A model generated the notes under the pieces. The model saw only the letters and a list, made by a program, of their open reading frames with translations, was not told the origin of the DNA and made no database searches. Source: Nitrospira sp. (lineage in GTDB: Bacteria; Nitrospirota; Nitrospiria; Nitrospirales; Nitrospiraceae). Taken from it: 64,000 nt of DNA. How positions within the stretch are numbered: the stretch's first letter is position 1; each line of letters opens with the position of its first letter. Both the position numbers and the translations under genes were made by a program. Shown here piece after piece: positions 1 through 64,000 of this stretch. The stretch spans positions 434,001-498,000 of the forward strand of contig JANDJI010000003.1 of the NCBI GenBank assembly GCA_024331125.1, in the 5' to 3' direction.

Positions 1-518
1 TTTCCATCACCGACGGGCAGATTTATCTGGGCAGCGATCTGTTTTATTCGGGCATTCGCCCGGCCATCAACGTCGGTCTCTCCGTCTCTCGTGTCGGAGG
101 AGCGGCGCAAATTAAGACCATGAAGCAAGTGGCCGGAACGCTTCGACTCGACCTGGCTCAATATCGGGAGATGGCCGCCTTTGCGCAATTCGGAAGCGAG
201 CTGGACAAGGCGACCCAGATGCAGTTGGCTCGAGGGGTCCGCATGGTCGAGCTGCTCAAGCAGGGCCAGTACAAGCCGATGCCGGTGGCCGATCAGGTGC
301 TCTCCATTTTTGCCGGCGTCAATGGTTTTCTCGACGACGTGGCTGTTGATAAAGTGCAGCAGTTTGAAGCGGATTTGCTGCATTACATTCAACAGCATCA
401 CCCGGAACTGAGAAAGGAAGTGACGTCCATCAGCAAGATCGACGACAAAGTTGGCGGCCGTCTGAGAGAAATTATCACAACCTTTAAGCAGAAGATGGGC
501 TATGGAGCCAAAGCCTGA
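1..518 (+). CDS. atpA: ATP synthase F1 subunit alpha, 3' part
   Basis: This is the C-terminal part of the alpha subunit of the cytoplasmic F1 head of ATP synthase; the gene begins before the window. The frame is open from base 3, with the family signature [20 protein letters not shown] near its start (the alpha-subunit segment ending in SVSRVGG), followed by the helical C-terminal domain that ends in KMGYGAKA. About 171 residues are visible of a protein usually near 500. The catalytic partner atpD and subunits atpG and atpC follow on the same strand, the standard F1 gene order. No frameshift is seen. The identification follows from both sequence and context. Confidence 0.97.
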
Positions 519-593
519 GCGAAAGGCGCGGTAGGGAGGGCTCCTTCTAAGCGGATCTTTAGCCTCTCGATCGATCCTTCGAAATAAAACACC

Positions 594-1472
594 ATGCCAA
601 GTCTCCAATCGCTCCGCCGCAAGATCGCGGCGTTCAAGAACACCCAGAAGATCACGAAGGCCATGAAAATGGTGGCCGCCGCGAAGCTGAAACGCTCCCA
701 GGACCGTATCCTGGCGGCCCGTCCCTACGCGCATAAAATGCGGGGCGTCTTGAGCAATTTAAGCCAACGGGTGAATCGCTCCGCCCATCCGCTCTTGCAG
801 AAGCGAGAGGGCAAAAAAGTCGAAGTGTTGGTGGTGACGAGCGACCGCGGTTTGTGCGGGGGGTTCAACGGCAACATCGTGCGGCGGAGTACGGAGTTCG
901 TGAGGCAGTGCGAGGCGAGGGGAGTGGCGGTCCATCTGAGTATCGTCGGGCGAAAGGGGCGGGATTATTTTCGCCGCCGCGCGTGGCCGATTCGCCAAGA
1001 ATGGACGGGGATTTTCGATAAGTTGAGTTTCGAGCATGCCATCGATATCGGCGGTGATCTCACGGATCACTTCATCCAAGGCACGTTCGATGAACTCTAC
1101 GTCGTGTACAATGAGTTCAAGTCGGCGATCCAGCAACGTGTGATCGTCGAGAAACTCTTTCCCGTCGATGCGGCTTCCGAGTTCGGTGTGGCGCCGGTCG
1201 AAGGCGCGGCGGGAGGAGGCTATCTCTACGAGCCGGGTGAAGCGGAACTGTTGGACGTTCTGGTACCCAAGCATTTTCAAGTTCAAACTTATAGAATTCT
1301 TCTGGAATCGGCCGCCGCCGAGCACGGGGCTCGCATGGCTGCCATGGACGGCGCGACGCGCAACGCCGGGCAGCTCATCAAAAAAGTCACGCTGTACTAC
1401 AACAAGACTCGGCAAGCGGCGATTACCAAGGAATTGATGGATATCGTAGGAGGCGCGGAAGCCCTGAAGTAG
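594..1472 (+). CDS. atpG: ATP synthase F1 subunit gamma
   Basis: The gamma subunit is the central rotating shaft of F1, coupling proton flow through FO to the catalytic beta subunits. The 292-residue length is normal. The N-terminal helix shows the family pattern of LRRKIAAFKNTQKITKAMKM, and the C-terminal helix carries AAMDGATRNAGQLI near residues 245-258, both of which form the coiled-coil shaft. It lies 75 bp after atpA and 118 bp before atpD and is surely part of the same transcript. The start ATG gives the usual MPSLQSLRRKI beginning. Nothing odd was seen. Confidence 0.97.
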   Translation: MPSLQSLRRKIAAFKNTQKITKAMKMVAAAKLKRSQDRILAARPYAHKMRGVLSNLSQRVNRSAHPLLQKREGKKVEVLVVTSDRGLCGGFNGNIVRRSTEFVRQCEARGVAVHLSIVGRKGRDYFRRRAWPIRQEWTGIFDKLSFEHAIDIGGDLTDHFIQGTFDELYVVYNEFKSAIQQRVIVEKLFPVDAASEFGVAPVEGAAGGGYLYEPGEAELLDVLVPKHFQVQTYRILLESAAAEHGARMAAMDGATRNAGQLIKKVTLYYNKTRQAAITKELMDIVGGAEALK

Positions 1473-1587
1473 GGACCGTCGCGAGCACGTTTCGTAACGC
1501 GCGAGCAAGAGAAGCGGGTGAGCCCCAGGAGAGGATCGATTTGTCGGTCAAGGGGCGTGGAAAACAGACATCGATTTGGAAAGGTGA

Positions 1588-3033
<1,446 letters not shown>

Positions 3034-3074
3034 GGGGCGAGATACTACGGGTGCATGGCGAGAGAGAAGAAAAA

Positions 3075-3497
3075 ATGGCTGGGAAATTCCTCTTGGAAGT
3101 CGTCACGCCGGAAAAACTGTTGCTGAGCCAGCAGGTGGACGAGGTCATCGCGCCGGGTCTGGAAGGCGACTTCGGAGTCCTGTCGGGTCATTGTCATTTT
3201 CTCTCAATGTTGCGGATCGGGGAACTGCGGTATCGCGTCGGCGATCAAATCGACCATATGGCCGTGCTTTGGGGGTATGCCGAGGTGACGCCGACCAGGG
3301 TGACCGTCATGGCCGAGATCGCCGAAAAGGCCGAAGACATCGATGTGGAACGCGCCACGGCCAAAGTGGAAGAAGCGGAACGTCGGCTCAAGCAGGGAGG
3401 CCTGCCGTCCGACGTCAAGGAAGCTCAAATCAGCCTCGAAAAAGCCCGTCTGCGGAAAAAGATCGCGGAGCGGGCGCGGAAGGTCGCCCGCGCCTAG
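3075..3497 (+). CDS. atpC: ATP synthase F1 subunit epsilon
   Basis: Epsilon is the small inhibitory and coupling subunit at the foot of the gamma shaft. The protein starting MAGKFLLEVVTPEKLLL has 140 residues: an N-terminal beta-sandwich domain (EGDFGVLSGH is a family landmark near residue 37) followed by a two-helix C-terminal domain rich in Glu, Lys and Arg. A GTG 24 bases upstream (3051) is in frame, but the purine-rich GAGAGAAG lies just before the ATG at 3075, and this start matches the family's N-terminus. It closes the atp operon, 41 bp after atpD. A 186-bp stretch without a recognisable feature follows. Confidence 0.95.
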   Translation: MAGKFLLEVVTPEKLLLSQQVDEVIAPGLEGDFGVLSGHCHFLSMLRIGELRYRVGDQIDHMAVLWGYAEVTPTRVTVMAEIAEKAEDIDVERATAKVEEAERRLKQGGLPSDVKEAQISLEKARLRKKIAERARKVARA

Positions 3498-3683
3498 CCG
3501 CCTCGTATTCAAGCCTTCGCCCCCGCGGGTTCGCCGCCGCAGTTGTTCAGGCCGTCATCCTCGCCGCTCATTCAATAATCCGGCAAACGTTTCCGGTTTC
3601 ACGGCGATGCTTCGTGCGACTCAGACCGCCGAGGGCATGGATCGGATTGGAGACCGGCCGTTCATGACGGGAGGAAGGCTTCC

Positions 3684-4634
3684 GTGATCACGGAGTTTGT
3701 TATCACACCCGGCGAACAACCCAAACGGCTCGACGTCTTTCTGGTCAACCGGGAGCGAGCCATCTCCCGGTCCGCCTTGCAGCGACTGATCGAACTCGGT
3801 CGCATCCGAGTCAACAACGCCACGGTGAAGCCGAGCCACAAAATCAAACCGGGCGATACCATCACGATGGATATCCCCAAACCGGAACCGCTGGAGCTCA
3901 AAGGAGAAGCTATTCCGCTTGAGGTGCTGTATGAAGATGAAGCCGTCCTGGTCCTCAATAAACCCGCTGGGATCGTCGTGCATCCGGCTCCTGGGAACTG
4001 GACTGGAACGTTGGTCAATGCACTGCTGCATCATTTTGACGCTTCCGGCGGCACCCTCTCCACCGTTGGGGGGAAAGAACGACCCGGCCTTGTTCATCGC
4101 CTGGACAAGGAAACATCGGGTATCATGGTGGTCGCGAAAACGGACCATGCGCACCGACATCTGGCCGCGCAATTTCAGCGCCACACGATTACCCGCGTGT
4201 ATGAAGCCTTGGTGTGGGGAGTCCCGAAGAAAACGCGCGGGGTGATTACCCTGGCGATCGGGCGGGACGTCAAAGAACGGAAAAAAATCTCCTCAAGGAC
4301 TTCACGGCCGAAGGAATCGATCACGGAGTATCGAGTCGAGCGACGCTTCGGCAACCTGGCGGCTCATCTTTTGCTCTATCCTCGAACGGGCCGAACCCAT
4401 CAATTGCGGGTTCACCTGCAGTCTCTAGGCCATCCGATTCTGGGCGATCAGACCTATGGCGGCGCCAAAGTCAAAATGATCGGACCGCTCGCCGTTCCGC
4501 GCGTCATGCTCCACGCGAGAACCCTTGGATTCCACCATCCTCTGACGGGGGATCTCAGAGAGTTTACTCGTGGATATCCGACCGACATGGGAGCCATGGC
4601 CGAAGAGTTAGAGCGACTCGCGCGGGGCGGCTAA
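3684..4634 (+). CDS. rluD: 23S rRNA pseudouridine synthase, RluD/RluA family
   Basis: This enzyme isomerises uridine to pseudouridine in structured RNA, most likely helix 69 of 23S rRNA. The 316-residue protein has an N-terminal S4 RNA-binding domain (about residues 10-75, with LDVFLVNRE and the INxx-type loop) and a RluA-type catalytic domain. The catalytic motif HRLDKETSG has its aspartate at about residue 141. The GTG start at 3684 is preceded by GGGAGGAAGG, a strong ribosome-binding site. Assignment to RluD rather than RluB or RluC paralogues is by overall similarity in length and S4 domain. The exact target nucleotides cannot be read from sequence. Confidence 0.9.
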   Translation: MITEFVITPGEQPKRLDVFLVNRERAISRSALQRLIELGRIRVNNATVKPSHKIKPGDTITMDIPKPEPLELKGEAIPLEVLYEDEAVLVLNKPAGIVVHPAPGNWTGTLVNALLHHFDASGGTLSTVGGKERPGLVHRLDKETSGIMVVAKTDHAHRHLAAQFQRHTITRVYEALVWGVPKKTRGVITLAIGRDVKERKKISSRTSRPKESITEYRVERRFGNLAAHLLLYPRTGRTHQLRVHLQSLGHPILGDQTYGGAKVKMIGPLAVPRVMLHARTLGFHHPLTGDLREFTRGYPTDMGAMAEELERLARGG

Positions 4635-4668
4635 GGGAGACGCTTCGATTACCGAGGAGGAAATTCGT

Positions 4669-5088
4669 ATGCGGATCGGGGATGTGCTCGATGCCGTCGG
4701 GGGGCTGATAGCGCGGATCAAGGAGTATGCGGCCAAGCTGCCCGCCGTCGTCAATCTGTCAGTCGCGCCGACGGGGATCAAACCTCCTCCGGACGCCGTC
4801 GAAGCGTACGATGACCTGGTGATGCGCTTGCGCGCCAGGATCACCGGCACACCGTATAAACACCTGAGCACTCCCTTGCTTGAGTCTCTTGAAGCTTTCG
4901 AGTCCGGGAGATTGCTGGAAACGGTGCAGCCGCTGCTCTCGCTGCTGGATCAGATCCAGCAGATGATCAAAGATCAAGACATCGAAGCGCAGCCCGCGGA
5001 CGAGAACCGCGTCAATGAATACCGAAGGTCGCTTCGCAAAATTCTGCCGGGCAATAAGCCCGAACTGGAAGAAACCGGAGGGGCGTGA
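4669..5088 (+). CDS. conserved hypothetical protein, 139 aa
   Basis: The product is an all-helical looking, soluble 139-residue protein with no motif I recognise. It opens MRIGDVLDAVGGLIARIKEY and has two amphipathic stretches (residues about 10-25 and 75-105, the second with LLSLLDQIQQMIKDQD) that could pair as a helical bundle. There is no signal peptide or membrane segment. The ATG is preceded by GAGGAGG, so translation looks real. It lies 34 bp after the pseudouridine synthase gene on the same strand and is probably co-transcribed with it. No function is proposed. Confidence 0.75.
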   Translation: MRIGDVLDAVGGLIARIKEYAAKLPAVVNLSVAPTGIKPPPDAVEAYDDLVMRLRARITGTPYKHLSTPLLESLEAFESGRLLETVQPLLSLLDQIQQMIKDQDIEAQPADENRVNEYRRSLRKILPGNKPELEETGGA

Positions 5089-5094
5089 ACCGAT

Positions 5095-5119
5095 ACCTCG
5101 CACGTGTTGCGCGCGAGGT
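5095..5119. terminator. possible bidirectional terminator hairpin
   Basis: A perfect 7-bp GC-rich inverted repeat, ACCTCGC at 5095-5101 and GCGAGGT at 5113-5119, has an 11-base loop. It sits between the converging ends of the 139-aa gene and the zinc-ribbon gene. There is no T-run on either side, so it is at best a weak or Rho-assisted terminator. Confidence 0.3.
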
Positions 5120-5126
5120 GCCTTGA

Positions 5127-5306
5127 TCAATGGCCCATCTTTGGTCCGGCGGCGTTTTCCCCTTGCGTGACCAACTTGAACCGAACGGTGGATCGGCAAT
5201 GGGGGCATTTGGCACGGATAGTGGCGTCGTCCAGCATCTCATAGTGTTCGGATGTCAGCCACATCAATCGAAAGCATCTCGGACACGTACGGACTTGCGT
5301 TGACAT
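5127..5306 (-). CDS. small zinc-ribbon protein
   Basis: A 59-residue cytoplasmic protein with a CPRC pair near residue 8 and a CPHC pair near residue 34, the two knuckles of a zinc ribbon. The ATG at 5306 has GAGGAAC just upstream; an in-frame start 36 bases further up lacks such a site. Its role is unknown; proteins of this kind often bind nucleic acid or act as folding or regulatory adaptors, but nothing here says which. It is divergent from the acetyltransferase gene at 5369, with only 62 bp between the two starts. Confidence 0.7.
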   Translation of the reverse strand: MSTQVRTCPRCFRLMWLTSEHYEMLDDATIRAKCPHCRSTVRFKLVTQGENAAGPKMGH

Positions 5307-5368
5307 GATGTTCCTCGTACACTCCCTCCCGGCGGCTGTCACGTGCGCGGAGGATAATCTAGTATAAG

Positions 5369-5800
5369 ATGCGAGCGACCCTCAAGCCCGCAATTCTCTA
5401 TTCGGACGATACCCCGCCCAAGGTGGATCAGCTGCTCGGTCTTTTCCATCAGGCTCCCTGGGCTCAGGATCGGACGGCCGAAGAGACGGAAGCGATGCTT
5501 CGTCACACCGATCTCGCCGTCTGTGCGTGGGACCGTGAACGCTTGGTCGGATTCGGCCGTGTGTTGACCGATTTTGTTTATCGAGCGACGATCTGGGACG
5601 TGATCGTCGATCGGGCTTATCAAAAACAAGGAATCGGCTCGGAAATCGTTCGACGAATTCTGGATCACCCACGATTACAGAGGGTCGAACTCTTTTGGCT
5701 GTGTACGAGGCGCCCCGGTTTCTACGAAAAGCTGGGCTTCAGCTCAAAAGAGCAAACGGGGATGGTCTGGGCCAGAAACACCCGGGCTTGCCGGGAGTGA
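5369..5800 (+). CDS. GNAT-family N-acetyltransferase
   Basis: The 143-residue protein has the GNAT fold: an acetyl-CoA-binding motif A with the pyrophosphate loop QKQGIGSEIV at about residues 92-101 and a C-terminal FYEKLGF signature typical of the superfamily. It transfers an acetyl group from acetyl-CoA to an amine substrate that cannot be predicted. It is a single-domain protein without signal peptide. The start ATG at 5369 has no clear ribosome-binding site, and AT-rich GATAAT and TATAAG lie immediately upstream, so the mRNA may be leaderless or nearly so. Confidence 0.88.
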   Translation: MRATLKPAILYSDDTPPKVDQLLGLFHQAPWAQDRTAEETEAMLRHTDLAVCAWDRERLVGFGRVLTDFVYRATIWDVIVDRAYQKQGIGSEIVRRILDHPRLQRVELFWLCTRRPGFYEKLGFSSKEQTGMVWARNTRACRE

Positions 5801-5864
5801 TCAGAAAGGGCATCTCGGCCGTGGTCTTCGGCAAAGGCGCGCCCCGCGGCATGAGGGAGCGCCT

Positions 5865-6542
5865 CTAAAAGAAGGCCTTCACGCCGAAGAGAAATCCGAA
5901 GGACGAGAGGTTCCAATCGTTGATTCGAAGACGGTCATCAACATGTGCGTGACCGTCGTTTCGCTTGTAGGCCCACTCGGCGTTGACCGCCAGGTGCCTG
6001 TTCACCAGATAGTCCATACCCCATCCCAGCCTCCAGGCAAACGTATTGCTCGGGCTGATCTCGGTAGGAACCGCCTCGCTGAAACTGTTCACGTTCACGC
6101 CGAAACTCATGTTGACATAGGGGATGACCGATCCCAATTTAACGGGACGTAGTTCGATCGTTGGAAGCACCGACACGGTATGCTGACTTCCCACGTCCAA
6201 GGATAACCGTCGATCCTTGACATCAACGCCGTGTCGCTCCCACTCCACCATGAGGCCCACCAAAAACCAACGGTTGAGGCTGTAGAGGGCCTGAACATTG
6301 ACGAGCGGGCCGATCCCGGCGGAGCCTCTGTCAAAGCCTGCGATGCCGACCACGTCGTGCGAAAGGGATTGTGTAGGAACGGCGAATCCGGCTCGAGCCC
6401 CCAGGACCCACGTCTTCGGTTGGATCCCTCCAAACGATTGAAGGCCCTCGGCGGCCAGAAGCCGCCCGCTCGGAGCCAGTACGCTCGCCACGCTGACGCA
6501 CAGGAACGCCACAAGCCATGAGGGTTGGCGCTTGACTCTCAT
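5865..6542 (-). CDS. outer-membrane beta-barrel protein
   Basis: A 225-residue exported protein. The ATG at 6542 is preceded by AAGGAGG, an excellent ribosome-binding site, and starts a signal peptide (MRVKRQPSWLVAFLCVSVAS, cleaved near LLAAEG). The mature part has alternating hydrophobic and polar strands, many aromatics and a C-terminal Phe (VKAFF), as expected of an OmpA/OmpX-like 8-stranded barrel. It lies downstream of the zinc-importer permease on the same strand (156 bp away), so it may belong to that transcript. A perfect hairpin sits just before its ribosome-binding site. Specific function is not known. Confidence 0.8.
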   Translation of the reverse strand: MRVKRQPSWLVAFLCVSVASVLAPSGRLLAAEGLQSFGGIQPKTWVLGARAGFAVPTQSLSHDVVGIAGFDRGSAGIGPLVNVQALYSLNRWFLVGLMVEWERHGVDVKDRRLSLDVGSQHTVSVLPTIELRPVKLGSVIPYVNMSFGVNVNSFSEAVPTEISPSNTFAWRLGWGMDYLVNRHLAVNAEWAYKRNDGHAHVDDRLRINDWNLSSFGFLFGVKAFF

Positions 6543-6560
6543 CGGACGATTCCTCCTTTC

Positions 6561-6578
6561 CGGCGTGACAACACGCCG
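6561..6578 (-). promoter_or_regulatory. hairpin in the leader of the barrel-protein gene
   Basis: A perfect 7-bp inverted repeat, CGGCGTG and CACGCCG around a 4-base loop, ends only a few bases upstream of the AAGGAGG ribosome-binding site of the gene starting at 6542. In RNA it would form a stable stem directly beside the ribosome-binding site. It could be a processing or stability element between the importer genes and the barrel gene, a protein-binding operator, or chance. Confidence 0.4.
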
Positions 6579-6698
6579 ATCGAAACAGCAGGTCCCTTGT
6601 CGCATAATTCGCCGAAATGGTCAAATCGCAATCCTCCGCCCATCGGCTCGCCGACCTACCGGCTTGTCGGCTGGGGGGCGGTCGTTGAGAAGAAAGAA

Positions 6699-7526
6699 TC
6701 AGCGGAGACGGCCGGAACTGATTCTCAATCTTTTCGGTGAAATCACGAGCGAGAAAAAAAACACCGCCGTCGCCAGCAGCACAATCGATGGCCCAGATGG
6801 AATGTCCCAGACCGTCGAGACCACCACGCCGGTCAAGGCCGTCGCCGTTCCGATGATTACCGAGTACAGGGTCAGGGCCGTCAGACTGTGTGTGAGTTGA
6901 TAGGCTGTTGAAGCGGGGATGAGGATCATGGCGAACACCAAGATGGCCCCGACGGTTTTCAGCGAGACTACGACGGTGAGCGCCACCAGCGTCAACAGGA
7001 GGAAAAAAAGTCGGCGCGCCGGAACGCCCGACGCTTCCGCCATCTCTTGATCGAACGCGATGAAAAGCAATTCTTTCCAGAAGGCGATCAAAAGGCCGAG
7101 CACCAGTGCGGCCAACCCTCCGATGAGGAACAATTCTTCGCCGGTCACCGAGAGCACGCTGCCGAACAAATAGCCGTACACTTCGGCGTTGTAAGTTTTC
7201 ATCAGGCCGATGAACACGATGGCCAGCGCCATGGTGGCCGTGTACAGAATGCCGATCGACACGTCCAGTTTCATTCGGCCCTGCTCCTCGAGCCAGCCTG
7301 TGATCCAGACGGTCGCCACGCCGAACGCGACGGCCAATAAGAGGGGAGGCCATCCGATGAGATACCCCAGGGTCACGCCGGCGAACGCCGCGTGCGAAGT
7401 TCCGGCTCCCACGAACGCCAGGCCGCGCAGCACGACGAAGACGCCGATCAGCGAGCACAGGCCTCCCACCATCGCCGCGGCAAGAAGAGACCGTTGCATG
7501 AAATCGTACGCGAACAGTTCCAACAT
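6699..7526 (-). CDS. znuB: zinc/manganese ABC transporter permease (ZnuB-like)
   Basis: This inner-membrane permease of the metal-ion (ABC-3) family is 275 residues long with about 8 hydrophobic segments. The first carries GLCSLIGVFVVLRGLAFVGA followed by SHAAFAG, the family's signature start. It would move zinc or manganese (or iron) from the periplasmic binding protein into the cytoplasm, powered by the ATPase encoded immediately upstream (gap 22 bp). The start at 7526 was chosen because earlier in-frame starts lie inside the ATPase gene and the family begins near MLELF. The metal cannot be decided from the permease alone. Confidence 0.9.
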   Translation of the reverse strand: MLELFAYDFMQRSLLAAAMVGGLCSLIGVFVVLRGLAFVGAGTSHAAFAGVTLGYLIGWPPLLLAVAFGVATVWITGWLEEQGRMKLDVSIGILYTATMALAIVFIGLMKTYNAEVYGYLFGSVLSVTGEELFLIGGLAALVLGLLIAFWKELLFIAFDQEMAEASGVPARRLFFLLLTLVALTVVVSLKTVGAILVFAMILIPASTAYQLTHSLTALTLYSVIIGTATALTGVVVSTVWDIPSGPSIVLLATAVFFFSLVISPKRLRISSGRLR

Positions 7527-7548
7527 CAGATCGATCGGTTCATGCCGT

Positions 7549-8343
7549 TCAGTGGGAATGATGATAGTCCTCGACAATGACCAGGTCCTTGTCGGAAATG
7601 ACCAGGCCTTTCCCATAGACCTGTTCGAGGATGTTCGGTTTGAGAACATCGGCGGGTGGACCCGCTGCGTGCAGGCGGGTCTTGAGGAGGACGAGACGAT
7701 CCACCCGCGACCGGATCATATTGATATCGTGCGTAATCAACAGCACCGTCAATCCCAACGTCTCGTGCAGGTGTTGAATCAGCTCGATGACGTTATGCTG
7801 CATGGGAAGATCCAGCCCCGTCGTCGGTTCATCCAGCAAGAGGACCTTCGGTTGTTGAGCCAAGGCCCTCGCGATGAACACGCGTTGCTGTTGGCCCCCC
7901 GACAAATGACCCAACGCGGTGTCCTTATACCGTTCCATGGCGACGAGAGCCAGCGACTCCAAGGCGATCCGGCGGTCCTCTGCTCCGGGACGGCGAAACA
8001 AACCCAATGCGCCGTATCGGCCCATCATCACCGTCTCGAAGACGGTGACCGGAAAGTCGCGATCCACGACGCCTTTCTGGGGAAGATAACCGATCTTCGC
8101 CCGGTGGTGGCATCGGAGTTCTTGGCAGGCGCAATCGAAGATATGGAGCTGCCCTTTGATCGGCGCAAGAAGTCCGAGCACCGCCCGGCACAGGGTGGTC
8201 TTCCCGGAGCCGTTCGGGCCGATGACGCCGACGAACTCACCGGCTTCGACGGAAAGGGTGATGTCTTCCAGCGCCGTCACGCCGGGGAATCCGAATGAGG
8301 CGTGATCAAATCGGATAATCGGCGGTCGAGGCCCCATCGGCAT
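7549..8343 (-). CDS. znuC: zinc/manganese ABC transporter ATP-binding protein (ZnuC-like)
   Basis: The ATPase of the importer, about 264 residues. It has Walker A GPNGSGKTT, a Q-loop (GYLPQK), the signature LSGGQQQR, Walker B VLLLDEP and an H-loop ITHD. Order and spacing are those of metal-importer ATPases such as ZnuC/MntB. The gene lies between the binding protein (ends 8393) and the permease (starts 7526). The start is uncertain: ATGs at 8343, 8337 and 8379 are all in frame and none has a clear ribosome-binding site; 8343 leaves a normal N-terminus. Confidence 0.9.
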   Translation of the reverse strand: MPMGPRPPIIRFDHASFGFPGVTALEDITLSVEAGEFVGVIGPNGSGKTTLCRAVLGLLAPIKGQLHIFDCACQELRCHHRAKIGYLPQKGVVDRDFPVTVFETVMMGRYGALGLFRRPGAEDRRIALESLALVAMERYKDTALGHLSGGQQQRVFIARALAQQPKVLLLDEPTTGLDLPMQHNVIELIQHLHETLGLTVLLITHDINMIRSRVDRLVLLKTRLHAAGPPADVLKPNILEQVYGKGLVISDKDLVIVEDYHHSH

Positions 8344-8392
8344 AGAGTGTTGCTCTTTTTCATGTCGAGGGAAGAGCATCGCGAGAAGAGAG

Positions 8393-9349
8393 CTACCGCT
8401 CCAGGGCGTCGGCCAATTTCAGCACATTGTAGCGGAGCATGTCGAGGTATGACTCGGTCCCCGGCAATCCTCCCGGCAGAGTGGTCAAGACGACGACGCT
8501 CGCGCCCGTTTCTTTTGAGAGGAGGTTGGGGATCCGCTGACTCAACTGAATTTCGGAAGCGATGACTTTCAGCCGATCTTTTCTCATCTTGCCGATCAGA
8601 TTCTGTAATTGAAGGGCGGACGGTTCCGTTCCCGAGTGAATTTGGATTGTCGCCGCGATCTCGAACCCGAACCGCTTGGCCAGATATGGCCATGCAGGAT
8701 GGTGCACGACGATGCGCCGATCCGTCAGTCGGCCGACGCGATCCAAGAGGTCACCTCGAAGCCGGTCCACCTGTTCACGATAGGCGGCAAGATTTCGCCG
8801 GTATTCGTCCGCGTGGATAGGATCGACCTCGATCAAGGCGTCGGTGATGTGCCGCAGCATGATTCCGACGTTGTCAGGATCCATCCAAATATGGGGATTC
8901 CCTTGTGACGAAAGGGGCTCGTCGTTTCCGTGCCGCGTATCGTGTCGGTCATCCGAATCATCATGGATCAAGGGGACTCCCTGCGAAGTGGTGACGACTC
9001 GCAGGGACGGGCTCCCCGCATTTTTCACCAGCGAGGCGACCCACACTTCGAGGCCGAGGCCGATTTCGAACAACAGCCTCGCTTTGCGCACCGCGACCAA
9101 GTCCGTGGGCTTGGGCGAGTACGTGTGTTCATTTTCCAAGCCGGTGAGCAGCGATTTCACGTGAACGCGGGAACGCCCGACTTGCTCGGTCAGATCTTTC
9201 AGCACGGGAATGGTCACCACGATCTCGACGGGGTCCTGAGCCCTCGAGACAGAAGTTCCGCTCGTCAATCCGACCAGAAAAAATGCAATGAGAAAAAAAA
9301 CCGGTAATCGCTGATGCCGAACCCGCGACATGGGGGAGGACGGTAACAT
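8393..9349 (-). CDS. znuA: zinc/manganese ABC transporter substrate-binding protein (ZnuA-like)
   Basis: A periplasmic cluster A-I binding protein, up to 318 residues, with a signal peptide cleaved near VSRAQD. Likely metal ligands are the His of ENEHTYSPK (residue 75), the His of NPHIWMDP (residue 153), a His in VVHHPAW near 217 and a later acidic residue. An acidic, His-bearing loop (about residues 129-143, HDDSDDRHDTRHGND) lies between the first two ligands, a hallmark of zinc-specific ZnuA proteins and the best hint that the substrate is zinc. A start at 9331 is also possible and would leave a 6-bp palindromic element just outside the gene. Confidence 0.9.
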   Translation of the reverse strand: MLPSSPMSRVRHQRLPVFFLIAFFLVGLTSGTSVSRAQDPVEIVVTIPVLKDLTEQVGRSRVHVKSLLTGLENEHTYSPKPTDLVAVRKARLLFEIGLGLEVWVASLVKNAGSPSLRVVTTSQGVPLIHDDSDDRHDTRHGNDEPLSSQGNPHIWMDPDNVGIMLRHITDALIEVDPIHADEYRRNLAAYREQVDRLRGDLLDRVGRLTDRRIVVHHPAWPYLAKRFGFEIAATIQIHSGTEPSALQLQNLIGKMRKDRLKVIASEIQLSQRIPNLLSKETGASVVVLTTLPGGLPGTESYLDMLRYNVLKLADALER

Positions 9350-9365
9350 CCGACTTGGAGGATGT
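9346..9365. promoter_or_regulatory. inverted repeat at the start of the zinc-importer operon
   Basis: ACATCC at 9346-9351 and GGATGT at 9360-9365 form a perfect inverted repeat with 8 bases between; two flanking positions per side also match partly. It sits at or just before the start of the binding-protein gene, where a Fur-family (Zur) or MntR-type operator would be expected. It does not match a consensus I know, so this is only a candidate operator. Confidence 0.3.
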
Positions 9366-9514
9366 CAACGTAAGCGGGCCCGAATCGGTTACATGATCGC
9401 GATTGCACCAGTGTGACCGTACAAAGGATCGCTTGACCATCCGGCAGAGTTCCATTAGCGTAACCGCGTGGACGTAACGACCGGGAGATCCCTCGAAGAA
9501 AGGGTGGCGTCATT

Positions 9515-10705
9515 GTGAACGTTGTCGGGCTGATGTCGGGAACCTCCGGCGACGGAGTCGATGCGGCGTTGGTGGAAATCCGGAGAGAGAAATCCGCGCT
9601 TCGCGTCAAAATGATCGCGTTTCACCCGCTTCCGTATCCGAGGTCGCTTCAACAGAGGATTTTGGCGACCTCTGTCTCGGGGACCGTGGCGGAAGTGTGC
9701 CATCTCAACGTGCTGTTGGGAGAATGGTTCGCCAACGCGGCGTTGGGAGTGATCCGCGCCGCGTCGTTGCAGCCGAAAGACGTCGACCTGATCGGATCGC
9801 ACGGCCAAACCGTGCATCACCTTCCGTGCGGAATCAAGGACGCGGGGGTCGGAGCCGTGCGCTCGACCCTTCAAATCGCGGAGCCCGCCGTCATCGCGGA
9901 ACGGACCGGTATCACCACCATCGCCGATTTTCGCCCCCGTGACATGGCCGTCGGCGGGCAGGGGGCGCCGCTGACGCCGGCGGTCCATGCGCTGCTGTTC
10001 CGGCATGCCCGTCGGGCCCGGCTGATCGTCAACTTGGGCGGTATCAGCAACGTCACGTATTTGCCGCGCGGATCGGGATATGACGGAATCGTCGCGTTCG
10101 ATACCGGCCCGGCCAACATGGTGCTGGACGGGCTCATGGCGTGGAGCACCAACGGACGGATGGCGATGGACCGCGAGGGACGATCGGCTTCCCGCGGGCG
10201 GGTCGACGGCAGACTGCTGGCCAAGCTGCTGGCTCATCCCTATCTGTCCCAGCCTCCTCCCAAATCCACAGGACGGGAGGTGTTCGGAGCCAAGATGATC
10301 GATGAATTGACGACGATGCCGCAGGCGCAGCGGTTGGCGATCGAGGATCTGCTGGCGACATGCAGCCGTTGGACCGCGGAAGCGGTCGGAACGGTTCGGC
10401 GGTGGATTACAGGGGGAATCGACGAAGTCATCGTCGGCGGGGGAGGCGTGCGCAATCGAGCCATCATGCATCATCTCGCCGACGTGTTCGCGCCGACGCC
10501 GGTGGCGCCGTTCGAATCGTATGGATGGGACAGCAAGGCCTTCGAGGCGGTGGCCTTTGCCGTCTTGGCCTATCAAACTGCGACGGACCAATGCGGGAAT
10601 GTGCCGTCGGTGACCGGCGCGGCGCATCCTCGTTTGTTGGGCTGTATCGTCCCCAACGGACCGGGATGGATGGAACGTCTGCGGTCCCGAGCCGCAAAGA
10701 AGTGA
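9515..10705 (+). CDS. anmK: anhydro-N-acetylmuramic acid kinase
   Basis: AnmK phosphorylates and hydrolyses 1,6-anhydro-N-acetylmuramic acid to MurNAc-6-phosphate in peptidoglycan recycling. The 396-residue protein opens with the ATP-binding signature GLMSGTSGDGVDAALVEI, carries IGSHGQTVHH near residue 93, DFRPRDMAVGGQGAPL near residue 140 and FDTGPANMVLDG near residue 195, all family landmarks. The GTG start at 9515 has AAAGGGTGG upstream. It is divergent from the zinc-importer operon. A peptidoglycan lytic transglycosylase, the enzyme class that makes its substrate, is encoded at 57315-58331. Confidence 0.94.
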   Translation: MNVVGLMSGTSGDGVDAALVEIRREKSALRVKMIAFHPLPYPRSLQQRILATSVSGTVAEVCHLNVLLGEWFANAALGVIRAASLQPKDVDLIGSHGQTVHHLPCGIKDAGVGAVRSTLQIAEPAVIAERTGITTIADFRPRDMAVGGQGAPLTPAVHALLFRHARRARLIVNLGGISNVTYLPRGSGYDGIVAFDTGPANMVLDGLMAWSTNGRMAMDREGRSASRGRVDGRLLAKLLAHPYLSQPPPKSTGREVFGAKMIDELTTMPQAQRLAIEDLLATCSRWTAEAVGTVRRWITGGIDEVIVGGGGVRNRAIMHHLADVFAPTPVAPFESYGWDSKAFEAVAFAVLAYQTATDQCGNVPSVTGAAHPRLLGCIVPNGPGWMERLRSRAAKK

Positions 10706-10711
10706 CCGGCG

Positions 10712-11227
10712 ATGAAGGATCTCGTCATAGGGGGAGCGGCGGCGGCCGTCGCCATTCTGTGGTGGCTCGTCGTCCGATCGAAGACGTCGGAGGGCTCGGC
10801 GGCCGATTTTACGTTGCCGGCCCAGGCGGTCGTCACCGCACAGCCCTTGCTGACGGAGGAGGAGAGTTCGTTCTATAACCGATTACAGATTGCGACTCGA
10901 GACCGCTATCTTATTTTGGCCCACGTTCCTCTCTGGTCGTTTGTATCCGTCGATGTGTCGGGGAAACATCGATCCCGGATTCTCAAGCGACTCGTGTTGA
11001 CGCGAGTCGATTTTGCGCTGGTGCATCCGGGGTCGCGGCATGTGGAGCAAGTCGTGCTGCTCCAAGGGGAGCCCTCCGATACGACTCAGAACGATCGCCA
11101 CCGGGTCGTGGAGTCGGTCATGGCCGCTGCGGGCATCAGAGTGGCCAAGGCGCGATCGACTCGCTCATACACCATTCCCGAACTGATCGATCTTCTGGGG
11201 CTATCCGAGGAGGAGCCCGCGTCGTGA
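10712..11227 (+). CDS. membrane-anchored DUF2726 protein
   Basis: A 171-residue protein with one N-terminal membrane segment (about residues 5-21, IGGAAAAVAILWWLVV) and a cytoplasmic DUF2726 domain starting near LLTEEESSFYNRLQIA. DUF2726 is a PD-(D/E)XK-nuclease-like domain seen alone or fused to helicase and topoisomerase zinc fingers. The visible pattern (E-S-F-Y, then a central V-D-F-A-L-V strand) fits that fold. It starts 6 bp after anmK and is likely co-transcribed. Function is unknown. Confidence 0.72.
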   Translation: MKDLVIGGAAAAVAILWWLVVRSKTSEGSAADFTLPAQAVVTAQPLLTEEESSFYNRLQIATRDRYLILAHVPLWSFVSVDVSGKHRSRILKRLVLTRVDFALVHPGSRHVEQVVLLQGEPSDTTQNDRHRVVESVMAAAGIRVAKARSTRSYTIPELIDLLGLSEEEPAS

Positions 11228-11258
11228 GAAACGGGGCCCCTCACGATTCCAGGCCCGC

Positions 11259-11753
11259 CTAATCGGACTCTTGGGAGCCTTGCTCGGACTTGATGGTCGT
11301 CTCAACGGCCTTCTGTGCCAGCTCCGCTTCCGAACTGCCGGGATATTGATCGATGACCCGATCAAACATCATGCGAGCCTTTTCATGATCGCCCAATTTT
11401 GCATAGATTTGCCCGAGCTTGAGCGTGGAAGCGGGCAGTTTCTGGCTGAGCGGGTAGTACATGAGGACGTTGTAGAATGAATCCAACGCGTCTTTGTATC
11501 GACGCATTCGAAACTGGCATTCACCGATCCAGTATTGAGCGTTGGCGGCCAGCGAGGATTGGCCGTGCAGCTCGATGAAGAGCCGAAATCCCGCCAGCGC
11601 CGCTTCATAATCCCGCTGCTTGAATTCCTCCATGACGCGATCGTACAGACGTCGCGGCGTGTCGCGCATTTGGCCGGAAGCTCCAAGGGACTCATCGGCC
11701 GTTGACAGGATGGTAGAGAACAACAAGAAGATTGCGAGCATCGTCTGTGCCAT
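11259..11753 (-). CDS. periplasmic TPR protein (YbgF/CpoB-like)
   Basis: A 164-residue exported protein with a signal peptide (MAQTMLAIFLLFSTILSTA...) and three to four tetratricopeptide-like repeats, e.g. YEAALAGFRLFIELHG, YKDALDSFYNVLMYYP and HEKARMMFDRVIDQYPGS. This is the repeat part of YbgF/CpoB, which works with the Tol-Pal system and peptidoglycan synthesis; the N-terminal coiled coil of full CpoB is missing. The ATG at 11753 has GGAGG upstream, so longer in-frame versions were discarded. The 287 bp between it and the next gene hold nothing I recognise. Confidence 0.75.
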   Translation of the reverse strand: MAQTMLAIFLLFSTILSTADESLGASGQMRDTPRRLYDRVMEEFKQRDYEAALAGFRLFIELHGQSSLAANAQYWIGECQFRMRRYKDALDSFYNVLMYYPLSQKLPASTLKLGQIYAKLGDHEKARMMFDRVIDQYPGSSEAELAQKAVETTIKSEQGSQESD

Positions 11754-12040
11754 AGGTGTGCCTCCATACCGGCTTGGCCACGGTCTCAACAGGAAGATAG
11801 TCTCGCAATCGCCGTGCCATTCCTGGCGCGAGGAGGACGGAGAACTTCCATGAAAACAACTTGTTCGAGAGTCGGGCTCGGTGTGAACCGGAGGATGTTC
11901 TCTGTCGATGCCATGGAAGAGACAGAATTGTACGGGCTCCGTCTCTTTTTCGACCAGGAGCGTCTCGGACGGCGATTTTGACGGCGTGAGCGGGAGAGAC
12001 GCTCGAAGGTTCGAGCTCCATGGCGATAGCGCAGAGAGGC

Positions 12041-12973
12041 TTAGAACGGCTTGACGCGAAGGGCTGGTGAAAAAGAGCGGGCGGTCACGTGAAACTGAAA
12101 AGCGTTTCCTCCCAGTTGTTTGGCGCGGTACATGGCGGCGTCCGCGTGTCGCAGGAGATCGTCGATGTCATGATCGTCCAGCGGATAGACGGTGATGCCG
12201 ATGCTGACTCCGATGGAGGCCCGCCCCGACTCGAGAAAAAACGGCTCCGCCATTGACTTGGTGATTCGCTCGGCGACGTGGATGAGATCATCTTCATGAG
12301 AAAGGCCCTCCAAGATGATCGTGAATTCATCGCCGCCCATGCGCGCGACCGTGTCCGCTTCACGCACGCATGCTTTGATCCGATCGGCGGCGATTTTCAA
12401 TACGTGATCGCCCGCCTCGTGTCCCCAGGTATCGTTGACGGTCTTGAATCGATCGAGATCGAGCAGCATGAGCCCCAGCGATTGCCCAAGCCGTTTGCTT
12501 CTCGCCATTGCGTGAAGCAACCGGTCACGGAACAGTGTGCGATTGACGAGACTAGTCAAGTGGTCGTACTGAGCCAAGTAGGTCAGCCGTTCTTCGGCCC
12601 GCTTCCGCTCGATGGAGTAGCGGATCGAGCGCGCCAGCAATTCGCCTTGGTTCCGTCCTTTGACGAGATAGTCTTGCGCGCCGGATTGAACGGCTTGAAG
12701 AGCCAAGGCTTGATCGCTCAGCCCGCTGAGGACGATGATCGGAATTCTGGGGTTTGCCGCTTGGATCTGTGCGAGAGAGGCGAGTCCGTATCCATCCGGA
12801 AGAGAAAGGTCCAACAGAACGGCATCGAAGCGATCACGGGCGAGTCGGTTGATGGCTTCGTCCAGACGCACGACGTGCGTAACTTCAAATGACCCGACGC
12901 TCCATTCGGCCAGGATGTCTTGGGTCAACAGGGCGTCCGTTTCGTTGTCCTCGATCAGCAAAATCTTGAGCAT
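12041..12973 (-). CDS. response regulator with diguanylate cyclase (REC-GGDEF)
   Basis: A 310-residue two-domain signalling protein. The receiver domain (residues 1-118) has the acidic pair E8 and D9, phospho-acceptor D55 (LLDLSLPDG) and K105. The GGDEF domain carries an intact GGDEF at 213-217, so it should make cyclic di-GMP from two GTP. RxxD (READ, 204-207) lies exactly five residues before GGDEF, the position of the inhibitory c-di-GMP I-site, predicting product feedback. No histidine kinase gene is adjacent. The start MLKILLIED was chosen from the receiver-domain boundary. Confidence 0.93.
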   Translation of the reverse strand: MLKILLIEDNETDALLTQDILAEWSVGSFEVTHVVRLDEAINRLARDRFDAVLLDLSLPDGYGLASLAQIQAANPRIPIIVLSGLSDQALALQAVQSGAQDYLVKGRNQGELLARSIRYSIERKRAEERLTYLAQYDHLTSLVNRTLFRDRLLHAMARSKRLGQSLGLMLLDLDRFKTVNDTWGHEAGDHVLKIAADRIKACVREADTVARMGGDEFTIILEGLSHEDDLIHVAERITKSMAEPFFLESGRASIGVSIGITVYPLDDHDIDDLLRHADAAMYRAKQLGGNAFQFHVTARSFSPALRVKPF

Positions 12974-13045
12974 CGACGTGCCGCGAACTCCTCTGGGTGA
13001 AGATCCGGCCGACCCCTTCGGCTGGCGTCCGCCGTCCCTTCTATA

Positions 13046-13073
13046 AGTATAGCCGATGGAGCCGGACCAACAA
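13046..13073 (-). promoter_or_regulatory. possible promoter of the REC-GGDEF gene
   Basis: On the minus strand TTGTTG (13068-13073) and TATACT (13046-13051) are separated by 16 bases. The -10 matches the sigma-70 consensus at 5 of 6, the -35 at 3 of 6. Transcription would start about 65 bases before the ATG at 12973. Confidence 0.35.
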
Positions 13074-13189
13074 GACAATCGCACTGTTTCGGTAACGTGG
13101 CGGTGAAAAGCCGTAGGATAAAGCCGGGGGATAAGAAGGAGCCCACCGGATCAAATCAGCGGTGCGGCGGCCGCGCCTTTCTCCCGACG

Positions 13190-13528
13190 TCAGGAGCCCT
13201 TCATCAGGAGGCTCGCGCCGTTCGGATAGGCACCGATCGGAGGTTGTTCTGGGCCGATGGCGGCTTCGCAGGCGTAGCCCGGTTCCAACGGCCAGAGCAA
13301 CGAGCGCCCGGTAAAATTCCCTCGCATGTGGATATAGCGGAACGTGACGCCCAAACGGGCGGCGTCCTCCTTGACCTTTTGGACGCAGGTATCGGCCGAG
13401 TAGGCACGACGGGCAATCAAAATGGGGGATCCCGACTCACTGTGAAACATCACGAACTCACCGGCACAGCCCTGGAGAAGTGCCACCGCGAGCAACAACC
13501 AAGCCGGTGATCGGCCTTTTGTCCCCAT
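13190..13528 (-). CDS. small lipoprotein, 112 aa
   Basis: The ATG at 13528, preceded by AAGGGAT, begins a lipoprotein signal peptide (SPAWLLLAVALLQGC) with the lipid-bearing cysteine at residue 21. The mature 90 residues contain two further cysteines (DTCVQKVKEDAA and GYACEAA) that could form a disulfide. I do not recognise a domain. It is downstream of ksgA on the same strand but has its own extended -10 element and a 5'-leader hairpin (13554-13586), so it may be transcribed separately. Localisation would be the periplasmic face of the inner or outer membrane. Confidence 0.72.
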   Translation of the reverse strand: MGTKGRSPAWLLLAVALLQGCAGEFVMFHSESGSPILIARRAYSADTCVQKVKEDAARLGVTFRYIHMRGNFTGRSLLWPLEPGYACEAAIGPEQPPIGAYPNGASLLMKGS

Positions 13529-13553
13529 GAGATCCCTTTCGATCGTCGTGACA

Positions 13554-13586
13554 CCGAGCATCGATCCCAAGTGCCCCGGTGCTCGG
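13554..13586 (-). promoter_or_regulatory. inverted repeat in the lipoprotein leader
   Basis: CCGAGCA (13554-13560) and TGCTCGG (13580-13586) are a perfect 7-bp inverted repeat around 19 bases, inside the predicted 5' leader of the lipoprotein gene. It could be an RNA hairpin, an operator or the end of the ksgA transcript. Confidence 0.3.
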
Positions 13587-13593
13587 CTTTCAA

Positions 13594-13602
13594 AGTATAG
13601 CA
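13594..13602 (-). promoter_or_regulatory. possible extended -10 promoter
   Basis: TGCTATACT on the minus strand is an extended -10 element (TGn plus TATACT, 5 of 6). No good -35 is seen. It lies between ksgA and the lipoprotein gene and would give a leader of about 60 bases. Confidence 0.35.
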
Positions 13603-13620
13603 TTCCAACGGTCCGCGGCT

Positions 13621-14418
13621 CTATGGAAGAAGCAAACGGGTCAATTCGATGAACTGCTCGACAGAGAGGGTTTCGGCTCGGATTTCCAAGGGAAGGGCCA
13701 AAGCCCGAAGAGCCGTCAGGACTGCCTCCTGGGGGTACCCCTGGTTTTTAAGGGAATTGACGAGGGTTTTTCGTCGATGGGCAAAGGAGGCTTTGACCAA
13801 GGAGGCAAACCGGAGTTCCTCTTCCGGCGAGAGGGTCCGCGTCTTCCTGGTCTGCAGGATGACGACAGCCGATTCCACTTCCGGCCGGGGCCGAAAGCAT
13901 CGAGGCGACACCTTGAACGATTTCTCGATAGTCGCCGCGTATTGAGCCATGACCGACAAGACGCCATAGTCGGACGTTCCGGGTTTCGCAACCAAACGGT
14001 CCGCCACTTCGTTCTGCAGCATGAGCACCAGCCGGGGGAACCGCCGCCGGTGCTCCAGCAATCTGAACAAAAGCGGCGTCGAAATGTAGTAGGGCAGATT
14101 CGCCACCACGATCGTGTCGATCGGAAGTTCCTGAAACGGATAGACCATCGCGTCCGCCGGCACAAGGTGGAGGTTGGAACGACCGAGATCCCGTTCGATC
14201 AGGTAATCATAGAGGCGACGGTCGATCTCAATCGCCGTTACGCGATTCGCGACGCGGCACAGTTCGACCGTGAGAATTCCTCGGCCTGGTCCGATCTCCA
14301 GCACCGAATCCTTGGGGGTGAGAGCCGCCAGCGAGACGATTTTACGGGCGATGTTGGGATCGATCAGAAAATGCTGGCCCAGGCGCTTGATGGGGACGGG
14401 CGGTGCGCTCCTCTCCAC
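13621..14418 (-). CDS. rsmA: 16S rRNA (adenine1518-N6/adenine1519-N6)-dimethyltransferase
   Basis: RsmA (KsgA) dimethylates two adjacent adenines in the 3'-terminal hairpin of 16S rRNA late in 30S assembly. The 265-residue protein has the N-terminal KRLGQHFLID segment, the SAM-binding LEIGPGRGILT at about residues 40-50 and the catalytic NLPYYIS at about residues 103-109. The GTG start at 14418 is preceded by GGAGG. It follows a small hypothetical gene and pdxA; the pdxA-ksgA pairing is a common bacterial arrangement. Confidence 0.95.
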   Translation of the reverse strand: MERSAPPVPIKRLGQHFLIDPNIARKIVSLAALTPKDSVLEIGPGRGILTVELCRVANRVTAIEIDRRLYDYLIERDLGRSNLHLVPADAMVYPFQELPIDTIVVANLPYYISTPLLFRLLEHRRRFPRLVLMLQNEVADRLVAKPGTSDYGVLSVMAQYAATIEKSFKVSPRCFRPRPEVESAVVILQTRKTRTLSPEEELRFASLVKASFAHRRKTLVNSLKNQGYPQEAVLTALRALALPLEIRAETLSVEQFIELTRLLLP

Positions 14419-14421
14419 CCG

Positions 14422-14739
14422 TCAGCCTCCGGGATGAGAGGTCTCGGCCAGGCGCTTGGCCAAGGCCGTAAGGGGAGCACGGTAACAGTTCACCAGATCG
14501 GTGAATTCCTCAACCAAGTCGTTGGTGAAGGAGGGGCCGGGCCGGATCGCGGCGAACGTCAGTCCTTCTTGCCGCCCCACGGTGTCGGCCAACAGGGCGG
14601 CGGTCTTGCTCTTCCATTGCGCGATTCGTTCCGCTCCGGCGACCGTGTTGAGGTCGAGCAGCGTCCGTCGCTCCAGGGCATCCAGTTCCTCGAGTTGTCG
14701 CCGAACGACGGCGAGGGATCGGGAATGATCGTCCGTCAT
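14422..14739 (-). CDS. small hypothetical helical protein, 105 aa
   Basis: A 105-residue, mostly helical, charged protein between pdxA and ksgA, overlapping the pdxA stop codon by 4 bases (start ATG shares bases with the pdxA end) and ending 3 bases before ksgA. This tight coupling argues it is a real gene. The pattern (QLEELDALERRTLLDL, later LVEEFTDLVNCYRAPLTALAKRL) suggests a coiled-coil hairpin somewhat like FlgN-type chaperones, but I see no firm family signature. No membrane segment or signal peptide. Confidence 0.7.
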   Translation of the reverse strand: MTDDHSRSLAVVRRQLEELDALERRTLLDLNTVAGAERIAQWKSKTAALLADTVGRQEGLTFAAIRPGPSFTNDLVEEFTDLVNCYRAPLTALAKRLAETSHPGG

Positions 14740-15779
14740 GGGGAAGAAGCCTCCCCCCGCCCGCGTGAGCGGTATGCGCGGGTTGCGGCGATTGTCGCGG
14801 CCAGTTTGATCGCTTCAAGCAGACTGCCGGGATCGGCGATGCCTTTCCCCACGATGTCGAACGCCGTCCCGTGATCGACCGACGTGCGGATGATCGGCAA
14901 GCCGACCGTCAGGTTCACGCATGTGCCGAAGGCCACCAGTTTCAGCGGAATCAATCCCTGATCATGGTAGAGGGCGACGACGGCGTCGTACCGTCCGTTT
15001 GCCGCCATGCCGAACAGAGTGTCGGCGGGCAAGGGATCGCTGGCGTCGATGCCTTGCGCTTGCGCCGCTCTCGAAGCCGGAAGGATCACACGGGCCTCTT
15101 CGTCGCCGAAGAGACCATGCTCGCCCGCGTGGGGATTGAGCGCCGCGACGCCAATGCGAGGGGCCTTGATCCCAAACAGGGTAATGAGTGCAGAGTGGGC
15201 CAGTCGGATGGCCCGTTCGATCTTGGCCTGGGTGAGGGAGGCCGGGAGATCCTTGATGGCGATGTGGGTGGTGGTGAACATGACGCGCAAGGGGCCGCCG
15301 ACGATCATCATGCCGGATTCTTGAGCATGGGTCAGGTCAGCCAGCAGCTCCGTGTGGCCGGGGTAATGACAACCAGCCAAGTTGATCGCCTCCTTGTTGA
15401 TCGGGGCGGTGACGATGCCGTCAAGAGAGCCGGCAAGGGCCAACTCGACGGCTTTTTTGATAAAAGAGACCGAGGCTCCGCCGGTGGAGGCCGCCGCGAC
15501 GCCCGGTGTAAACGGCCCTAATGGACCGTCGAGGGGATCAAGCACCGCAAGGGTCCCCTCGATCGGCTGGAATGAGTCGAGGCTCTCGATCGGGCGAACG
15601 GTCAGGGGCAGTTTCAGGCCGTCAATCGTACGCTCCATCACGGCGGCCGATCCGATCACCACAGGCCGGCATAAAGCATGGAGGTTCCGGTCGGCGGTGA
15701 CTTTGGCGATCACTTCCGGCCCGATCCCAGCCGGATCTCCCATCGTGATCCCGAGCAGGGGCGGTTGAGAGGATGGCAT
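14736..15779 (-). CDS. pdxA: 4-hydroxythreonine-4-phosphate dehydrogenase
   Basis: PdxA oxidises 4-phosphohydroxy-L-threonine in the DXP-dependent pathway to pyridoxal phosphate. From the chosen start the protein has 347 residues with the family start LLGITMGDPAGIGPEV, PGHTELL (metal-ligand His), LNPHAGE (second His) and YHDQGLIPLK (third). Upstream in-frame starts exist at 15800 and 15833, the latter overlapping the preceding exchanger gene; none has a clear ribosome-binding site, and 15779 gives the usual short N-terminus. It is transcribed with the small gene and ksgA downstream. Confidence 0.94.
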   Translation of the reverse strand: MPSSQPPLLGITMGDPAGIGPEVIAKVTADRNLHALCRPVVIGSAAVMERTIDGLKLPLTVRPIESLDSFQPIEGTLAVLDPLDGPLGPFTPGVAAASTGGASVSFIKKAVELALAGSLDGIVTAPINKEAINLAGCHYPGHTELLADLTHAQESGMMIVGGPLRVMFTTTHIAIKDLPASLTQAKIERAIRLAHSALITLFGIKAPRIGVAALNPHAGEHGLFGDEEARVILPASRAAQAQGIDASDPLPADTLFGMAANGRYDAVVALYHDQGLIPLKLVAFGTCVNLTVGLPIIRTSVDHGTAFDIVGKGIADPGSLLEAIKLAATIAATRAYRSRGRGEASSP

Positions 15780-15816
15780 TTTGATCGGTCCGGCTGTCAT
15801 GGTCGGCGTTGATGAA

Positions 15817-16824
15817 TCAGGGGCGAAGAGCAAGGTACACCGTGTACCCGATGTAGAGCAAGGCGCCGCTTCCGAGAAGCCATGCGCGCCAATAGCCGCC
15901 GATGAACAGCTGGAGCAGGTAAAAACTCGCCGCCTGCAGGGCCAGCACCATCGTCGAACTGGCCGAGGCCGTAATCACCCAATCGGTCCCGATCAAGCCG
16001 ACGGAAACCGGGATGGTGCCTTGAAAGACCATCGCGCCCGTGACGTTGGCGACCGCCAGACGGTCTTTCTTTCTGTAGAGCCAGAGGAAACTGTTCGACA
16101 TCTCAGGGAGCTCGGTCGCGAGCGGGGCGATCAAGAGCGCCAGCAACAACGGAGAAATCGCAAAGGCCCCGGCCATCGATTCCGTCGCCGTCACAAACAG
16201 GTGCGCCCCCAAAATCAGCCCGGCCAGGCCGGTCAACGTTTGCAGCCCGATCATCAGGCGGGGAGGCGTGGCCTTTGATTTTGCGAAAATGAGGGGCTCC
16301 GGCTGGCTGCCGTCTCCATCTTCCTGCGGGGCGCTCAGCTTCAGCCTCATGTAATAGATGTAGAGACACACCAGGACCACGGCCGCGATCAGATGCACGA
16401 GTCGATAGGGACTGTAAATACAGCCCAAGGCGATGATGTAGCCGACCAGAAAAAATCCCAGGTCGGTCACCACTTCGCTGTAGTTGAGGTGGAATCGTGC
16501 CGTCCGCTTCCCGGCCCAGGCATAGAGCAGCAGGAGGAGGGCGAGAAGGGGGAGGACCAGCGTACTGAGCATGAACGGCGCTCCCAGAATCGCCCCCAGT
16601 CCGACGTCCACCTCATCCTGGCTTTCTCCAAAAAAGATCGCGATGATCGGGATGGACGTTTCGGGCAAGGTGGTGCCGATGGCCGCGAGAATGCTGCCCA
16701 CGGCGCCTTCCGAAATGCCCAATCGTTTGCCGAGCCATTCGATGCCGTTGGTAAACAACGTGCAGGCGCCCAACGTCACGGCGATGGAGACGAGAAACAG
16801 CAGCGCATAAAACAAAGCATTCAT
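15817..16824 (-). CDS. calcium/sodium antiporter, CaCA family (YrbG-like)
   Basis: An inner-membrane cation exchanger of 335 residues with about ten hydrophobic segments and the two inverted alpha-repeats of the CaCA superfamily: GTTLPETSIP near residue 50 and ATELPEMSNSF near residue 230, whose acidic residues bind the cation. A charged cytoplasmic loop (about residues 165-195) separates the halves. Calcium or sodium exchange is the family function; the ion here is not proven. It follows larC by 39 bp and precedes pdxA. Confidence 0.9.
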   Translation of the reverse strand: MNALFYALLFLVSIAVTLGACTLFTNGIEWLGKRLGISEGAVGSILAAIGTTLPETSIPIIAIFFGESQDEVDVGLGAILGAPFMLSTLVLPLLALLLLLYAWAGKRTARFHLNYSEVVTDLGFFLVGYIIALGCIYSPYRLVHLIAAVVLVCLYIYYMRLKLSAPQEDGDGSQPEPLIFAKSKATPPRLMIGLQTLTGLAGLILGAHLFVTATESMAGAFAISPLLLALLIAPLATELPEMSNSFLWLYRKKDRLAVANVTGAMVFQGTIPVSVGLIGTDWVITASASSTMVLALQAASFYLLQLFIGGYWRAWLLGSGALLYIGYTVYLALRP

Positions 16825-16863
16825 AGGTATGAACCGTGGAGCGGGTCGTTTCTTTCCTCGAGA

Positions 16864-18087
16864 TCAGCGCTTCAGCTTGATCTCCGTTGTCGTGTTTCGT
16901 TCCGTCCTCCGACCGGCGTAATAGATGCGGCAGGCCTCCTCCATCACGCTTCTGAGAGGCAGTCCGGTGCGGTCGGCGACGGCCTTGCAGTCGCGATACT
17001 CGGGAGCCGCCTTCTCCGTCCCATCGGCCATTGTGGCGACCTTCATGCGGACCGTGCCTCCGGCGACCTTCATCGACACGAGACGCCGGGGGAGCACCCG
17101 CCTGGATAGTTCTTGCACGCGCACGCCGAGCGTGGTCGTCTCCTTGAACAACACATCGAGAATCGCCTCGCTCCGCTCCGGCGCGGCCAGGCAAGAGAGA
17201 ATCACGCCGGGCCTGCTTTGCTTCATGATGGCCGGGATCTGCGCGACATCCAAAGCGCCGGCTTGAAACAGGCGGTCCATGACGTGTTCGTAGGCCTGCG
17301 GGGCCAGGTCGTCGAGGTTCGTCTCAATCTGAACCACACGGTCCATCGCCCGGTTGCCGCTGGCTATCGGTTCGGAAAGGAACACGCGCAAGACGTTCGG
17401 CCAATTCTCCGGATCGTGATCGCCGGCGCCGCACCCGACCGCCGCGATTTTCATCGTCGGAGTCGAACCGAAATCCGATACGAGGGTTCGCAGCAGCGCC
17501 ATGCCGGTGGGGGTGGCGAGTTCGCAACGCGGCCCCTCGGAATAGACGGGAATCCCTTTCGCCAGAATCGCCACGGTCGGCCCGGGCACCGGCAACAGGC
17601 CGTGGGACGTCGGCACCGTTCCGCTCCCCACGTTGACGGCGGAGGCCGTGGCGTCGGTGACGCCCAGGAGATGGCAACCCAGCACGCTGCCCACCACGTC
17701 GATCAACGAATCGATGACTCCCACTTCATGAAACCGGACCTTGCGGCCGGCTGTGCGATGGGCCGTTCCCTCCGCCTCGGCCAATCGATCGAACACATCA
17801 AGGCTCTGTTGTTTGACGGCGGGCGGCAGGACGCCGGCGGTTACGATCCGGCGGATGCGAGGAAGCGAAAGGGGCCGCTCGAATCCCCGTCGGACGATGA
17901 CGTCGACCTTCGTGGCATCCAACGATCCCCGACGCACGGTTTGCTTGCGCAGGCGGTATCCGTTCAACTTCAGGCCTTTGAGTCCGTTCACCAATGTGGT
18001 CCAAGGCAGTCCGGCGTCGACGAGCGCGCCCAGCATCATGTCGCCGCTGACGCCGGAAAAACAGTCGAAATGCAGATGGCGTCCCAC
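16864..18087 (-). CDS. larC: nickel-pincer cofactor biosynthesis protein LarC
   Basis: LarC is the CTP-dependent nickel insertase that completes the nickel-pincer nucleotide cofactor used by lactate racemase LarA and relatives. The 407-residue single reading frame starts VGRHLHFDCFSGVSGDM, the family N-terminus, and continues through both the N-terminal (LarC1) and C-terminal (LarC2) parts (NLDDLAPQAYEHVMD near residue 265). In Lactiplantibacillus plantarum these parts are joined by ribosomal frameshifting; here they are fused in one frame. The GTG start at 18087 has AGGAG five bases upstream; the frame is open further up but that stretch lacks coding character. Confidence 0.92.
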   Translation of the reverse strand: MGRHLHFDCFSGVSGDMMLGALVDAGLPWTTLVNGLKGLKLNGYRLRKQTVRRGSLDATKVDVIVRRGFERPLSLPRIRRIVTAGVLPPAVKQQSLDVFDRLAEAEGTAHRTAGRKVRFHEVGVIDSLIDVVGSVLGCHLLGVTDATASAVNVGSGTVPTSHGLLPVPGPTVAILAKGIPVYSEGPRCELATPTGMALLRTLVSDFGSTPTMKIAAVGCGAGDHDPENWPNVLRVFLSEPIASGNRAMDRVVQIETNLDDLAPQAYEHVMDRLFQAGALDVAQIPAIMKQSRPGVILSCLAAPERSEAILDVLFKETTTLGVRVQELSRRVLPRRLVSMKVAGGTVRMKVATMADGTEKAAPEYRDCKAVADRTGLPLRSVMEEACRIYYAGRRTERNTTTEIKLKR

Positions 18088-18235
18088 GCGTCTCCTCTTC
18101 GCGAAATGGCCGATCATCTTACCCAAGGGAACGGCGCACGGCAATTCGTTTCCGTCCTCTCGTTGACAGCCTCCCGTCGCTGTGTTATCCGAAACGACAC
18201 GATCGCGCGATGTCATCGGAGATCTTGCTCGCCTC

Positions 18236-18829
18236 ATGAAGACCGAAAACGCACGACCGTTCACCACGCGCATCAGACGGTTCACGTCCCCGCGCCACAA
18301 GTGTCCGGAATTCCATGCGTCTCCGCCGCGGGCAGTGTTGTCATGGACGGCGGCGCTGTGCCTCTGTCTTGCCGTCTTCGTGTCGATCGACGGTGAAGCT
18401 CGAACCAAACCCGATCGCGTTCCGCGACCGGAACCGGAGCTCAAGATCGTCGATCTGAAAATGGACCCCCTTCCGTTTGAACCGGGGAACGGGCCCTTGC
18501 AAATCATGGTGACCGTGCAGCTCCCCAAGGAGTTGGATGAGGCGTTTATTCTGGAAGTGACGTCATTGATCAGTTCGCCGTCCAAAACGTCGCTACGCTT
18601 TCTGACCCACCGACAGCCGGTTGAGATTCCACAAGGAGAAGAAGGTCAAGCGGAGCGGCCGAGACTGTCCGTCGAACTCCTCTGGGACGGGCAGGACCAC
18701 CGTAAACAACAAGCCGCGGCGGGCATCTATTCTTACGAAGTCCGGACAAAGTTGCTTGCCGACGGTGAAAAGGGCCCGCGCACCGTCATGGTGGCATGGC
18801 CCAAGCGGGGCACATTGGAAGTCAAATAA
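18236..18829 (+). CDS. exported protein with FlgD-like Ig fold
   Basis: A 197-residue secreted or periplasmic protein lying on the plus strand between larC and larB. A hydrophobic segment (about residues 33-52, RAVLSWTAALCLCLAVFVSI) preceded by a basic N-region is the signal peptide or anchor. The rest is one beta-rich domain; LLWDGQDHRKQQAAAGIYSYEV resembles the WDG(...)PAGIYxY strand-turn of FlgD-type Ig domains, split here by a short insertion. The ATG at 18236 is used; an earlier one at 18182 is possible. The function is unknown, and its position interrupts the lar genes. Confidence 0.65.
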   Translation: MKTENARPFTTRIRRFTSPRHKCPEFHASPPRAVLSWTAALCLCLAVFVSIDGEARTKPDRVPRPEPELKIVDLKMDPLPFEPGNGPLQIMVTVQLPKELDEAFILEVTSLISSPSKTSLRFLTHRQPVEIPQGEEGQAERPRLSVELLWDGQDHRKQQAAAGIYSYEVRTKLLADGEKGPRTVMVAWPKRGTLEVK

Positions 18830-18886
18830 CGGACGGTTGGGTAACAAACGATCGGGGGGAAAACCGGGATAGGTCGGCAAGAGCAG

Positions 18887-19660
18887 CTATGCGCTCGCTT
18901 TTGTTCCGTTCTTCAGTCCCAGGGTATTAATCCGGTGGGCCAGGCAGCCCGCCCCAAAGCCGTTGTCGATGTTCATGACCCCGACGCCGGCTGCGCAGGA
19001 GTTGAGCATCGTGAGCAACGCCGACAGCCCGCCGAAACTCGCTCCATAGCCGCGACTGGTGGGGACCGCGATCACCGGGCAACTCACCAAGCCGCCCACG
19101 ACGCTCGGCAAGACTCCGTCCATGCCGGCCACGACGACGATCACCCTGGCGTCAAAGAGCCGTTCTTTTCTGTCCAGCAGCCGGTGAAGGCCGGCGACCC
19201 CCACGTCGTACAGCCGGTCCACCCGGCTCCCCATGACTTCCGCCGTAACCCGGGCTTCCTCCGCCACCGGGATATCGGCGGTGCCGGCGGTGATCACAAG
19301 GACGTGGCCGCGTTTTGTCCAGGGGCGTGGCGGAACGGCAACGACGCGGGCATCGGGGTAATATCGAGCCAGAGGGACGAGCCTTCGAATGGCGCGGCCC
19401 GTGGATGGTTCAGCCCGCGTGGCAAGGAAAGGGCCGCCATGTTTCACGAGCGATCGTGTAAGGGCAAGAATCTGGGCGAGCGTCTTGCCTTCGCACAGCA
19501 CCACCTCGGGGAACCCCTGACGCAACGAACGGTGATGGTCGGGCGAGGCGAAGCCCAGGTTCTCGAACGGCAGGGATCGCAGCCGTTGAAGCGCCTGCTC
19601 GATCGTCACCCGTCCTTGACGGATCTGCCGGAGGAGTCGCTCAAGTTGTTCCGGACTCAT
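18887..19660 (-). CDS. larB: nickel-pincer cofactor biosynthesis protein LarB
   Basis: LarB carboxylates nicotinic acid adenine dinucleotide and hydrolyses the phosphoanhydride, the first step of nickel-pincer nucleotide synthesis. The 257-residue protein has an N-terminal helical segment (EQLERLLRQI...) and a C-terminal AIR-carboxylase (PurE-like) domain with ITAGTADIPVAEEA near residue 125, YDVGVAGLHRLL near 155, and GMDGVLPSVVGGL near 185. The ATG overlaps the gpsA stop as ATGA, so it is translationally coupled. No larA or larE is visible in the window. Confidence 0.93.
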   Translation of the reverse strand: MSPEQLERLLRQIRQGRVTIEQALQRLRSLPFENLGFASPDHHRSLRQGFPEVVLCEGKTLAQILALTRSLVKHGGPFLATRAEPSTGRAIRRLVPLARYYPDARVVAVPPRPWTKRGHVLVITAGTADIPVAEEARVTAEVMGSRVDRLYDVGVAGLHRLLDRKERLFDARVIVVVAGMDGVLPSVVGGLVSCPVIAVPTSRGYGASFGGLSALLTMLNSCAAGVGVMNIDNGFGAGCLAHRINTLGLKNGTKASA

Positions 19661-20676
19661 GCGGAGGCTTTTTCCATTTTGGCGTCGCGTTCCATCAGGT
19701 CGCTCACGGCCTTTCGGCAGGGCTTGCCTTCGAACAACACGGCGTTGATCTCTTGCGTAATGGGCATCTCCACGCCGTGTCGCCGAGCCAGTTGCAGAGC
19801 CGCGCGGGCGGTCCGGACCCCTTCGGCGACGGCGTGCATGGTGCCCAGAACCGTTTCGAGCGGTTCGCCTTTCCCGATGCGCATGCCGACCGTATGGTTC
19901 CGGCTCAGCGCGCCGGTGCAGGTCAGCACGAGGTCGCCCACGCCGGACAGGCCGTAGAAAGTGCGGGGATCGGCTCCCATGGCCGCGCCCAATCGAACGA
20001 TCTCCGCCAGTCCTCTCGTGATGAGCGCCGCGCGCGCGTTGAGCCCCAGCTCCAGGCCGTCCACGATGCCGGCCGCCAGAGCGATGACGTTTTTCAACGC
20101 CCCGCCCAACTGGACGCCGATCACGTCGAGATCGGCGTAGACGCGAAAGGTCGGCGTCATCAAGATCTGTTGGAATCGCCGGACAAGCCGGTCGTCCGAA
20201 CCGGCAAGACAAACCGCCGTGGGCCGTCCGGCGCTCAACTCGCCGGCAAAACTGGGTCCGGAAAGGACCATCAGGGATTGATGCATGGATGGAGGCAAGA
20301 TTTCTTCCATCACCTGGGTCATAAGCTTCCCGGTGTCCTCTTCAAGACCCTTGGTGGCGTTGATCAAAGGAATCGGACGGCTCAGGCAGGGAGCCAACCG
20401 ATTCAGAACCGCCCGCGCCACGTGAGAGGGCGTGACGAAGAGCAGGGCTTCACAGCCTTCCACGGCATCCGGGAGAGACGACGTGGCGGTGAGGGCGGAG
20501 GGAAGCGAAACGCCTTGCAGAAAAACCGGATTCTCGTGAAACGAGTTGATCGACCGAGTCACCTCTTGCTCATAAGCCCAGAGGCGAACGATCAACCCTT
20601 TCTCGGCCAGCAATTTGGCGAGAGCCGTCCCCCATGCCCCCGCTCCGATGACGGCTATGCTGGTGATCGGTCGCAT
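19657..20676 (-). CDS. gpsA: glycerol-3-phosphate dehydrogenase [NAD(P)+]
   Basis: GpsA reduces dihydroxyacetone phosphate to sn-glycerol-3-phosphate for phospholipid synthesis. The 339-residue protein has the Rossmann start IAVIGAGAWGTALAKLLA, a conserved NATKGLEEDTG near residue 108, the catalytic GGALKNVIALAAGI (Lys near residue 190) and the C-terminal substrate domain with LSGVGDLVLTC. A near-perfect sigma-70 promoter (20761-20790) lies 85 bp upstream, so this gene heads the gpsA-larB transcript. Confidence 0.96.
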   Translation of the reverse strand: MRPITSIAVIGAGAWGTALAKLLAEKGLIVRLWAYEQEVTRSINSFHENPVFLQGVSLPSALTATSSLPDAVEGCEALLFVTPSHVARAVLNRLAPCLSRPIPLINATKGLEEDTGKLMTQVMEEILPPSMHQSLMVLSGPSFAGELSAGRPTAVCLAGSDDRLVRRFQQILMTPTFRVYADLDVIGVQLGGALKNVIALAAGIVDGLELGLNARAALITRGLAEIVRLGAAMGADPRTFYGLSGVGDLVLTCTGALSRNHTVGMRIGKGEPLETVLGTMHAVAEGVRTARAALQLARRHGVEMPITQEINAVLFEGKPCRKAVSDLMERDAKMEKASA

Positions 20677-20760
20677 GGCATTTGTACGTCGCCCGCCGGC
20701 ATGGCGTTGAACGTCGGGAGATCGTCACGGCGAGAGGAAGCCATTTCTTGAAGCCGACGG

Positions 20761-20790
20761 ATTATAGAAAGCCCCTCTTCCCCCTGTCAA
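20761..20790 (-). promoter_or_regulatory. consensus sigma-70 promoter of gpsA-larB
   Basis: On the minus strand a perfect TTGACA (20785-20790) and a perfect TATAAT (20761-20766) are separated by 18 bases. Transcription should start near 20754, about 78 bases before the gpsA ATG. It is the strongest promoter match in the window. Confidence 0.8.
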
Positions 20791-20886
20791 TGAAACGGGC
20801 GGCTGCCTCTCGCAAATCGCACCCGATGCGTGTAGCCTACTCGTGGTCATCCAGATGACAGAGCAACGCCATTGAGAGGATTGGTC

Positions 20887-21243
20887 GTGCAAACGTGCCC
20901 GACGTGTCACCGCTCCCAGCCTGAAATCCATCGCTTCTGCGTTGCCTGCGGGAGCCGGCTCGGAAGAGACGCTCGTCCCGAACCTGCCTCGCGTTCAGAC
21001 GGCCGTGAGCCGGGACAGTTGAATATCCACGTGCTCTATGGAATGGTCGCGGCGCTGGTGCTTGCGTTGCTGTTCCCTCCCTGGGAGACACCGCCCGATC
21101 AGCCGCCGGAGTTCCTGGGCATGCACTTTCTTCTCTCTCCTCCGACACCGGAATCCGTGGTGAGCCGCATGTTGCTCACGATCGAGCTGGTCACCATCGC
21201 GATCGCCGGTCTCTATGGGTCGTTCCTGTTTCGAACAAAGTAG
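20887..21243 (+). CDS. zinc-ribbon membrane protein, 118 aa
   Basis: The N-terminus has paired knuckles CPTC (residue 4) and CVAC (near 19), a double-zinc-ribbon type module, followed by a linker and two hydrophobic segments (about residues 47-63, LYGMVAALVLALLFPPW, and 95-113). It would sit in the inner membrane with the ribbon in the cytoplasm. GTG at 20887 has AGAGGAT upstream; an in-frame TTG at 20872 is less likely. Divergent from gpsA. I do not recognise a family with known function. Confidence 0.7.
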   Translation: MQTCPTCHRSQPEIHRFCVACGSRLGRDARPEPASRSDGREPGQLNIHVLYGMVAALVLALLFPPWETPPDQPPEFLGMHFLLSPPTPESVVSRMLLTIELVTIAIAGLYGSFLFRTK

Positions 21244-21321
21244 CGAGGTGACGCGCGGGCTTTGAGGGGACGGCGTCAAGAGCCGGTTTCCCCGCGAAGC
21301 TGGGTCGTTGAGGGGTTCCCC

Positions 21322-22125
21322 TCACTCGTCCAACTTTAACGTGAGACACTTGGCCGATCCCCCTGATTTCATGAACTCATCGAGCGGCACGGCGTGGATG
21401 CGATAGCCTCGCTCATGGAGCATCCGTTCGGTCGTGGGGCAACCGGCGGGCAGAACCACGTGGTTGTCGATACAGACGGCGTTGCAGGCGAATCGCAGCG
21501 CATCCTGCTCGGGGACTACGAGCCGCTCGGCCGGTGGGATTCGCTCGGCAATGGCGGTTTGGCCGTAACGATCGAACGCGGAAGGAAAATACAACAGCTC
21601 GCCTCCGCTCAAGGGGCAGAAGCAGGTATCCAGATGATAGAAGCGGCCGTCCACCAGTTCGAGCGGGATGATTTCCCGATGGAACCATTCGCTCAGGATC
21701 GGGAATACGCGGATATCCGATCGTTGCCGATAGCCGCCGAACCAATAGTCCGGAAAACCCAGGAGGTCTCCCGCTCCTTCGAAGAACAGGCCCGGCTCCA
21801 ACGCCAGAATCTTGTAGCCGTGGTCGAGAAACCACTGTTCGAAGCAGGCTTCCTCACGCCGTCGCTCCGGATGCCGAAACCGGCTGACTACCGCCGTCTT
21901 GCCGACCACGACGCCGGCGTTGGCCGTGAAGACCAAATCGGGGAGGCCGGGCACGGGTGTCAGCCGTTCGAGCGTCACACCGACGTCCCGTTCGAATACC
22001 GCCATCAAGCTGTTCCATTGGAAGATGGCCCGTTCATGATCCACCTGGTTATTCAGTCGCATCCACGGGTTGATTTCGTATTCGATCCCGAAAAAATCAG
22101 GCGGGCAGACAAGGAGGCGGGTCAT
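21322..22125 (-). CDS. arginine dihydrolase-like amidinotransferase-superfamily enzyme (ArgZ-like)
   Basis: A 267-residue guanidine-modifying enzyme of the DDAH/amidinotransferase fold. It has FTANAG at residues 66-71 (Asn69), FYHLDTCFCPL with His164, and a C-terminal GGSAKCLTL with the nucleophile candidate Cys260. The Asn of TAN plus the His and Cys are the layout described for the cyanobacterial arginine dihydrolase ArgZ/AgrE, which turns arginine into ornithine, CO2 and two ammonia. The start ATG overlaps the stop of the ornithine-cyclodeaminase-like gene (ATGA), so the two act in sequence. A plain DDAH or arginine deiminase activity is the main alternative. Confidence 0.82.
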   Translation of the reverse strand: MTRLLVCPPDFFGIEYEINPWMRLNNQVDHERAIFQWNSLMAVFERDVGVTLERLTPVPGLPDLVFTANAGVVVGKTAVVSRFRHPERRREEACFEQWFLDHGYKILALEPGLFFEGAGDLLGFPDYWFGGYRQRSDIRVFPILSEWFHREIIPLELVDGRFYHLDTCFCPLSGGELLYFPSAFDRYGQTAIAERIPPAERLVVPEQDALRFACNAVCIDNHVVLPAGCPTTERMLHERGYRIHAVPLDEFMKSGGSAKCLTLKLDE

Positions 22126-23366
22126 GCCGGCCTTCCCAGCAATCTGGCCAACTCAGAGAGAAACGATGCCGCGTCCATCACCAGGCCGACGGCTTGAAAA
22201 CTCCCGCGGTCCGCGAGCTTGGTCGGCACGGAGGGATTGATGTCCGCGCAGACGGTCGGGACCGTCGCCGGCAGCAGGTTGCCCGTGGCGACGGCGTGCA
22301 GCGTGGAGGCCACCAGCAACGCGAGCTTCACGCCGTCAATGGCGGCGCGCATGGCCCGTTGCGCTTGAACAGAGTCGGTGATGACCCCGGGCAGGGGGCC
22401 GTCGTCGCGGATGGTGCCGGCCATGACGACCGGGACGTTCTTCCGGACACAGGCGGCCATGATGCCGTTTTTCACGACGCCGGAGGCCACGGCCCGCTCG
22501 ATGCTGCCGATCGCGCGAATTCGATTGATCGTGCGCAAGTGATGTTCATGGCCGTGAGGGACCGTGCGGCCGGCCGTGAGTCCGTAGCCCAAGGATGTGC
22601 CGTACAGGTCCGCTTCCATGTCGTGGGCCGCCAGGGCGTTGCCGCAAAACAAGACGTGGATGAATTCTTCCTCGATCAGCCAGGTCAGGGCGTCCCGCCC
22701 TCCGGCGTGGATGATGGCCGGTCCTCCCGCCAGCAAAACCCGGCAGGCGGCGCCCTCCCGCCTGTGTTGCTCCCGGAGCCGGCGCATTCTGGATGCGATG
22801 TCGGCGATCACGTGGCCGTGCGGCCGCTCCGCCGACACGTGGGATTCCATGAAGCCGAAGACGTCCCGCTCGCGCGGTCGCGCCAGGGGAATCACCCGCA
22901 CGCCCTCGCGGCCGGTGACAATCAGCTCTCCCCGCCGAACCTCGCCCATGGGAACGGCTCGCGCGGTCGCCCGTTCTTGATCCACCGCAATGCCGACGTC
23001 CATCTCAATGGGCTCGACGTCGATCCACCGGCCGTTGAGTCTGATTTGAGTCGGCAGATGGGTCGTGGCGTAGAAATCCTCGGGAAAAATCCCGTCAGCC
23101 GGTGCCGGTTCCAATCGGCAGTCCGCTTCGCGCTCGACGGATGCGCCGTGCGGCTGGATCGATTTAAGGATGTCATTCAGGAGCGTATGGGAGGAAGCCC
23201 GGATGGTGATGCGGGCGCGAGAGGGCTCTTCCCGCGTTTTGCCGATGTGAACTGCCTCCAAGTCGAAGTCACCACCCATCATGAGGATGAGATCCAACAC
23301 CTTGGCGAGCAGCAGCGAGTCGATGATGTGTCCGCTCAAGACGACGGTTTCTTGATGAATGTTCAT
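22122..23366 (-). CDS. archaeal-type ornithine cyclodeaminase (LOR/SDH domain, TIGR00300)
   Basis: A 414-residue protein equivalent to the C-terminal half of cyanobacterial AgrE and to the archaeal-type ornithine cyclodeaminase, which converts ornithine to proline and ammonia using bound NAD. The N-terminal beta domain (VVLSGHIIDSLLLAKVLDLI) and the nucleotide-binding part, with AGGPAIIHAGG near residue 213 and FCGNALAAHDMEADLYGTSL near 240, are landmarks of TIGR00300. ATG at 23366 has GGGAGAA upstream, better than the ATG at 23378. It is translationally coupled to the ArgZ-like gene. Confidence 0.85.
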   Translation of the reverse strand: MNIHQETVVLSGHIIDSLLLAKVLDLILMMGGDFDLEAVHIGKTREEPSRARITIRASSHTLLNDILKSIQPHGASVEREADCRLEPAPADGIFPEDFYATTHLPTQIRLNGRWIDVEPIEMDVGIAVDQERATARAVPMGEVRRGELIVTGREGVRVIPLARPRERDVFGFMESHVSAERPHGHVIADIASRMRRLREQHRREGAACRVLLAGGPAIIHAGGRDALTWLIEEEFIHVLFCGNALAAHDMEADLYGTSLGYGLTAGRTVPHGHEHHLRTINRIRAIGSIERAVASGVVKNGIMAACVRKNVPVVMAGTIRDDGPLPGVITDSVQAQRAMRAAIDGVKLALLVASTLHAVATGNLLPATVPTVCADINPSVPTKLADRGSFQAVGLVMDAASFLSELARLLGRPA

Positions 23367-23397
23367 CGGTTCTCCCATAAGAAGACCGGCCTTTGTG

Positions 23398-23406
23398 ATT
23401 CTACCA
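23398..23406 (-). promoter_or_regulatory. possible extended -10 promoter of the arginine-degradation pair
   Basis: TGGTAGAAT on the minus strand (TGn plus TAGAAT, 5 of 6) lies about 30 bases before the cyclodeaminase start. No matching -35 is evident, as is allowed for extended -10 promoters; read-through from truD, which ends at 23416, is the alternative. Confidence 0.35.
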
Positions 23407-23415
23407 CTTCTCCTC

Positions 23416-24483
23416 TCAAGGGAGAGTACCGTTGGAAAAGCCGAGTTCCTCGGTTTTCATCAGTTCTCCCAGCACGTTGGTGGCGTAGGCGCCGGGAGGG
23501 AGGAGAAAGGCCAGGGTCAGGGTTGATCCGTCGAGCGACCACTCAAGATCCGTGAGCGGGACCCGCAAAGCCCGGCGCTCGCCACGGAAGCCGCAAGCCT
23601 TGGCCGCTTGAATCAGCAGGTCCTTCGTCATGCCCAGTTCCGCGGCGGCTGCTTCCTCGATCCGTCCCGGCTCGCCGCCGGCCCATGAGGCGCGTGAACC
23701 GAACAGGATCCCCGTCGGGCTGATCTCGAACCGGTCGGCTCGGGGCTGTTCCGCGCGCTCGTCTTCGACTTGAAAGCAGGCGCCCGTCGAGGTCTTGATC
23801 GCCCAGTCGCCGGGCATGACACGATCGAGCGAGTCGATCCGACGGGCGAGAATGCGGTTAAACAGATGGGCCTGCAAGGCGTTGAGGTACCACATGCGTT
23901 TGGCGCGACTCATCGAGGTCCGTCCGGTTGGATCGGTCAGCAACGTCGCGCCGATCCGATAATTGCTTCCGTCCCGTCCCTGCCGTTGCGGGCCGAAATA
24001 GTTGGGGACCCCTCGTCGTTGGAGCATCTCAAGGACGGCCGGGACCGTGTCCTTGGCATGGGGCGCGACATGGCGAATCGTCAGGTGAAACCGATTGCCG
24101 GCATGATGGCCGGGACGAAGCCGATTCCGATGGCGCCCAAGAATCTCGATGGCCAGAATCCGCTCGTTGGTCTTGAGACGGGCCACATGTTCGGGCGTGG
24201 TGAGCTGCAGAGACAGCGTCTGGGTCGTGACGGCCCGCGCGTCCTTGAGGCCGGCGACTCCAATGGCTTTGGCTTTCAGGCCCGTCGTGCTCGAAATGAG
24301 TTTGATGAGATCGGGCGTGGACAGGAGCCGCTTGGTGACCTTGATGTAGAGATGCTCGCCGGTGCCGCAGGGAAGGTACAGCGGCTGTTCTTCCACGCGA
24401 AAATCCTCCGGCTCGACGCGGATTCGCCCACCGATGCCGGGAATCTCGCTCGTCAAGTAGGGGCCGATCGCGTGGCTCATCAT
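23416..24483 (-). CDS. truD: tRNA pseudouridine(13) synthase TruD
   Basis: TruD makes pseudouridine 13 in the D-loop stem of tRNA-Glu and others. The 355-residue protein has the family's GLKDARAVTTQ with catalytic Asp81, an EPEDFRVEE start near residue 24, and NYFGPQRQGRDGSN near residue 160; the TRUD insertion domain follows. Length is normal. It lies between the HEAT-repeat gene and the cyclodeaminase gene on the same strand. Confidence 0.93.
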   Translation of the reverse strand: MMSHAIGPYLTSEIPGIGGRIRVEPEDFRVEEQPLYLPCGTGEHLYIKVTKRLLSTPDLIKLISSTTGLKAKAIGVAGLKDARAVTTQTLSLQLTTPEHVARLKTNERILAIEILGRHRNRLRPGHHAGNRFHLTIRHVAPHAKDTVPAVLEMLQRRGVPNYFGPQRQGRDGSNYRIGATLLTDPTGRTSMSRAKRMWYLNALQAHLFNRILARRIDSLDRVMPGDWAIKTSTGACFQVEDERAEQPRADRFEISPTGILFGSRASWAGGEPGRIEEAAAAELGMTKDLLIQAAKACGFRGERRALRVPLTDLEWSLDGSTLTLAFLLPPGAYATNVLGELMKTEELGFSNGTLP

Positions 24484-24530
24484 CTGGTCGCGTGAGAAGG
24501 GGCTGTGTTTCTTTTCAGAGTCGAGGTGTC

Positions 24531-24610
24531 AGCGTTCGGTTCTCAGTTCTCAAGAGAATACCGTTCAGCCATCAGAAGGTCCATCAACCGAGAACCGACA
24601 ACTGGCAACT
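24531..24610. repeat. inverted arrays of degenerate 7-bp repeats
   Basis: Two short runs of a degenerate heptamer of the form RGTTSYC face each other. On the plus strand GGTTCTC and AGTTCTC occupy 24538-24551. On the minus strand four units, AGTTGCC, AGTTGTC, GGTTCTC and GGTTGAT, run from 24610 down to 24583, beginning at the stop codon of the HEAT gene. The arms also hold a perfect 9-bp inverted repeat (24536-24544 with 24590-24598). The composition is more AT-rich than the flanking genes. It resembles short tandemly repeated heptamers known from other phyla. Confidence 0.5.
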
Positions 24611-25268
24611 AGGATTTCTGCGGACTCGCGTACCGTAATTGGTCCAGCGCCTCCCGGCATCGACTGCGAACGGTTTGGTCCCAATCCTCTTTGGCAAGAT
24701 ATTCCAGCTTCGGCTTTGCTTCCAAGGCCCGCAACCGTCCCAGGCCCAGGGCCGCGCAAGCGCGCACGTAGGCATGATCGTCCTCCAAAGCCTTGAGGAG
24801 CAACGGCACCACGGTGTTGTCCCGTAACAGACCCAGGTGGCTTGCCGCCATTCCCCGCACTCGATGGCGCTCGTCGCCCGGCGAGTGCAGAAGGGTGTGG
24901 TCCCACAGGGTTCGGAGGGCCGGGGAAACCGATTCAAGGCCGTCGATTCGATAGCCGTTGCATTCGATCAGCTCGAAAGACAGAGCCAGTTTTCTGCCCG
25001 GATCGGTTTCTTGCCGGAACGCCGCGAGCAAACGGTCCCGCTTGCGTCGCCGCGTGATCCGCCGGCGGATGTTCCGGATCGCGAGCAGGATGACCGCTCC
25101 AACGGCCGCCGCCCCCGCCGCGATCGGAACGGCGTGGTCGATGAGAAAGATCTGGGTCTCGGTCGGCAGCCGTTTCCATACCCAGACGCCGGCCACGATC
25201 ATTCCCACCAGGACAAGAATCGCGGTCAATTGAATGGGACTCCGCTCGTTTGTATGTTGCTGCCGCAT
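24609..25268 (-). CDS. membrane-anchored HEAT-repeat protein
   Basis: A 219-residue protein with two N-terminal hydrophobic segments (about residues 14-30 and 44-62), a very basic stretch (RNIRRRITRRRKRDR) and a cytoplasmic helical region with two to three HEAT/PBS-lyase-like repeats, e.g. HRVRGMAASHLGLLRD and AYVRACAALGLGRLRA. HEAT repeats are protein-binding scaffolds, so this is probably an adaptor at the membrane. Its stop codon overlaps the 7-bp repeat array. Function is unknown. Confidence 0.72.
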   Translation of the reverse strand: MRQQHTNERSPIQLTAILVLVGMIVAGVWVWKRLPTETQIFLIDHAVPIAAGAAAVGAVILLAIRNIRRRITRRRKRDRLLAAFRQETDPGRKLALSFELIECNGYRIDGLESVSPALRTLWDHTLLHSPGDERHRVRGMAASHLGLLRDNTVVPLLLKALEDDHAYVRACAALGLGRLRALEAKPKLEYLAKEDWDQTVRSRCREALDQLRYASPQKS

Positions 25269-25374
25269 GGCAGGATCTTACGGATAGATCGGACGGCCGG
25301 TCAACGAGCCTGCTTGCGTCGGAGGCGCGGCACGCGGCGTCGAGCAGCCGAGCGGCGGTCTCCATCTTGACGGT

Positions 25375-25857
25375 GTGGAGTCTTCCCACTATGCTCCGGT
25401 CGTGACACTGCCAAATCCACAAGATGATCCCTATTTAAAACTGGTTCGGCCGCTGGTGGAGGCCTATTTGGCGTTCTGGCGGACCGGCAGTCGCCATATT
25501 AAGAAATCCCTGAGGCTCACACCTTCGCAGTTCGACGTGATCGCCACCTTGGGCGATACGGACGGGATGACCTGTTCGGAGCTGTCCCACAAGACGCTGG
25601 TGACCAAAGGCACCTTGACCGGCGTGTTGGATCGCTTGGCCGCGAAAGGGTTGATCAAGCGCGAGGCGATGCACGGGGACCGGCGGTACACGAAAATTTC
25701 ACTGACGGCCAAGGGCGACGCCCTGTTTCGCAAAACGTTCAGTGCCCACACCGCGTTCATCCGTCCGTTTTTCGAGCGGGCCTTGACCCCGCAGGAAGTG
25801 GAGCAGGCACGCGCATTCCTGTTGCGAATCAGGGACAGTTTCGATCAAGACCGGTGA
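25375..25857 (+). CDS. MarR-family transcriptional regulator
   Basis: A 160-residue dimeric winged-helix repressor. The recognition region SELSHKTLVTKGTLTGVLDR (about residues 63-82) and the wing with HGDRRYTKISLT (residues about 98-109) are typical of MarR. Such proteins usually respond to phenolics, oxidants or drugs and often control a neighbouring gene; here the next gene on the same strand is the USP-UbiB fusion 137 bp downstream. The start GTG at 25375 is uncertain; GTG at 25402 is also possible. Confidence 0.9.
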   Translation: MESSHYAPVVTLPNPQDDPYLKLVRPLVEAYLAFWRTGSRHIKKSLRLTPSQFDVIATLGDTDGMTCSELSHKTLVTKGTLTGVLDRLAAKGLIKREAMHGDRRYTKISLTAKGDALFRKTFSAHTAFIRPFFERALTPQEVEQARAFLLRIRDSFDQDR

Positions 25858-25994
25858 GGTTGCGGCCGGGACTCACCATGGGTCACAATGACGGTCGTAA
25901 TGGCATGACGCCGGCTGTTGCAGTGTCGGCTCTTCCGACCCCATGCGGCGGATCGACAGCCCAATCAACAGCCTTTGGAGCCCCGCGATAGGCG

Positions 25995-28085
25995 ATGACC
26001 CCTCCTTCACCCGTACCCACCACCGGCATACGACGTGTGATGGTGGGGACCGACCGTTCCAAAACGGCGGACCATGCCGTCCGGTGGGCCGCTGAGTTCG
26101 CAAATCGTTACGGAGCCGAGCTGTTTGTGGTGCAGGTCATCGTGCCGCAACATCCGACCGCCACGGAATTCGGCGCCGCCGAACAGACCCGGGCCGAAGC
26201 CGCCGGCGATGAACTCACCCGGATCGTGACGCAACTGGCCGGAGAACGGGGACACGCCCTTGTCGCCGTCGATTCCGATCCGGCGTTGACCATCGTCCGT
26301 GCCGCCGAGCGCGAAGCGATCGACGTGCTGGTGGTCGGGAATTCGGGTATGGCGGGACGAAAGGAGTTCTTGCTGGGGAACGTCCCGAACCGCATCAGTC
26401 ACAATGCCCGTTGCACCGTCATCATTGTGAACACCCTTCAGGCTGTGGGCGAGCCAGGTCCCGAAGCCGCGCCGATTTTTCAACACTCCACCGAGGACTC
26501 CTCTCCTGAACCCAGGCTGGGAGGACGGGCCGTGCGCATCGCCACGGTGATGGCGAAGCACGGCGTCAAGGAACTCTTCAGTCGGCCTGATCAAGCGGAC
26601 GTGTCCACTCGTCGCCAACAGGCCAAGCGCCTCCGCTCGGCGTTGGAGGAACTGGGTCCGACCTTCTCGAAGCTCGGACAGATCTTGTCGACTCGTCCGG
26701 ATCTTCTGCCGGCCGAGTACATCGAAGAACTGGCCCTGTTGCAGAGCCGCGTGCCTCCCATGCCGGAAAGCGAGGTCGTTCGGGTGGCGGAGCAGGAACT
26801 GAGGGTGCCGTGGGAAGACGTGTTCGAGTCGATCGATCCCAGACCGCTCGCCGCCGGGACCATCGCGCAAGTCCATCGGGCGACTCTCGAAAACGGAGAC
26901 CGAGTCGTCGTCAAGGTTCAACGACCGACCGCTCGGGCCGACATCGAGCAGGATCTGGCCCTCTTCGAGATCTTTGCCCGCCAAGTCGGGCGACGCCCCG
27001 CTCTGCAGCAGGTCGTGGATATCGAGGCGGTGTTCAAGCACCTCTCGACGTCGCTCCAGCGCGAGCTCGACTTTCGTCAGGAGATCGACAACATCCAACG
27101 GATGCGGACCGTGCTGGCGGACTATGACCGATTGGCGGTCCCCGCCGTCCACCAAGAGTTGTCCACCGCCGGTTTATTGGTGATGGAGGAGATTCAAGGG
27201 ATCCCGATCGCGCAGGCGCCGGAAGGCCGGGAACGGGTCGAGGCGGCGCGCCAATTGTTGGAAGGGTTCTATAAACAGATCATCGTCGAGGGCTTCTTCC
27301 ATGCCGATCCTCACCCGGGCAACCTCATGTGGTGGAAGGACCGTGTGTACTTGCTCGACTTCGGAATGGTCGGGGCCATCGACGCCGGGTTGCGCGAGCA
27401 TCTCTTATTGATGCTCATGGCGTTGTGGAAAGAGGACGCGGCGTTTCTGACCGACGTCACGCTGATGATGACGAGTTCGATCGACCGAAGCGATCTGGAC
27501 GTTCCGCGGTTTCAGAGCGAGATCGGCGACGTGATGGCCAAGTACCGCAAGGCGGCGCTCGCCGAGATGCAGATCGGACCGCTGTTGCAGGAAATGAGCG
27601 CCATCGCGTTTCGACACGGGGTCCCGCTGCCGGCTTCGCTGACGCTCGCCGCCAAGGCGCTGGCGCAAGTCCAACTGGCGACGGCTCATCTTGATCCGAA
27701 ACTCGATCCGTACGACGTCGCGGGCAAGTTTTTGATGCGCGTCATGATCACGCGCGCGGGGGCCGCGCTCGATCCCAAATCGCTGGCGTATCAGTTGCAG
27801 AAGTTCAAGGTGCGGGCGGAGCGCGTGGCCGAAGCCGTCGAACACCTGATCGGGGCCAGACCAGGGCAGAAGCTGGTCGTGAATTTTCAGGCCAATGCGC
27901 TCGAACGGACGGTTCGCCGGACGGGGCGGCGCCTGGCGTTGAGCTCGGCCGCCGCGGCGAGTCTGCTGTCCAGCGGGCTTACCGCCATGTCGGCGACCGT
28001 CGCCGACTGGGTGCCCGTCACGTTCGGGATCGTGGCCGGACTGCTGACGCTCGGACTGATCTTCGATCTCCTGCGGGAACGGTGA
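25995..28085 (+). CDS. universal-stress-protein domain fused to ABC1/UbiB-family kinase
   Basis: A 696-residue fusion. Residues 15-150 are a UspA domain with a G-2x-G-9x-G type nucleotide-binding loop (GNSGMAGRKEFLLGN). Residues about 185-560 are an ABC1/UbiB atypical kinase: the KxGQ motif in SKLGQILSTRPDLLP (near 223), the Ala-rich loop AAGTIAQVH (near 285), lysine in VVVKVQRP, HADPHPGN (near 435) and metal-binding DFG in LLDFGMVGAID (near 455). The C-terminus has two hydrophobic segments that could anchor it in the membrane. UbiB-type proteins support quinone biosynthesis and lipid homeostasis; the USP part suggests nucleotide or stress control. The exact role is not known. Confidence 0.9.
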   Translation: MTPPSPVPTTGIRRVMVGTDRSKTADHAVRWAAEFANRYGAELFVVQVIVPQHPTATEFGAAEQTRAEAAGDELTRIVTQLAGERGHALVAVDSDPALTIVRAAEREAIDVLVVGNSGMAGRKEFLLGNVPNRISHNARCTVIIVNTLQAVGEPGPEAAPIFQHSTEDSSPEPRLGGRAVRIATVMAKHGVKELFSRPDQADVSTRRQQAKRLRSALEELGPTFSKLGQILSTRPDLLPAEYIEELALLQSRVPPMPESEVVRVAEQELRVPWEDVFESIDPRPLAAGTIAQVHRATLENGDRVVVKVQRPTARADIEQDLALFEIFARQVGRRPALQQVVDIEAVFKHLSTSLQRELDFRQEIDNIQRMRTVLADYDRLAVPAVHQELSTAGLLVMEEIQGIPIAQAPEGRERVEAARQLLEGFYKQIIVEGFFHADPHPGNLMWWKDRVYLLDFGMVGAIDAGLREHLLLMLMALWKEDAAFLTDVTLMMTSSIDRSDLDVPRFQSEIGDVMAKYRKAALAEMQIGPLLQEMSAIAFRHGVPLPASLTLAAKALAQVQLATAHLDPKLDPYDVAGKFLMRVMITRAGAALDPKSLAYQLQKFKVRAERVAEAVEHLIGARPGQKLVVNFQANALERTVRRTGRRLALSSAAAASLLSSGLTAMSATVADWVPVTFGIVAGLLTLGLIFDLLRER

Positions 28086-28133
28086 TCGCGGGTCGTTCTC
28101 TCGGCGGTTTATCTGATTCTTCGGATGCTGATG

Positions 28134-28265
28134 CTATGGCTCGGCCTCGCCGCGCTCGATGGAACGCAGCACGGCCCGTTCGAGCAAAAAGGCGATGGCC
28201 GCCATGACGAGAGCGATGAGCCGGTATTCAATACGCCGCATCAAGGATCGGGGCGCCGGCTTCAT
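28134..28265 (-). CDS. small single-pass membrane protein, 43 aa
   Basis: The 43-residue product has a basic N-terminus (PRSLMRRIEYR), one hydrophobic helix (about residues 15-29, YRLIALVMAAIAFLL) and a charged tail. GGAG lies 11 bases before the ATG at 28265; longer in-frame versions exist but add unlikely sequence. It sits between the UbiB fusion and the cyclase gene, on the opposite strand to both. Small proteins of this type are easily missed; it could also be chance. Confidence 0.45.
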   Translation of the reverse strand: MKPAPRSLMRRIEYRLIALVMAAIAFLLERAVLRSIERGEAEP

Positions 28266-28395
28266 CGTGGGAGCGTCTCCGGTCATGCGCGTATTATCAA
28301 CGAGTCCGTTGCCCGCTGCAAGAAGCCTGTCGTTCGCGCCGATGATGCACCGATCCGAACCCAAGGCGGACACTTGATCGTCACCCTCGCCCCTT

Positions 28396-31300
28396 ATGGA
28401 TGATCGCGTCTCGACATGGTTGAAAGATCTCGGTCTTGATCAATACCGAGAGACGTTTCAGCAACAGGCCGTTACATGGGATGTGCTGCCGGAGCTGAAC
28501 GAACACGACTTGATTGCCTTGGGCGTGTTGTTGGGGCATCGGAAAAAACTGTTGCGCGCCATCGCCCAACTGTCGCCGCGGCCGGCGAGCATCGGCGAGG
28601 CGTCCGCGCCCATCGCCGGGAAGGAGGAACCCGCGCCGGCTCTCTCCGGCCAAGACCAAGGAGAGCGCCGCCGGTTGACGGTCATGTTTTGCGACCTTGC
28701 GGGATCGACGGCGCTGGCCTGCCGACTGGACCCCGAAGATCTTCAAGCCGCGATCCGGGGATTTCTGGACGCGTGCAGCCAAGCGGTCGGCCGATTCAAC
28801 GGCTACATCGCCAAATACATGGGAGACGGGCTGTTGGCCTATTTCGGCTATCCCCAGGCCCATGAACATGACGCGGAGCGGGCCGTTCACGCGGGGCTGG
28901 CCGTCTTGGAGCTGGTCAAGGTGCTGCCCCGCGACCATCCGTTTCCCGAAGGGTTTGACCCGGCGGTGAGAATCGGGATTGCGACCGGACCCGTCATGGT
29001 CGGAGAGCTGATCGGCACGGCGACCGCCAAGGAACGGTCGGTGTTCGGCGAGACCCCGAACCTTGCGGCCCGACTCCAGGGATTGGCCTCGCCGAATCAA
29101 TTGATCGTCGATTCGGCGACGAAGCGTCTGGTCGGAGGGGAGTTCGAGTTCGCCGATCACGGGACGTTCGCGCTCAAGGGCTTCTCAACGCCGATCCAGG
29201 TGTGGCGGGCGGTGCGGAGCAAGCCGTCGGCCAGCCGGTTCGAGTCGCATCGAGCCGGCCGAATGAGCGGCTTCGTCGGCAGGGAGCATGAGACCGCGCT
29301 GCTGATGGGCCGATGGCGGGAAGCCGCCGACGGTGAAGGCCAGGTCGTGCTGCTCAGCGGTGAAGCCGGCATCGGCAAATCGAGATTGGTCCGCTATGTG
29401 AGCGATCGGCTTGCCGGCTCCGCTCATGCCCTGGTCCAATTTCAATGCTCGCCGCACCATACCGACACCGTGCTCTATCCGGCGATCACCGCGTTGCGGC
29501 AGATGACGGGAGTGACCGGCGAGGACGGCGCCGAAACGCAACGGCAAAAACTGCATGATCTGATGGCCGCCATCGGCCTTGACGATCCGATGACGGTCGC
29601 TTTGATCGCCGAATTGATGGGGATATCGGTGGCCGATTCAGCGCGGCTGCCGGCTCTGTCGCCGGAGCGGCGCAAGGACCTCACGCTGGAGGCGCTCGTG
29701 CAGTCTGTTCACAGACTGGCTGATCGATCTCCCGTGTTGTTCGTGGTGGAGGACGCCCATTGGCTCGATCCGACCACGTTGGATTTTTTGACGAGAATGA
29801 TCGACCGCATTCAGCAGATGCACGTGCTGTTGGTCGTCACCTTTCGCCCTGATTTCAAGCCGATGTGGGCCGACTCCAGCCACGTCACCTGTCTTTCCTT
29901 GAACCGGCTTCCGCGCCGGCAGAGTGCCGAGCTGATCGCGGAGATGACCAGGGGCAAGGCGCTGCCGCCCGAGGTGCAGCAGGCGGTCCTGGTGAAAACG
30001 GACGGGATTCCCCTCTATATCGAAGAGTTGACGGAAAATCTGCTCGCATCCGGCGTGCTGACCGAAGGGACCGACTCGTTCAGCTTGAACACGCGATTGA
30101 CGGATTTGGCCATTCCCGACAGTTTGCAGGCTCTGCTCATGGAGCGGATCGACCGATTGGGTTCGGCCAAGGACATCGTGCAGATCGGAGCGGCGATCGG
30201 GCGGGAATTCGATTATGAACTGTTGCGGGAAGCGGTCGATCTGGAGGAGAGCCAGTTGGAGCAGGCGCTCCGCCGTCTGGTGATGTCGGGGCTCATTTTC
30301 CAGGAAGGCGACATCCCGAACGCCAAGTTTCAGTTCAAACACGCGTTGTTGCAGGACGCCGCCTATCATACTTTGCCCAGAAAATCCCGTCGAAGCCTGC
30401 ATGCCCGTCTTGCAAGCGCGCTGGAGGGCAAGTTCACCGAGCGCGTCAAGGCGGAGCCGGAACTCTTGGCCTATCACTATGAACAAGCAGGATTGATAGG
30501 ATCAGCCGTCCACTACCGCCGCCTTGCGGCTCGCAGGGATGCGGAACGATCGGCCGACATCGAAGCCCTGAGCCATTTCAACCGGGCGTTGGCCTTGTTG
30601 AAGGAATTGCCCGAAGGGCCGGATCGCGACGCCTTGGAGTTGGACCTTCTTATCGCGCGCGGGGCTCCCATGGTGACCCTCAAGGGGTATGCGTCCGACG
30701 ATATCGAGCGGAACTATCGCCGAGCCAGGGAGCTCTCGAAGGAAGACAGCCTGTCGGATCAGCATTTCCTTGCTGTCTGGGGACTCTGGGTATTCCATCT
30801 GGTGCGGGGGCCCCTGGCGCGGGCTTCGGATCTGGCTGAAACGCTTCTGTCGTTGGCCGGCCGCCGACAGGTTCCCGATCTCCTGGTTCGCGCCCATGAG
30901 AGCGCGGGATCGACCGACTCCTTCATCGGTCGGTTCGACGAGGCCAAGACCCATCTGGAGGCCGCCACGACCGATCCATGTCCATGCCGCTCCCATACCT
31001 TGCCGTATACACAGGACCCCGGCATTACGGCGAGCATCATGCTGGCCCGGACGTTATGGATCATGGGCGACGTGGATCGGGTCGAACCGTTGGTGTCGGA
31101 AGCCATCGGCAAAGCGAGAGACTTGGCGCATCCGTTCACTTTGGCCTTTACCCTGGCGACGACGGCATGGATATCGTCCATGCTGCGTGACGCGAGTCGC
31201 ACGTTGGAGCTGACTGAGGAAGCGATCGCGATCTCAACGAAGTATTCGTTCGAAGTGGCGCGAGCCTGGGCCGTCTCCTCCCAGGGCTGGGCGTTGGCCC

Positions 31301-31785
31301 GAAACGGTGATGAGAAGGGGCTTGCCCGGCTGAGAGAGGGGCTCGCTGCGACCCGAGCGACGGGGGCCGCGCTCAATAACACCTACACGTTGGCCTTGCT
31401 CGCGGAGAGTTATCTGCATGATGGACGAGTCGATGAGGGGTTGGACGCCATCGCGGAGGCGCAGCGGCTCGCCACGACGCAGGGCGAACGGTTTTGGACG
31501 GCCGAACTGAGCCGGCTCAAGGGTGAATTGTTGCTTGGACGAGTCGATCCGCCGATCGAGGATGTGAAACAGTGTTTTCAAGAGGCGCTGACGATCGCGC
31601 GGAGCCAGCATGCCGTCATGTTGGAGCTTCGGGCGGCGACTAGTCTGGCGAGGCTGTTGAAGACGTTGAACAGGCCGGACGATGCCCGGCGTCTCCTTGA
31701 GGCCGTCCATTCCCGATTCGATGAACAAGCGGATTGTGTGGACCTGCAAGACGCGCAAACCGTTTTGGATCAACTTCGGACGTGA
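28396..31785 (+). CDS. SAM domain-class III nucleotide cyclase-AAA ATPase-TPR protein
   Basis: A 1129-residue cytoplasmic signalling protein. Residues 1-60 form a SAM domain (TWLKDLGLDQYRETF). Residues 92-275 are a class III cyclase domain with metal-binding Asp100 (MFCDLAGST) and Asp144 (YMGDG) and the transition-state Asn and Arg in GETPNLAARLQ. Near residue 322 a Walker A GEAGIGKS begins an NTPase module (Walker B VVEDAH), followed by helical TPR-like repeats from about 680 to the end. The residue aligned with the adenine-selecting Asp of adenylate cyclases is Ser, as in many relatives, so product identity is open. Probably a stand-alone regulator with a sensor-like TPR region. Confidence 0.92.
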   Translation: MDDRVSTWLKDLGLDQYRETFQQQAVTWDVLPELNEHDLIALGVLLGHRKKLLRAIAQLSPRPASIGEASAPIAGKEEPAPALSGQDQGERRRLTVMFCDLAGSTALACRLDPEDLQAAIRGFLDACSQAVGRFNGYIAKYMGDGLLAYFGYPQAHEHDAERAVHAGLAVLELVKVLPRDHPFPEGFDPAVRIGIATGPVMVGELIGTATAKERSVFGETPNLAARLQGLASPNQLIVDSATKRLVGGEFEFADHGTFALKGFSTPIQVWRAVRSKPSASRFESHRAGRMSGFVGREHETALLMGRWREAADGEGQVVLLSGEAGIGKSRLVRYVSDRLAGSAHALVQFQCSPHHTDTVLYPAITALRQMTGVTGEDGAETQRQKLHDLMAAIGLDDPMTVALIAELMGISVADSARLPALSPERRKDLTLEALVQSVHRLADRSPVLFVVEDAHWLDPTTLDFLTRMIDRIQQMHVLLVVTFRPDFKPMWADSSHVTCLSLNRLPRRQSAELIAEMTRGKALPPEVQQAVLVKTDGIPLYIEELTENLLASGVLTEGTDSFSLNTRLTDLAIPDSLQALLMERIDRLGSAKDIVQIGAAIGREFDYELLREAVDLEESQLEQALRRLVMSGLIFQEGDIPNAKFQFKHALLQDAAYHTLPRKSRRSLHARLASALEGKFTERVKAEPELLAYHYEQAGLIGSAVHYRRLAARRDAERSADIEALSHFNRALALLKELPEGPDRDALELDLLIARGAPMVTLKGYASDDIERNYRRARELSKEDSLSDQHFLAVWGLWVFHLVRGPLARASDLAETLLSLAGRRQVPDLLVRAHESAGSTDSFIGRFDEAKTHLEAATTDPCPCRSHTLPYTQDPGITASIMLARTLWIMGDVDRVEPLVSEAIGKARDLAHPFTLAFTLATTAWISSMLRDASRTLELTEEAIAISTKYSFEVARAWAVSSQGWALARNGDEKGLARLREGLAATRATGAALNNTYTLALLAESYLHDGRVDEGLDAIAEAQRLATTQGERFWTAELSRLKGELLLGRVDPPIEDVKQCFQEALTIARSQHAVMLELRAATSLARLLKTLNRPDDARRLLEAVHSRFDEQADCVDLQDAQTVLDQLRT

Positions 31786-31839
31786 GGGGGGGGGAGTCTT
31801 GCTGACGGACGGCACACCGTTATGTCTTTCCTGTGAACG

Positions 31840-32595
31840 ATGCGTCTGACGATTCTCGGCTCAGGGACCAACGTTCATCCTGCCAGAGCCGCCGCCGGCT
31901 ATCTGGTGCAGACGGACCAGACCATCCTGCTGGACTTTGGCCCGCGTACACTGATGAATTTGATCAAGACCGGTGTGGACCGCCATCGGGTCACCCATGT
32001 GCTCTTTTCTCATTTGCACGCGGATCACTTCTCGGATTTCATCACGTTTTTCTTCGACGCGTTGATCTACACCAAACATGAAGGAGGCCGTCGTCCGGAT
32101 CTGACCTTGATCGGTCCCAGAGGGACGAAGCGGCTGATCCAAGGCATCATGACCACCTTCCCCGGTTTCTCGAATCCGCCGTTCGGAGTCCGCGTCAGAG
32201 AGGTGGAAGGACGATCCTTCCGGATCGGCGATACGGTTGTGACGCCCAGGCCCGTCGTCCACGTGCCGGATTTGAATTGTGTGGGGTATCGGTTGGAATA
32301 CCGGAGCAAGACGCTCGTCTATTCGGGCGATGCCCAGTACTGCGACGGTCTCGTCCGCCTGTGTCGCGAGGCCGATCTCGCCGTGTTGGATTGCTCGTTC
32401 CCGGCCAATCGCCCAGGCCCCGTGCACATGCACGCGGGCGAATGCGGTCGGGTCGCTCGGGAGGCCGGGGTGGACCGCCTCGTGCTGTCGCACTTCTATC
32501 CGGTGGCGGATCGCGAGGACGTCACCGGTCAAGCGGCGGAAGAGTACGGGGGACGAATCCGGAAGGGAAAGGACTTGCTGACCATTCAGATCTGA
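31840..32595 (+). CDS. MBL-fold hydrolase, RNase Z-like
   Basis: A 251-residue metallo-beta-lactamase-fold protein with the HxHxDH motif in SHLHADHFSD (about residues 57-66), an early GSGT loop and later His ligands (YSGDAQYCDG and SHFYPV). It resembles the RNase Z/AtsA branch but lacks the length and flexible arm of true tRNase Z, so it may be a phosphodiesterase or arylsulfatase-like hydrolase. It ends 27 bp from the convergent SirB1-like gene. Confidence 0.85.
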   Translation: MRLTILGSGTNVHPARAAAGYLVQTDQTILLDFGPRTLMNLIKTGVDRHRVTHVLFSHLHADHFSDFITFFFDALIYTKHEGGRRPDLTLIGPRGTKRLIQGIMTTFPGFSNPPFGVRVREVEGRSFRIGDTVVTPRPVVHVPDLNCVGYRLEYRSKTLVYSGDAQYCDGLVRLCREADLAVLDCSFPANRPGPVHMHAGECGRVAREAGVDRLVLSHFYPVADREDVTGQAAEEYGGRIRKGKDLLTIQI

Positions 32596-32622
32596 CGCGC
32601 AAATCTCACGCAGGTCCGAGCG

Positions 32623-33483
32623 TCAAAGCCCTTCTTCCCGAGAAGGGCCGCCCAAGATTTCCATAAATGTGATCAAACGAGCGGATTTGACCGGCTCGTT
32701 CATTTTGGCGTAGATCGAACAGAGGTTCTTCACCATACGGGCGAGAATGGCCCGCACGGGGCTGGGTTGCAGGTATTTGTCGTCGAATCCGTATCCGGCC
32801 TCGGTCAAGAACCGCGCGCAGTTCTTTTCGGTCAGCAAAGCGCCGCCGTTAAAGCAATCGATAAACACGGAGTACCGTTTGGATTCGTATTTCACCAGAA
32901 AATGACCGGGCATGCCGATGCCGAAGAGCGGCAGGCCCAAGCGCTGTCCGATCAGCAAATAGACGACGGACAGGCTGATCGGAATGCCCATCCGCCGGTC
33001 GATGACGCGGTTCAGGTAACTGTTTTCCGGTTCGTAGTAATTCTTGGTGTTGCCTTTGAATCCCTGCTCGGCGAAGACGTAGCGGTTGAGGGCGTTGACG
33101 GTTTCCTCCCCGGAGGATCGGCAACCGACGCGGGCCCGCACCTCCCGCGCCATCATGTCGAGTTGGGCTTGATACCGCGATACGTCGAGGGACGGGTAGG
33201 CGTAACGGGCGATCAGAAAGGAACCGGCTTCCAGGCTCATCGCGTCGTCCTGGCGCGCCGACAGCTCGATCAGCTCGCTTTCGATCCGGTTCCAGTGAAT
33301 TTCCTCCAGCACGGCGGCGATGCGATCGGCCATCTCCGGCTGTTCGATCTCCGCCTCCTGCAACAGCGGCACGGCCGGGTTGCCGATCGAGATCAGCTTG
33401 CCGCTGATGGTGCGGACGATGCGGTCGTCCCGGTCAGAAAGCAGGCGGATCAACGCCCGAATTTGGCTTTCTGGAACGAGCAT
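32623..33483 (-). CDS. SirB1-family transglutaminase-like protein
   Basis: A 286-residue protein starting MLVPESQIRALIRLL. The first about 90 residues are helical, HEAT-like; the rest is the SirB1/transglutaminase-like domain with LNRYVFAEQGFKGN near 128, NSYLNRVIDRRMGIPISLSVVY near 145 (shown in part) and GMPGHFLVKYE near 183. The family's cysteine of true transglutaminases is not obvious, as in other SirB1 relatives, so catalysis is doubtful. The ATG follows the ABC permease stop by two bases, placing it at the end of a four-gene cluster. Earlier in-frame sequence is antisense-frame noise within the permease gene. Confidence 0.82.
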   Translation of the reverse strand: MLVPESQIRALIRLLSDRDDRIVRTISGKLISIGNPAVPLLQEAEIEQPEMADRIAAVLEEIHWNRIESELIELSARQDDAMSLEAGSFLIARYAYPSLDVSRYQAQLDMMAREVRARVGCRSSGEETVNALNRYVFAEQGFKGNTKNYYEPENSYLNRVIDRRMGIPISLSVVYLLIGQRLGLPLFGIGMPGHFLVKYESKRYSVFIDCFNGGALLTEKNCARFLTEAGYGFDDKYLQPSPVRAILARMVKNLCSIYAKMNEPVKSARLITFMEILGGPSREEGL

Positions 33484-33485
33484 GT

Positions 33486-34265
33486 CTACCCCATCGCCCG
33501 GCGAAACGCCTTGGCTCCTCCGTAGAGACAAATCGCGTCGAAGACCACCATGACCGGGATCACCATGGCGACGTGCGGCAAGGCGTCGCTCCAGCCGGAG
33601 AGAATCAGCGGCCTGACCGCGTCGATGGCCCAGGTCATGGGATTGAAGCGGGCGAGCAAGCTCATCCAACCGGGCATCGCCGCCAGCGGCACCAGCGCCG
33701 AGCTCAAGAAAATCATCGGGAGGGAGAGGAATCCCAGGACCGAGAAGAAATCGCCGTGGCTCTTGACGGAGAAGGCCATGGCCATGGAGATGGCCGTGAG
33801 CCCCACGCCGAACATCATGCCGATCAGGAGGATCACGGCGACGCCGAGCAGTCCCGTCGCCGGCTCGACGCCGAACAGGAACGCCACGCTCAGGATGACC
33901 AGGACCTGCAGCGACGTGATCGTCATCACGAAAATGAAGCGGCTCAAAATGACCGAGCTTCTTCTGATCGGGGCCGACATCAGCCGTTCGAGAAAGCCGT
34001 TTTCTTTGTCGAATAAAAGATCGACGCCTCCGGCCAGGCCGTTGTTCAACACGGTCATTACGACCACGCCGGCGGCCAGAAAGCTGATGTAGTTCGGGGC
34101 TTGCGTCACCTGCGTGTCGGCGGCTCGCTGGAAGAGATTGCCGAAAAAAATCAGCCAGAACAGCATGGGTTGCACCAGCGTGAACAACATGCTGAACTTT
34201 TCGCGGCTCAGCCGACGCACCCACCGCATGGTCAACGCGCTGATTTCCTGCCAGTATTCCGTCAT
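33486..34265 (-). CDS. ABC-2 type exporter permease (DrrB-like)
   Basis: A 259-residue inner-membrane permease with six predicted membrane segments and the ABC-2 family pattern: an N-terminal amphipathic helix, then LVQPMLFWLIFFGNLF, and SFLAAGVVVMTVLNNGLAGG with the following cytosolic loop ENGFLERLMSAPIRRSS, a landmark of DrrB-type exporters. It pairs with the ATPase encoded 79 bp upstream. The substrate is unknown; relatives export drugs, lipids or polysaccharide precursors. Confidence 0.9.
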   Translation of the reverse strand: MTEYWQEISALTMRWVRRLSREKFSMLFTLVQPMLFWLIFFGNLFQRAADTQVTQAPNYISFLAAGVVVMTVLNNGLAGGVDLLFDKENGFLERLMSAPIRRSSVILSRFIFVMTITSLQVLVILSVAFLFGVEPATGLLGVAVILLIGMMFGVGLTAISMAMAFSVKSHGDFFSVLGFLSLPMIFLSSALVPLAAMPGWMSLLARFNPMTWAIDAVRPLILSGWSDALPHVAMVIPVMVVFDAICLYGGAKAFRRAMG

Positions 34266-34344
34266 GATCGGTCCCCAAGTTCGCTCGAGCGGGGAAAGAA
34301 GCGGTCCGCCTTACGGCCTTCTGACGACAAGCGACGTCCCATGA

Positions 34345-35313
34345 TTACTCGACCGGTTGCTCCGCCGTATCAGTGATGCGCCGTCCGGTGTGGGCGATGA
34401 AGACGTCGTCCAGGCGCGGGCGATGGTATTCGATGAATTCGATGCCGCAGCCGAGCCGATTGGCCGTCTCCAGGATAATCGGCAACGCCTTCTCGGGGGA
34501 TTCGACCCGGATGTCGAGCCCGTTCCCGGTGGCCCGCACCGTTTTGATCGCCGGCTGGCCGGCGAGCGCCGCCTCCAGTCCGGGAATCCGGTCCGTTTCT
34601 TTGATCGTCAGTGAAACGATGTCGCCGCCCAGCGCCACCTTGAGTTCCGTAGGGCCGCCCAGCGCCTTGATGCGGCCGCCGTCGATGATGGCGAGTCGAT
34701 CGCAGAGTTGGTCCGCTTCGTCCAGGTAATTCGTCGTCATGACGACCGTCAGGCCCCGCGCCTTGAGCATCCGCACGTACTCCCAGATCCGGAGGCGGCT
34801 CTGCACGTCGAGGCCGAGCGTCGGTTCGTCGAGAAACAGGACCTTTGGGTCGGGGAGCAGGCCGCAGGCGATATCGAGCTTGCGCTTCATGCCGCCGGAA
34901 TAGGTCTTGGCCGGTCGATCCGCGTGCGCTTCCAGATCGACGAGCTTCAGCAATTCATTGATTCGTTCGGCGGCTTCCTCTTTGGTCAGGTGATAGAGGG
35001 CGCTCAACAGTTGAAGATGTTCTCGTCCGGTCAGGAACCGGTCGATCGCGCGTTCTTGGGGGACGTAGCCGATCAGCCTCCGTACCGTGTCTGCTTCGCG
35101 CACCGTGTCATGGCCGAAAATGGACGCGGTGCCGGAGGTCGGATGCAGCAGGGTGATGAGCGTACGGAGCGTCGTACTCTTCCCCGCGCCGTTCGGCCCC
35201 AACAGACCGAAAATCTCTCCCGCGTACACGTGAAACGACAGGTCGGACACGGCTTGGTGGGCGCCGTAGGCTTTGGACAGCCTGTTGACCTCGATCGCAA
35301 CGGCCCGTTCCAT
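34345..35313 (-). CDS. ABC exporter ATP-binding protein (DrrA-like)
   Basis: A 322-residue ATPase with Walker A GPNGAGKST, a Q-loop GYVPQE, signature YSGGMKRK and Walker B VLFLDEP. The H-loop position reads TTNYLDEAD, with Asn where most ABC ATPases have His; related DrrA proteins have Gln there, so this is a family trait rather than damage. The C-terminal about 90 residues form the regulatory domain typical of DrrA. Its ATG immediately follows the TAA of the LonN-domain gene. Confidence 0.92.
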   Translation of the reverse strand: MERAVAIEVNRLSKAYGAHQAVSDLSFHVYAGEIFGLLGPNGAGKSTTLRTLITLLHPTSGTASIFGHDTVREADTVRRLIGYVPQERAIDRFLTGREHLQLLSALYHLTKEEAAERINELLKLVDLEAHADRPAKTYSGGMKRKLDIACGLLPDPKVLFLDEPTLGLDVQSRLRIWEYVRMLKARGLTVVMTTNYLDEADQLCDRLAIIDGGRIKALGGPTELKVALGGDIVSLTIKETDRIPGLEAALAGQPAIKTVRATGNGLDIRVESPEKALPIILETANRLGCGIEFIEYHRPRLDDVFIAHTGRRITDTAEQPVE

Positions 35314-36003
35314 TTATTCCCAGCCCTTTGACCCGTGCCGATCATGCAGCATGAATTGAATGAGATCGTTCAGGCGACGGACCCGCTGGAGCAGCCCGTC
35401 CGCCTCGAGCAAAAATTGCTTCTCCAACGGCGTGCATTCCAAATGGGTGGAGAGCGTATTGACGAGGATTTCGTCGCTGACTTCGGTGCGGAAGAGTCTT
35501 TGCCACGTTGCGCCGTCCTCTCTGGTTTGGAGGAATCGCTCGAACATGTCCATCAACGCGCGGCGAACCTCCGGCGGCAATTCTTTGTCCGCCGCCTCCG
35601 GTTTCAGGCGAACGGTGGCTTCCCGATAGGGCTTCTCGAAATGTTCGCGTTCGATCTCGCAGCGGATGAGCCCCTGGAGCATGATATTCGATCGGCCGTC
35701 CGGCAAGGGATGGACGCTCACGAGGCGCCCGATGCACAGGGTGGAATAGATGGCCGGGTTGCCGTAATAGTCCGCCTCCCATCCGTCTTTGAGCAGGGCC
35801 ATGGCAATACACCGATCGCCCTTGGTCGCATCGGCCACCATTTGGCGATAGCGCGGTTCAAAGACGTGAAGAGGAAGATAAGTCCTTGGAAACAAAACGA
35901 TATTCGGCAAGGGGAACACCGGGAGACGATCGGGGATCAACACAATCTCCCCCCGGGGCGAAGGAGCGGGATTTACTGGTTTCGGTTCTCGGTCCGTTCT
36001 CAT
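35314..36003 (-). CDS. stand-alone Lon N-terminal (LonN/LAN) domain protein
   Basis: Up to 229 residues with the substrate-recognition domain of Lon protease but no AAA or protease part. LPVFPLPNIVLFPRTYLPLHVFEPRY (quoted in part: LPVFPLPNIVLFP) is the family's start, and GLIRCEIEREHF is a later landmark; the C-terminal 100 residues are helical. Such proteins are common but poorly understood. A promoter (36017-36046) puts transcription close to 36010, which rules out the GTG at 36018; ATG 36003 is used, while GTG 35943, with GGGGGAG before it, is a serious alternative. Confidence 0.85.
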   Translation of the reverse strand: MRTDREPKPVNPAPSPRGEIVLIPDRLPVFPLPNIVLFPRTYLPLHVFEPRYRQMVADATKGDRCIAMALLKDGWEADYYGNPAIYSTLCIGRLVSVHPLPDGRSNIMLQGLIRCEIEREHFEKPYREATVRLKPEAADKELPPEVRRALMDMFERFLQTREDGATWQRLFRTEVSDEILVNTLSTHLECTPLEKQFLLEADGLLQRVRRLNDLIQFMLHDRHGSKGWE

Positions 36004-36016
36004 AAGCGTTTGAGTC

Positions 36017-36046
36017 ACGATAGCCGAGAGTCGTGAAAATTGTCAA
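36017..36046 (-). promoter_or_regulatory. promoter of the LonN-ABC-SirB1 cluster
   Basis: On the minus strand a perfect TTGACA (36041-36046) and TATCGT (36017-36022, 4 of 6) are 18 bases apart. The start of transcription would be near 36010. Confidence 0.5.
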
Positions 36047-36117
36047 CGGACCGTCTGTCAGGGAAGAAGACAGGGAAGAAGATCGTCTCAAGCCTCTCTT
36101 GTTCGAATCACGGCCGA

Positions 36118-36147
36118 TTGGTGGGGCTCCGCTTCCCGTGTTATAAG
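36118..36147 (+). promoter_or_regulatory. possible promoter of the lipocalin-like gene
   Basis: TTGGTG (36118-36123) and TATAAG (36142-36147, 5 of 6) are 18 bases apart. Transcription would begin near 36154, at or after the GTG at 36155, favouring the ATG at 36203 as the translation start. Confidence 0.35.
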
Positions 36148-36202
36148 TCACGATGTGACTCGCTCCGGATCATGGTCCTTGTCTCGGCGCTGGGCGCGGC
36201 CC

Positions 36203-37363
36203 ATGGATATCGGCGGCCTCGGTGTGCCGCCTCCGCTCCTTGCCGTCGGCCTGGTCGTGTGTCTGGCCGTGTGGTCGGCCGGCGATGGTCTTTGGGCGGG
36301 AGATGAAACCCCCGCCCCCTCATCGTTCAAACAGGCTACGGCCGGTTATCGATTTGAGTTTCCAAGAGACCATGGAGCGCATCCGGATTTTCGAACCGAA
36401 TGGTGGTACTACACGGGCCACTTGCGGGCCAAGGACGGGCGGACGTTTGGGTTTGAACTCACGTTCTTTCGTCGAGCCATTCCGCCGGAGGATGTGAAGA
36501 CCCGGCCGTCGCAGTGGTCGATCTCTCAGTTCTATTTCGCCCACTTCGCCATGACCGATCTCGCCGACGGTCGGTTTCATTTTGCCGAGAAGGTGAGCCG
36601 AGCCGGTTTGGGCAAGGCCGGCGCCGACGAGTCTCGGCTTCGTGTGTGGATCGATGATTGGCGGGCCGAGATGCCGGCCGTTCCCTCCGGGCCGCACACC
36701 CTCGTGGCCAAGACGGATCAATACGCCATTACCTTGACCCTGCAACCGGCGAAGCCCCCTGTTGTCCACGGCCTCGATGGGACCAGCCGAAAAGGGGCGG
36801 CGGAGGGACAGGCCTCCCATTACTATTCGTTTACCAGGCTGGCGACGACGGGGACCGTGACCGTTGGAGCGGAGCGGTTCGAGGTGACGGGGCTCAGTTG
36901 GATGGATCATGAATTCAGTTCAACCGATTTGAGTTCGGACCTGGTCGGGTGGGACTGGTTCAGCCTTCAATTGACCGACGACAGCGAGCTGATGCTCTAT
37001 CGTATGCGCCGGAACGACGGGTCATCCGATCCTGCTTCCAGCGGGACCGTGGTCTTCCCGGACGGGCGGGCCCGGCATCTCCCCGTCCACGACTTTACGA
37101 TTACCTCAACCGCCACCTGGACCAGCCCGAAGAGCAAGGCCGTGTACCCTGCCCGATGGCGCCTGACGATCCCCTCGCTGGATCTCACGTTGGAGGTGAC
37201 TTCCTTACTGGCTGATCAGGAGCTCCAAACCGGCGGCAGCGCCGCGGTGACGTATTGGGAGGGAGCGGTCTCGGTGACAGGAACCAAACAGGGCCGACCG
37301 ATCCGCGGACAGGGGTACGTCGAGTTGACCGGCTATGCCGAACGGGTCATCCAGCAACTGTAA
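36203..37363 (+). CDS. exported lipocalin-like protein (AttH/CrtC family)
   Basis: A 386-residue protein with a signal peptide (PPLLAVGLVVCLAVWSAGDG) and the two-barrel lipocalin-like fold of the AttH/carotenoid 1,2-hydratase superfamily. Landmarks are EWWYYTGHL near residue 66, LTFFRRAIP near 88 and the second-half LSWMDHEFSS near 237 with GWDWFSLQL. Members act on hydrophobic substrates or assist secondary metabolism; this secreted form is often annotated as an ABC-linked hydrolase or iron ABC accessory. The actual substrate is unknown. GTG at 36155 is an in-frame alternative start. Confidence 0.82.
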   Translation: MDIGGLGVPPPLLAVGLVVCLAVWSAGDGLWAGDETPAPSSFKQATAGYRFEFPRDHGAHPDFRTEWWYYTGHLRAKDGRTFGFELTFFRRAIPPEDVKTRPSQWSISQFYFAHFAMTDLADGRFHFAEKVSRAGLGKAGADESRLRVWIDDWRAEMPAVPSGPHTLVAKTDQYAITLTLQPAKPPVVHGLDGTSRKGAAEGQASHYYSFTRLATTGTVTVGAERFEVTGLSWMDHEFSSTDLSSDLVGWDWFSLQLTDDSELMLYRMRRNDGSSDPASSGTVVFPDGRARHLPVHDFTITSTATWTSPKSKAVYPARWRLTIPSLDLTLEVTSLLADQELQTGGSAAVTYWEGAVSVTGTKQGRPIRGQGYVELTGYAERVIQQL

Positions 37364-37577
37364 CTGGTAACGGGAGGAGACGCTCTGCTGCTCCCCTTGA
37401 CCGGCCCAAAACCGGGTTGCGCGATCATCCTCGTCTTTTTTATGGGCACGCCTGCGCGCTCGGTTCTTGGCCGGGAAAAAACGCGATGGCGACGATGACG
37501 TCTCCGTCCTCGATTCGATACCGATTTGATACGATGGTTCGACAACGGACCGGCTCGGCGGAAGTCGGACGAAGAGG

Positions 37578-38741
37578 GTGAACAAACGCGGTGTGCTCAT
37601 GATTGGTCGGAATGGTGGAAATTGGGGTCGATCGGTCCTGCTCGTTTTCGTGGTTCTTCTGATCGGCGTTGCGCTGGCCGCCTGGAAATATGAATCGCTC
37701 CAAGCGGAGCGGGCCGGCTCAGCCGATCAGCCTGAGCCGATGGAAACCGTCGCCGTCGCCGTGGCGCGGGCCATTCACCATCGTCCCATGACCGTCTCGG
37801 TGGGGACGGTGCTGGCCCTTCGTTCGGTTATGCTGAAGAACGAACTCGCCGGCACGATTCGAGAGGTCCGGCTCACGCCCGGGCAGATTGTCGAACAAGG
37901 GGCGCTGTTGGTCGCTCTTGACGTCTCCGTCGAGGAGGCCGAGCTCAAAGCCCACGAGGTTCAAGCCGCGCTGGCCAGAACAGTCCTGGCCCGCCGACAG
38001 CACCTGACGGAAGAGTTCGCCACGACGCAGGAAGAAGTCGATCGTGCGCGCGCCGATCTGGAAGTGGCGGAAGCGCAGATCGCCCGCACCAAGGCCGTCA
38101 TTGCCCGCAAGACCATTCGGGCTCCGTTTCGCGCTCGGGTGGGGATCGCGGACGTTCATCCCGGCCAATACCTGGAGGAGGGAACCTTCTTGACGACCCT
38201 TCAGAGCGTTGACGATGCGGTACACGTGGATTTCACCGTTCCGCAACAGGTCGCGGCGACCTTACGGAACGGCGAGACGGTCGAGGTTGTTCCGGCCGGC
38301 GATCTTCCGGCCATGACGGCCAAGATCGTTGCGATCGACGCGCGCGTGGACCCGACGACTCGCAACGCCGTCGTGCGCGTGCGAATCGAACGCGCGGGTG
38401 GGACTCCGGCGCCCGGCTCTTCGGTGCGAGTCCGCGTGCCGGTGGGCCCGTCTCGGCCGGCCGTCGCCGTTCCGGCGAGCGCGCTGCGAAAGGGGCCGGC
38501 CGGAGACCAGGTCTTTGTGCTGGCGGCGGACCGGGACGGGAGAACCAGGGCCTGGGCCCGCCGGGTCGAAAGCGGGACTCTGGTGGGAGACGAGGCCGTC
38601 ATCCATGAAGGATTGGCTGCCGGCGAACAGGTCGCCGCCTCCGGCTCCTTCAAACTGCGCGATGGAGTGTTGGTGAGCGTGACGGGACCAGCCGAGCCTC
38701 GATCCGACGAAGGTAGAAAAACCGCCGAGCCCGCACGATAA
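37578..38741 (+). CDS. RND efflux periplasmic adaptor (membrane fusion protein)
   Basis: A 387-residue adaptor linking an inner-membrane RND pump to the outer membrane. It has one N-terminal membrane segment (SVLLVFVVLLIGVALAAW, about residues 19-36), a biotinyl-lipoyl-like domain (VRLTPGQIVEQGALLVALD), an alpha-helical hairpin (about residues 120-170), and beta-barrel and membrane-proximal domains. The pump gene starts 4 bp downstream. No outer-membrane channel gene is adjacent, so a TolC-type channel from elsewhere must be used. GTG 37578 or ATG 37599 could be the start. Confidence 0.9.
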   Translation: MNKRGVLMIGRNGGNWGRSVLLVFVVLLIGVALAAWKYESLQAERAGSADQPEPMETVAVAVARAIHHRPMTVSVGTVLALRSVMLKNELAGTIREVRLTPGQIVEQGALLVALDVSVEEAELKAHEVQAALARTVLARRQHLTEEFATTQEEVDRARADLEVAEAQIARTKAVIARKTIRAPFRARVGIADVHPGQYLEEGTFLTTLQSVDDAVHVDFTVPQQVAATLRNGETVEVVPAGDLPAMTAKIVAIDARVDPTTRNAVVRVRIERAGGTPAPGSSVRVRVPVGPSRPAVAVPASALRKGPAGDQVFVLAADRDGRTRAWARRVESGTLVGDEAVIHEGLAAGEQVAASGSFKLRDGVLVSVTGPAEPRSDEGRKTAEPAR

Positions 38742-38745
38742 GGCC

Positions 38746-41700
38746 ATGCACCCCGAGTCCGCCAGACCGTCGCTCACCAGTCTGTTCATCACGCATCCCG
38801 TGTTGGCGGTCGTCGTCAATCTTGTGATCCTGCTCGTGGGCTGGCGGGCATTGATCGCCTTGCCGGTGCAACAGTACCCCACCATCGAGAACTCGGAGGT
38901 GGTCATTAAGACCCTCTACTATGGCGCGAGCGCCGAGACGGTGCAGGGCTTCGTCAGCACGCCGATCGAACGGGCCGTATCTTCCGTCAGCGGCGTCGAT
39001 TACGTGGAGTCGACCAGCCGGGCCGGCGTCAGCACGGTGACCGTCCATCTGAAGTTGAACCACAGCAGCACGGCGGCGCTGGCCGAGGTGACGGCGCGGC
39101 TTCAGCAGGTGCGCTCGGAACTGCCGCCGGAAACCGAGCCGCCGACGATCGACGTTCAACGGGCGGATCGGCCGTACGCGTCCTTTTACTTGAGTTTCAG
39201 TTCGCATGAACGCACGGTGCCGGCAATTACTGATTGGCTGTTGCGCACGTTGCAGCCTCAGCTTGCGACGCTGCCCGGCGTCCAGCGGGTCACCTTCGAG
39301 GGCGAGCGGCAGATCGCCATGCGGGTGTGGATCGATCCCGATCGTCTCGCCTCGTTCAACCTCTCGCCCGGCGACGTGCAGAGCGCGCTCCGGCGCAACA
39401 ATTACCTGGCCGCCGTCGGACGGACCAAGGGCAATCTCGTGCAGATCAACCTGCTCGCCGACACCGACTTGCGCTCGGCGGCCGAGTTCGAGGATCTGGT
39501 CGTGGCCGATCGGGCCGGCGCCATTGTCAGACTCAAAGACGTGGCCGGGATCGAGCGCGACGCCGAAGAAGCCGTCATGGTGGCGAAGTACGACGAGACC
39601 GAGGGGGTCTATCTCGGAATCTGGCCCGTGCCGGGCGTCAATGAAATCGACGTCGGGCGCCGGTTGCGCGAGGAAGTCGAGCGTATCAGTCCCACCTTGC
39701 CTCCCGACATCGACATGAAGTTGGTGTGGGACGCCACCATGTTCATTCGCAACGCGCTGGCGGAGATCACCAAGACCCTCTCTGAGACGATCCTGATCGT
39801 CGCCGTGGTCGTGTTCGTCTTTCTGGGATCGGTGCGCACGGCGCTCGTGCCGCTCGTCGCCATGCCGGTGTCGCTGATCGGCGCGGCGGCGTTCATGGCC
39901 CTGTTCGGCTTCAGCCTCAACCTCCTCACCTTGCTCGCCATCGTGCTGGCTGTCGGCTTGGTGGTGGATGACGCGATCGTCGTCGTGGAGAACGTCGAGC
40001 GGCACGTGCGGATGGGGCGATCGCGAAGAGAGGCGGCTTATGCCGCCGCGCGCGAACTGGTCGGCCCCATCGTGGCGATGACGATCACTCTCGCCACGGT
40101 GTACGCGCCGATCGGCTTTCAAGGCGGTCTGAGCGGGTCGCTGTTTCTGGAGTTTGCCATCACCCTGGCGGTGGCCGTGGTCTTGTCGGGGGTGGTCGCG
40201 GTGACGCTGTCGCCGGTGATGAGCGCCTGGTCCGTGCGCCCGCAGGGCCGGGAGGGGCTGTTGGCTCGACTGGTCGATCGGGCGTTTGCGTCTCTCCGCC
40301 GGACCTACGGACGTCTCCTCGACGGCGCGTTGGCCATGCGGTGGAGCATCGTGGCCTCGGCGTTGCTGGTGACGGCGGCGGCCTGGCCGCTGTTTTTCTT
40401 TTCTCGCCAGGAGCTGGCCCCGGTGGAGGATCAAAGTCACATCAGCCTGTTCTTCGAGGCAGCCCCCGATTCCACCGTCGCCGCGACCAACCGTGCGCAC
40501 CTGGACGTCGTGCGGGCGATCGCCGCCATTCCGGAAACGGACTACACCTGGGCGCTCACCACGGCTTGGGGCGGCTTTGGGGGCATCGTCACCAAGGATT
40601 GGCGCGAGCGGGCTCGCTCGACGGAAGAAATGTACGACGACGTGTACGGCGCGGTCTCACAGGTGCCGGGATTGCGGGTGTTCCCTCGGCTCGATCCCCC
40701 GCTGCCGACGCCGGGACAGTACGACGTCGAACTGGTCCTGCAAAGCGAGGGATCGGCGGAAACGATGTCGGACGCCGTGGCCGAGGTGCTCGACGCCGCA
40801 TGGCGGAGCGGAAAATTCCTCTACGCGGACACCGATCTCAAAATCGACCTGCCTCAGGCGCGCGCCGTTCTGGATCGCGAGCGGATCGCCGACCTGGGGC
40901 TTGATCTGGCGGCGGTAGGACGAGAGCTGGGCACGTTGCTGGGCGGCGCCTACGTGAACCGGTTCAATTACTTTGATCGCAGCTACAAGGTCATCCCTCA
41001 AATCGGCGACAAGGACCGCGCGACCCTCGACCCGCTGCTCGACCTCAAGGTCAAGACGCCGGGCGGGCAGTTGGTGCCGGTCTCCACATTCGCACGCATC
41101 GAAACCGGCGTCGCCCCGCGATCTTTGAATCGATTTCAGCAACGCCACGCCGCCCGCGTGTTCGGGGGGCTCAAACCCGGCGTCACGAAAGAAGAGGGGC
41201 TCCGCGTGTTGGAAGCCGCGGCGGCGCCGCTGAGCCCGCTCGTTCACTTGGATTACGCCGGCGAATCCCGGCAACTGCGACAGGAAGGGGCCGCCCTCAC
41301 CGTCACCCTGGGTTTTGCAGTCGTCCTGATTTTTCTGGTGCTGGCCGCGCAGTTCAAAAGCTTCCGCGATCCGTTGATCGTTCTGCTCGGTTCGGTCCCG
41401 CTGGCCATCTCGGGTGCGTTGGTGGTCGGTTTTCTGGATTTGACGACGATCAATATCTATTCGCAGGTCGGGCTGATTACGCTCGTCGGATTGATCGCCA
41501 AGAACGGCATCCTCATCGTGGAGTTCGCCAATCAGTTGCAGGCGCAAGGGTGCTCGCGCGTGGCGGCGGCGCGCGAAGCGGCGCTGACCCGATTGAGGCC
41601 CGTGTTGATGACCTCGGCTGCCACGGTCTTCGGCCATCTCCCGCTGGTGCTGGCGACGGGACCGGGCGCGGCCGCTCGTAACAGCATCGGGCTGGTGTTG

Positions 41701-41853
41701 GTGACGGGCATGACGGTCGGCACGATCTTCACCCTGTTCGTCGTGCCGGTCTTTTACTCGTTGATCGCGGCACGGCATGAGACGGTCGAATCAAGCACGA
41801 CGCCGGATGAGGTCGGAAATGAGAAACTGACGTTGGCGGGAGTCGAGAGCTAG
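38746..41853 (+). CDS. RND efflux pump, HAE1/AcrB-type permease
   Basis: A 1035-residue inner-membrane proton antiporter with twelve membrane segments in two halves and two large periplasmic loops. The TM4 proton-relay pair in GLVVDDAIVVVENVERH (Asp near 407-408) and the TM10 lysine in LIAKNGILIVEFANQ are intact, so it should be active and drug- or solvent-type rather than heavy-metal type. It lies 4 bp after its adaptor gene. The drug specificity cannot be read from the sequence. Confidence 0.94.
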   Translation: MHPESARPSLTSLFITHPVLAVVVNLVILLVGWRALIALPVQQYPTIENSEVVIKTLYYGASAETVQGFVSTPIERAVSSVSGVDYVESTSRAGVSTVTVHLKLNHSSTAALAEVTARLQQVRSELPPETEPPTIDVQRADRPYASFYLSFSSHERTVPAITDWLLRTLQPQLATLPGVQRVTFEGERQIAMRVWIDPDRLASFNLSPGDVQSALRRNNYLAAVGRTKGNLVQINLLADTDLRSAAEFEDLVVADRAGAIVRLKDVAGIERDAEEAVMVAKYDETEGVYLGIWPVPGVNEIDVGRRLREEVERISPTLPPDIDMKLVWDATMFIRNALAEITKTLSETILIVAVVVFVFLGSVRTALVPLVAMPVSLIGAAAFMALFGFSLNLLTLLAIVLAVGLVVDDAIVVVENVERHVRMGRSRREAAYAAARELVGPIVAMTITLATVYAPIGFQGGLSGSLFLEFAITLAVAVVLSGVVAVTLSPVMSAWSVRPQGREGLLARLVDRAFASLRRTYGRLLDGALAMRWSIVASALLVTAAAWPLFFFSRQELAPVEDQSHISLFFEAAPDSTVAATNRAHLDVVRAIAAIPETDYTWALTTAWGGFGGIVTKDWRERARSTEEMYDDVYGAVSQVPGLRVFPRLDPPLPTPGQYDVELVLQSEGSAETMSDAVAEVLDAAWRSGKFLYADTDLKIDLPQARAVLDRERIADLGLDLAAVGRELGTLLGGAYVNRFNYFDRSYKVIPQIGDKDRATLDPLLDLKVKTPGGQLVPVSTFARIETGVAPRSLNRFQQRHAARVFGGLKPGVTKEEGLRVLEAAAAPLSPLVHLDYAGESRQLRQEGAALTVTLGFAVVLIFLVLAAQFKSFRDPLIVLLGSVPLAISGALVVGFLDLTTINIYSQVGLITLVGLIAKNGILIVEFANQLQAQGCSRVAAAREAALTRLRPVLMTSAATVFGHLPLVLATGPGAAARNSIGLVLVTGMTVGTIFTLFVVPVFYSLIAARHETVESSTTPDEVGNEKLTLAGVES

Positions 41854-41978
41854 CGTTCCCGGATGATGCACGCGGGGGTGACGGCTGGTATTAATGGGAA
41901 ACATCCGGTTCGGTGTAGATCTCAAGATGGCAAAGCCTGATCTCAAGGGAGTCTTCAGTGCGGCACTCGGAGCGATGG

Positions 41979-42194
41979 TTAGACGGCGATCGGAGTCAGG
42001 GAAAAGATACGGCCGTACCGCGCCGCGGTCGTTGTGTCGCCTTTTTTCAAGGCTTCACGCACAGCATCGAGCTTGTAGGCGTCTTCGACCGACAGGTAGG
42101 GAGACCATTCGTCGTCGGTCACCAGAAGTTCGACATCGACTTCGGCAAGATATCTCCCTTCGTGAACGAGCTTCGTCCGCCGTTGCTTCTTCAT
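41979..42194 (-). CDS. antitoxin-like partner of the DUF4258 protein
   Basis: A 71-residue protein with a basic start (MKKQRRTKLVHEGRYLAEVDVEL) and a conserved-looking WSPYLSVEDAYKLDAVREAL. ATG 42194 has GAGGAGG six bases upstream, and overlaps the stop of the DUF4258 gene (ATGA). Genes with this WSPYLSxxDAxKLD pattern are regularly paired with DUF4258 proteins, which suggests the antitoxin half of a toxin-antitoxin pair. This is inferred from arrangement; activity is unproven. Confidence 0.65.
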   Translation of the reverse strand: MKKQRRTKLVHEGRYLAEVDVELLVTDDEWSPYLSVEDAYKLDAVREALKKGDTTTAARYGRIFSLTPIAV

Positions 42195-42514
42195 CCACGC
42201 CTCCTCATGAATCCGTCCTGCCACTGCTCAGGGTCCGGCCGATAGGCAGTCACAATGACCGCTGGTTCCAAACGTCCTTTGGGAATGCCCCACACGACGT
42301 GTATCGGATTCCCATTTCCGTCTTTCTGTAGTACTAAAACACAAGGTCCTTTGGAATAATCGGGATAATCTTCGATCACCTGTCCTTCACCAACACCCAT
42401 AACAATATCACGGGAAAGGATATCATCTGCCACAAGCTCGTTGTATCCGTGCTCGGAGATCCGAACAGATCCCGCCGTTACGAGGCGAACAATGCGTCCG
42501 AACGTATCACTCAT
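42191..42514 (-). CDS. DUF4258 protein, putative toxin
   Basis: A 107-residue protein with the DUF4258 pattern: RISEHGYNELVADDIL near residue 18 and VLVLQKDGNGNPIHVVWGIP near 60, ending with VTAYRPDP. DUF4258 proteins have a RelE/BrnT-like small basic fold and often act as toxin candidates next to a small partner, which is what is seen here. Located in the accessory patch after the RND operon. Confidence 0.7.
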   Translation of the reverse strand: MSDTFGRIVRLVTAGSVRISEHGYNELVADDILSRDIVMGVGEGQVIEDYPDYSKGPCVLVLQKDGNGNPIHVVWGIPKGRLEPAVIVTAYRPDPEQWQDGFMRRRG

Positions 42515-42657
42515 GGCAACTTACTGGCGCTCACGATGAAGAGCAATCTCTGGTAGCTTTCCTCGTCCGATGTCGGAGATAAAATGAAAACGGATCAATA
42601 AGCGCGCAGGGCACAGCCTTGTACAATTCGTAGAACGTGTATCAGCTTCAGTGTTCA

Positions 42658-42864
42658 TCAGCCGGCGCGGTCATCGGAGCCGACTTCTGGAATGCCAAGG
42701 CCGTGGCAGATTTTTCGAGCGAGCACATTGGCGATTTCCGTGTGGCGGGGCACTGCTTCGACAAGGCCGGTCGCGGGATTGGTCCAGAGCGAGTGACCGC
42801 CACCTTCGCGTTTCAGCACGCAACCGTGACGGCGCAGGTGCTGAAGCGGCGAACTTCGTTTCAC
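42658..42864 (-). CDS. hicA: HicA-type toxin
   Basis: HicA is a small double-stranded-RNA-binding-fold mRNA interferase. This 68-residue protein has the family layout RRHGCVLKREGGGHSLWTNP, with catalytic His24 in GGH where GSH is more usual. The GTG start at 42864 overlaps the hicB stop codon (GTGA), so hicB is translated first, the less common gene order. All features of an active toxin are present. Confidence 0.88.
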   Translation of the reverse strand: MKRSSPLQHLRRHGCVLKREGGGHSLWTNPATGLVEAVPRHTEIANVLARKICHGLGIPEVGSDDRAG

Positions 42865-43088
42865 GCGGCGCGAACCTCGACCGTGATGGTCTCGCGCTCA
42901 GCCTCAGGCGGGACGCCACGGAGCCCGTCGTCCCGGCGATCCTCAAGGATCAACGCGATTGCGTCTGCCAGGCTCGCCCGCGCCTCATCTTTCGTCCGTC
43001 CCTGCCCATTCGCGCCCGGCACTTCGGGGCAATAGGCGATGATCCACTCCCCGTCGCGCTCGTAAACGGCGGTGAATTCGTGGCGCAT
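42861..43088 (-). CDS. hicB: HicB-type antitoxin
   Basis: The 75-residue antitoxin has the partial RNase H-like fold of HicB: EFTAVYERDGEWIIAYCPEVPG followed by GRTKDEARASLADAIALILED (each seen in full in the protein). It has no C-terminal ribbon-helix-helix or helix-turn-helix, so it belongs to the short HicB class. ATG 43088 has GGGAG upstream; the frame is open further up without a reason to use it. It precedes hicA with an overlapping start. Confidence 0.88.
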   Translation of the reverse strand: MRHEFTAVYERDGEWIIAYCPEVPGANGQGRTKDEARASLADAIALILEDRRDDGLRGVPPEAERETITVEVRAA

Positions 43089-43119
43089 TGTGCAAGTCTC
43101 CCGTCTGGCAGCGTTCGTA

Positions 43120-43148
43120 ATGATAGCACAAGTGCGGGTACCTGCTAA
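43120..43148 (-). promoter_or_regulatory. promoter of hicBA with overlapping inverted repeat
   Basis: TTAGCA (43143-43148) and TATCAT (43120-43125, 5 of 6, with a TG extension) are 17 bases apart on the minus strand, starting transcription about 25 bases before hicB. CTAAC (43145-43149) and GTTAG (43155-43159) form a small inverted repeat over the -35 that could be the operator. Confidence 0.5.
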
Positions 43149-43181
43149 CGGCTTGTTAGGTTGAAACAAGAGCGTGAACAA

Positions 43182-43845
43182 AATGGGATTAGGAGTCGTT
43201 TTTCAGGAGCCTTTGGGCTGTCCGCGTCGCTGCGCGTCGATTCCATCCTCAAATAAATGCCTCACGATTCTGTCGCACCCGCCCTCGTTACCAAACGGCC
43301 TCCCACACCGTATGTTGGCGTGGAGGGCCTCCGGTTCGGACTCAGTTCGGACATGGTATGAGGGCGATTCGTCACAAAAGACTCTCGACGCCTTTTCCAC
43401 TCCATCGGTGTTTGCGCATTGTGTGCACCGCCGATGATGTTTTCGCCTCCGCGTTGGCCATAGCGGCAATGTCTTTCAGGACTTCGCCCCAGTCTGCTGG
43501 GGCGTCCGAATCAAACGAGCGATTGAAGGCGAGGTGTTTGGACTCTCGCTTGGCAGCGAGGATCTCGTGAGCCATGCTGTCGCTTGTGTCGGTCTAACTG
43601 ATCAGGGGGTAGCGTGTTTCCCCAAAACTAAAAGCCACTTTCCCGTCTTCCCGCGGTTGCTGGCTAACCATCGCGCTTGGCTTCGAACATGGTGCTGGGT
43701 TTCCCGATCAGCATCTGGTGCATGCCGAAAGGCCTTCCCCTCATTCCCTCAGAGACGCATGCCGGGCCATGCCTCCGTCTCAATTGCATCTCCCTTCGCC
43801 TTGACTCCCCTGCAGTTGCTATGGTTCAGTCTGTCGCAGCGCGTC
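43182..43845. other. gene-poor stretch in the accessory patch
   Basis: About 660 bp between hicBA and the BNR lipoprotein gene hold only a broken AlbA_2-type gene start (43372-43575). The remaining sequence, including open frames at 43203-43469 on the minus strand and 43534-43845 on the plus strand, has unusual composition and no protein similarity I can recognise. It looks like decayed or recombined DNA. Confidence 0.5.
43372..43575 (-). pseudogene. remnant of an AlbA_2 (divergent AAA-4) protein gene, 5' end
   Basis: The first about 48 residues, MAHEILAAKRESKHLAFNRS... then ADWGEVLKDIAAMAN, match the beginning of AlbA_2/Schlafen-type putative DNA-binding or ATPase proteins (pattern KESKxLEFKxxF...W.E.IKDIVAMANSGGG). 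After MANA the frame runs into unrelated sequence and stops, so the expected glycine-rich segment and the rest of a protein of several hundred residues are missing. This is a truncated copy, probably left by recombination next to the toxin-antitoxin genes. Confidence 0.5.
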
Positions 43846-44895
43846 ATGGTGATCACAGTCGTCCGCTCCATCATCCACTCGGCCACTGTGCTGATGGTGA
43901 TCTTGTGCCTAGGCTCGCAGCTGGGTTGTCAGAAAGACAGCGAATCCATCGTGTCGATCGCGCTCCACCCCAAGAACCCCGACATCCTTTACGTCGCCAC
44001 GAACGACGCGGTCTACAAGTCGCGCGACGGGGGAGCCACGTGGGAGCGGTTTCCGAGTTTCAGCGCGCGACGGGTGACGACGCTGGCGATCGATCCGCTG
44101 CTGCCCGCCACCGTCTATGCCGGGACGATGGGCGACGCGGTGTACAAGAGTCCGGATGGGGGGCAACGGTGGCTTCCTCATAACGTGGGACTGAAAGATC
44201 ATGTGTCGTTCGTCAACCAATTCGTCTTTCACCCGGCGCTCACGGAAAACATCTATACGGCGACCACCGTCGGCGTGTTCTACACGAAGGACGCCGGGCG
44301 GGTATGGGAAGAACGGATGAACGGCATGAAAGAGGTTCACATTGTGACCTCGATCGCCATCAATCCCAAAGAGCCGGCGGTGTTGTACGCCGGCACCACG
44401 GGGGGGATTTATCGGTCGGAAGACGGGGGGATGAATTGGAGAAAGATCAATAACGGGTTGATTCCGGAGACAGAACTGATGGGCGCCATGGCGTTGGGCG
44501 TCAATGCCATCGAAATCGACCGGACAAATCCCGACGTCGTGTATGCGGGGACGACCAAAGGCCTCTTTCGCACCGAGGACAAGGGCGAGCATTGGGAACG
44601 AATCGGTCTGGCCATATCGGATCCGTTTGTCTGTTGCCTGGTCCTGCATCCGAGCGATCCAACGGTGCTGTACCTCGGCGGTCCGGCGGGAGTATGGAAA
44701 AGTGCGGATGGAGGGCACGTCTGGCAGGCGGTCAACCAGGGACTCGCGACGCTCAATATCAGGGCCCTGGCCATGGCGCCGATGGATGCCCGGACGCTTT
44801 ACGTCGGGACGAACGGCAGCGGTCTCTATCGGTCCGCCGATGGCGGCGCGACCTGGACGCCGGTTCCGCTCAAAGCGGCGGCGAAACAACCATGA
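43846..44895 (+). CDS. BNR/Ycf48-like beta-propeller lipoprotein
   Basis: A 349-residue protein with a lipoprotein signal peptide (VLMVILCLGSQLGC) and about six repeats of the form VYAGTxxGvYxSxDGGxxW (e.g. DAVYKSRDGGATWERF, GGIYRSEDGGMNWRKI and GLYRSADGGATWTPV). These are sialidase/Ycf48-type blades of a beta-propeller used for protein binding or assembly in the periplasm. The start ATG 43846 was chosen by the signal peptide; the frame is open upstream into anomalous sequence. Its stop overlaps the next gene. Confidence 0.85.
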   Translation: MVITVVRSIIHSATVLMVILCLGSQLGCQKDSESIVSIALHPKNPDILYVATNDAVYKSRDGGATWERFPSFSARRVTTLAIDPLLPATVYAGTMGDAVYKSPDGGQRWLPHNVGLKDHVSFVNQFVFHPALTENIYTATTVGVFYTKDAGRVWEERMNGMKEVHIVTSIAINPKEPAVLYAGTTGGIYRSEDGGMNWRKINNGLIPETELMGAMALGVNAIEIDRTNPDVVYAGTTKGLFRTEDKGEHWERIGLAISDPFVCCLVLHPSDPTVLYLGGPAGVWKSADGGHVWQAVNQGLATLNIRALAMAPMDARTLYVGTNGSGLYRSADGGATWTPVPLKAAAKQP

Positions 44896-45221
44896 GCTCT
44901 CTGCCCGATCCCAGCCAGCCTCTCGCGGAAGAATTCCGACGCCATCTCGATGTGTTCTACGCCCGCCTCAAGTTGGCTCCGCCTTACGACAGCGTCGAGA
45001 AAGCGGTCCGTGTTCTGATAGCCGCGGTCCGAGCGGTGCCCGAGGAAGAACGGCGTCGTGTCCTCGCCGATCCCGCCGCGCGGTGGGAGATGTTTCGGTC
45101 GGCTTTTGAACGGTCGGGTCTTGCCAGGAAACATCGAGGCATCATTGCCGGCTTGGCGCGCAACCGAGCGGCCGTGGATCTACCGGCCGACTATGACCAC
45201 TTTTTGAATCTGTTCGTCTGA
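44892..45221 (+). CDS. hypothetical protein, 109 aa, coupled to the BNR lipoprotein
   Basis: A soluble, helical protein of 109 residues starting MSSLPDPSQPLAEEFRRHLD, with its ATG overlapping the propeller gene's stop (ATGA), which makes translational coupling likely. There is no signal peptide, so it stays in the cytoplasm whereas its neighbour is exported. I see no known domain; the charged helices (YDSVEKAVRVLIAAVRAVPEEERRR region) suggest a binding protein. Confidence 0.68.
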   Translation: MSSLPDPSQPLAEEFRRHLDVFYARLKLAPPYDSVEKAVRVLIAAVRAVPEEERRRVLADPAARWEMFRSAFERSGLARKHRGIIAGLARNRAAVDLPADYDHFLNLFV

Positions 45222-45239
45222 CGGTGAACGGTGAAAGGG

Positions 45240-45857
45240 TCATGAGCGAGGGGAAGCTTCAAGGGCTTCTCGCAGCTCCTCGTACACTTTCGCCAGGCGG
45301 TCGTTCTCCAATCGATAGGAGAGAGTCACTGTGACGATTCCCGTGAGGAGGACCAGCGTGGCTCCGGCCACAAGCCCGACTCCCAGAAACGTGCCTTGGA
45401 GAGAAGAAAACCCGCCGTCGCGCGCGTACGTTGCGATGAACGCCAGCGATCCGATCGTCACCACGGCGAACCAAAGCAGCGTGATCAACGCGGATGACCA
45501 GGGGATGCGCTTGACGCACAACGCCGTCAGGTTTCGGTCGTCGATCAAAAGGTGGACAAGACCTTTGACGGGCCAGGCCGTGCGGAATCCCATCGAAAAC
45601 AAGCGGTATTGCGGGCGTATCGCGATGGCGGACAGTTCGGGATAAAACCGGGCGACTCCATGGGGCAGCTTCAGCAGACCATCGGCGTCGAAACGATCGC
45701 GGACGGCGCTCAACGTGCGCATCGTCCATTGATCCCGGCTTCGGGCGACGCTGCATCCGTAACGGATGGCGTCGGGGGTCAGGCGGACGAAGTATACCCA
45801 GTCTCCCAGGATCAACCCGATAACCAGGACGCTGGCGAACAGACCGGCGATGACCAT
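45240..45857 (-). CDS. membrane protein with C-terminal coiled coil, 205 aa
   Basis: A 205-residue inner-membrane protein with an N-terminal hydrophobic segment (residues 3-24), two more near 125-145 and 158-180, and a charged tail (YRLENDRLAKVYEELREALE) that should form a coiled coil. Between the first and second segments is a soluble domain of about 90 residues without recognisable motif. It is convergent with the preceding gene and divergent from the methyltransferase gene. Function unknown. Confidence 0.65.
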   Translation of the reverse strand: MVIAGLFASVLVIGLILGDWVYFVRLTPDAIRYGCSVARSRDQWTMRTLSAVRDRFDADGLLKLPHGVARFYPELSAIAIRPQYRLFSMGFRTAWPVKGLVHLLIDDRNLTALCVKRIPWSSALITLLWFAVVTIGSLAFIATYARDGGFSSLQGTFLGVGLVAGATLVLLTGIVTVTLSYRLENDRLAKVYEELREALEASPRS

Positions 45858-45973
45858 GACTCGTACCTATCCCACAGCCGTCGTCGGCGAATCAAGGTGC
45901 CGGCGACGACGGGAAAGGCGATGGCCGTTGCCTGATGATCATCGTCGAGCCGATCGGTCGGCGAAGAAGTTTA

Positions 45974-46002
45974 TTGACTCGGTCGGGCGACTTGGCTAGA
46001 GT
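45974..46002 (+). promoter_or_regulatory. promoter of the PmtA-like gene
   Basis: TTGACT (45974-45979, 5 of 6) and TAGAGT (45997-46002, 4 of 6) are exactly 17 bases apart. The transcript would carry a leader of about 135 bases before the ATG at 46144. Confidence 0.55.
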
Positions 46003-46143
46003 AGGCCCCGTTTGCGTTTTGGGCGGGTCTCTTGCGTCTCGGTTTCCCGCCTCGAGGGTTTTCCCCACACATCGACAGCAGCTTCAGTCTCCTTTGCGTC
46101 GCCCGGTAGATGGGCACACGTCGTCCGAGGCTTGGAGGGAATG

Positions 46144-46884
46144 ATGGATCGCGACAAGATCGAACGGGTCTATACGACCTACGCCGGGTTCTATGACCAC
46201 GTGTTCGGGAAAGTATTTCAGGAGGGACGGGAATCCGCCATCCGCAACCTCAACGTGCAGCCCGGTGAGACGGTGCTTGAGGTGGGCGTGGGAACCGGTA
46301 TCGCCCTCCCGATGTATCCCAGCCACTGTCGCATCGTGGGCATCGATCTGTCCGAGGGCATGTTGGCCAAGGCCAAAGAACGGGCCGAGGCCTTACGGCT
46401 TTCGCACGTTCAGCTCCACCGGATGGACGCCGGAGCCATGGAGTTCGCGGACGACAGTTTCGATACGGTCGTGGCGGCGTACGTCGTGACGGCGGTCCCC
46501 GACTATCGGAAAGTCGTCAATGAAATGATTCGCGTCTGCCGACCCGGAGGCCGCATTGTCATGCTGAATCATTTCAGCAACGGGAACAAGGTTATCAACG
46601 CCATCGAACGGGTTCTGTCGCCCCTCACCAAACACTTGGGGTGGAGGACCGACCTCTCGCTGAACACCGTCTTGGAAGGCACGTCGCTCCTGGTCGCCCG
46701 CAAACAAAAGGTCAATCCGCTCCGCCTGTGGGCCTTGGTCGAATGTGTAAACGGCAAGGATGGGTGTCGGCACACGGGCCATCACGCCTCCGATCAATAT
46801 GGGGCCTCGGGATACTCGAACGGCGGGGGGACGGCGAGCTATTCGAACGGCAATGGCCGCTATTCCCACGAAGCGGCTCTCTAA
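46144..46884 (+). CDS. phospholipid N-methyltransferase-like protein with low-complexity tail
   Basis: A 246-residue class I SAM-dependent methyltransferase. Motif I VLEVGVGTGIALPMYP (about residues 42-57), IVGIDLSEGMLAKAKER, and post-motif FDTVVAAYVVTAVPD fit the PmtA/Ubie branch, and the overall order resembles bacterial phosphatidylethanolamine N-methyltransferase PmtA. The C-terminal about 40 residues are Gly, Ser, Asn and Tyr rich (GASGYSNGGGTASYSNGNG) and are not part of the fold. ATG 46144 has GGAGG five bases upstream (46141 is only two bases away). It may make phosphatidylcholine precursors; a quinone methyltransferase is the alternative. Confidence 0.82.
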   Translation: MDRDKIERVYTTYAGFYDHVFGKVFQEGRESAIRNLNVQPGETVLEVGVGTGIALPMYPSHCRIVGIDLSEGMLAKAKERAEALRLSHVQLHRMDAGAMEFADDSFDTVVAAYVVTAVPDYRKVVNEMIRVCRPGGRIVMLNHFSNGNKVINAIERVLSPLTKHLGWRTDLSLNTVLEGTSLLVARKQKVNPLRLWALVECVNGKDGCRHTGHHASDQYGASGYSNGGGTASYSNGNGRYSHEAAL

Positions 46885-46893
46885 CGCGTTTTT

Positions 46894-47721
46894 CTAGACC
46901 GATCTCGCCCGGCTGTTCCTTGTGACCCAGCTTTCCCATTCATGGCTCGGGATGATCGTCGTGCCGACGAGGCAGGTCCCTTCGAAATTCCTCGTGATAT
47001 GGTAGGCGAGGATTTCCACGATGCGGCGCGCCTGTCGGTCTTGCGAGCCAAGGATCCGCAGCATCAGCCCAAAGCCCTGTCCCGCGAGCGGCTTGTAAAG
47101 CATCGCGCGCACCGCATTCGTTTCGTGACCCGTTGGACGGTCGGCGGGAATCAAATCTCCTTCCCATGTAATCATCGGCGCAATCGTCGGATTAACGGTT
47201 GCATCCCGCTTGGTTGACGTCCAAAAGCACGGGAGACCCGCTTCATCGAGTTGATCCAACAGCCATTGGACGGTGGGGCCGTCGGCTGTTTGCCCTTGGA
47301 ACGTCCATCGTGCCAAGTCGGCAAAGGCGTTGGGAGAGGCGATCGGAGCGGAGACTTCTTGAAAGTGCGCTTCGTCGCAGACGATGTAGAGTTCTCCCTG
47401 CGGGTCGAACCAGAAGCGCAGTCGCCCCGCGCCGTATTCCGCCTGAATGACATCGAGCGACGAGCAGTCCGCGCCTTCCTGCTCCAGCAGCGAAAAATCC
47501 GTCACGCCGGTCATCGTGAGCTTGGCGACGCGAATCGACCCGTGCGCCTGGTAGCGGATGGTGACCGAGACGGTGGTTCCCGCCGGAATGTCCCGCCCGG
47601 ATTCTTCATCGAACAGGCGTCGTTTGGACATCTGTACGTCCGTGACGTAACCGGAGCGGAATCCTCCCGTATGGACGATCAGCCATCTGAGGTCTTCGCC
47701 CGTCTTGATCGTGTGCCGCAT
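46894..47721 (-). CDS. hypothetical protein, 275 aa
   Basis: A soluble 275-residue protein I do not recognise. The first half is beta-rich (VTIRYQAHGSIRVAKLTMTGV), the middle holds a helical stretch (FADLARWTFQG...TVQWLLDQLDEAGL) and a Trp-rich C-terminus (SHEWESWVTRN). A single domain of the type that binds nucleotides or sugars would be consistent, but nothing specific is visible. It is convergent with the methyltransferase gene 9 bp away. Confidence 0.65.
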   Translation of the reverse strand: MRHTIKTGEDLRWLIVHTGGFRSGYVTDVQMSKRRLFDEESGRDIPAGTTVSVTIRYQAHGSIRVAKLTMTGVTDFSLLEQEGADCSSLDVIQAEYGAGRLRFWFDPQGELYIVCDEAHFQEVSAPIASPNAFADLARWTFQGQTADGPTVQWLLDQLDEAGLPCFWTSTKRDATVNPTIAPMITWEGDLIPADRPTGHETNAVRAMLYKPLAGQGFGLMLRILGSQDRQARRIVEILAYHITRNFEGTCLVGTTIIPSHEWESWVTRNSRARSV

Positions 47722-47886
47722 GCGTCCATTGTAGCCTACAGAGGATGAAACGGCTAGGCGATCATGGAGGGCCGACCGGCATTCTTGGTCGCGCCGACCG
47801 TTTTCAAGGCAGGGGAGGAGTCCTCAAGAGCGACGTCCGATCAGAAGCGGATCGTTGAATATCTTCGTCGTTTGCAGGAACGCGAT

Positions 47887-48399
47887 TCACTTGCCGGCCA
47901 GGACCTGTTGGTACATGGCTAAATCATGGGGAGAGAAGCAACAAAAGATGACGTCATGAAGGATGGGAACGTTCGCCAGCGACTCGCGGACCGTCGTAAC
48001 GGCGATTTCGGCGGCCTGTTCGATGGGATAGCCGTAGATGCCGGTGCTGATGCCGGGGAACGCGATGCTGGTAATTCCACTGACTGCGGCGAGTTCAATG
48101 CACCGTCGGTAACAGGAGGCCAGCGACTCCGCTTCACCGCGCCGTCCTCCATGCCACACGGGACCGACTGTATGGATGACATATCGAGCGGGAAGTCGAT
48201 AGCCTCTCGTGAGCTTGGCATCCCCGGTTCGGCAGCCGCCGAGCCGGCGGCACTCCTCGGCCAGTTCGGGTCCCGCGGCGCGGTGGATTGCGCCGCAGAC
48301 TCCTCCGCCGGGAAACAGCGATTCGTTGGCGGCATTGACGATCGCGTCAACGTTCAGGGTGGTGATGTCGGCGCAAATAGCGCGAAGGGACGGTTGCAT
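47887..48399 (-). CDS. macro-domain protein (ADP-ribose/O-acetyl-ADP-ribose hydrolase-like)
   Basis: A 170-residue macro domain similar to YmdB/MacroD proteins, which remove ADP-ribose or deacetylate O-acetyl-ADP-ribose. The ligand loops DITTLNVDAIVNAANESL (residues about 9-26), PGGGVCGAIHRAAGPEL (about 29-45) and GISTGIYGYP (near 123) are intact. ATG 48399 has AGAGG upstream. It is divergent from the amidotransferase gene. Confidence 0.9.
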   Translation of the reverse strand: MQPSLRAICADITTLNVDAIVNAANESLFPGGGVCGAIHRAAGPELAEECRRLGGCRTGDAKLTRGYRLPARYVIHTVGPVWHGGRRGEAESLASCYRRCIELAAVSGITSIAFPGISTGIYGYPIEQAAEIAVTTVRESLANVPILHDVIFCCFSPHDLAMYQQVLAGK

Positions 48400-48563
48400 G
48401 GTACGGCCTCTCGCAGCAAATCCGTGCGATCTTGTGAGCCGTCGGTCACTCTGGAACCGAGAACGTCCTATTTGCAAGAACGCCCTGTTTGGAAGCGCAC
48501 GGTGGAAAACCGTACGAGTCTTGTGATTAGATGTCAACCTCTCTGGCGAACCATCGACAAACA

Positions 48564-49247
48564 ATGCGAGCCGTCTGTCTCCAACACGTTCCTTTCGAAG
48601 GGCCCGGCGCCTTTGCGTCGTCGCTCGCGAAGCGGGGTATCACGCTGGAGCAGCGTCTCGTTCCACGGGACGGGCTCCCTCGCGATGCGGGCGATCTGCT
48701 GATCGTCATGGGCGGGCCCATGTCGGTCAATGACGCCGACCCATGGATTGCCGAGGAAACCGACTTCATCCGATCCGCGCTGCTGTCCGGCAAACCGGTG
48801 GTCGGCGTGTGCCTCGGCAGCCAGTTCATGGCCAAGGCGTTGGGCGCCGCGGTTCGATCGGGCAAGGCGCTGGAAATCGGGATGACGAAGGTCCGGCTGA
48901 CCGCTCATGCCGGACAAGATCCGGTGTTCGGCACGTTCCCCGACTCGTTCGAGGTGTTTGAATGGCACGGCGAGGTGTTTGACCTGCCCGACGGCTGTGT
49001 GCCGTTGGCGGGATCGGACGTCGCGCCGCTCCAAGCGTTTCGCTACGGCCTGCATGCCTACGGGTTGTTGTTTCACCTGGAAATGGAGGAGGCCGGGATC
49101 GACAGTTTGAGCCGGGAATGTTCCGGCGATCTCGTCAAGGCTCGTTTGTCAGTGGAACAGGTGAAATCAACCGCGCTTCCGCACCTTGCCGAACTCCACG
49201 CCATGGCCGACCGATTGATCGGCCGCCTTCTGACGTCGCGGCGTTGA
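48564..49247 (+). CDS. glutamine amidotransferase-like protein, GMP-synthase type
   Basis: A class I glutamine amidotransferase domain of about 227 residues. The nucleophile elbow GVCLGSQFMAKALG holds the catalytic Cys near residue 84 and LLFHLEME supplies the His and Glu; WIAEETDFIR and IVMGGPMSVND precede them. Stand-alone proteins of this class hydrolyse glutamine or gamma-glutamyl compounds; no synthase domain or partner gene is adjacent, so the acceptor is unknown. A start at 48531 would add 11 residues; neither start has a clear ribosome-binding site. Confidence 0.86.
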   Translation: MRAVCLQHVPFEGPGAFASSLAKRGITLEQRLVPRDGLPRDAGDLLIVMGGPMSVNDADPWIAEETDFIRSALLSGKPVVGVCLGSQFMAKALGAAVRSGKALEIGMTKVRLTAHAGQDPVFGTFPDSFEVFEWHGEVFDLPDGCVPLAGSDVAPLQAFRYGLHAYGLLFHLEMEEAGIDSLSRECSGDLVKARLSVEQVKSTALPHLAELHAMADRLIGRLLTSRR

Positions 49248-49322
49248 TTCTCGTCGTGAGAGTGCAGTAGCCTACCGCGGCGACCCGAGATCACGGTTTC
49301 ATAGAAAAAGGAGAGGATACGC

Positions 49323-50498
49323 ATGGGAAGTTTTCCGATAGAACCGGCGACGCGCATCAAAACGTTGCCGCCCTACTTATTTGCCGCGATCGACAAGATG
49401 AAGCAGGAGGCGATCGCCAGGGGGGTGGACATCATCAATCTCGGCATTGGAGATCCGGATCTGCCGACGCCGGCCCCCATCATCGACGGTCTGGCCCAGG
49501 CTGCCAAGAATCCCAAGCACCATCAATACCCGTCCTACGAAGGCCTGTTGGCCTTCCGCGCCGCCGTCGCCGATTGGTACAAGCGACGGTTCCACGTTAC
49601 GCTGAATCCCGCCGACGAGGTTCTTACCTTGATCGGCTCGAAGGAAGGGATCGGTCATGTGCCCCTCGCCTTTGTCGATCCGGGCGACGTCGTCTTGGTG
49701 CCGAGTCCCGGCTATCCGGTTTATCCGGTCGGCACGAGTTTCGCGGGCGGGGTGGCGCACATCATGCCGCTCACGAAAGCCAACGGATTTTTGCCGGATC
49801 TGGACGCGATTCCCAAGAACGTCGCCGCAAAGGCCAAGCTGATGTGGCTCAATTCACCGAATAATCCCACGTCGGTGGTGATGACGAAGGAGTATTTCAA
49901 GCGGGTGGTTGAGTTCGCGAGGGAGTATCACATCATCGTCTGCCATGACGCCGCCTATTCCGAGATTTATTATGACGGCAAACGGCCGTCCAGTTTTCTT
50001 GAAGTCGAGGGAGCCAAGGACGTCGGCGTCGAGTTCCATTCGCTGTCCAAGACGTACAACATGACCGGCTGGCGCATCGGTTTTGCCGTGGGGCACAAGG
50101 AGGTCTTGGCCGGGTTGGGAAAAGTCAAAAGCAATCTGGATTCCGGCGTGTTTGAAGCCGTGCAAGCCGCGGGCGTGACGGCTCTCGGCCTGGATGAGTC
50201 CGTGACGGACGGCATTCGCAAGATCTATCAGGAACGGCGCGACACGCTCGTGCCCGGACTAAAAATGCTGGGGTTGGAGGTGGACCCTCCCGCCGCCGCG
50301 TTTTATGTCTGGGTCACGGTGCCGAAAGGCTATACGTCGACGTCCTTCACCGCTCACTTGCTCGAAAAGGCGGGGATCGTGACCACGCCGGGCAACGGCT
50401 TCGGCGCACCCGGCGAAGGGTACATCCGAATGACCCTCTGCACGTCCAAAGAGCGATTGGCGGAAGCGGTGGAGCGAATCAAGCGCGAGGGATTCTGA
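49323..50498 (+). CDS. dapL: LL-diaminopimelate aminotransferase
   Basis: DapL makes LL-diaminopimelate directly from tetrahydrodipicolinate and glutamate, skipping the succinyl or acetyl steps. The 391-residue protein has INLGIGDPDLPTP at about residues 38-50, the PLP-binding loops NSPNNPTS and SLSKTYNMTGWR with the Schiff-base Lys near residue 242, and a C-terminal Arg in RMTLC. ATG follows GGAGAGGA. With dapA, dapB and lysA (61088-64000) in the same window it defines the aminotransferase branch of lysine and peptidoglycan-precursor synthesis. Confidence 0.92.
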   Translation: MGSFPIEPATRIKTLPPYLFAAIDKMKQEAIARGVDIINLGIGDPDLPTPAPIIDGLAQAAKNPKHHQYPSYEGLLAFRAAVADWYKRRFHVTLNPADEVLTLIGSKEGIGHVPLAFVDPGDVVLVPSPGYPVYPVGTSFAGGVAHIMPLTKANGFLPDLDAIPKNVAAKAKLMWLNSPNNPTSVVMTKEYFKRVVEFAREYHIIVCHDAAYSEIYYDGKRPSSFLEVEGAKDVGVEFHSLSKTYNMTGWRIGFAVGHKEVLAGLGKVKSNLDSGVFEAVQAAGVTALGLDESVTDGIRKIYQERRDTLVPGLKMLGLEVDPPAAAFYVWVTVPKGYTSTSFTAHLLEKAGIVTTPGNGFGAPGEGYIRMTLCTSKERLAEAVERIKREGF

Positions 50499-50571
50499 CG
50501 GGGGTGTCAGTCGCCGACCGTCAATCTGACGAGTCGGTCAAGAGGGCGCATGGCGGTTGAGGCCTGGCGAG

Positions 50572-51132
50572 ATGCCTGAAACGGTCTTTATCGGATTCGG
50601 GTCGAACGTCGGCGATCGGGCGGACTACTGTCATCGGGCGGTGACTTTGCTCGGCCTGCTGCCCCATTCGCAGGTCACGGGCGTATCGTCGCTCTATGAA
50701 ACGGAGCCGATCAACGACGGAACGGACCCAGGGGAAAGATGGTTTCTCAACGGCGTGGTCGTGTTGGATACCGAGATTCCCCCTCGCAGCCTTCTCTCGT
50801 TCCTTCGCGAGATCGAACGGGCGCTGGGGCGTGACTTGGACAACAGGGGGGGACCCAGGACCATGGACCTGGATCTTCTCTTCTATGGGCCTCGCGTCAT
50901 CGACGAGCCGGACCTGATCGTGCCCCATCCGCGCCTGCATCAACGCCGCTTTGTGCTGGTCCCGCTGAGCGAGGTGGCTCCCCATTGGGTTCATCCGGTA
51001 AGTGGACTCTCCGTGAGACAGATGGTGGACCGATTGACCGACCATTCCGTTGTGCGAGCGTTCGCCCCTCCTCCTTCTCTTCCCCTTCGCCTCGACCCGC
51101 AGACGGGCTGCCCCTCCGGATTGAGCGCATGA
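50572..51132 (+). CDS. folK: 2-amino-4-hydroxy-6-hydroxymethyldihydropteridine pyrophosphokinase
   Basis: FolK transfers pyrophosphate from ATP to 6-hydroxymethyl-dihydropterin in folate synthesis. The 186-residue protein has the N-terminal FIGFGSNVGDRADY, the catalytic GGPRTMDLDLLFYG (two Asp ligands) near residue 92 and VPHPRLHQRRFVLVPL near 115, all HPPK landmarks. ATG 50572 follows GAGGCC; an in-frame TTG upstream is unlikely. Its stop overlaps the panC start (ATGA). Confidence 0.94.
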   Translation: MPETVFIGFGSNVGDRADYCHRAVTLLGLLPHSQVTGVSSLYETEPINDGTDPGERWFLNGVVVLDTEIPPRSLLSFLREIERALGRDLDNRGGPRTMDLDLLFYGPRVIDEPDLIVPHPRLHQRRFVLVPLSEVAPHWVHPVSGLSVRQMVDRLTDHSVVRAFAPPPSLPLRLDPQTGCPSGLSA

Positions 51133-52028
51133 GAATCATCCGCAGTCCCGAGGCCATGGCCGCATGGAGCGAGAACCTTCGCCGCGAGGGTGTCACGATC
51201 GGATTTGTTCCGACGATGGGAGCCTTGCACGACGGCCACCGGTCGCTGATCCGGGCCGGCCGCCTTCGCTCGGACGCGCTGGTCGTGAGCGTCTTCGTGA
51301 ACCCGACTCAATTCGGTCCGGGAGAGGATTTGACTCGGTATCCCCGCTCACCTGCGCGAGATCGCGCGGTCTGTCGAAAGGAAAGAGTCGATGTGTATTT
51401 CGAGCCGACGGAGGCGGCGATGTATCCCAAAGGGTACCAGACCGTGGTGACGGTGCCGGAAATCGCCCGACGTTGGGAAGGGGAGAGGCGCCCCCATCAC
51501 TTCACCGGCGTCGCCACGGTGGTGACGAAACTGTTCGGCATCGTGCGCCCCCATCTCGCGTTGTTCGGGCAAAAAGACTATCAACAGGCGGTTCTGGTGA
51601 GACGGTTGGTTCAGGATCTCAATCTTGGAGTGCGCGTCGCCGTCTGTCCGACCGTCCGGGAATCCGATGGTCTGGCCATGAGTTCGCGGAACGTCTATTT
51701 GTCCAAGGAGGAGCGAGCGATTGCCCCGACGTTGTACAAGAGCCTGAAGGCCGGAGGCGAGGCGATTCGAAAGGGGATCGCCGACGCATCGGCCGTTCAG
51801 GCAAGCATGAAGGCGGTGATCGAACGAGAACCGTTGCTGACGATGGATTATCTTGGCGTGTGCGACCCATTGACATTGAAGCCGCTTGTCCGTGTCACGT
51901 CGAAAGCCGTTCTTCTGGGGGCTGTCCGGATCGGTTCCGTGCGCCTGATTGACAATCTGATTGTGTCGGCGCCCCGGGAACGAACCAGTGGAGGTGCGGA
52001 CGGATGGAGCCGACGCCGGAAGGATTAG
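51129..52028 (+). CDS. panC: pantoate-beta-alanine ligase
   Basis: PanC joins D-pantoate and beta-alanine to pantothenate, using ATP. The 299-residue protein has GFVPTMGALHDGHRSLI (HxGH) at about residues 25-41, FVNPTQFGPGEDLTRYPR near 57 and FGQKDYQQ near 145, VRESDGLAMSSRN near 176. It is translationally coupled to folK. Its stop overlaps the stop of the convergent PilZ gene by 2 bases. Confidence 0.95.
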   Translation: MRIIRSPEAMAAWSENLRREGVTIGFVPTMGALHDGHRSLIRAGRLRSDALVVSVFVNPTQFGPGEDLTRYPRSPARDRAVCRKERVDVYFEPTEAAMYPKGYQTVVTVPEIARRWEGERRPHHFTGVATVVTKLFGIVRPHLALFGQKDYQQAVLVRRLVQDLNLGVRVAVCPTVRESDGLAMSSRNVYLSKEERAIAPTLYKSLKAGGEAIRKGIADASAVQASMKAVIEREPLLTMDYLGVCDPLTLKPLVRVTSKAVLLGAVRIGSVRLIDNLIVSAPRERTSGGADGWSRRRKD

Positions 52029-52603
52029 TACATCGGCTTGGAAGGTCGTCTGCGCTGTCCGACCAGCAAATTGAGGATAACCTGGCTCAAACGACGCCTG
52101 TCGGCCGGTTGAAGGCCGATAAAACGAAATCCCATCGACTCCGGTCTCACCGAACAAACCACGGCTGTCTCGACCACGATCGGTTCTTCTTCCGACGCCG
52201 GTTTGATGACGAGTTCAAGCAGGCTGCCGAGCGGCAACATCGTGGAGCTTTCGAACGTACAGCCGTCCATCGAGATTTCCGTCATACGACCTTCCATGCG
52301 AGCGTCATTGTCGGCAAGAAGGGAGGCTTGAAACGATGCGGCCAGCCGAATGTATTCTCGGCGATCGACTGTTTGTTCGCGGGCGGGAGAGACCGACCAA
52401 TGGGCACGGAAACGAGCGGCGCACAGTTGACAGCGGAACGGAAAGACGTGGAAGCGATAGAGGAGCTTCTCGATGGTCCCCGTGCGGTAGGCCGGTCGGA
52501 TGAACGAGGACCCGCAACCGGGACAGTGCAGATCGGTTATGAACTCGTCTCCGGCCCCCGTAGGACGCGGCAGAGAGAGGAGAGATCCTCCGCTGTCAGG
52601 CAT
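52025..52603 (-). CDS. PilZ domain protein with zinc ribbon
   Basis: A 192-residue protein. The N-terminal half has a CPGC pair near residue 27 and a CQLC pair near 55, a zinc ribbon. The C-terminal half is a PilZ domain with RREYIRLA (the R...R motif that binds cyclic di-GMP) and the EISMDGCTFES segment matching D/NxSxxG. It is therefore a candidate cyclic di-GMP effector, possibly acting downstream of the cyclase at 12041. ATG 52603 has TTGGAGG upstream. It overlaps the MazG-like gene by 67 bases in a different frame. Confidence 0.85.
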   Translation of the reverse strand: MPDSGGSLLSLPRPTGAGDEFITDLHCPGCGSSFIRPAYRTGTIEKLLYRFHVFPFRCQLCAARFRAHWSVSPAREQTVDRREYIRLAASFQASLLADNDARMEGRMTEISMDGCTFESSTMLPLGSLLELVIKPASEEEPIVVETAVVCSVRPESMGFRFIGLQPADRRRLSQVILNLLVGQRRRPSKPMY

Positions 52604-52974
52604 GTTCGTTGTGCCTCCAAAATCGGTTCGATGCGAGCCGGCGAATAGGTCGCGGGTTTGACCCACTTCCCGTCCGGCCGTTTGTGGCCTCCTACCTTGC
52701 TGAGATTGGACCGATGGACTTCGCGAAACACCGGCTCCATGTCGATGCCGTATGACACGGCGGTGCCGTACACCACGTAGAGTAAGTCGGCCAATTCCTT
52801 GGCTACCGACGGTAAATCGCCGGAAGCCATGGATTGTTTGAGCTCGTCGAATTCCTCCTGAATGAGGCGGATCCGAAGCCGTTGAGTTTCTTCGCCGGGA
52901 TCGGCGGGAACCGTTTGGATCAAAATGTCAAATTTGCGATGAAATTCTTCGACCAGGAATTGTTCGCCCGTCAT
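52537..52974 (-). CDS. MazG-like nucleotide pyrophosphohydrolase
   Basis: A 145-residue all-alpha pyrophosphohydrolase. The metal-binding motif EEFDEL (near residue 41) followed by SVAKELADLLYVVYG with a further Glu and Asp fits the EExxE...ExxD arrangement of the MazG/HisE superfamily. Such enzymes remove aberrant NTPs. ATG 52974 has AAAGGA upstream, chosen over 52992 and further upstream starts. Its 3' end overlaps the PilZ gene. Confidence 0.85.
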   Translation of the reverse strand: MTGEQFLVEEFHRKFDILIQTVPADPGEETQRLRIRLIQEEFDELKQSMASGDLPSVAKELADLLYVVYGTAVSYGIDMEPVFREVHRSNLSKVGGHKRPDGKWVKPATYSPARIEPILEAQRTCLTAEDLSSLCRVLRGPETSS

Positions 52975-53296
52975 ACCGGTCCTTTGTGTCATGAGAAAAG
53001 CGGGACGCACGGCTCGTTGTCTTGTCGGTTCTCGCAAGGCTCTCCATCCGGTCGAAGAAAACGTGACGGGCGTGCTTTGGCCTCACAAGGAAGAGAACCT
53101 CCGCGCGCGGCCGGAAAATCGAACGTCGGGATAGCGAGGCTGCTTGCGGGGAAAAGGAACGTTTCACCGTTGGAACATCGTGGGGGAACCGTGCGCCACG
53201 CGGAATAAGTTGAAGGTCGTATCATGTGCGCACAGATTACGGAAAGTCGACCGAGAATATCAAGAAGCCGAACATCTCCGGGCGATCGGCCCTAGG
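52975..53296. other. 322-bp intergenic stretch
   Basis: Between the MazG-like gene and the dikinase gene, both on the minus strand. I see no gene, repeat or clear terminator. A short plus-strand open frame beginning at 53226 reads well at first but extends antisense into the dikinase and is not supported. Confidence 0.6.
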
Positions 53297-55954
53297 TCAG
53301 GCCGTAGAAGGGCCGGATTGGGGCTGTGTCAAACGGACCGTTCCGGTTCCTGCGTCCAATCGGACGATTTGTCCGTCTTTGAGCAGTGAGCACGCGCCCC
53401 TGACGTTGGCGACCGTCGGGATTCCATATTCCCGGGCGATGATGGCTCCGTGAGACAAGGTACCTCCCATCTCCGCGACGACTCCTCCGGCGATGCCGAA
53501 GAGGGGGGCCAGGCCGGGATCGATGACAGGTATGACGAGGATCTCTCCGGCTTGGACGGAGGCCCAGTCGTTCGGTGAACGGAGCACGCGAACCGGCCCG
53601 GTCGCGATGCCGGCGCTGATCGGCACGCCGGACAGGAGATCGGATCGATCGTGATCGTCTGATGCCGCAAGGCGCGCGCGCGCCGTTTCCCAATCGCGGA
53701 TCGTGTCGGGCGGGTGGGCATGGGCGTGGCGCGATCGCTCAAGGCGGCGTGTTCGGATCACCGATCGCCAGTCACGCTCTTTCCCATCGGCGAGTTCAGT
53801 CGTCTCTTGAAGTGTCATGAAAAACACGTCATCCGGACTGTCAAGGATTCGCCGTGAGACGAGCAGACCGCCGGCGTGCAGCAGAAGCCGGCGGATGGCC
53901 GAGGAAAAGTACATCAGGTGATGGCGGTTTGCTTCACGAAGCGCGAAAAAGCGACAGAGGCGCCGGCGCCACCACAGGTACATCCACCATCGATGCAGTT
54001 TCCATCCCATGCGCCGTTTGATTTCGTGGAGCGCCTCGGCTCGCACGCGGGCTTGACGGGACAGGATGTCGTCCGGCTCAGACGATGCCGCACCGAGTTG
54101 CGTCCGCAACAGGGCGAGGATCGCCTCCGGATTGTCGGCGAGACGCGGCGACATGATGTCGGATTCTCCCACGCCGCGGTGGCCGTAGTCTTCCAGATAG
54201 GATTCGAACGCACGGAGAAAGGCCGTGCCCGTGAGAGCCTCGCGGAAACCGGATGCGTTCCATGGCTCGGTCGCGAAGAAGGCGGTTGCCGCCGACTCGT
54301 GCCGAGCGATGTGGACGAGTTCGGCAAGGCGGACAATCTGCTGCGCGCTGATCACGGTGCCCTGCCCCTGGAGCGCCGCATTGGACAGGGCCCTCCAGTC
54401 TGGTCCCAGCCATCGGGGCAACAGGTGATTCATCACCTGAAGACACTGAGCGACTCCGCCGGCGATCCCGAAGGTCAGTTCGTGCGTCCGAATCCAGGAA
54501 CTCAGCTCCTCCAGGCGAGCGAGGCTTTCGTGAAGAGAAAGCCGACGAATGTGTTGCGAACCGCATTGTTCCGCCATCTTCTTCATCTCGGCGAACCACG
54601 TCGGTCCATGAACGACCGCACGCCGCATTTCCAGCACCATGAGGAGGCCGGCTCGCAGGAACGCCGGCCAGCCCAATGGCTCGACAGGAGGGGGAGCCGC
54701 GATCGGTTCCCCGCCCATGTGTTCGGACAGAAGCGACGGGTCGCTTCGCAATTGCGCCTGAAGCATATGGAACAAGGTGACGTTGAGGTACGGGCGCCCG
54801 TACAACACGCGAGTGGAGGACAGCCCGGCCGGAATCCGGCAACCCAGCTTGCGGTAGGGGGCGACGATGTGTTCCTCCATGAACCGCTCCATGAGAGAAA
54901 GGCCGAGCGGACTGGGGAGGTCCGGCATCGTTTCTTTCAGATTCGTGCGCGACCACTCGCAGTCGTCATTGGTGAATTCCGCTGAAGGGCGGATCCCGGT
55001 GATGGGTCGGGCTTGCAGGATCCAGAGTTTGCCGGAATCGATCGCCCATTCCAGATCGACGGGGAAGCCGAAGGTCCTTTCGACCTCTTTGGCCGTGCGT
55101 GCCAGTGCGAGCAGTTGTTCGTCGGAAAGGGACGGTCGTCCCCGATCCGATTCGGGAATCGGTTCATGACGGAGCCCCTCCTCGGCGATTGTCAGCCTGC
55201 TTGATTTGCGGGCGATGGTCCGACGTCGAATCCAAACCGGTTGTCGATCGGCGCCGATTTGCACGACATATTGGTCGGGCGTTGCTTGTCCATCGACGAG
55301 CGGCGCCGCCAAGCCGGGAACGGCGTTGACGAGAATTTGGAATGACCGACCCGTGATCGGATGGATGGAGTAGGCGACGCCGGCGGCGACGGGATTGAGC
55401 ATCGGCTGAACGACGACCGCCATCGAGGGAGCCGACCGAGAAGGATCCCGTTCGATGGTATATCGCAGGACCCGTTCGTGCCAGAGCGATGCCCAGAGAT
55501 CCTTTATCGCGGTATCGAGGAGATCTGTTGGGATTCCGAGGTGGGTGCGGTAGAGCCCGGCGAAACTGGAGTGACCGGCGTCCTCGTTGGTCGCGGATGA
55601 TCGAACGGCCCATCGTGTGGAGGACAACGTTTCGGGCGACGCCGAAAGGGTTCGGAGAGCCGTGATGCATTGAGCAGCCAGGCCGGAGATGTCCAGTGCC
55701 CGGATGCGCGATTGTCGGTCCAGGAGCAAGGCGTTCCGCTCCGCTTCCGGGAGCGCCATGGCCAGTTTCCAGTCCCCCTCTGCATCCAGTCCCGACCGGT
55801 TGAGCGATCGGTCATAGGCTTCCGTTGTCAGGCAAATGCCGGAAGGAACAGAAAAGCCGCATGATAGGAGTCGAGCAAGGCCCGCGGCTTTTCCCCCCGC
55901 AAGCGCCGGATCGATGCAACGAGATAAAGGGAGAACGAGAGGCTGGGTCATCAA
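53297..55954 (-). CDS. rifampin phosphotransferase-like PEP-synthase/PPDK family dikinase
   Basis: An 885-residue enzyme with an N-terminal ATP-grasp domain (GGKAAGLARL with Lys22, and WAVRSSATNEDAGHSSFAG near 130), a large central domain, and a C-terminal swivelling phosphohistidine domain with GGTLSHGAI, catalytic His835. It lacks the C-terminal PEP-binding barrel of PpsA and PPDK, which is the architecture of rifampin phosphotransferase. These transfer a phosphate from ATP via His to an acceptor, releasing AMP and phosphate. The central domain differs freely between members, so the acceptor may not be rifampin. It lies 12 bp after the glycerate kinase gene. Confidence 0.85.
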   Translation of the reverse strand: MMTQPLVLPLSRCIDPALAGGKAAGLARLLSCGFSVPSGICLTTEAYDRSLNRSGLDAEGDWKLAMALPEAERNALLLDRQSRIRALDISGLAAQCITALRTLSASPETLSSTRWAVRSSATNEDAGHSSFAGLYRTHLGIPTDLLDTAIKDLWASLWHERVLRYTIERDPSRSAPSMAVVVQPMLNPVAAGVAYSIHPITGRSFQILVNAVPGLAAPLVDGQATPDQYVVQIGADRQPVWIRRRTIARKSSRLTIAEEGLRHEPIPESDRGRPSLSDEQLLALARTAKEVERTFGFPVDLEWAIDSGKLWILQARPITGIRPSAEFTNDDCEWSRTNLKETMPDLPSPLGLSLMERFMEEHIVAPYRKLGCRIPAGLSSTRVLYGRPYLNVTLFHMLQAQLRSDPSLLSEHMGGEPIAAPPPVEPLGWPAFLRAGLLMVLEMRRAVVHGPTWFAEMKKMAEQCGSQHIRRLSLHESLARLEELSSWIRTHELTFGIAGGVAQCLQVMNHLLPRWLGPDWRALSNAALQGQGTVISAQQIVRLAELVHIARHESAATAFFATEPWNASGFREALTGTAFLRAFESYLEDYGHRGVGESDIMSPRLADNPEAILALLRTQLGAASSEPDDILSRQARVRAEALHEIKRRMGWKLHRWWMYLWWRRRLCRFFALREANRHHLMYFSSAIRRLLLHAGGLLVSRRILDSPDDVFFMTLQETTELADGKERDWRSVIRTRRLERSRHAHAHPPDTIRDWETARARLAASDDHDRSDLLSGVPISAGIATGPVRVLRSPNDWASVQAGEILVIPVIDPGLAPLFGIAGGVVAEMGGTLSHGAIIAREYGIPTVANVRGACSLLKDGQIVRLDAGTGTVRLTQPQSGPSTA

Positions 55955-55966
55955 GCGGGATGGTAC

Positions 55967-57310
55967 CTAGAGCAACAGCAACAGGTAAAGGTCATTGACG
56001 TTGGTGCCCGTCGGTCCCGTATAGATATGGCACCCGAGAGCGCGCAGGGCAGGGTAGGTGTCGTGGCGGTTCAAGGCCGAGAGTAAATCCACTCCGAGCG
56101 ATCGGGCCCGCGCAACGGTGTTTCCCGTGACCACTGCACCGGCGGCATCGGTCGGCCCATCGGTTCCATCGGATCCCACCGCCGCCAGCCAGGCTCGGGG
56201 AATTCCGTGAAGATGAAAGGCGGCGGCGGTCGCGAATTCCTGAGCCCGTCCTCCCTTTCCCTGCCCCGTCACCGTGACGGTTGGTTCGCCGCCCGCAATC
56301 AGGCAGACGGGCCGCCGCAAGCCGTCACGCCTGTTGAGGAGCCGTTTGGCCACGCTCACGAATCGCGCTGCTTCCGTTCCGGCCTCCCCTATAAGAGGTG
56401 ACGGGAGGAGCCGGACGTGAAGTCCCGCTTGCCGAGCCGTCGTGGCGACGGCCTCGATCATGTTCCGGTTGTTGCCGATGATGAGGTGGCGCACGCGCCG
56501 CAGCCGGCCTGCACCGGGCTTGAGCGTCTCCGGCACCTTGCCTTTCAACCCTTGGAGGAGATGCCGGCGTACAGCAGAAGGCACGGCCCGCCAAATCCTG
56601 TATCGTTTGAGGACGGCAATAGCGTCGGCAAATGTGGTCTCGTCCGGCGCCGTCGGTCCAGAGCCGATCGTGCCAAGATCATCACCGATGACGTCCGAGA
56701 GAACGAGGGTGACGACAGCGGCTTTCGTGTTTTGCGCGAGACCGCCGCCCTTCAACTGGGAGAGATGTTTGCGAACCGCGTTGATTTCGTCGATCGAGGC
56801 GCCGCTCCTGAGCAGGAGATCCGTCGTCCGTTGTTTGTCAGCGAGCGTAAGGCCCGGCACGGGGGCGGGCAAGAGACTTGATGCGCCGCCGGAGAGCAAC
56901 ACAATGAGGAGGTCATGGGATGTGAGGCCGCCGACCAAGGCCTTGATCCGCTCCGCGGCTCGCAGTCCTGCGCGATCCGGGATCGGGTGAGCCGCTTCGA
57001 CGACGGTGATGCGCCCAAGCGGAGCCCCATGCCCGGTCTTGACCACGACGAGTCCTCCCTCGATCCGTGATCCCAAAATGGATTCCAGCGACTGGGCCAT
57101 CCGCGCCGAGGCCTTGCCGGCTCCCACAACGACGAGGCGGTCATAACGGGATAGGTCATAGACGTGCCGCCCTATTCGCAACAGTCGATCTTGACGAGAC
57201 ACGTTGTGAGACAGTCCGTGGATGGGATCGGCGGCGCGCAGCCCCGCCATGATCAACTTTCGAAGCAGCGGTCCGGCGGGGGAAGGGGGGAGGCGAAGCG
57301 GAAGAGCCAT
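55967..57310 (-). CDS. glycerate 2-kinase (GckA/TtuD, MOFRL family)
   Basis: This kinase phosphorylates D-glycerate to 2-phosphoglycerate. The 447-residue protein has the N-terminal GckA domain (VVVGAGKASARMAQSLE near residue 60, SGGASSLLPAPVPGLTL near 145) and the C-terminal MOFRL domain (AGGEPTVTVTGQGKGGRAQE near 350 and DGTDGPTDAAGAVV near 385). It follows the lytic transglycosylase gene by 4 bases and precedes the dikinase by 12 bases, so the three are one operon. Confidence 0.92.
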   Translation of the reverse strand: MALPLRLPPSPAGPLLRKLIMAGLRAADPIHGLSHNVSRQDRLLRIGRHVYDLSRYDRLVVVGAGKASARMAQSLESILGSRIEGGLVVVKTGHGAPLGRITVVEAAHPIPDRAGLRAAERIKALVGGLTSHDLLIVLLSGGASSLLPAPVPGLTLADKQRTTDLLLRSGASIDEINAVRKHLSQLKGGGLAQNTKAAVVTLVLSDVIGDDLGTIGSGPTAPDETTFADAIAVLKRYRIWRAVPSAVRRHLLQGLKGKVPETLKPGAGRLRRVRHLIIGNNRNMIEAVATTARQAGLHVRLLPSPLIGEAGTEAARFVSVAKRLLNRRDGLRRPVCLIAGGEPTVTVTGQGKGGRAQEFATAAAFHLHGIPRAWLAAVGSDGTDGPTDAAGAVVTGNTVARARSLGVDLLSALNRHDTYPALRALGCHIYTGPTGTNVNDLYLLLLL

Positions 57311-57314
57311 GGGG

Positions 57315-58331
57315 CTAGGGGAGCTTGTCCTGCTTGAAACACCGGTTGGGGCAGGTCTGCCGAGGAACTCGAATTTGGTAGGTGCCGCGAGGCAGTACGT
57401 CCTTTTTGAATTCGGGATTGAGCAGTTTGAGCTCCAGAAAATAGGTGCCGAATTCTTCGGCGATCGACGTGAGGGTTCGTTGCGGCTCCTTGACGTTCAC
57501 CGTGACGGTTTCCGCCTCCAGCGGAAGATAGAGATCCTTTTTGCTCAATCCCAGGTATTTCTCCGGTTGGGAATAGATCTCTTTGGCCGCGATGATCCGT
57601 GGCACGTAGCGCATCGTTTCGCGAGGGGCGTGGAGCTTCCAGTAATCGCTGACTCGCTGCTCTTTGAGCAGCTTGCGGACGCGCTCTTCGCCGGCGTTAT
57701 AGGACGCCATGGCGAGAAACCAATCGTTTTGGTGAAAGTCCTTGAGGTAGGACAGGTATTTGACCGCCGCCTCCGTCGAAAGCTCGAGGTTTCGGCGCTC
57801 GTCCAGGACCGCATCGCTTTTCAAACTGTAGCGTCGTCCCGTGGACGGGATGAACTGCCACGGACCCGAGGCCTTGGCCTTGGAATAAGCCGCCGCGATG
57901 CATTTGCTCTCGACGAGCAGCATGTACTTGAGGTCGTCGGGCAAGCCGGCGTCGGCCAGTTGTTTTTCGGCCGGAGGAAAGCACCGCCCGGTTCGTTTGG
58001 CGAGGATGATGCTTTCTCCCTCGTTGGCCAGGAACTGATAGAATTCATACTCGATTCGTTCTCGGACCTGCCAGTTGTCCAACGGCACCGGCATGCCCGC
58101 GAAGGTCATCTTCTCGGGTAACTTGAACGAACTGAGAAAGTAGCGCTGATGTTCCCGTTTGATTTCCGGCAGGATGACCAGACGGTCTTCGGGATCGGCT
58201 TGCTCGTCCTGTTGTTCGGGAGCGAAAAGGCCCCGCTCATTTTCCGATTGATCCGACGCTGAGACCGCCCATCCATTGTTCAAAAAGAAGGAACAGAAGA
58301 ACGCCGCCGCGAGTAGGGTCTTCAGGATCAT
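57315..58331 (-). CDS. membrane-bound lytic transglycosylase, MltD-like
   Basis: A 338-residue exported peptidoglycan lytic transglycosylase. A signal peptide (MILKTLLAAAFFCSFFLN) leads to a SLT domain: catalytic Glu in LLVESKC (near residue 137), ASGPWQFIPSTGRRY, and AMASYNAGEERVRKLL with the conserved Asn and Ala-Gly-Glu. The C-terminal 70 residues include a LysM-like segment (LTSIAEEFGTYFLELKLLNPEF). It releases 1,6-anhydro-muropeptides, the substrate source for AnmK. ATG 58331 has GAGGAG upstream. It heads the operon with glycerate kinase and dikinase. Confidence 0.88.
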   Translation of the reverse strand: MILKTLLAAAFFCSFFLNNGWAVSASDQSENERGLFAPEQQDEQADPEDRLVILPEIKREHQRYFLSSFKLPEKMTFAGMPVPLDNWQVRERIEYEFYQFLANEGESIILAKRTGRCFPPAEKQLADAGLPDDLKYMLLVESKCIAAAYSKAKASGPWQFIPSTGRRYSLKSDAVLDERRNLELSTEAAVKYLSYLKDFHQNDWFLAMASYNAGEERVRKLLKEQRVSDYWKLHAPRETMRYVPRIIAAKEIYSQPEKYLGLSKKDLYLPLEAETVTVNVKEPQRTLTSIAEEFGTYFLELKLLNPEFKKDVLPRGTYQIRVPRQTCPNRCFKQDKLP

Positions 58332-58398
58332 TCCCGCGCTCCTCTCCGTCCGTTGAAATTCGTTCGGTGTTTGGGAAACCAACAGGTTATGACGAACG

Positions 58399-58427
58399 AT
58401 GCTAGCAAGGTGATTGGCCGTCGGCAA
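58399..58427 (-). promoter_or_regulatory. promoter of the transglycosylase operon
   Basis: TTGCCG (58422-58427) and TAGCAT (58399-58404) with a TG extension (TTGCTAGCAT) are 17 bases apart on the minus strand. The leader before the ATG at 58331 would be about 60 bases. Confidence 0.5.
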
Positions 58428-58468
58428 GCGGAATGAATTTCTCGTTCATGCTACACTCGGTCTTCCTC

Positions 58469-59149
58469 ATGAACACCTTGACCGCATTGAACAACGCCAT
58501 TATCGAGTGTTCGGACTGTCCGAGATTAACGGTCTATCGGCGGAGCGTCGCCGAAGCCAAACGGCGGCAATTCATGAATTGGGACTATTGGGGACGGCCT
58601 GTTCCCGGCTTCGGCGACGAAGGGGCGCGTCTCTACGTGTTGGGGTTGGCCCCGGCCGCCCACGGCGGAAATCGAACGGGACGAATCTTTACCGGCGATC
58701 GAAGCGGGGATTGGTTGTATGAAGCCCTGCATCGCCATGGGTTCGCCAACCAGGCGTCTTCAATCCATCGGGATGACGGCCTCGTGCTGACGGATTGTTA
58801 TGTCGGCGCGACGGTGCGGTGCGCGCCGCCGGGAAATAAACCGGCGCCCGATGAAATCGAGCGATGCCGCCGGTTCTTGCGAGAGGAAATTCGGCTTCTT
58901 CGGAATGTCCGTGTCGTGGTGACGTTGGGGAAACTGGCGTTTGATCAGTATCTGAAAACCTGCAAGCTCGAGGGGTTGGACATCCCCTCGCCCCTCCCGC
59001 GATTTCGGCACGGCGCGAGCTATCGATTGCCGTGGGGCGTGCTGCTGCTGGGCTCCTATCATCCAAGCCAGCAAAATACGTTTACGGGGAAGCTCACCCG
59101 CCCGATGTTTCACGCCGTCTTTCGGACGGCGCGAAACGCCATCGAATAA
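58469..59149 (+). CDS. uracil-DNA glycosylase, family 5 (UdgB)
   Basis: A 226-residue Fe-S uracil-DNA glycosylase of the thermostable family 5. The active-site motif GLAPAAHGGNRTGRIFTGD (near residue 60) lacks the polar catalytic residue of family 1, as is normal for family 5. Cysteines in CSDCPRL, VRCAPPGNKP and ERCRRF would hold a 4Fe-4S cluster, and SYHPSQQNTFTG closes the DNA-binding side. Start ATG 58469 is chosen by family length; in-frame starts at 58433 and 58451 exist. Confidence 0.9.
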   Translation: MNTLTALNNAIIECSDCPRLTVYRRSVAEAKRRQFMNWDYWGRPVPGFGDEGARLYVLGLAPAAHGGNRTGRIFTGDRSGDWLYEALHRHGFANQASSIHRDDGLVLTDCYVGATVRCAPPGNKPAPDEIERCRRFLREEIRLLRNVRVVVTLGKLAFDQYLKTCKLEGLDIPSPLPRFRHGASYRLPWGVLLLGSYHPSQQNTFTGKLTRPMFHAVFRTARNAIE

Positions 59150-59199
59150 GATCGACGGCCGGAGGCCTTCAAGGCCTCGGGGTGATCCCCGCTTGATCG

Positions 59200-59847
59200 T
59201 TATTGCTGCCCTTTGGCTTTCCAGTCGTCAAGGAATTTCTTCAAGCCGACGTCGGTCAGCGGGTGTTTGAACAGGGATTGGAACACGCCGTAGGGCATGG
59301 TGCAGATATGGCCTCCCGCCAAGGCCGATTCGACGACGTGCTGCGGATGGCGGACGCTCGCCACCAACACCAGGGTCTTGTAGTCGTAATTCTTGTAGAT
59401 GGTCACGATTTGACGGATCAGCCCCATGCCGTCTGAGCTGACATCATCCAGGCGGCCGATAAAAGGCGAGACACACCAGGCTCCCGCCTTGGCCGCCAAC
59501 ATGGCTTGTGTGGGGGAAAAACAAAGGGTCACGTTGACGCGAATCCCTTCAGTGGACAGACGCTTCGTCGCCTTGATGCCGTCTGGGGTGAGGGGACATT
59601 TGACGACGATGTTGGGGTGGATCTTGGCCAGCTCTTTGCCTTCTTTCACCATGGCGTCCGCCTCTACGCTGACCACTTCGGCGCTGATGGGGCCGTTCAC
59701 GATGGCGCAGATTTCCTGGAGCATTTCTTTGAAACTCCGCCCTTCTTTGACGACGAGCGACGGGTTGGTCGTGACGCCGTCCAACACACCCAGACTGTTT
59801 GCTTCATGGATTTCTTTCACATTGGCGGTGTCGAGGAAAAACAGCAT
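59200..59847 (-). CDS. transaldolase, TalC/FSA type
   Basis: A 215-residue transaldolase of the short TalC/fructose-6-phosphate aldolase class, which moves dihydroxyacetone units between sugar phosphates. It starts [13 protein letters not shown], with TTNPSLV and the Schiff-base lysine Lys83 in [10 protein letters not shown], and [11 protein letters not shown] near residue 125. The ATG has AAAGGAG upstream. Transaldolase rather than aldolase activity is suggested by length and by the pattern of neighbouring residues, but not proven. Confidence 0.93.
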
Positions 59848-59909
59848 GGCCGACTCCTTTCATGGTGAATGGTCTTGCGGAGACAATGACCGTCTTCTTT
59901 TCTTCGGCC

Positions 59910-59938
59910 ATTCTACGAAGAACTCGATGCGGGCGCAA
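59910..59938 (-). promoter_or_regulatory. promoter of the transaldolase gene
   Basis: TTGCGC (59933-59938) and TAGAAT (59910-59915, 5 of 6) are 17 bases apart on the minus strand; the leader would be about 55 bases. Confidence 0.45.
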
Positions 59939-59959
59939 CGCAATGGCGACATCCTGTGT

Positions 59960-59990
59960 TTGACAGGTCGGGGGGGGGCGGGGTTAATAT
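59960..59990 (+). promoter_or_regulatory. possible promoter of the small lipoprotein gene
   Basis: A perfect TTGACA (59960-59965) is followed after a G-rich 19-base spacer by TAATAT (59985-59990, 4 of 6). The spacer is longer than ideal. It would serve the gene at 60053. Confidence 0.35.
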
Positions 59991-60052
59991 TCGGCTTGCG
60001 GTATGGCTCATAAGCAAAGAGGTGCTTTTGTGCTACTGCTGAGGGGGCGCTG

Positions 60053-60364
60053 ATGCGCGGTGCCGGTGGCGTGCTGATGTGTTGTCTTGCCTTGGTTGCC
60101 TGCGGAGGAGGCAACCCCTATTTGGACGCATCGCTCAAGCCGGCCGAGCTTCAGGGAAAGGACAAGGCCTGGTTCGAAAAAAATTGGGGGGCTCCGGATG
60201 GGAAAGCCGCGCGCTTTTTCGGCGGGGAGACCTGGACGTACTATCGGATCGCTGGGGGCAAATCCGGCCCGCCGCTTTTTAACTTCTCTCCTAATCAATG
60301 TCAGATCACGCTGAAGTTCGACAAAGAAGACAAACTCACGGATTACAGTTATTCGGGCTGCTAG
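60053..60364 (+). CDS. small lipoprotein, BamE/SmpA-like
   Basis: A 103-residue lipoprotein with a lipobox at ALVAC (Cys17). The mature part has WFEKNWGAPDGKAARFFGGETW followed by WTYY and a C-terminal CQITLKFDKEDKL strand ending in YSYSGC, reminiscent of the SmpA/OmlA (BamE) alpha-beta domain in which a GxPD turn and a W-Y strand recur. The resemblance is moderate. ATG 60053 follows GAGGGG. It would be in the outer or inner membrane facing the periplasm. Confidence 0.7.
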   Translation: MRGAGGVLMCCLALVACGGGNPYLDASLKPAELQGKDKAWFEKNWGAPDGKAARFFGGETWTYYRIAGGKSGPPLFNFSPNQCQITLKFDKEDKLTDYSYSGC

Positions 60365-60624
60365 TTGGGGTGACCTGACCGTCTGTTTTCAAAGGTGGTC
60401 ATGCACTCGCTGCTACAGAAATAGTGGGTCTGCCCTTCGATCGTTTTAGTCAAAGCGGTCCGGCGCGGGATAAACGCTTGGCAGGTGGGGTCAAGAACCA
60501 TCTGATCCTGATCGATAGACGTCCCCCGGTCGTCGATGGTTGATTGTCTGAACCCTCGAAAGATTTGCCGCAAGAGGAAGTAAAGAATGACGAGAAGGAC
60601 GGAAACGAGAAGCAATCTATACAT
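60361..60624 (-). CDS. small membrane-anchored TRASH/YHS-like metal-binding protein
   Basis: An 87-residue protein with one N-terminal membrane helix (LLLVSVLLVILYFLLRQIF, residues 4-22) and a C-terminal segment with DPTCQAFIP and HYFCSSECMTTF, where the cysteines and a nearby His form the metal-binding treble-clef of YHS/TRASH-type domains. These bind metals such as copper or zinc. It converges on and slightly overlaps the lipoprotein gene and has a good promoter (60651-60679). Function is not known. Confidence 0.75.
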   Translation of the reverse strand: MYRLLLVSVLLVILYFLLRQIFRGFRQSTIDDRGTSIDQDQMVLDPTCQAFIPRRTALTKTIEGQTHYFCSSECMTTFENRRSGHPN

Positions 60625-60650
60625 TGTGGTTTATCTCTTACATGACCCCA

Positions 60651-60679
60651 ATGTTATGGGAGGGGTGCAGGCCTGTCAA
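60651..60679 (-). promoter_or_regulatory. promoter of the TRASH/YHS-like gene
   Basis: A perfect TTGACA (60674-60679) and TAACAT (60651-60656, 4 of 6) are 17 bases apart on the minus strand, starting about 20 bases before the ATG at 60624. Confidence 0.65.
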
Positions 60680-60753
60680 GGGTTGGCGGTCTCCTATCTC
60701 GCCAAAGCGTGAGCCTGCGCGCATGAGGGATAGACCATTTGTACCAGCCGGCC

Positions 60754-60775
60754 ATGAGCATTTTTGGTTGCTCAT
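60754..60775. promoter_or_regulatory. perfect hairpin between divergent small-protein genes
   Basis: ATGAGCA (60754-60760) and TGCTCAT (60769-60775) are a perfect 7-bp inverted repeat around TTTTTGGT. It lies between the promoter of the TRASH-like gene and the zinc-ribbon gene at 60832 and could be a shared operator. Confidence 0.3.
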
Positions 60776-60831
60776 CCAGTACTTCCGGAGGATATGTTTT
60801 AGGAAAAGAACGTGGTACATTCGCACCTATT

Positions 60832-60984
60832 ATGAAGACATGCGACAAGTGCCACGGCACAATGTTACCGGAACGAGCGGTGGATTTGGACGCCGGGTTG
60901 GCGATCACGGTGTTTGCTTGTTTGAATTGTGGTCGTCGGAAAGCGGCGGACCAGGAACCTCGTCCCATCACGGCTCGGCATTAA
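60832..60984 (+). CDS. very small zinc-ribbon protein, 50 aa
   Basis: A 50-residue protein, MKTCDKCHGTMLPERAVDLD..., with a CDKC pair near residue 4 and a CLNC pair near 35, a minimal zinc ribbon. No clear ribosome-binding site precedes ATG 60832 and longer in-frame versions start at 60739. I recall near-identical short proteins in Nitrospira-type genomes, but cannot verify that here. It may regulate or bind nucleic acid. Confidence 0.6.
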   Translation: MKTCDKCHGTMLPERAVDLDAGLAITVFACLNCGRRKAADQEPRPITARH

Positions 60985-61087
60985 GCTGTTTGCCGAGCGG
61001 GAACCGACTTCCTGGATTCGAGGACCTGGAAGGCTACAAGCTGTAAGAGGGACGCGCTTCTGCGCCGTCCTTTTAGCGAGGCCGTGG

Positions 61088-61891
61088 TCAGCGAATGCCG
61101 AGCACGTCCATCATGTCGTAGAGGCCCGGAGGCTGGTGGACGACCCAACCGGCCGCGCGCAGCGCCCCGCGGGCGAACGTGTCGCGACTGCTGGCACGAT
61201 GGGTGATTTCAATGCGCTCTCCCATGCCGCCGAACAGCACGGTGTGGTCTCCTACGATGTCGCCCGCGCGAACGGTCTGAATCCCGATTTCGTTTTTTGA
61301 TCGCTCTCCGATCAATCCTTTGCGAGCATACACGCCGACTTGATTGAGGTCTCGGTTCACCGCCGCGGCAAGGACCTCGGCGATTTTGAGAGCCGTCCCG
61401 CTGGGCGCGTCTTTTTTCAGACGGTGATGGGCTTCGATCACCTCGATGTCATAGTCGTCGCCGAGCGTTTTGGCCATTTCACCGATGACCTTGCAAATCA
61501 GGTTGATCCCGACGCTCATATTGGGCGAAAACACGCAGGGAATCAGGTTTGTCAAGGATCGAAGTTCATCCAATTGGGAAGCGGAGAACCCCGTCGTTCC
61601 GATGACCATCGCCCGCCGATGGCGGGCGGCGACCCGCAGATGTGCGATCGTCGCGTCAGGGGCCGAGAAATCGATGATGACTTCGCCTCGCTCCAAGAGT
61701 GCGGATAAGTCGTCCGTGATAGGCACGCCGGCATGGCCGGAGCCGGAAACTTCTCCCGCGTCTTTCCCCAAGGCGCTGTGTCCCTGGACCTCCAGGGCTC
61801 CGGCCAACGTCAAGGCTGTCGAGTCCTTGATCAGCGAGACCAGTCGGCAACCCATCCGCCCGGCTGCGCCGATAACGACGACTCCGATCAT
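61088..61891 (-). CDS. dapB: 4-hydroxy-tetrahydrodipicolinate reductase
   Basis: DapB reduces the DapA product to tetrahydrodipicolinate, the substrate of DapL. The 267-residue protein has the Rossmann GAAGRMGCRL near residue 8, IGTTGFSASQL near 97, SPNMSVGINL near 122 and the catalytic EAHHRLKKDAPSGTA near 155 (His, His, Lys). It follows dapA by 42 bp on the same strand and ends the visible lysine cluster. Normal length. Confidence 0.96.
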   Translation of the reverse strand: MIGVVVIGAAGRMGCRLVSLIKDSTALTLAGALEVQGHSALGKDAGEVSGSGHAGVPITDDLSALLERGEVIIDFSAPDATIAHLRVAARHRRAMVIGTTGFSASQLDELRSLTNLIPCVFSPNMSVGINLICKVIGEMAKTLGDDYDIEVIEAHHRLKKDAPSGTALKIAEVLAAAVNRDLNQVGVYARKGLIGERSKNEIGIQTVRAGDIVGDHTVLFGGMGERIEITHRASSRDTFARGALRAAGWVVHQPPGLYDMMDVLGIR

Positions 61892-61933
61892 GACCGGTTC
61901 TTTCCCCCTTCTCTCCTGTCCGCATCCATTGCG

Positions 61934-62806
61934 TCAGATCAGGTTCATGTCTTTCAACACGTGACGGAGCTTGTCTCGCGTCTCTTTCCCCATGGGACAC
62001 AACGGCAGCCGCAGCTCCGGATCGATCTTGCCCATCATCCCCAGCGCTTCCTTGACCGGAATCGGATTGGTTTCCAGGAACAGGGCGGCGAACAAGGGGG
62101 AGAGGGCAAAATGAAGGCGTCTGGCTTCGACGATTTTCCCGTCGGCGAAGGTCTTGACCAATTGAGCCATTTCGGTCGGCACGATATTGGCCGTGACGGT
62201 AATCACGCCCTTGGCGCCCACGGCCATCATGGGGAGCGTCAAGGAATCATCGCCGGCGAGGACGGTGATTCGATCGCCGCACATCTGGACGATATCGGAT
62301 GCCTGTTGAACCGAGCCGCTTCCTTCTTTCACCCCCACGATGGTGTCGATGGCCGAAAGTCTGGCGATGGTGGGCGGCAGCATGTTGACGCCGGTCCGTC
62401 CGGGAATGTTGTACAACACCAACGGAAGATCCACGGCCTCGGCCACGGCTTTATAGTGACGGTAGAGTCCTTCCTGGGTCGGTTTATTGTAATAGGGAGT
62501 GATCAACAGCGCCCCGTCCGCGCCGGCCTGTTTGGCGTGTTTGGTCAACGCGACGGCTTCTTCGGTGCTGTTCGATCCCGTTCCGGCGATGACCGGGACG
62601 CGCCGGTTGACCACCTCCACGGTCAATTGGATGACCCGATGATGTTCCTCATGGGACAGGGTGGCCGATTCCCCGGTGGTGCCGCAAGGGACGATACCGT
62701 TGGTTCCCTTGGCGATTTGCCACTCGATCAATTCGGCCAAGGCCCGTTCGTCGATCCGTCCGTTCCGAAAGGGGGTCACGATGGCGATCAGCGAGCCGGT
62801 AAACAT
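61934..62806 (-). CDS. dapA: 4-hydroxy-tetrahydrodipicolinate synthase
   Basis: DapA condenses pyruvate and aspartate semialdehyde, the committed step to diaminopimelate and lysine. The 290-residue protein has GTTGESATLSHEEH at about residues 42-55, the Tyr of LYNIPGRTGVNM (Tyr near 132) and the Schiff-base Lys in VGVKEGSGS near 160. It starts 11 bp after lysA ends, in the order lysA-dapA-dapB. Confidence 0.96.
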   Translation of the reverse strand: MFTGSLIAIVTPFRNGRIDERALAELIEWQIAKGTNGIVPCGTTGESATLSHEEHHRVIQLTVEVVNRRVPVIAGTGSNSTEEAVALTKHAKQAGADGALLITPYYNKPTQEGLYRHYKAVAEAVDLPLVLYNIPGRTGVNMLPPTIARLSAIDTIVGVKEGSGSVQQASDIVQMCGDRITVLAGDDSLTLPMMAVGAKGVITVTANIVPTEMAQLVKTFADGKIVEARRLHFALSPLFAALFLETNPIPVKEALGMMGKIDPELRLPLCPMGKETRDKLRHVLKDMNLI

Positions 62807-62817
62807 AGCGGCGCCTC

Positions 62818-64000
62818 TTATTGCAAAAATTCCGGAATGGTTTCGCCCTTGATCAAGTCGTCGTACGTTTCGCGGGCCCGGATGACATGAAAGTCCGCTC
62901 CCTTGACGAGCACCTCCGGCGCGCGCGGGCGCGAATTGTAATTCGACGCCATCACGAATCCGTAGGCTCCTGCGCTCATGACGGCCAGCAATTCTCCCGG
63001 CTTGACCGACGCCAACATTCGGTCCTTGGCCAAAAAGTCGCCCGATTCACACACCGGGCCGACGACGTCCATCAATTGTTTCGTCCGAAGGCCGGCCTGC
63101 CGATTGACCGGACGGATTTCGTGATAGGCGCCGTACAGACTGGGGCGTATCAAATCGTTCATGGCGGCGTCGACGATCGCGAAGTGTTTCGTCTCGCCGG
63201 TCTTTTCGTATAAGACCGTTGTGACCAACACGCCGGCGTTGCCGACGATGACGCGGCCCGGTTCCATCACCAGCGTCACGCCCAAATCTTTGACAAGCGG
63301 GGAAACGGCGTCGGCCAGCTCGTGCGGCAGCGGCGGTTTTTCTTCGGCGTAGGTGATGCCGAGCCCGCCGCCGATGTTCAGGTAGCGAATGTCGATGCCC
63401 TGGCTCTTCAGGGTTTTAAGCAGCGCCACGACTTTCTTGAGCGAATCGACGAACGGCGTGACGTCCGTCAACTGCGACCCGATATGGGCGTGAACCCCGC
63501 AGACGTCGATGTGACTCAAGGACGCCGCCGCTCTGTATTCCTCCAGCGCACGGTCCGCAGCGATGCCGAATTTGCTCTTTTTCATCCCCGTCGAGATATA
63601 GGGGTGGGTCTTGGGATCGACGTCCGGATTGATTCGCAACGCAATGCGGGCGGGCTTGCCCATCGAGGCCGCGACGTCGTTGATCGCGCGGATCTCCGCG
63701 GGCGACTCGACGTTGAACATCAGAATGTCGGCCTGCAGCGCCTCCCGTATTTCGTCCGGCGACTTGCCCACGCCGGCGAACACGATTTTTGAAGGGGGGA
63801 TGCCGGCCTTCAGCGCCCTGAACAGCTCGCCGCCGGACACGATGTCCGCTCCGCTCCCTTCCTTGGCCATCAGCCGCAAAATGGCGAGGTTGGAGTTGGC
63901 TTTCATCGCGAACGCGATGAGGTGGGGAATGTTTGAGAAGGCCTGGTCATAGGCTCGAATATGACGAACCAGCGTCGCGTGGCTGTAGATGTAGCAGGGC
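62818..64000 (-). CDS. lysA: diaminopimelate decarboxylase, 5' end beyond the window
   Basis: LysA decarboxylates meso-diaminopimelate to lysine, the last step of the pathway. The frame stays open to base 64000; codons beyond the ATG at 63906 read YIYSHATLVRHIRAYDQAF and then the PLP-lysine segment FAMKANSNLAIL, so this internal ATG is not the true start. ISTGMKKSKFG near the middle, GLGITY and the C-terminal CESGDFLAKDR are family landmarks. About 393 residues are visible, missing a short N-terminal piece. First gene of the visible lysA-dapA-dapB run. Confidence 0.96.
   Translation of the reverse strand, partial: PCYIYSHATLVRHIRAYDQAFSNIPHLIAFAMKANSNLAILRLMAKEGSGADIVSGGELFRALKAGIPPSKIVFAGVGKSPDEIREALQADILMFNVESPAEIRAINDVAASMGKPARIALRINPDVDPKTHPYISTGMKKSKFGIAADRALEEYRAAASLSHIDVCGVHAHIGSQLTDVTPFVDSLKKVVALLKTLKSQGIDIRYLNIGGGLGITYAEEKPPLPHELADAVSPLVKDLGVTLVMEPGRVIVGNAGVLVTTVLYEKTGETKHFAIVDAAMNDLIRPSLYGAYHEIRPVNRQAGLRTKQLMDVVGPVCESGDFLAKDRMLASVKPGELLAVMSAGAYGFVMASNYNSRPRAPEVLVKGADFHVIRARETYDDLIKGETIPEFLQ

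Follow-up and report, generated by a model that had tools for sequence, protein, structure and literature searches.

An archaeal-type ornithine cyclodeaminase paired with a predicted arginine dihydrolase in comammox-type Nitrospira, and comparative evidence for its probable dependence on the nickel-pincer nucleotide

Do two overlapping genes of Nitrospira specify a route from arginine to proline, and which cofactor would its second step use? The question is raised by a 64-kb stretch of Nitrospira DNA, hereafter the window, whose relevant features are collected in Table 1. A sequence-only reading of this DNA proposed that two minus-strand genes, overlapping by ATGA, encode an ornithine cyclodeaminase (OCD) and, after it, an arginine dihydrolase resembling ArgZ. 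Both open reading frames are indeed present in this order; in the overlap, read from 22125 to 22122, the TGA is the stop codon of OCD and the ATG the start codon of the ArgZ-like gene. An in-frame ATG at 23378, upstream of the start listed for OCD, is a possible alternative. Among the loci read, 49 start sites of ArgZ-like genes were found, and 39 of them have the same tetranucleotide; the overlap may serve to keep the amounts of the two proteins balanced. Searches of the 64-kb window for Rfam RNAs and tRNAs found none.

Table 1. Position, strand and basis of the features of the OCD-argZ locus and its lar neighbourhood (window coordinates)
Feature	Position	Strand	Basis or remark
OCD, archaeal / ArgZ-C-terminal type (TIGR00300), 414 aa	22122..23366	minus	ATG at 23366
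ArgZ-like arginine dihydrolase (predicted), stand-alone, 267 aa	21322..22125	minus	
ATGA overlap joining the OCD and ArgZ-like genes	22122..22125	minus	sequence
Small zinc-ribbon/membrane ORF between argZ and gpsA	20872..21243	plus	PF12773, weak; position conserved across the family
Sigma-70-like promoter match, TTGACA-18-TATAAT, 12/12	20790-20761	minus	~85 bases before gpsA
gpsA (glycerol-3-phosphate dehydrogenase), between argZ and larB	19657..20676	minus	PF07479/PF01210
larB, NPN biosynthesis (pyridinium carboxylase)	18887..19660	minus	NF033503, 284.7 bits > 175
ORF for a 215-aa protein, between larB and larC	18182-18829	plus	position conserved across the family
larC, nickel insertion protein of NPN biosynthesis	16864..18117	minus	PF01969, 372.7 bits > 22.1; single ORF, start inferred

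The identity of OCD as an archaeal-type ornithine cyclodeaminase, as first read from the sequence, is borne out by the TIGR00300 profile, against which the whole protein scored 465.9 bits (E 1e-139), above the curated cut-off of 410.8 bits. Profile searches resolved the domains PF04455, PF21571 and PF21570, and the protein carries the invariant columns of a 37-sequence TIGR00300 alignment that spans many phyla. Its relatives in the PDB are the C-terminal half of AgrE/ArgZ and 3c2q, the family member from Methanococcus maripaludis, to which it is 44% identical over 330 aligned residues. The predicted model of OCD (pLDDT 88.7) matched 3c2q with a Z score of 41.5 and a deviation of 2.3 Å over 330 residues, and residues ~167-414 of the model display a deoxyhypusine-synthase-like fold (Z about 17-18, 3.1-4.0 Å over ~220 residues). 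Unlike the archaeal enzyme, the window OCD belongs to a bacterium that also has proC, and its gene is joined to that of an arginine dihydrolase. At two loci in other genomes, L124 (G197:C22) and L130 (G189:C1), OCD carries an apparent frameshift while larB and larC are intact, reflecting either a sequencing error or a young pseudogene.

The second protein matched the arginine dihydrolase profile NF052232 at 293.5 bits (E 1.2e-87), below the curated cut-off of 450 bits, a score that is reached in none of the 236 Nitrospirota genomes that form the main sample. It displays 46% identity to Synechocystis ArgZ over 266 residues, and its nearest match in the PDB is the dihydrolase domain of Sll1336 (ArgZ; E 4.6e-79), with Alr4995 (AgrE) also matched. 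As sequence comparisons, the family matches of both window proteins lie far beyond chance. Asn19, Asn69, His164 and Cys260 align with four catalytic residues of ArgZ, which we take to be Asn22, Asn71, His168 and Cys264 in the native numbering; Asn69, His164 and Cys260 were the candidate residues picked out by the sequence-only reading, and the alignment upholds them. In the PDB constructs 6juz and 6jv1 it is precisely the columns of Asn71 and Cys264 that are altered, and the four residues are kept in every OCD-linked ArgZ examined.

The superfamily to which the ArgZ-like protein belongs also contains the Mtb-type dimethylargininases (NF045659), and it is conceivable that the window protein is a dimethylargininase, or an arginine deiminase, that releases citrulline and lies beside OCD without sharing a pathway with it. 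Consistent with such a function, the protein matches NF045659 at 231.6 bits, has the INPW, Asn, His and Cys columns in common with this group, INPW and Asn being seen in actinobacterial proteins annotated as dimethylargininase, and is about 36-40% identical to the actinobacterial members. The NF045659 score, however, misses the cut-off of 300 bits and is lower than that for arginine dihydrolase, while more distant DDAH-like proteins carry Asp at the column of Asn69. In addition, ornithine, but not citrulline, could feed the neighbouring OCD. In a phylogenetic tree, the check that the sequence-only reading had proposed for a placement with DDAH, the protein stands apart from classical DDAH and groups with other OCD-linked ArgZ proteins; the same tree gives it no fixed placement relative to the cyanobacterial ArgZ/AgrE proteins or the Mtb-type dimethylargininases. 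The argument that Asn69 speaks against every dimethylargininase was dropped because the Mtb-type proteins also have Asn. A citrulline-forming enzyme is, in our judgement, very unlikely, and the protein is treated below as a predicted arginine dihydrolase. ArgZ-like genes also occur without OCD, at L122 in a deep-branching member of the class (G131) and at L135 in a genome of family f17 (G017).

The two domains, with the same catalytic residues, are known from AgrE of Anabaena (Alr4995) and ArgZ of Synechocystis (Sll1336). In these cyanobacterial proteins the domains are fused, whereas the window pair comprises two overlapping genes with OCD first, and its ArgZ-like part, 46% identical to ArgZ, is under the NCBIfam dihydrolase cut-off. 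The bifunctional family NF052231 is defined by a single chain with the dihydrolase at the N-terminus, the cyclodeaminase at the C-terminus and a score above 1025; the two window proteins, encoded separately and in reverse order, score 292 and 376.3 bits and fall outside it. The sequence-only reading saw in this layout an unusual split and reversed version of the cyanobacterial enzyme, a view that the distribution of the pair does not support. OCD occurs in 69 of the 236 Nitrospirota genomes and is accompanied by an ArgZ-like gene in all 69; in the loci read, ArgZ is the next gene after OCD and in most cases has an ATGA-type start. A scan of GTDB found OCD in Planctomycetota, Armatimonadota, Chloroflexota, Actinobacteria, methanogens, Nitrospinota and others, with ArgZ directly downstream in 26 of the 80 loci returned and upstream in none, some loci being cut by contig ends; many Planctomycetota also have the pair. 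Separate genes in the order OCD to ArgZ are thus a widespread and common arrangement. The gene pair alone is ordinary, and the more interesting features are the link to a nickel cofactor and the co-erosion described below.

Judged by their sequences, the two proteins probably convert arginine to proline and ammonia. In ArgZ chemistry the cysteine attacks the guanidinium carbon and ammonia departs; a second hydrolysis frees CO2 and ammonia, and ornithine is then released. The ArgZ-like protein would likewise hydrolyse the guanidino group twice, via a covalent intermediate on Cys260 and with the participation of His164 and Asn69, to yield ornithine, two molecules of NH3 and CO2. OCD would turn ornithine into proline with the loss of a third ammonia, in a redox-neutral reaction in which a hydride is transferred and returned. 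We infer that the C-alpha hydride would pass to the cofactor, the delta-amine would close the ring with loss of ammonia, and the return of the hydride would generate L-proline, a scheme modelled on what is known of OCD chemistry and on the hidden redox step of LarA, the lactate racemase of the LarABCE system. PutA would finally convert proline to glutamate. Among the class members tested, which are related genomes, PutA was present in all 26 with OCD compared with 4 of the 15 without it; given this relatedness, a Fisher value for the counts is descriptive only. The pattern agrees with the AgrE-PutA route of catabolism in cyanobacteria, in which arginine is converted to proline and then, via PutA, to glutamate (PMC8262935). 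Homology, residues, the conserved adjacency of the genes and the co-occurrence of PutA together give good support to the two-step route predicted by the sequence-only reading.

The supply of proline is unlikely to be the main role of OCD. All 41 class genomes tested contain proC, irrespective of whether OCD is present, indicating that OCD is not needed for this purpose; the combination of an endogenous proC with an OCD joined to an arginine dihydrolase makes catabolic use the likelier function. The genome from which the window derives encodes amoA (PF02461; G000:C4:367044-367751, outside the window), which identifies the source organism as a comammox-type Nitrospira. The organism is thus a nitrifier, a proviso on which the sequence-only reading had made the special interest of the route depend, and ammonia released from arginine could be oxidised by it.

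The sequence-only reading overlooked a possible cofactor for the cyclodeaminase, the nickel-pincer nucleotide (NPN), together with the adjoining genes larB and larC. NCBIfam (2026) names the TIGR00300 family NPN dependent, and in 52 of the 56 OCD-containing genomes of the window's family larB follows OCD on the same strand at a distance of 2.4-5.4 kb; of the other four, two are interrupted by a contig break, one has a longer spacing and one has no listed position. The position of larC is likewise conserved across the loci of relatives. The intervening gpsA, whose stop codon is overlapped as ATGA by the start of larB, is probably a conserved neighbour outside the function of the pair. The opposite-strand ORF between argZ and gpsA is present in seven of the eight relatives checked, and the perfect promoter-like site before gpsA suggests that gpsA-larB forms its own transcription unit. 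In combination, the conserved ORF and the promoter-like site indicate that OCD-argZ and gpsA-larB are probably transcribed separately, and a single OCD-argZ-gpsA-larB-larC operon was dropped because these elements divide the genes. Outside the window's family OCD and larB are unlinked. The restriction of larB/larC linkage to one family and the apparently separate transcription of gpsA-larB were both counted as points against an NPN link.

OCD without LarB was found in none of the 236 Nitrospirota genomes, LarB being present in all 69 that contain OCD. LarE is encoded by 68 of the 69, the sole exception being the source genome itself, in whose assembly (88.9% complete) larE was not found. The F-type atpB orthologue, the usual neighbour of larE, is missing from the same assembly, so the absence of larE is probably technical and reflects an assembly gap. 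In a wider scan of other groups LarB scored above cut-off in 48 of 50 OCD-containing genomes; a 49th match (G242, 54.7 bits) is weak, probably represents PurE and was excluded. The archaeal controls M. jannaschii and H. volcanii both encode OCD (TIGR00300), LarB and LarE without LarA.

A search of the source genome for LarA, the established user of NPN, likewise gave no match. The window locus thus resembles the LarABCE system in having LarB and LarC encoded near OCD, with LarE in every other OCD-containing Nitrospirota genome sampled, but it differs in that LarA is lacking and in that the proposed client is a cyclodeaminase rather than a hydroxyacid racemase. A 2021 review noted larBCE in H. 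volcanii and the possibility of an unknown enzyme with the NPN cofactor (PMC8305020), and as late as 2024 the NPN users of genomes without LarA were described as 'yet-to-be-identified' and non-LarA clients were predicted to differ in sequence and fold (PMC11796402). LarA is not among the fold matches of the OCD model, an observation that is uninformative either way. No paper showing OCD to be an NPN user emerged from searches of the open literature on the nickel-pincer cofactor in connection with cyclodeaminase or ornithine.

The same two-step route could in principle run with NAD+ as the hydride carrier of OCD, the lar genes then being unrelated neighbours that serve another enzyme. The title of PDB entry 6lrg names AgrE in combination with ornithine and NAD+, the deoxyhypusine-synthase-like fold seen in the C-terminal half of OCD is one whose members bind NAD, and some reduced genomes retain lar genes without OCD. 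NPN is itself a nicotinate-derived nucleotide. The presence of NAD+ in the crystal is therefore compatible with NPN dependence, and would be unsurprising in a protein made without LarB, LarC and LarE. A role for NAD+ is in conflict with the name given to the family by NCBIfam, with the near-invariant presence of LarB in OCD-containing genomes within and beyond Nitrospirota, and with the concerted erosion of four genes at separate sites in one genome. We consider NAD+ an unlikely carrier, and infer that the hydride in the window OCD would most likely be held by NPN made by LarB, LarE and LarC.

The eroded genome, G208, is a Nitrospira assembly of 140 contigs that is about 95% complete. Family searches detected ArgZ but neither OCD, LarB nor LarE, and inspection of the corresponding loci, L123 (G208:C54:30000-44000) and L149 (G208:C46:38500-58000), revealed remnants of the missing genes. 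OCD retains 21 codons before a stop at codon 22; a large part of the gene is deleted, and the C-terminal piece that remains is degraded, with changes at invariant residues. In larB the first ~25 codons are fused to the last few, and larC retains a few codons at its beginning and the last ~60. All that is left of larE, on the other contig, is its last 25 codons, flanked by an intact M16 peptidase gene on one side and atpF on the other. The genes for TruD, ArgZ, GpsA, the M16 peptidases, AtpF and AtpB, and the opposite-strand ORFs between the remnants, are intact. It is difficult to see why four separate deletions should strike OCD together with precisely the three NPN genes if these functions were not tied, and, as comparative evidence, the sequence of G208 argues strongly for a requirement of OCD for NPN. 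The genomes compared are related and G208 is fragmented and incomplete, so co-erosion and co-occurrence might be ascribed to shared ancestry or to assembly error. The deletions, however, are internal, lie at four sites on two contigs and are separated by intact genes, among them the conserved opposite-strand ORF between larB and larC, and LarB also accompanies OCD in genomes of unrelated phyla. Shared ancestry or assembly error is accordingly given only a slight probability, and a functional dependence of OCD on NPN is the preferred interpretation.

The rule that connects the two functions is one-way: in the Nitrospirota genomes sampled OCD does not occur without LarB, but LarB occurs without OCD. 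Three reduced genomes of the window's family (G105, G161 and G165, at L119, L120 and L121) have gpsA-larB-larC in place and keep LarE while lacking OCD, ArgZ, LarA and PutA, and in these organisms NPN must serve something else. In total, 105 of the 236 Nitrospirota genomes encode LarB and LarE but lack both OCD and LarA, and another user of NPN therefore probably exists. These genomes contain either a third type of NPN user or a divergent LarA that escapes the Lar_N profile; for a third, unrecognised user in Nitrospirota besides LarA and OCD we see an even chance. NF052526, a variant OCD family, was tried as an explanation for the genomes with LarB and no OCD, but matched the same 69 genomes and does not account for the others.

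The explanation as a whole, a two-step catabolic route for arginine in which NPN is the likely hydride carrier of OCD, is one that we hold with good confidence. That OCD uses NPN is already listed by NCBIfam; G208 and the one-way rule provide independent genetic evidence. If the explanation is true, arginine recycling in comammox-type Nitrospira would be nickel-dependent, and each arginine would yield three molecules of ammonia, which is also the energy substrate of these organisms.
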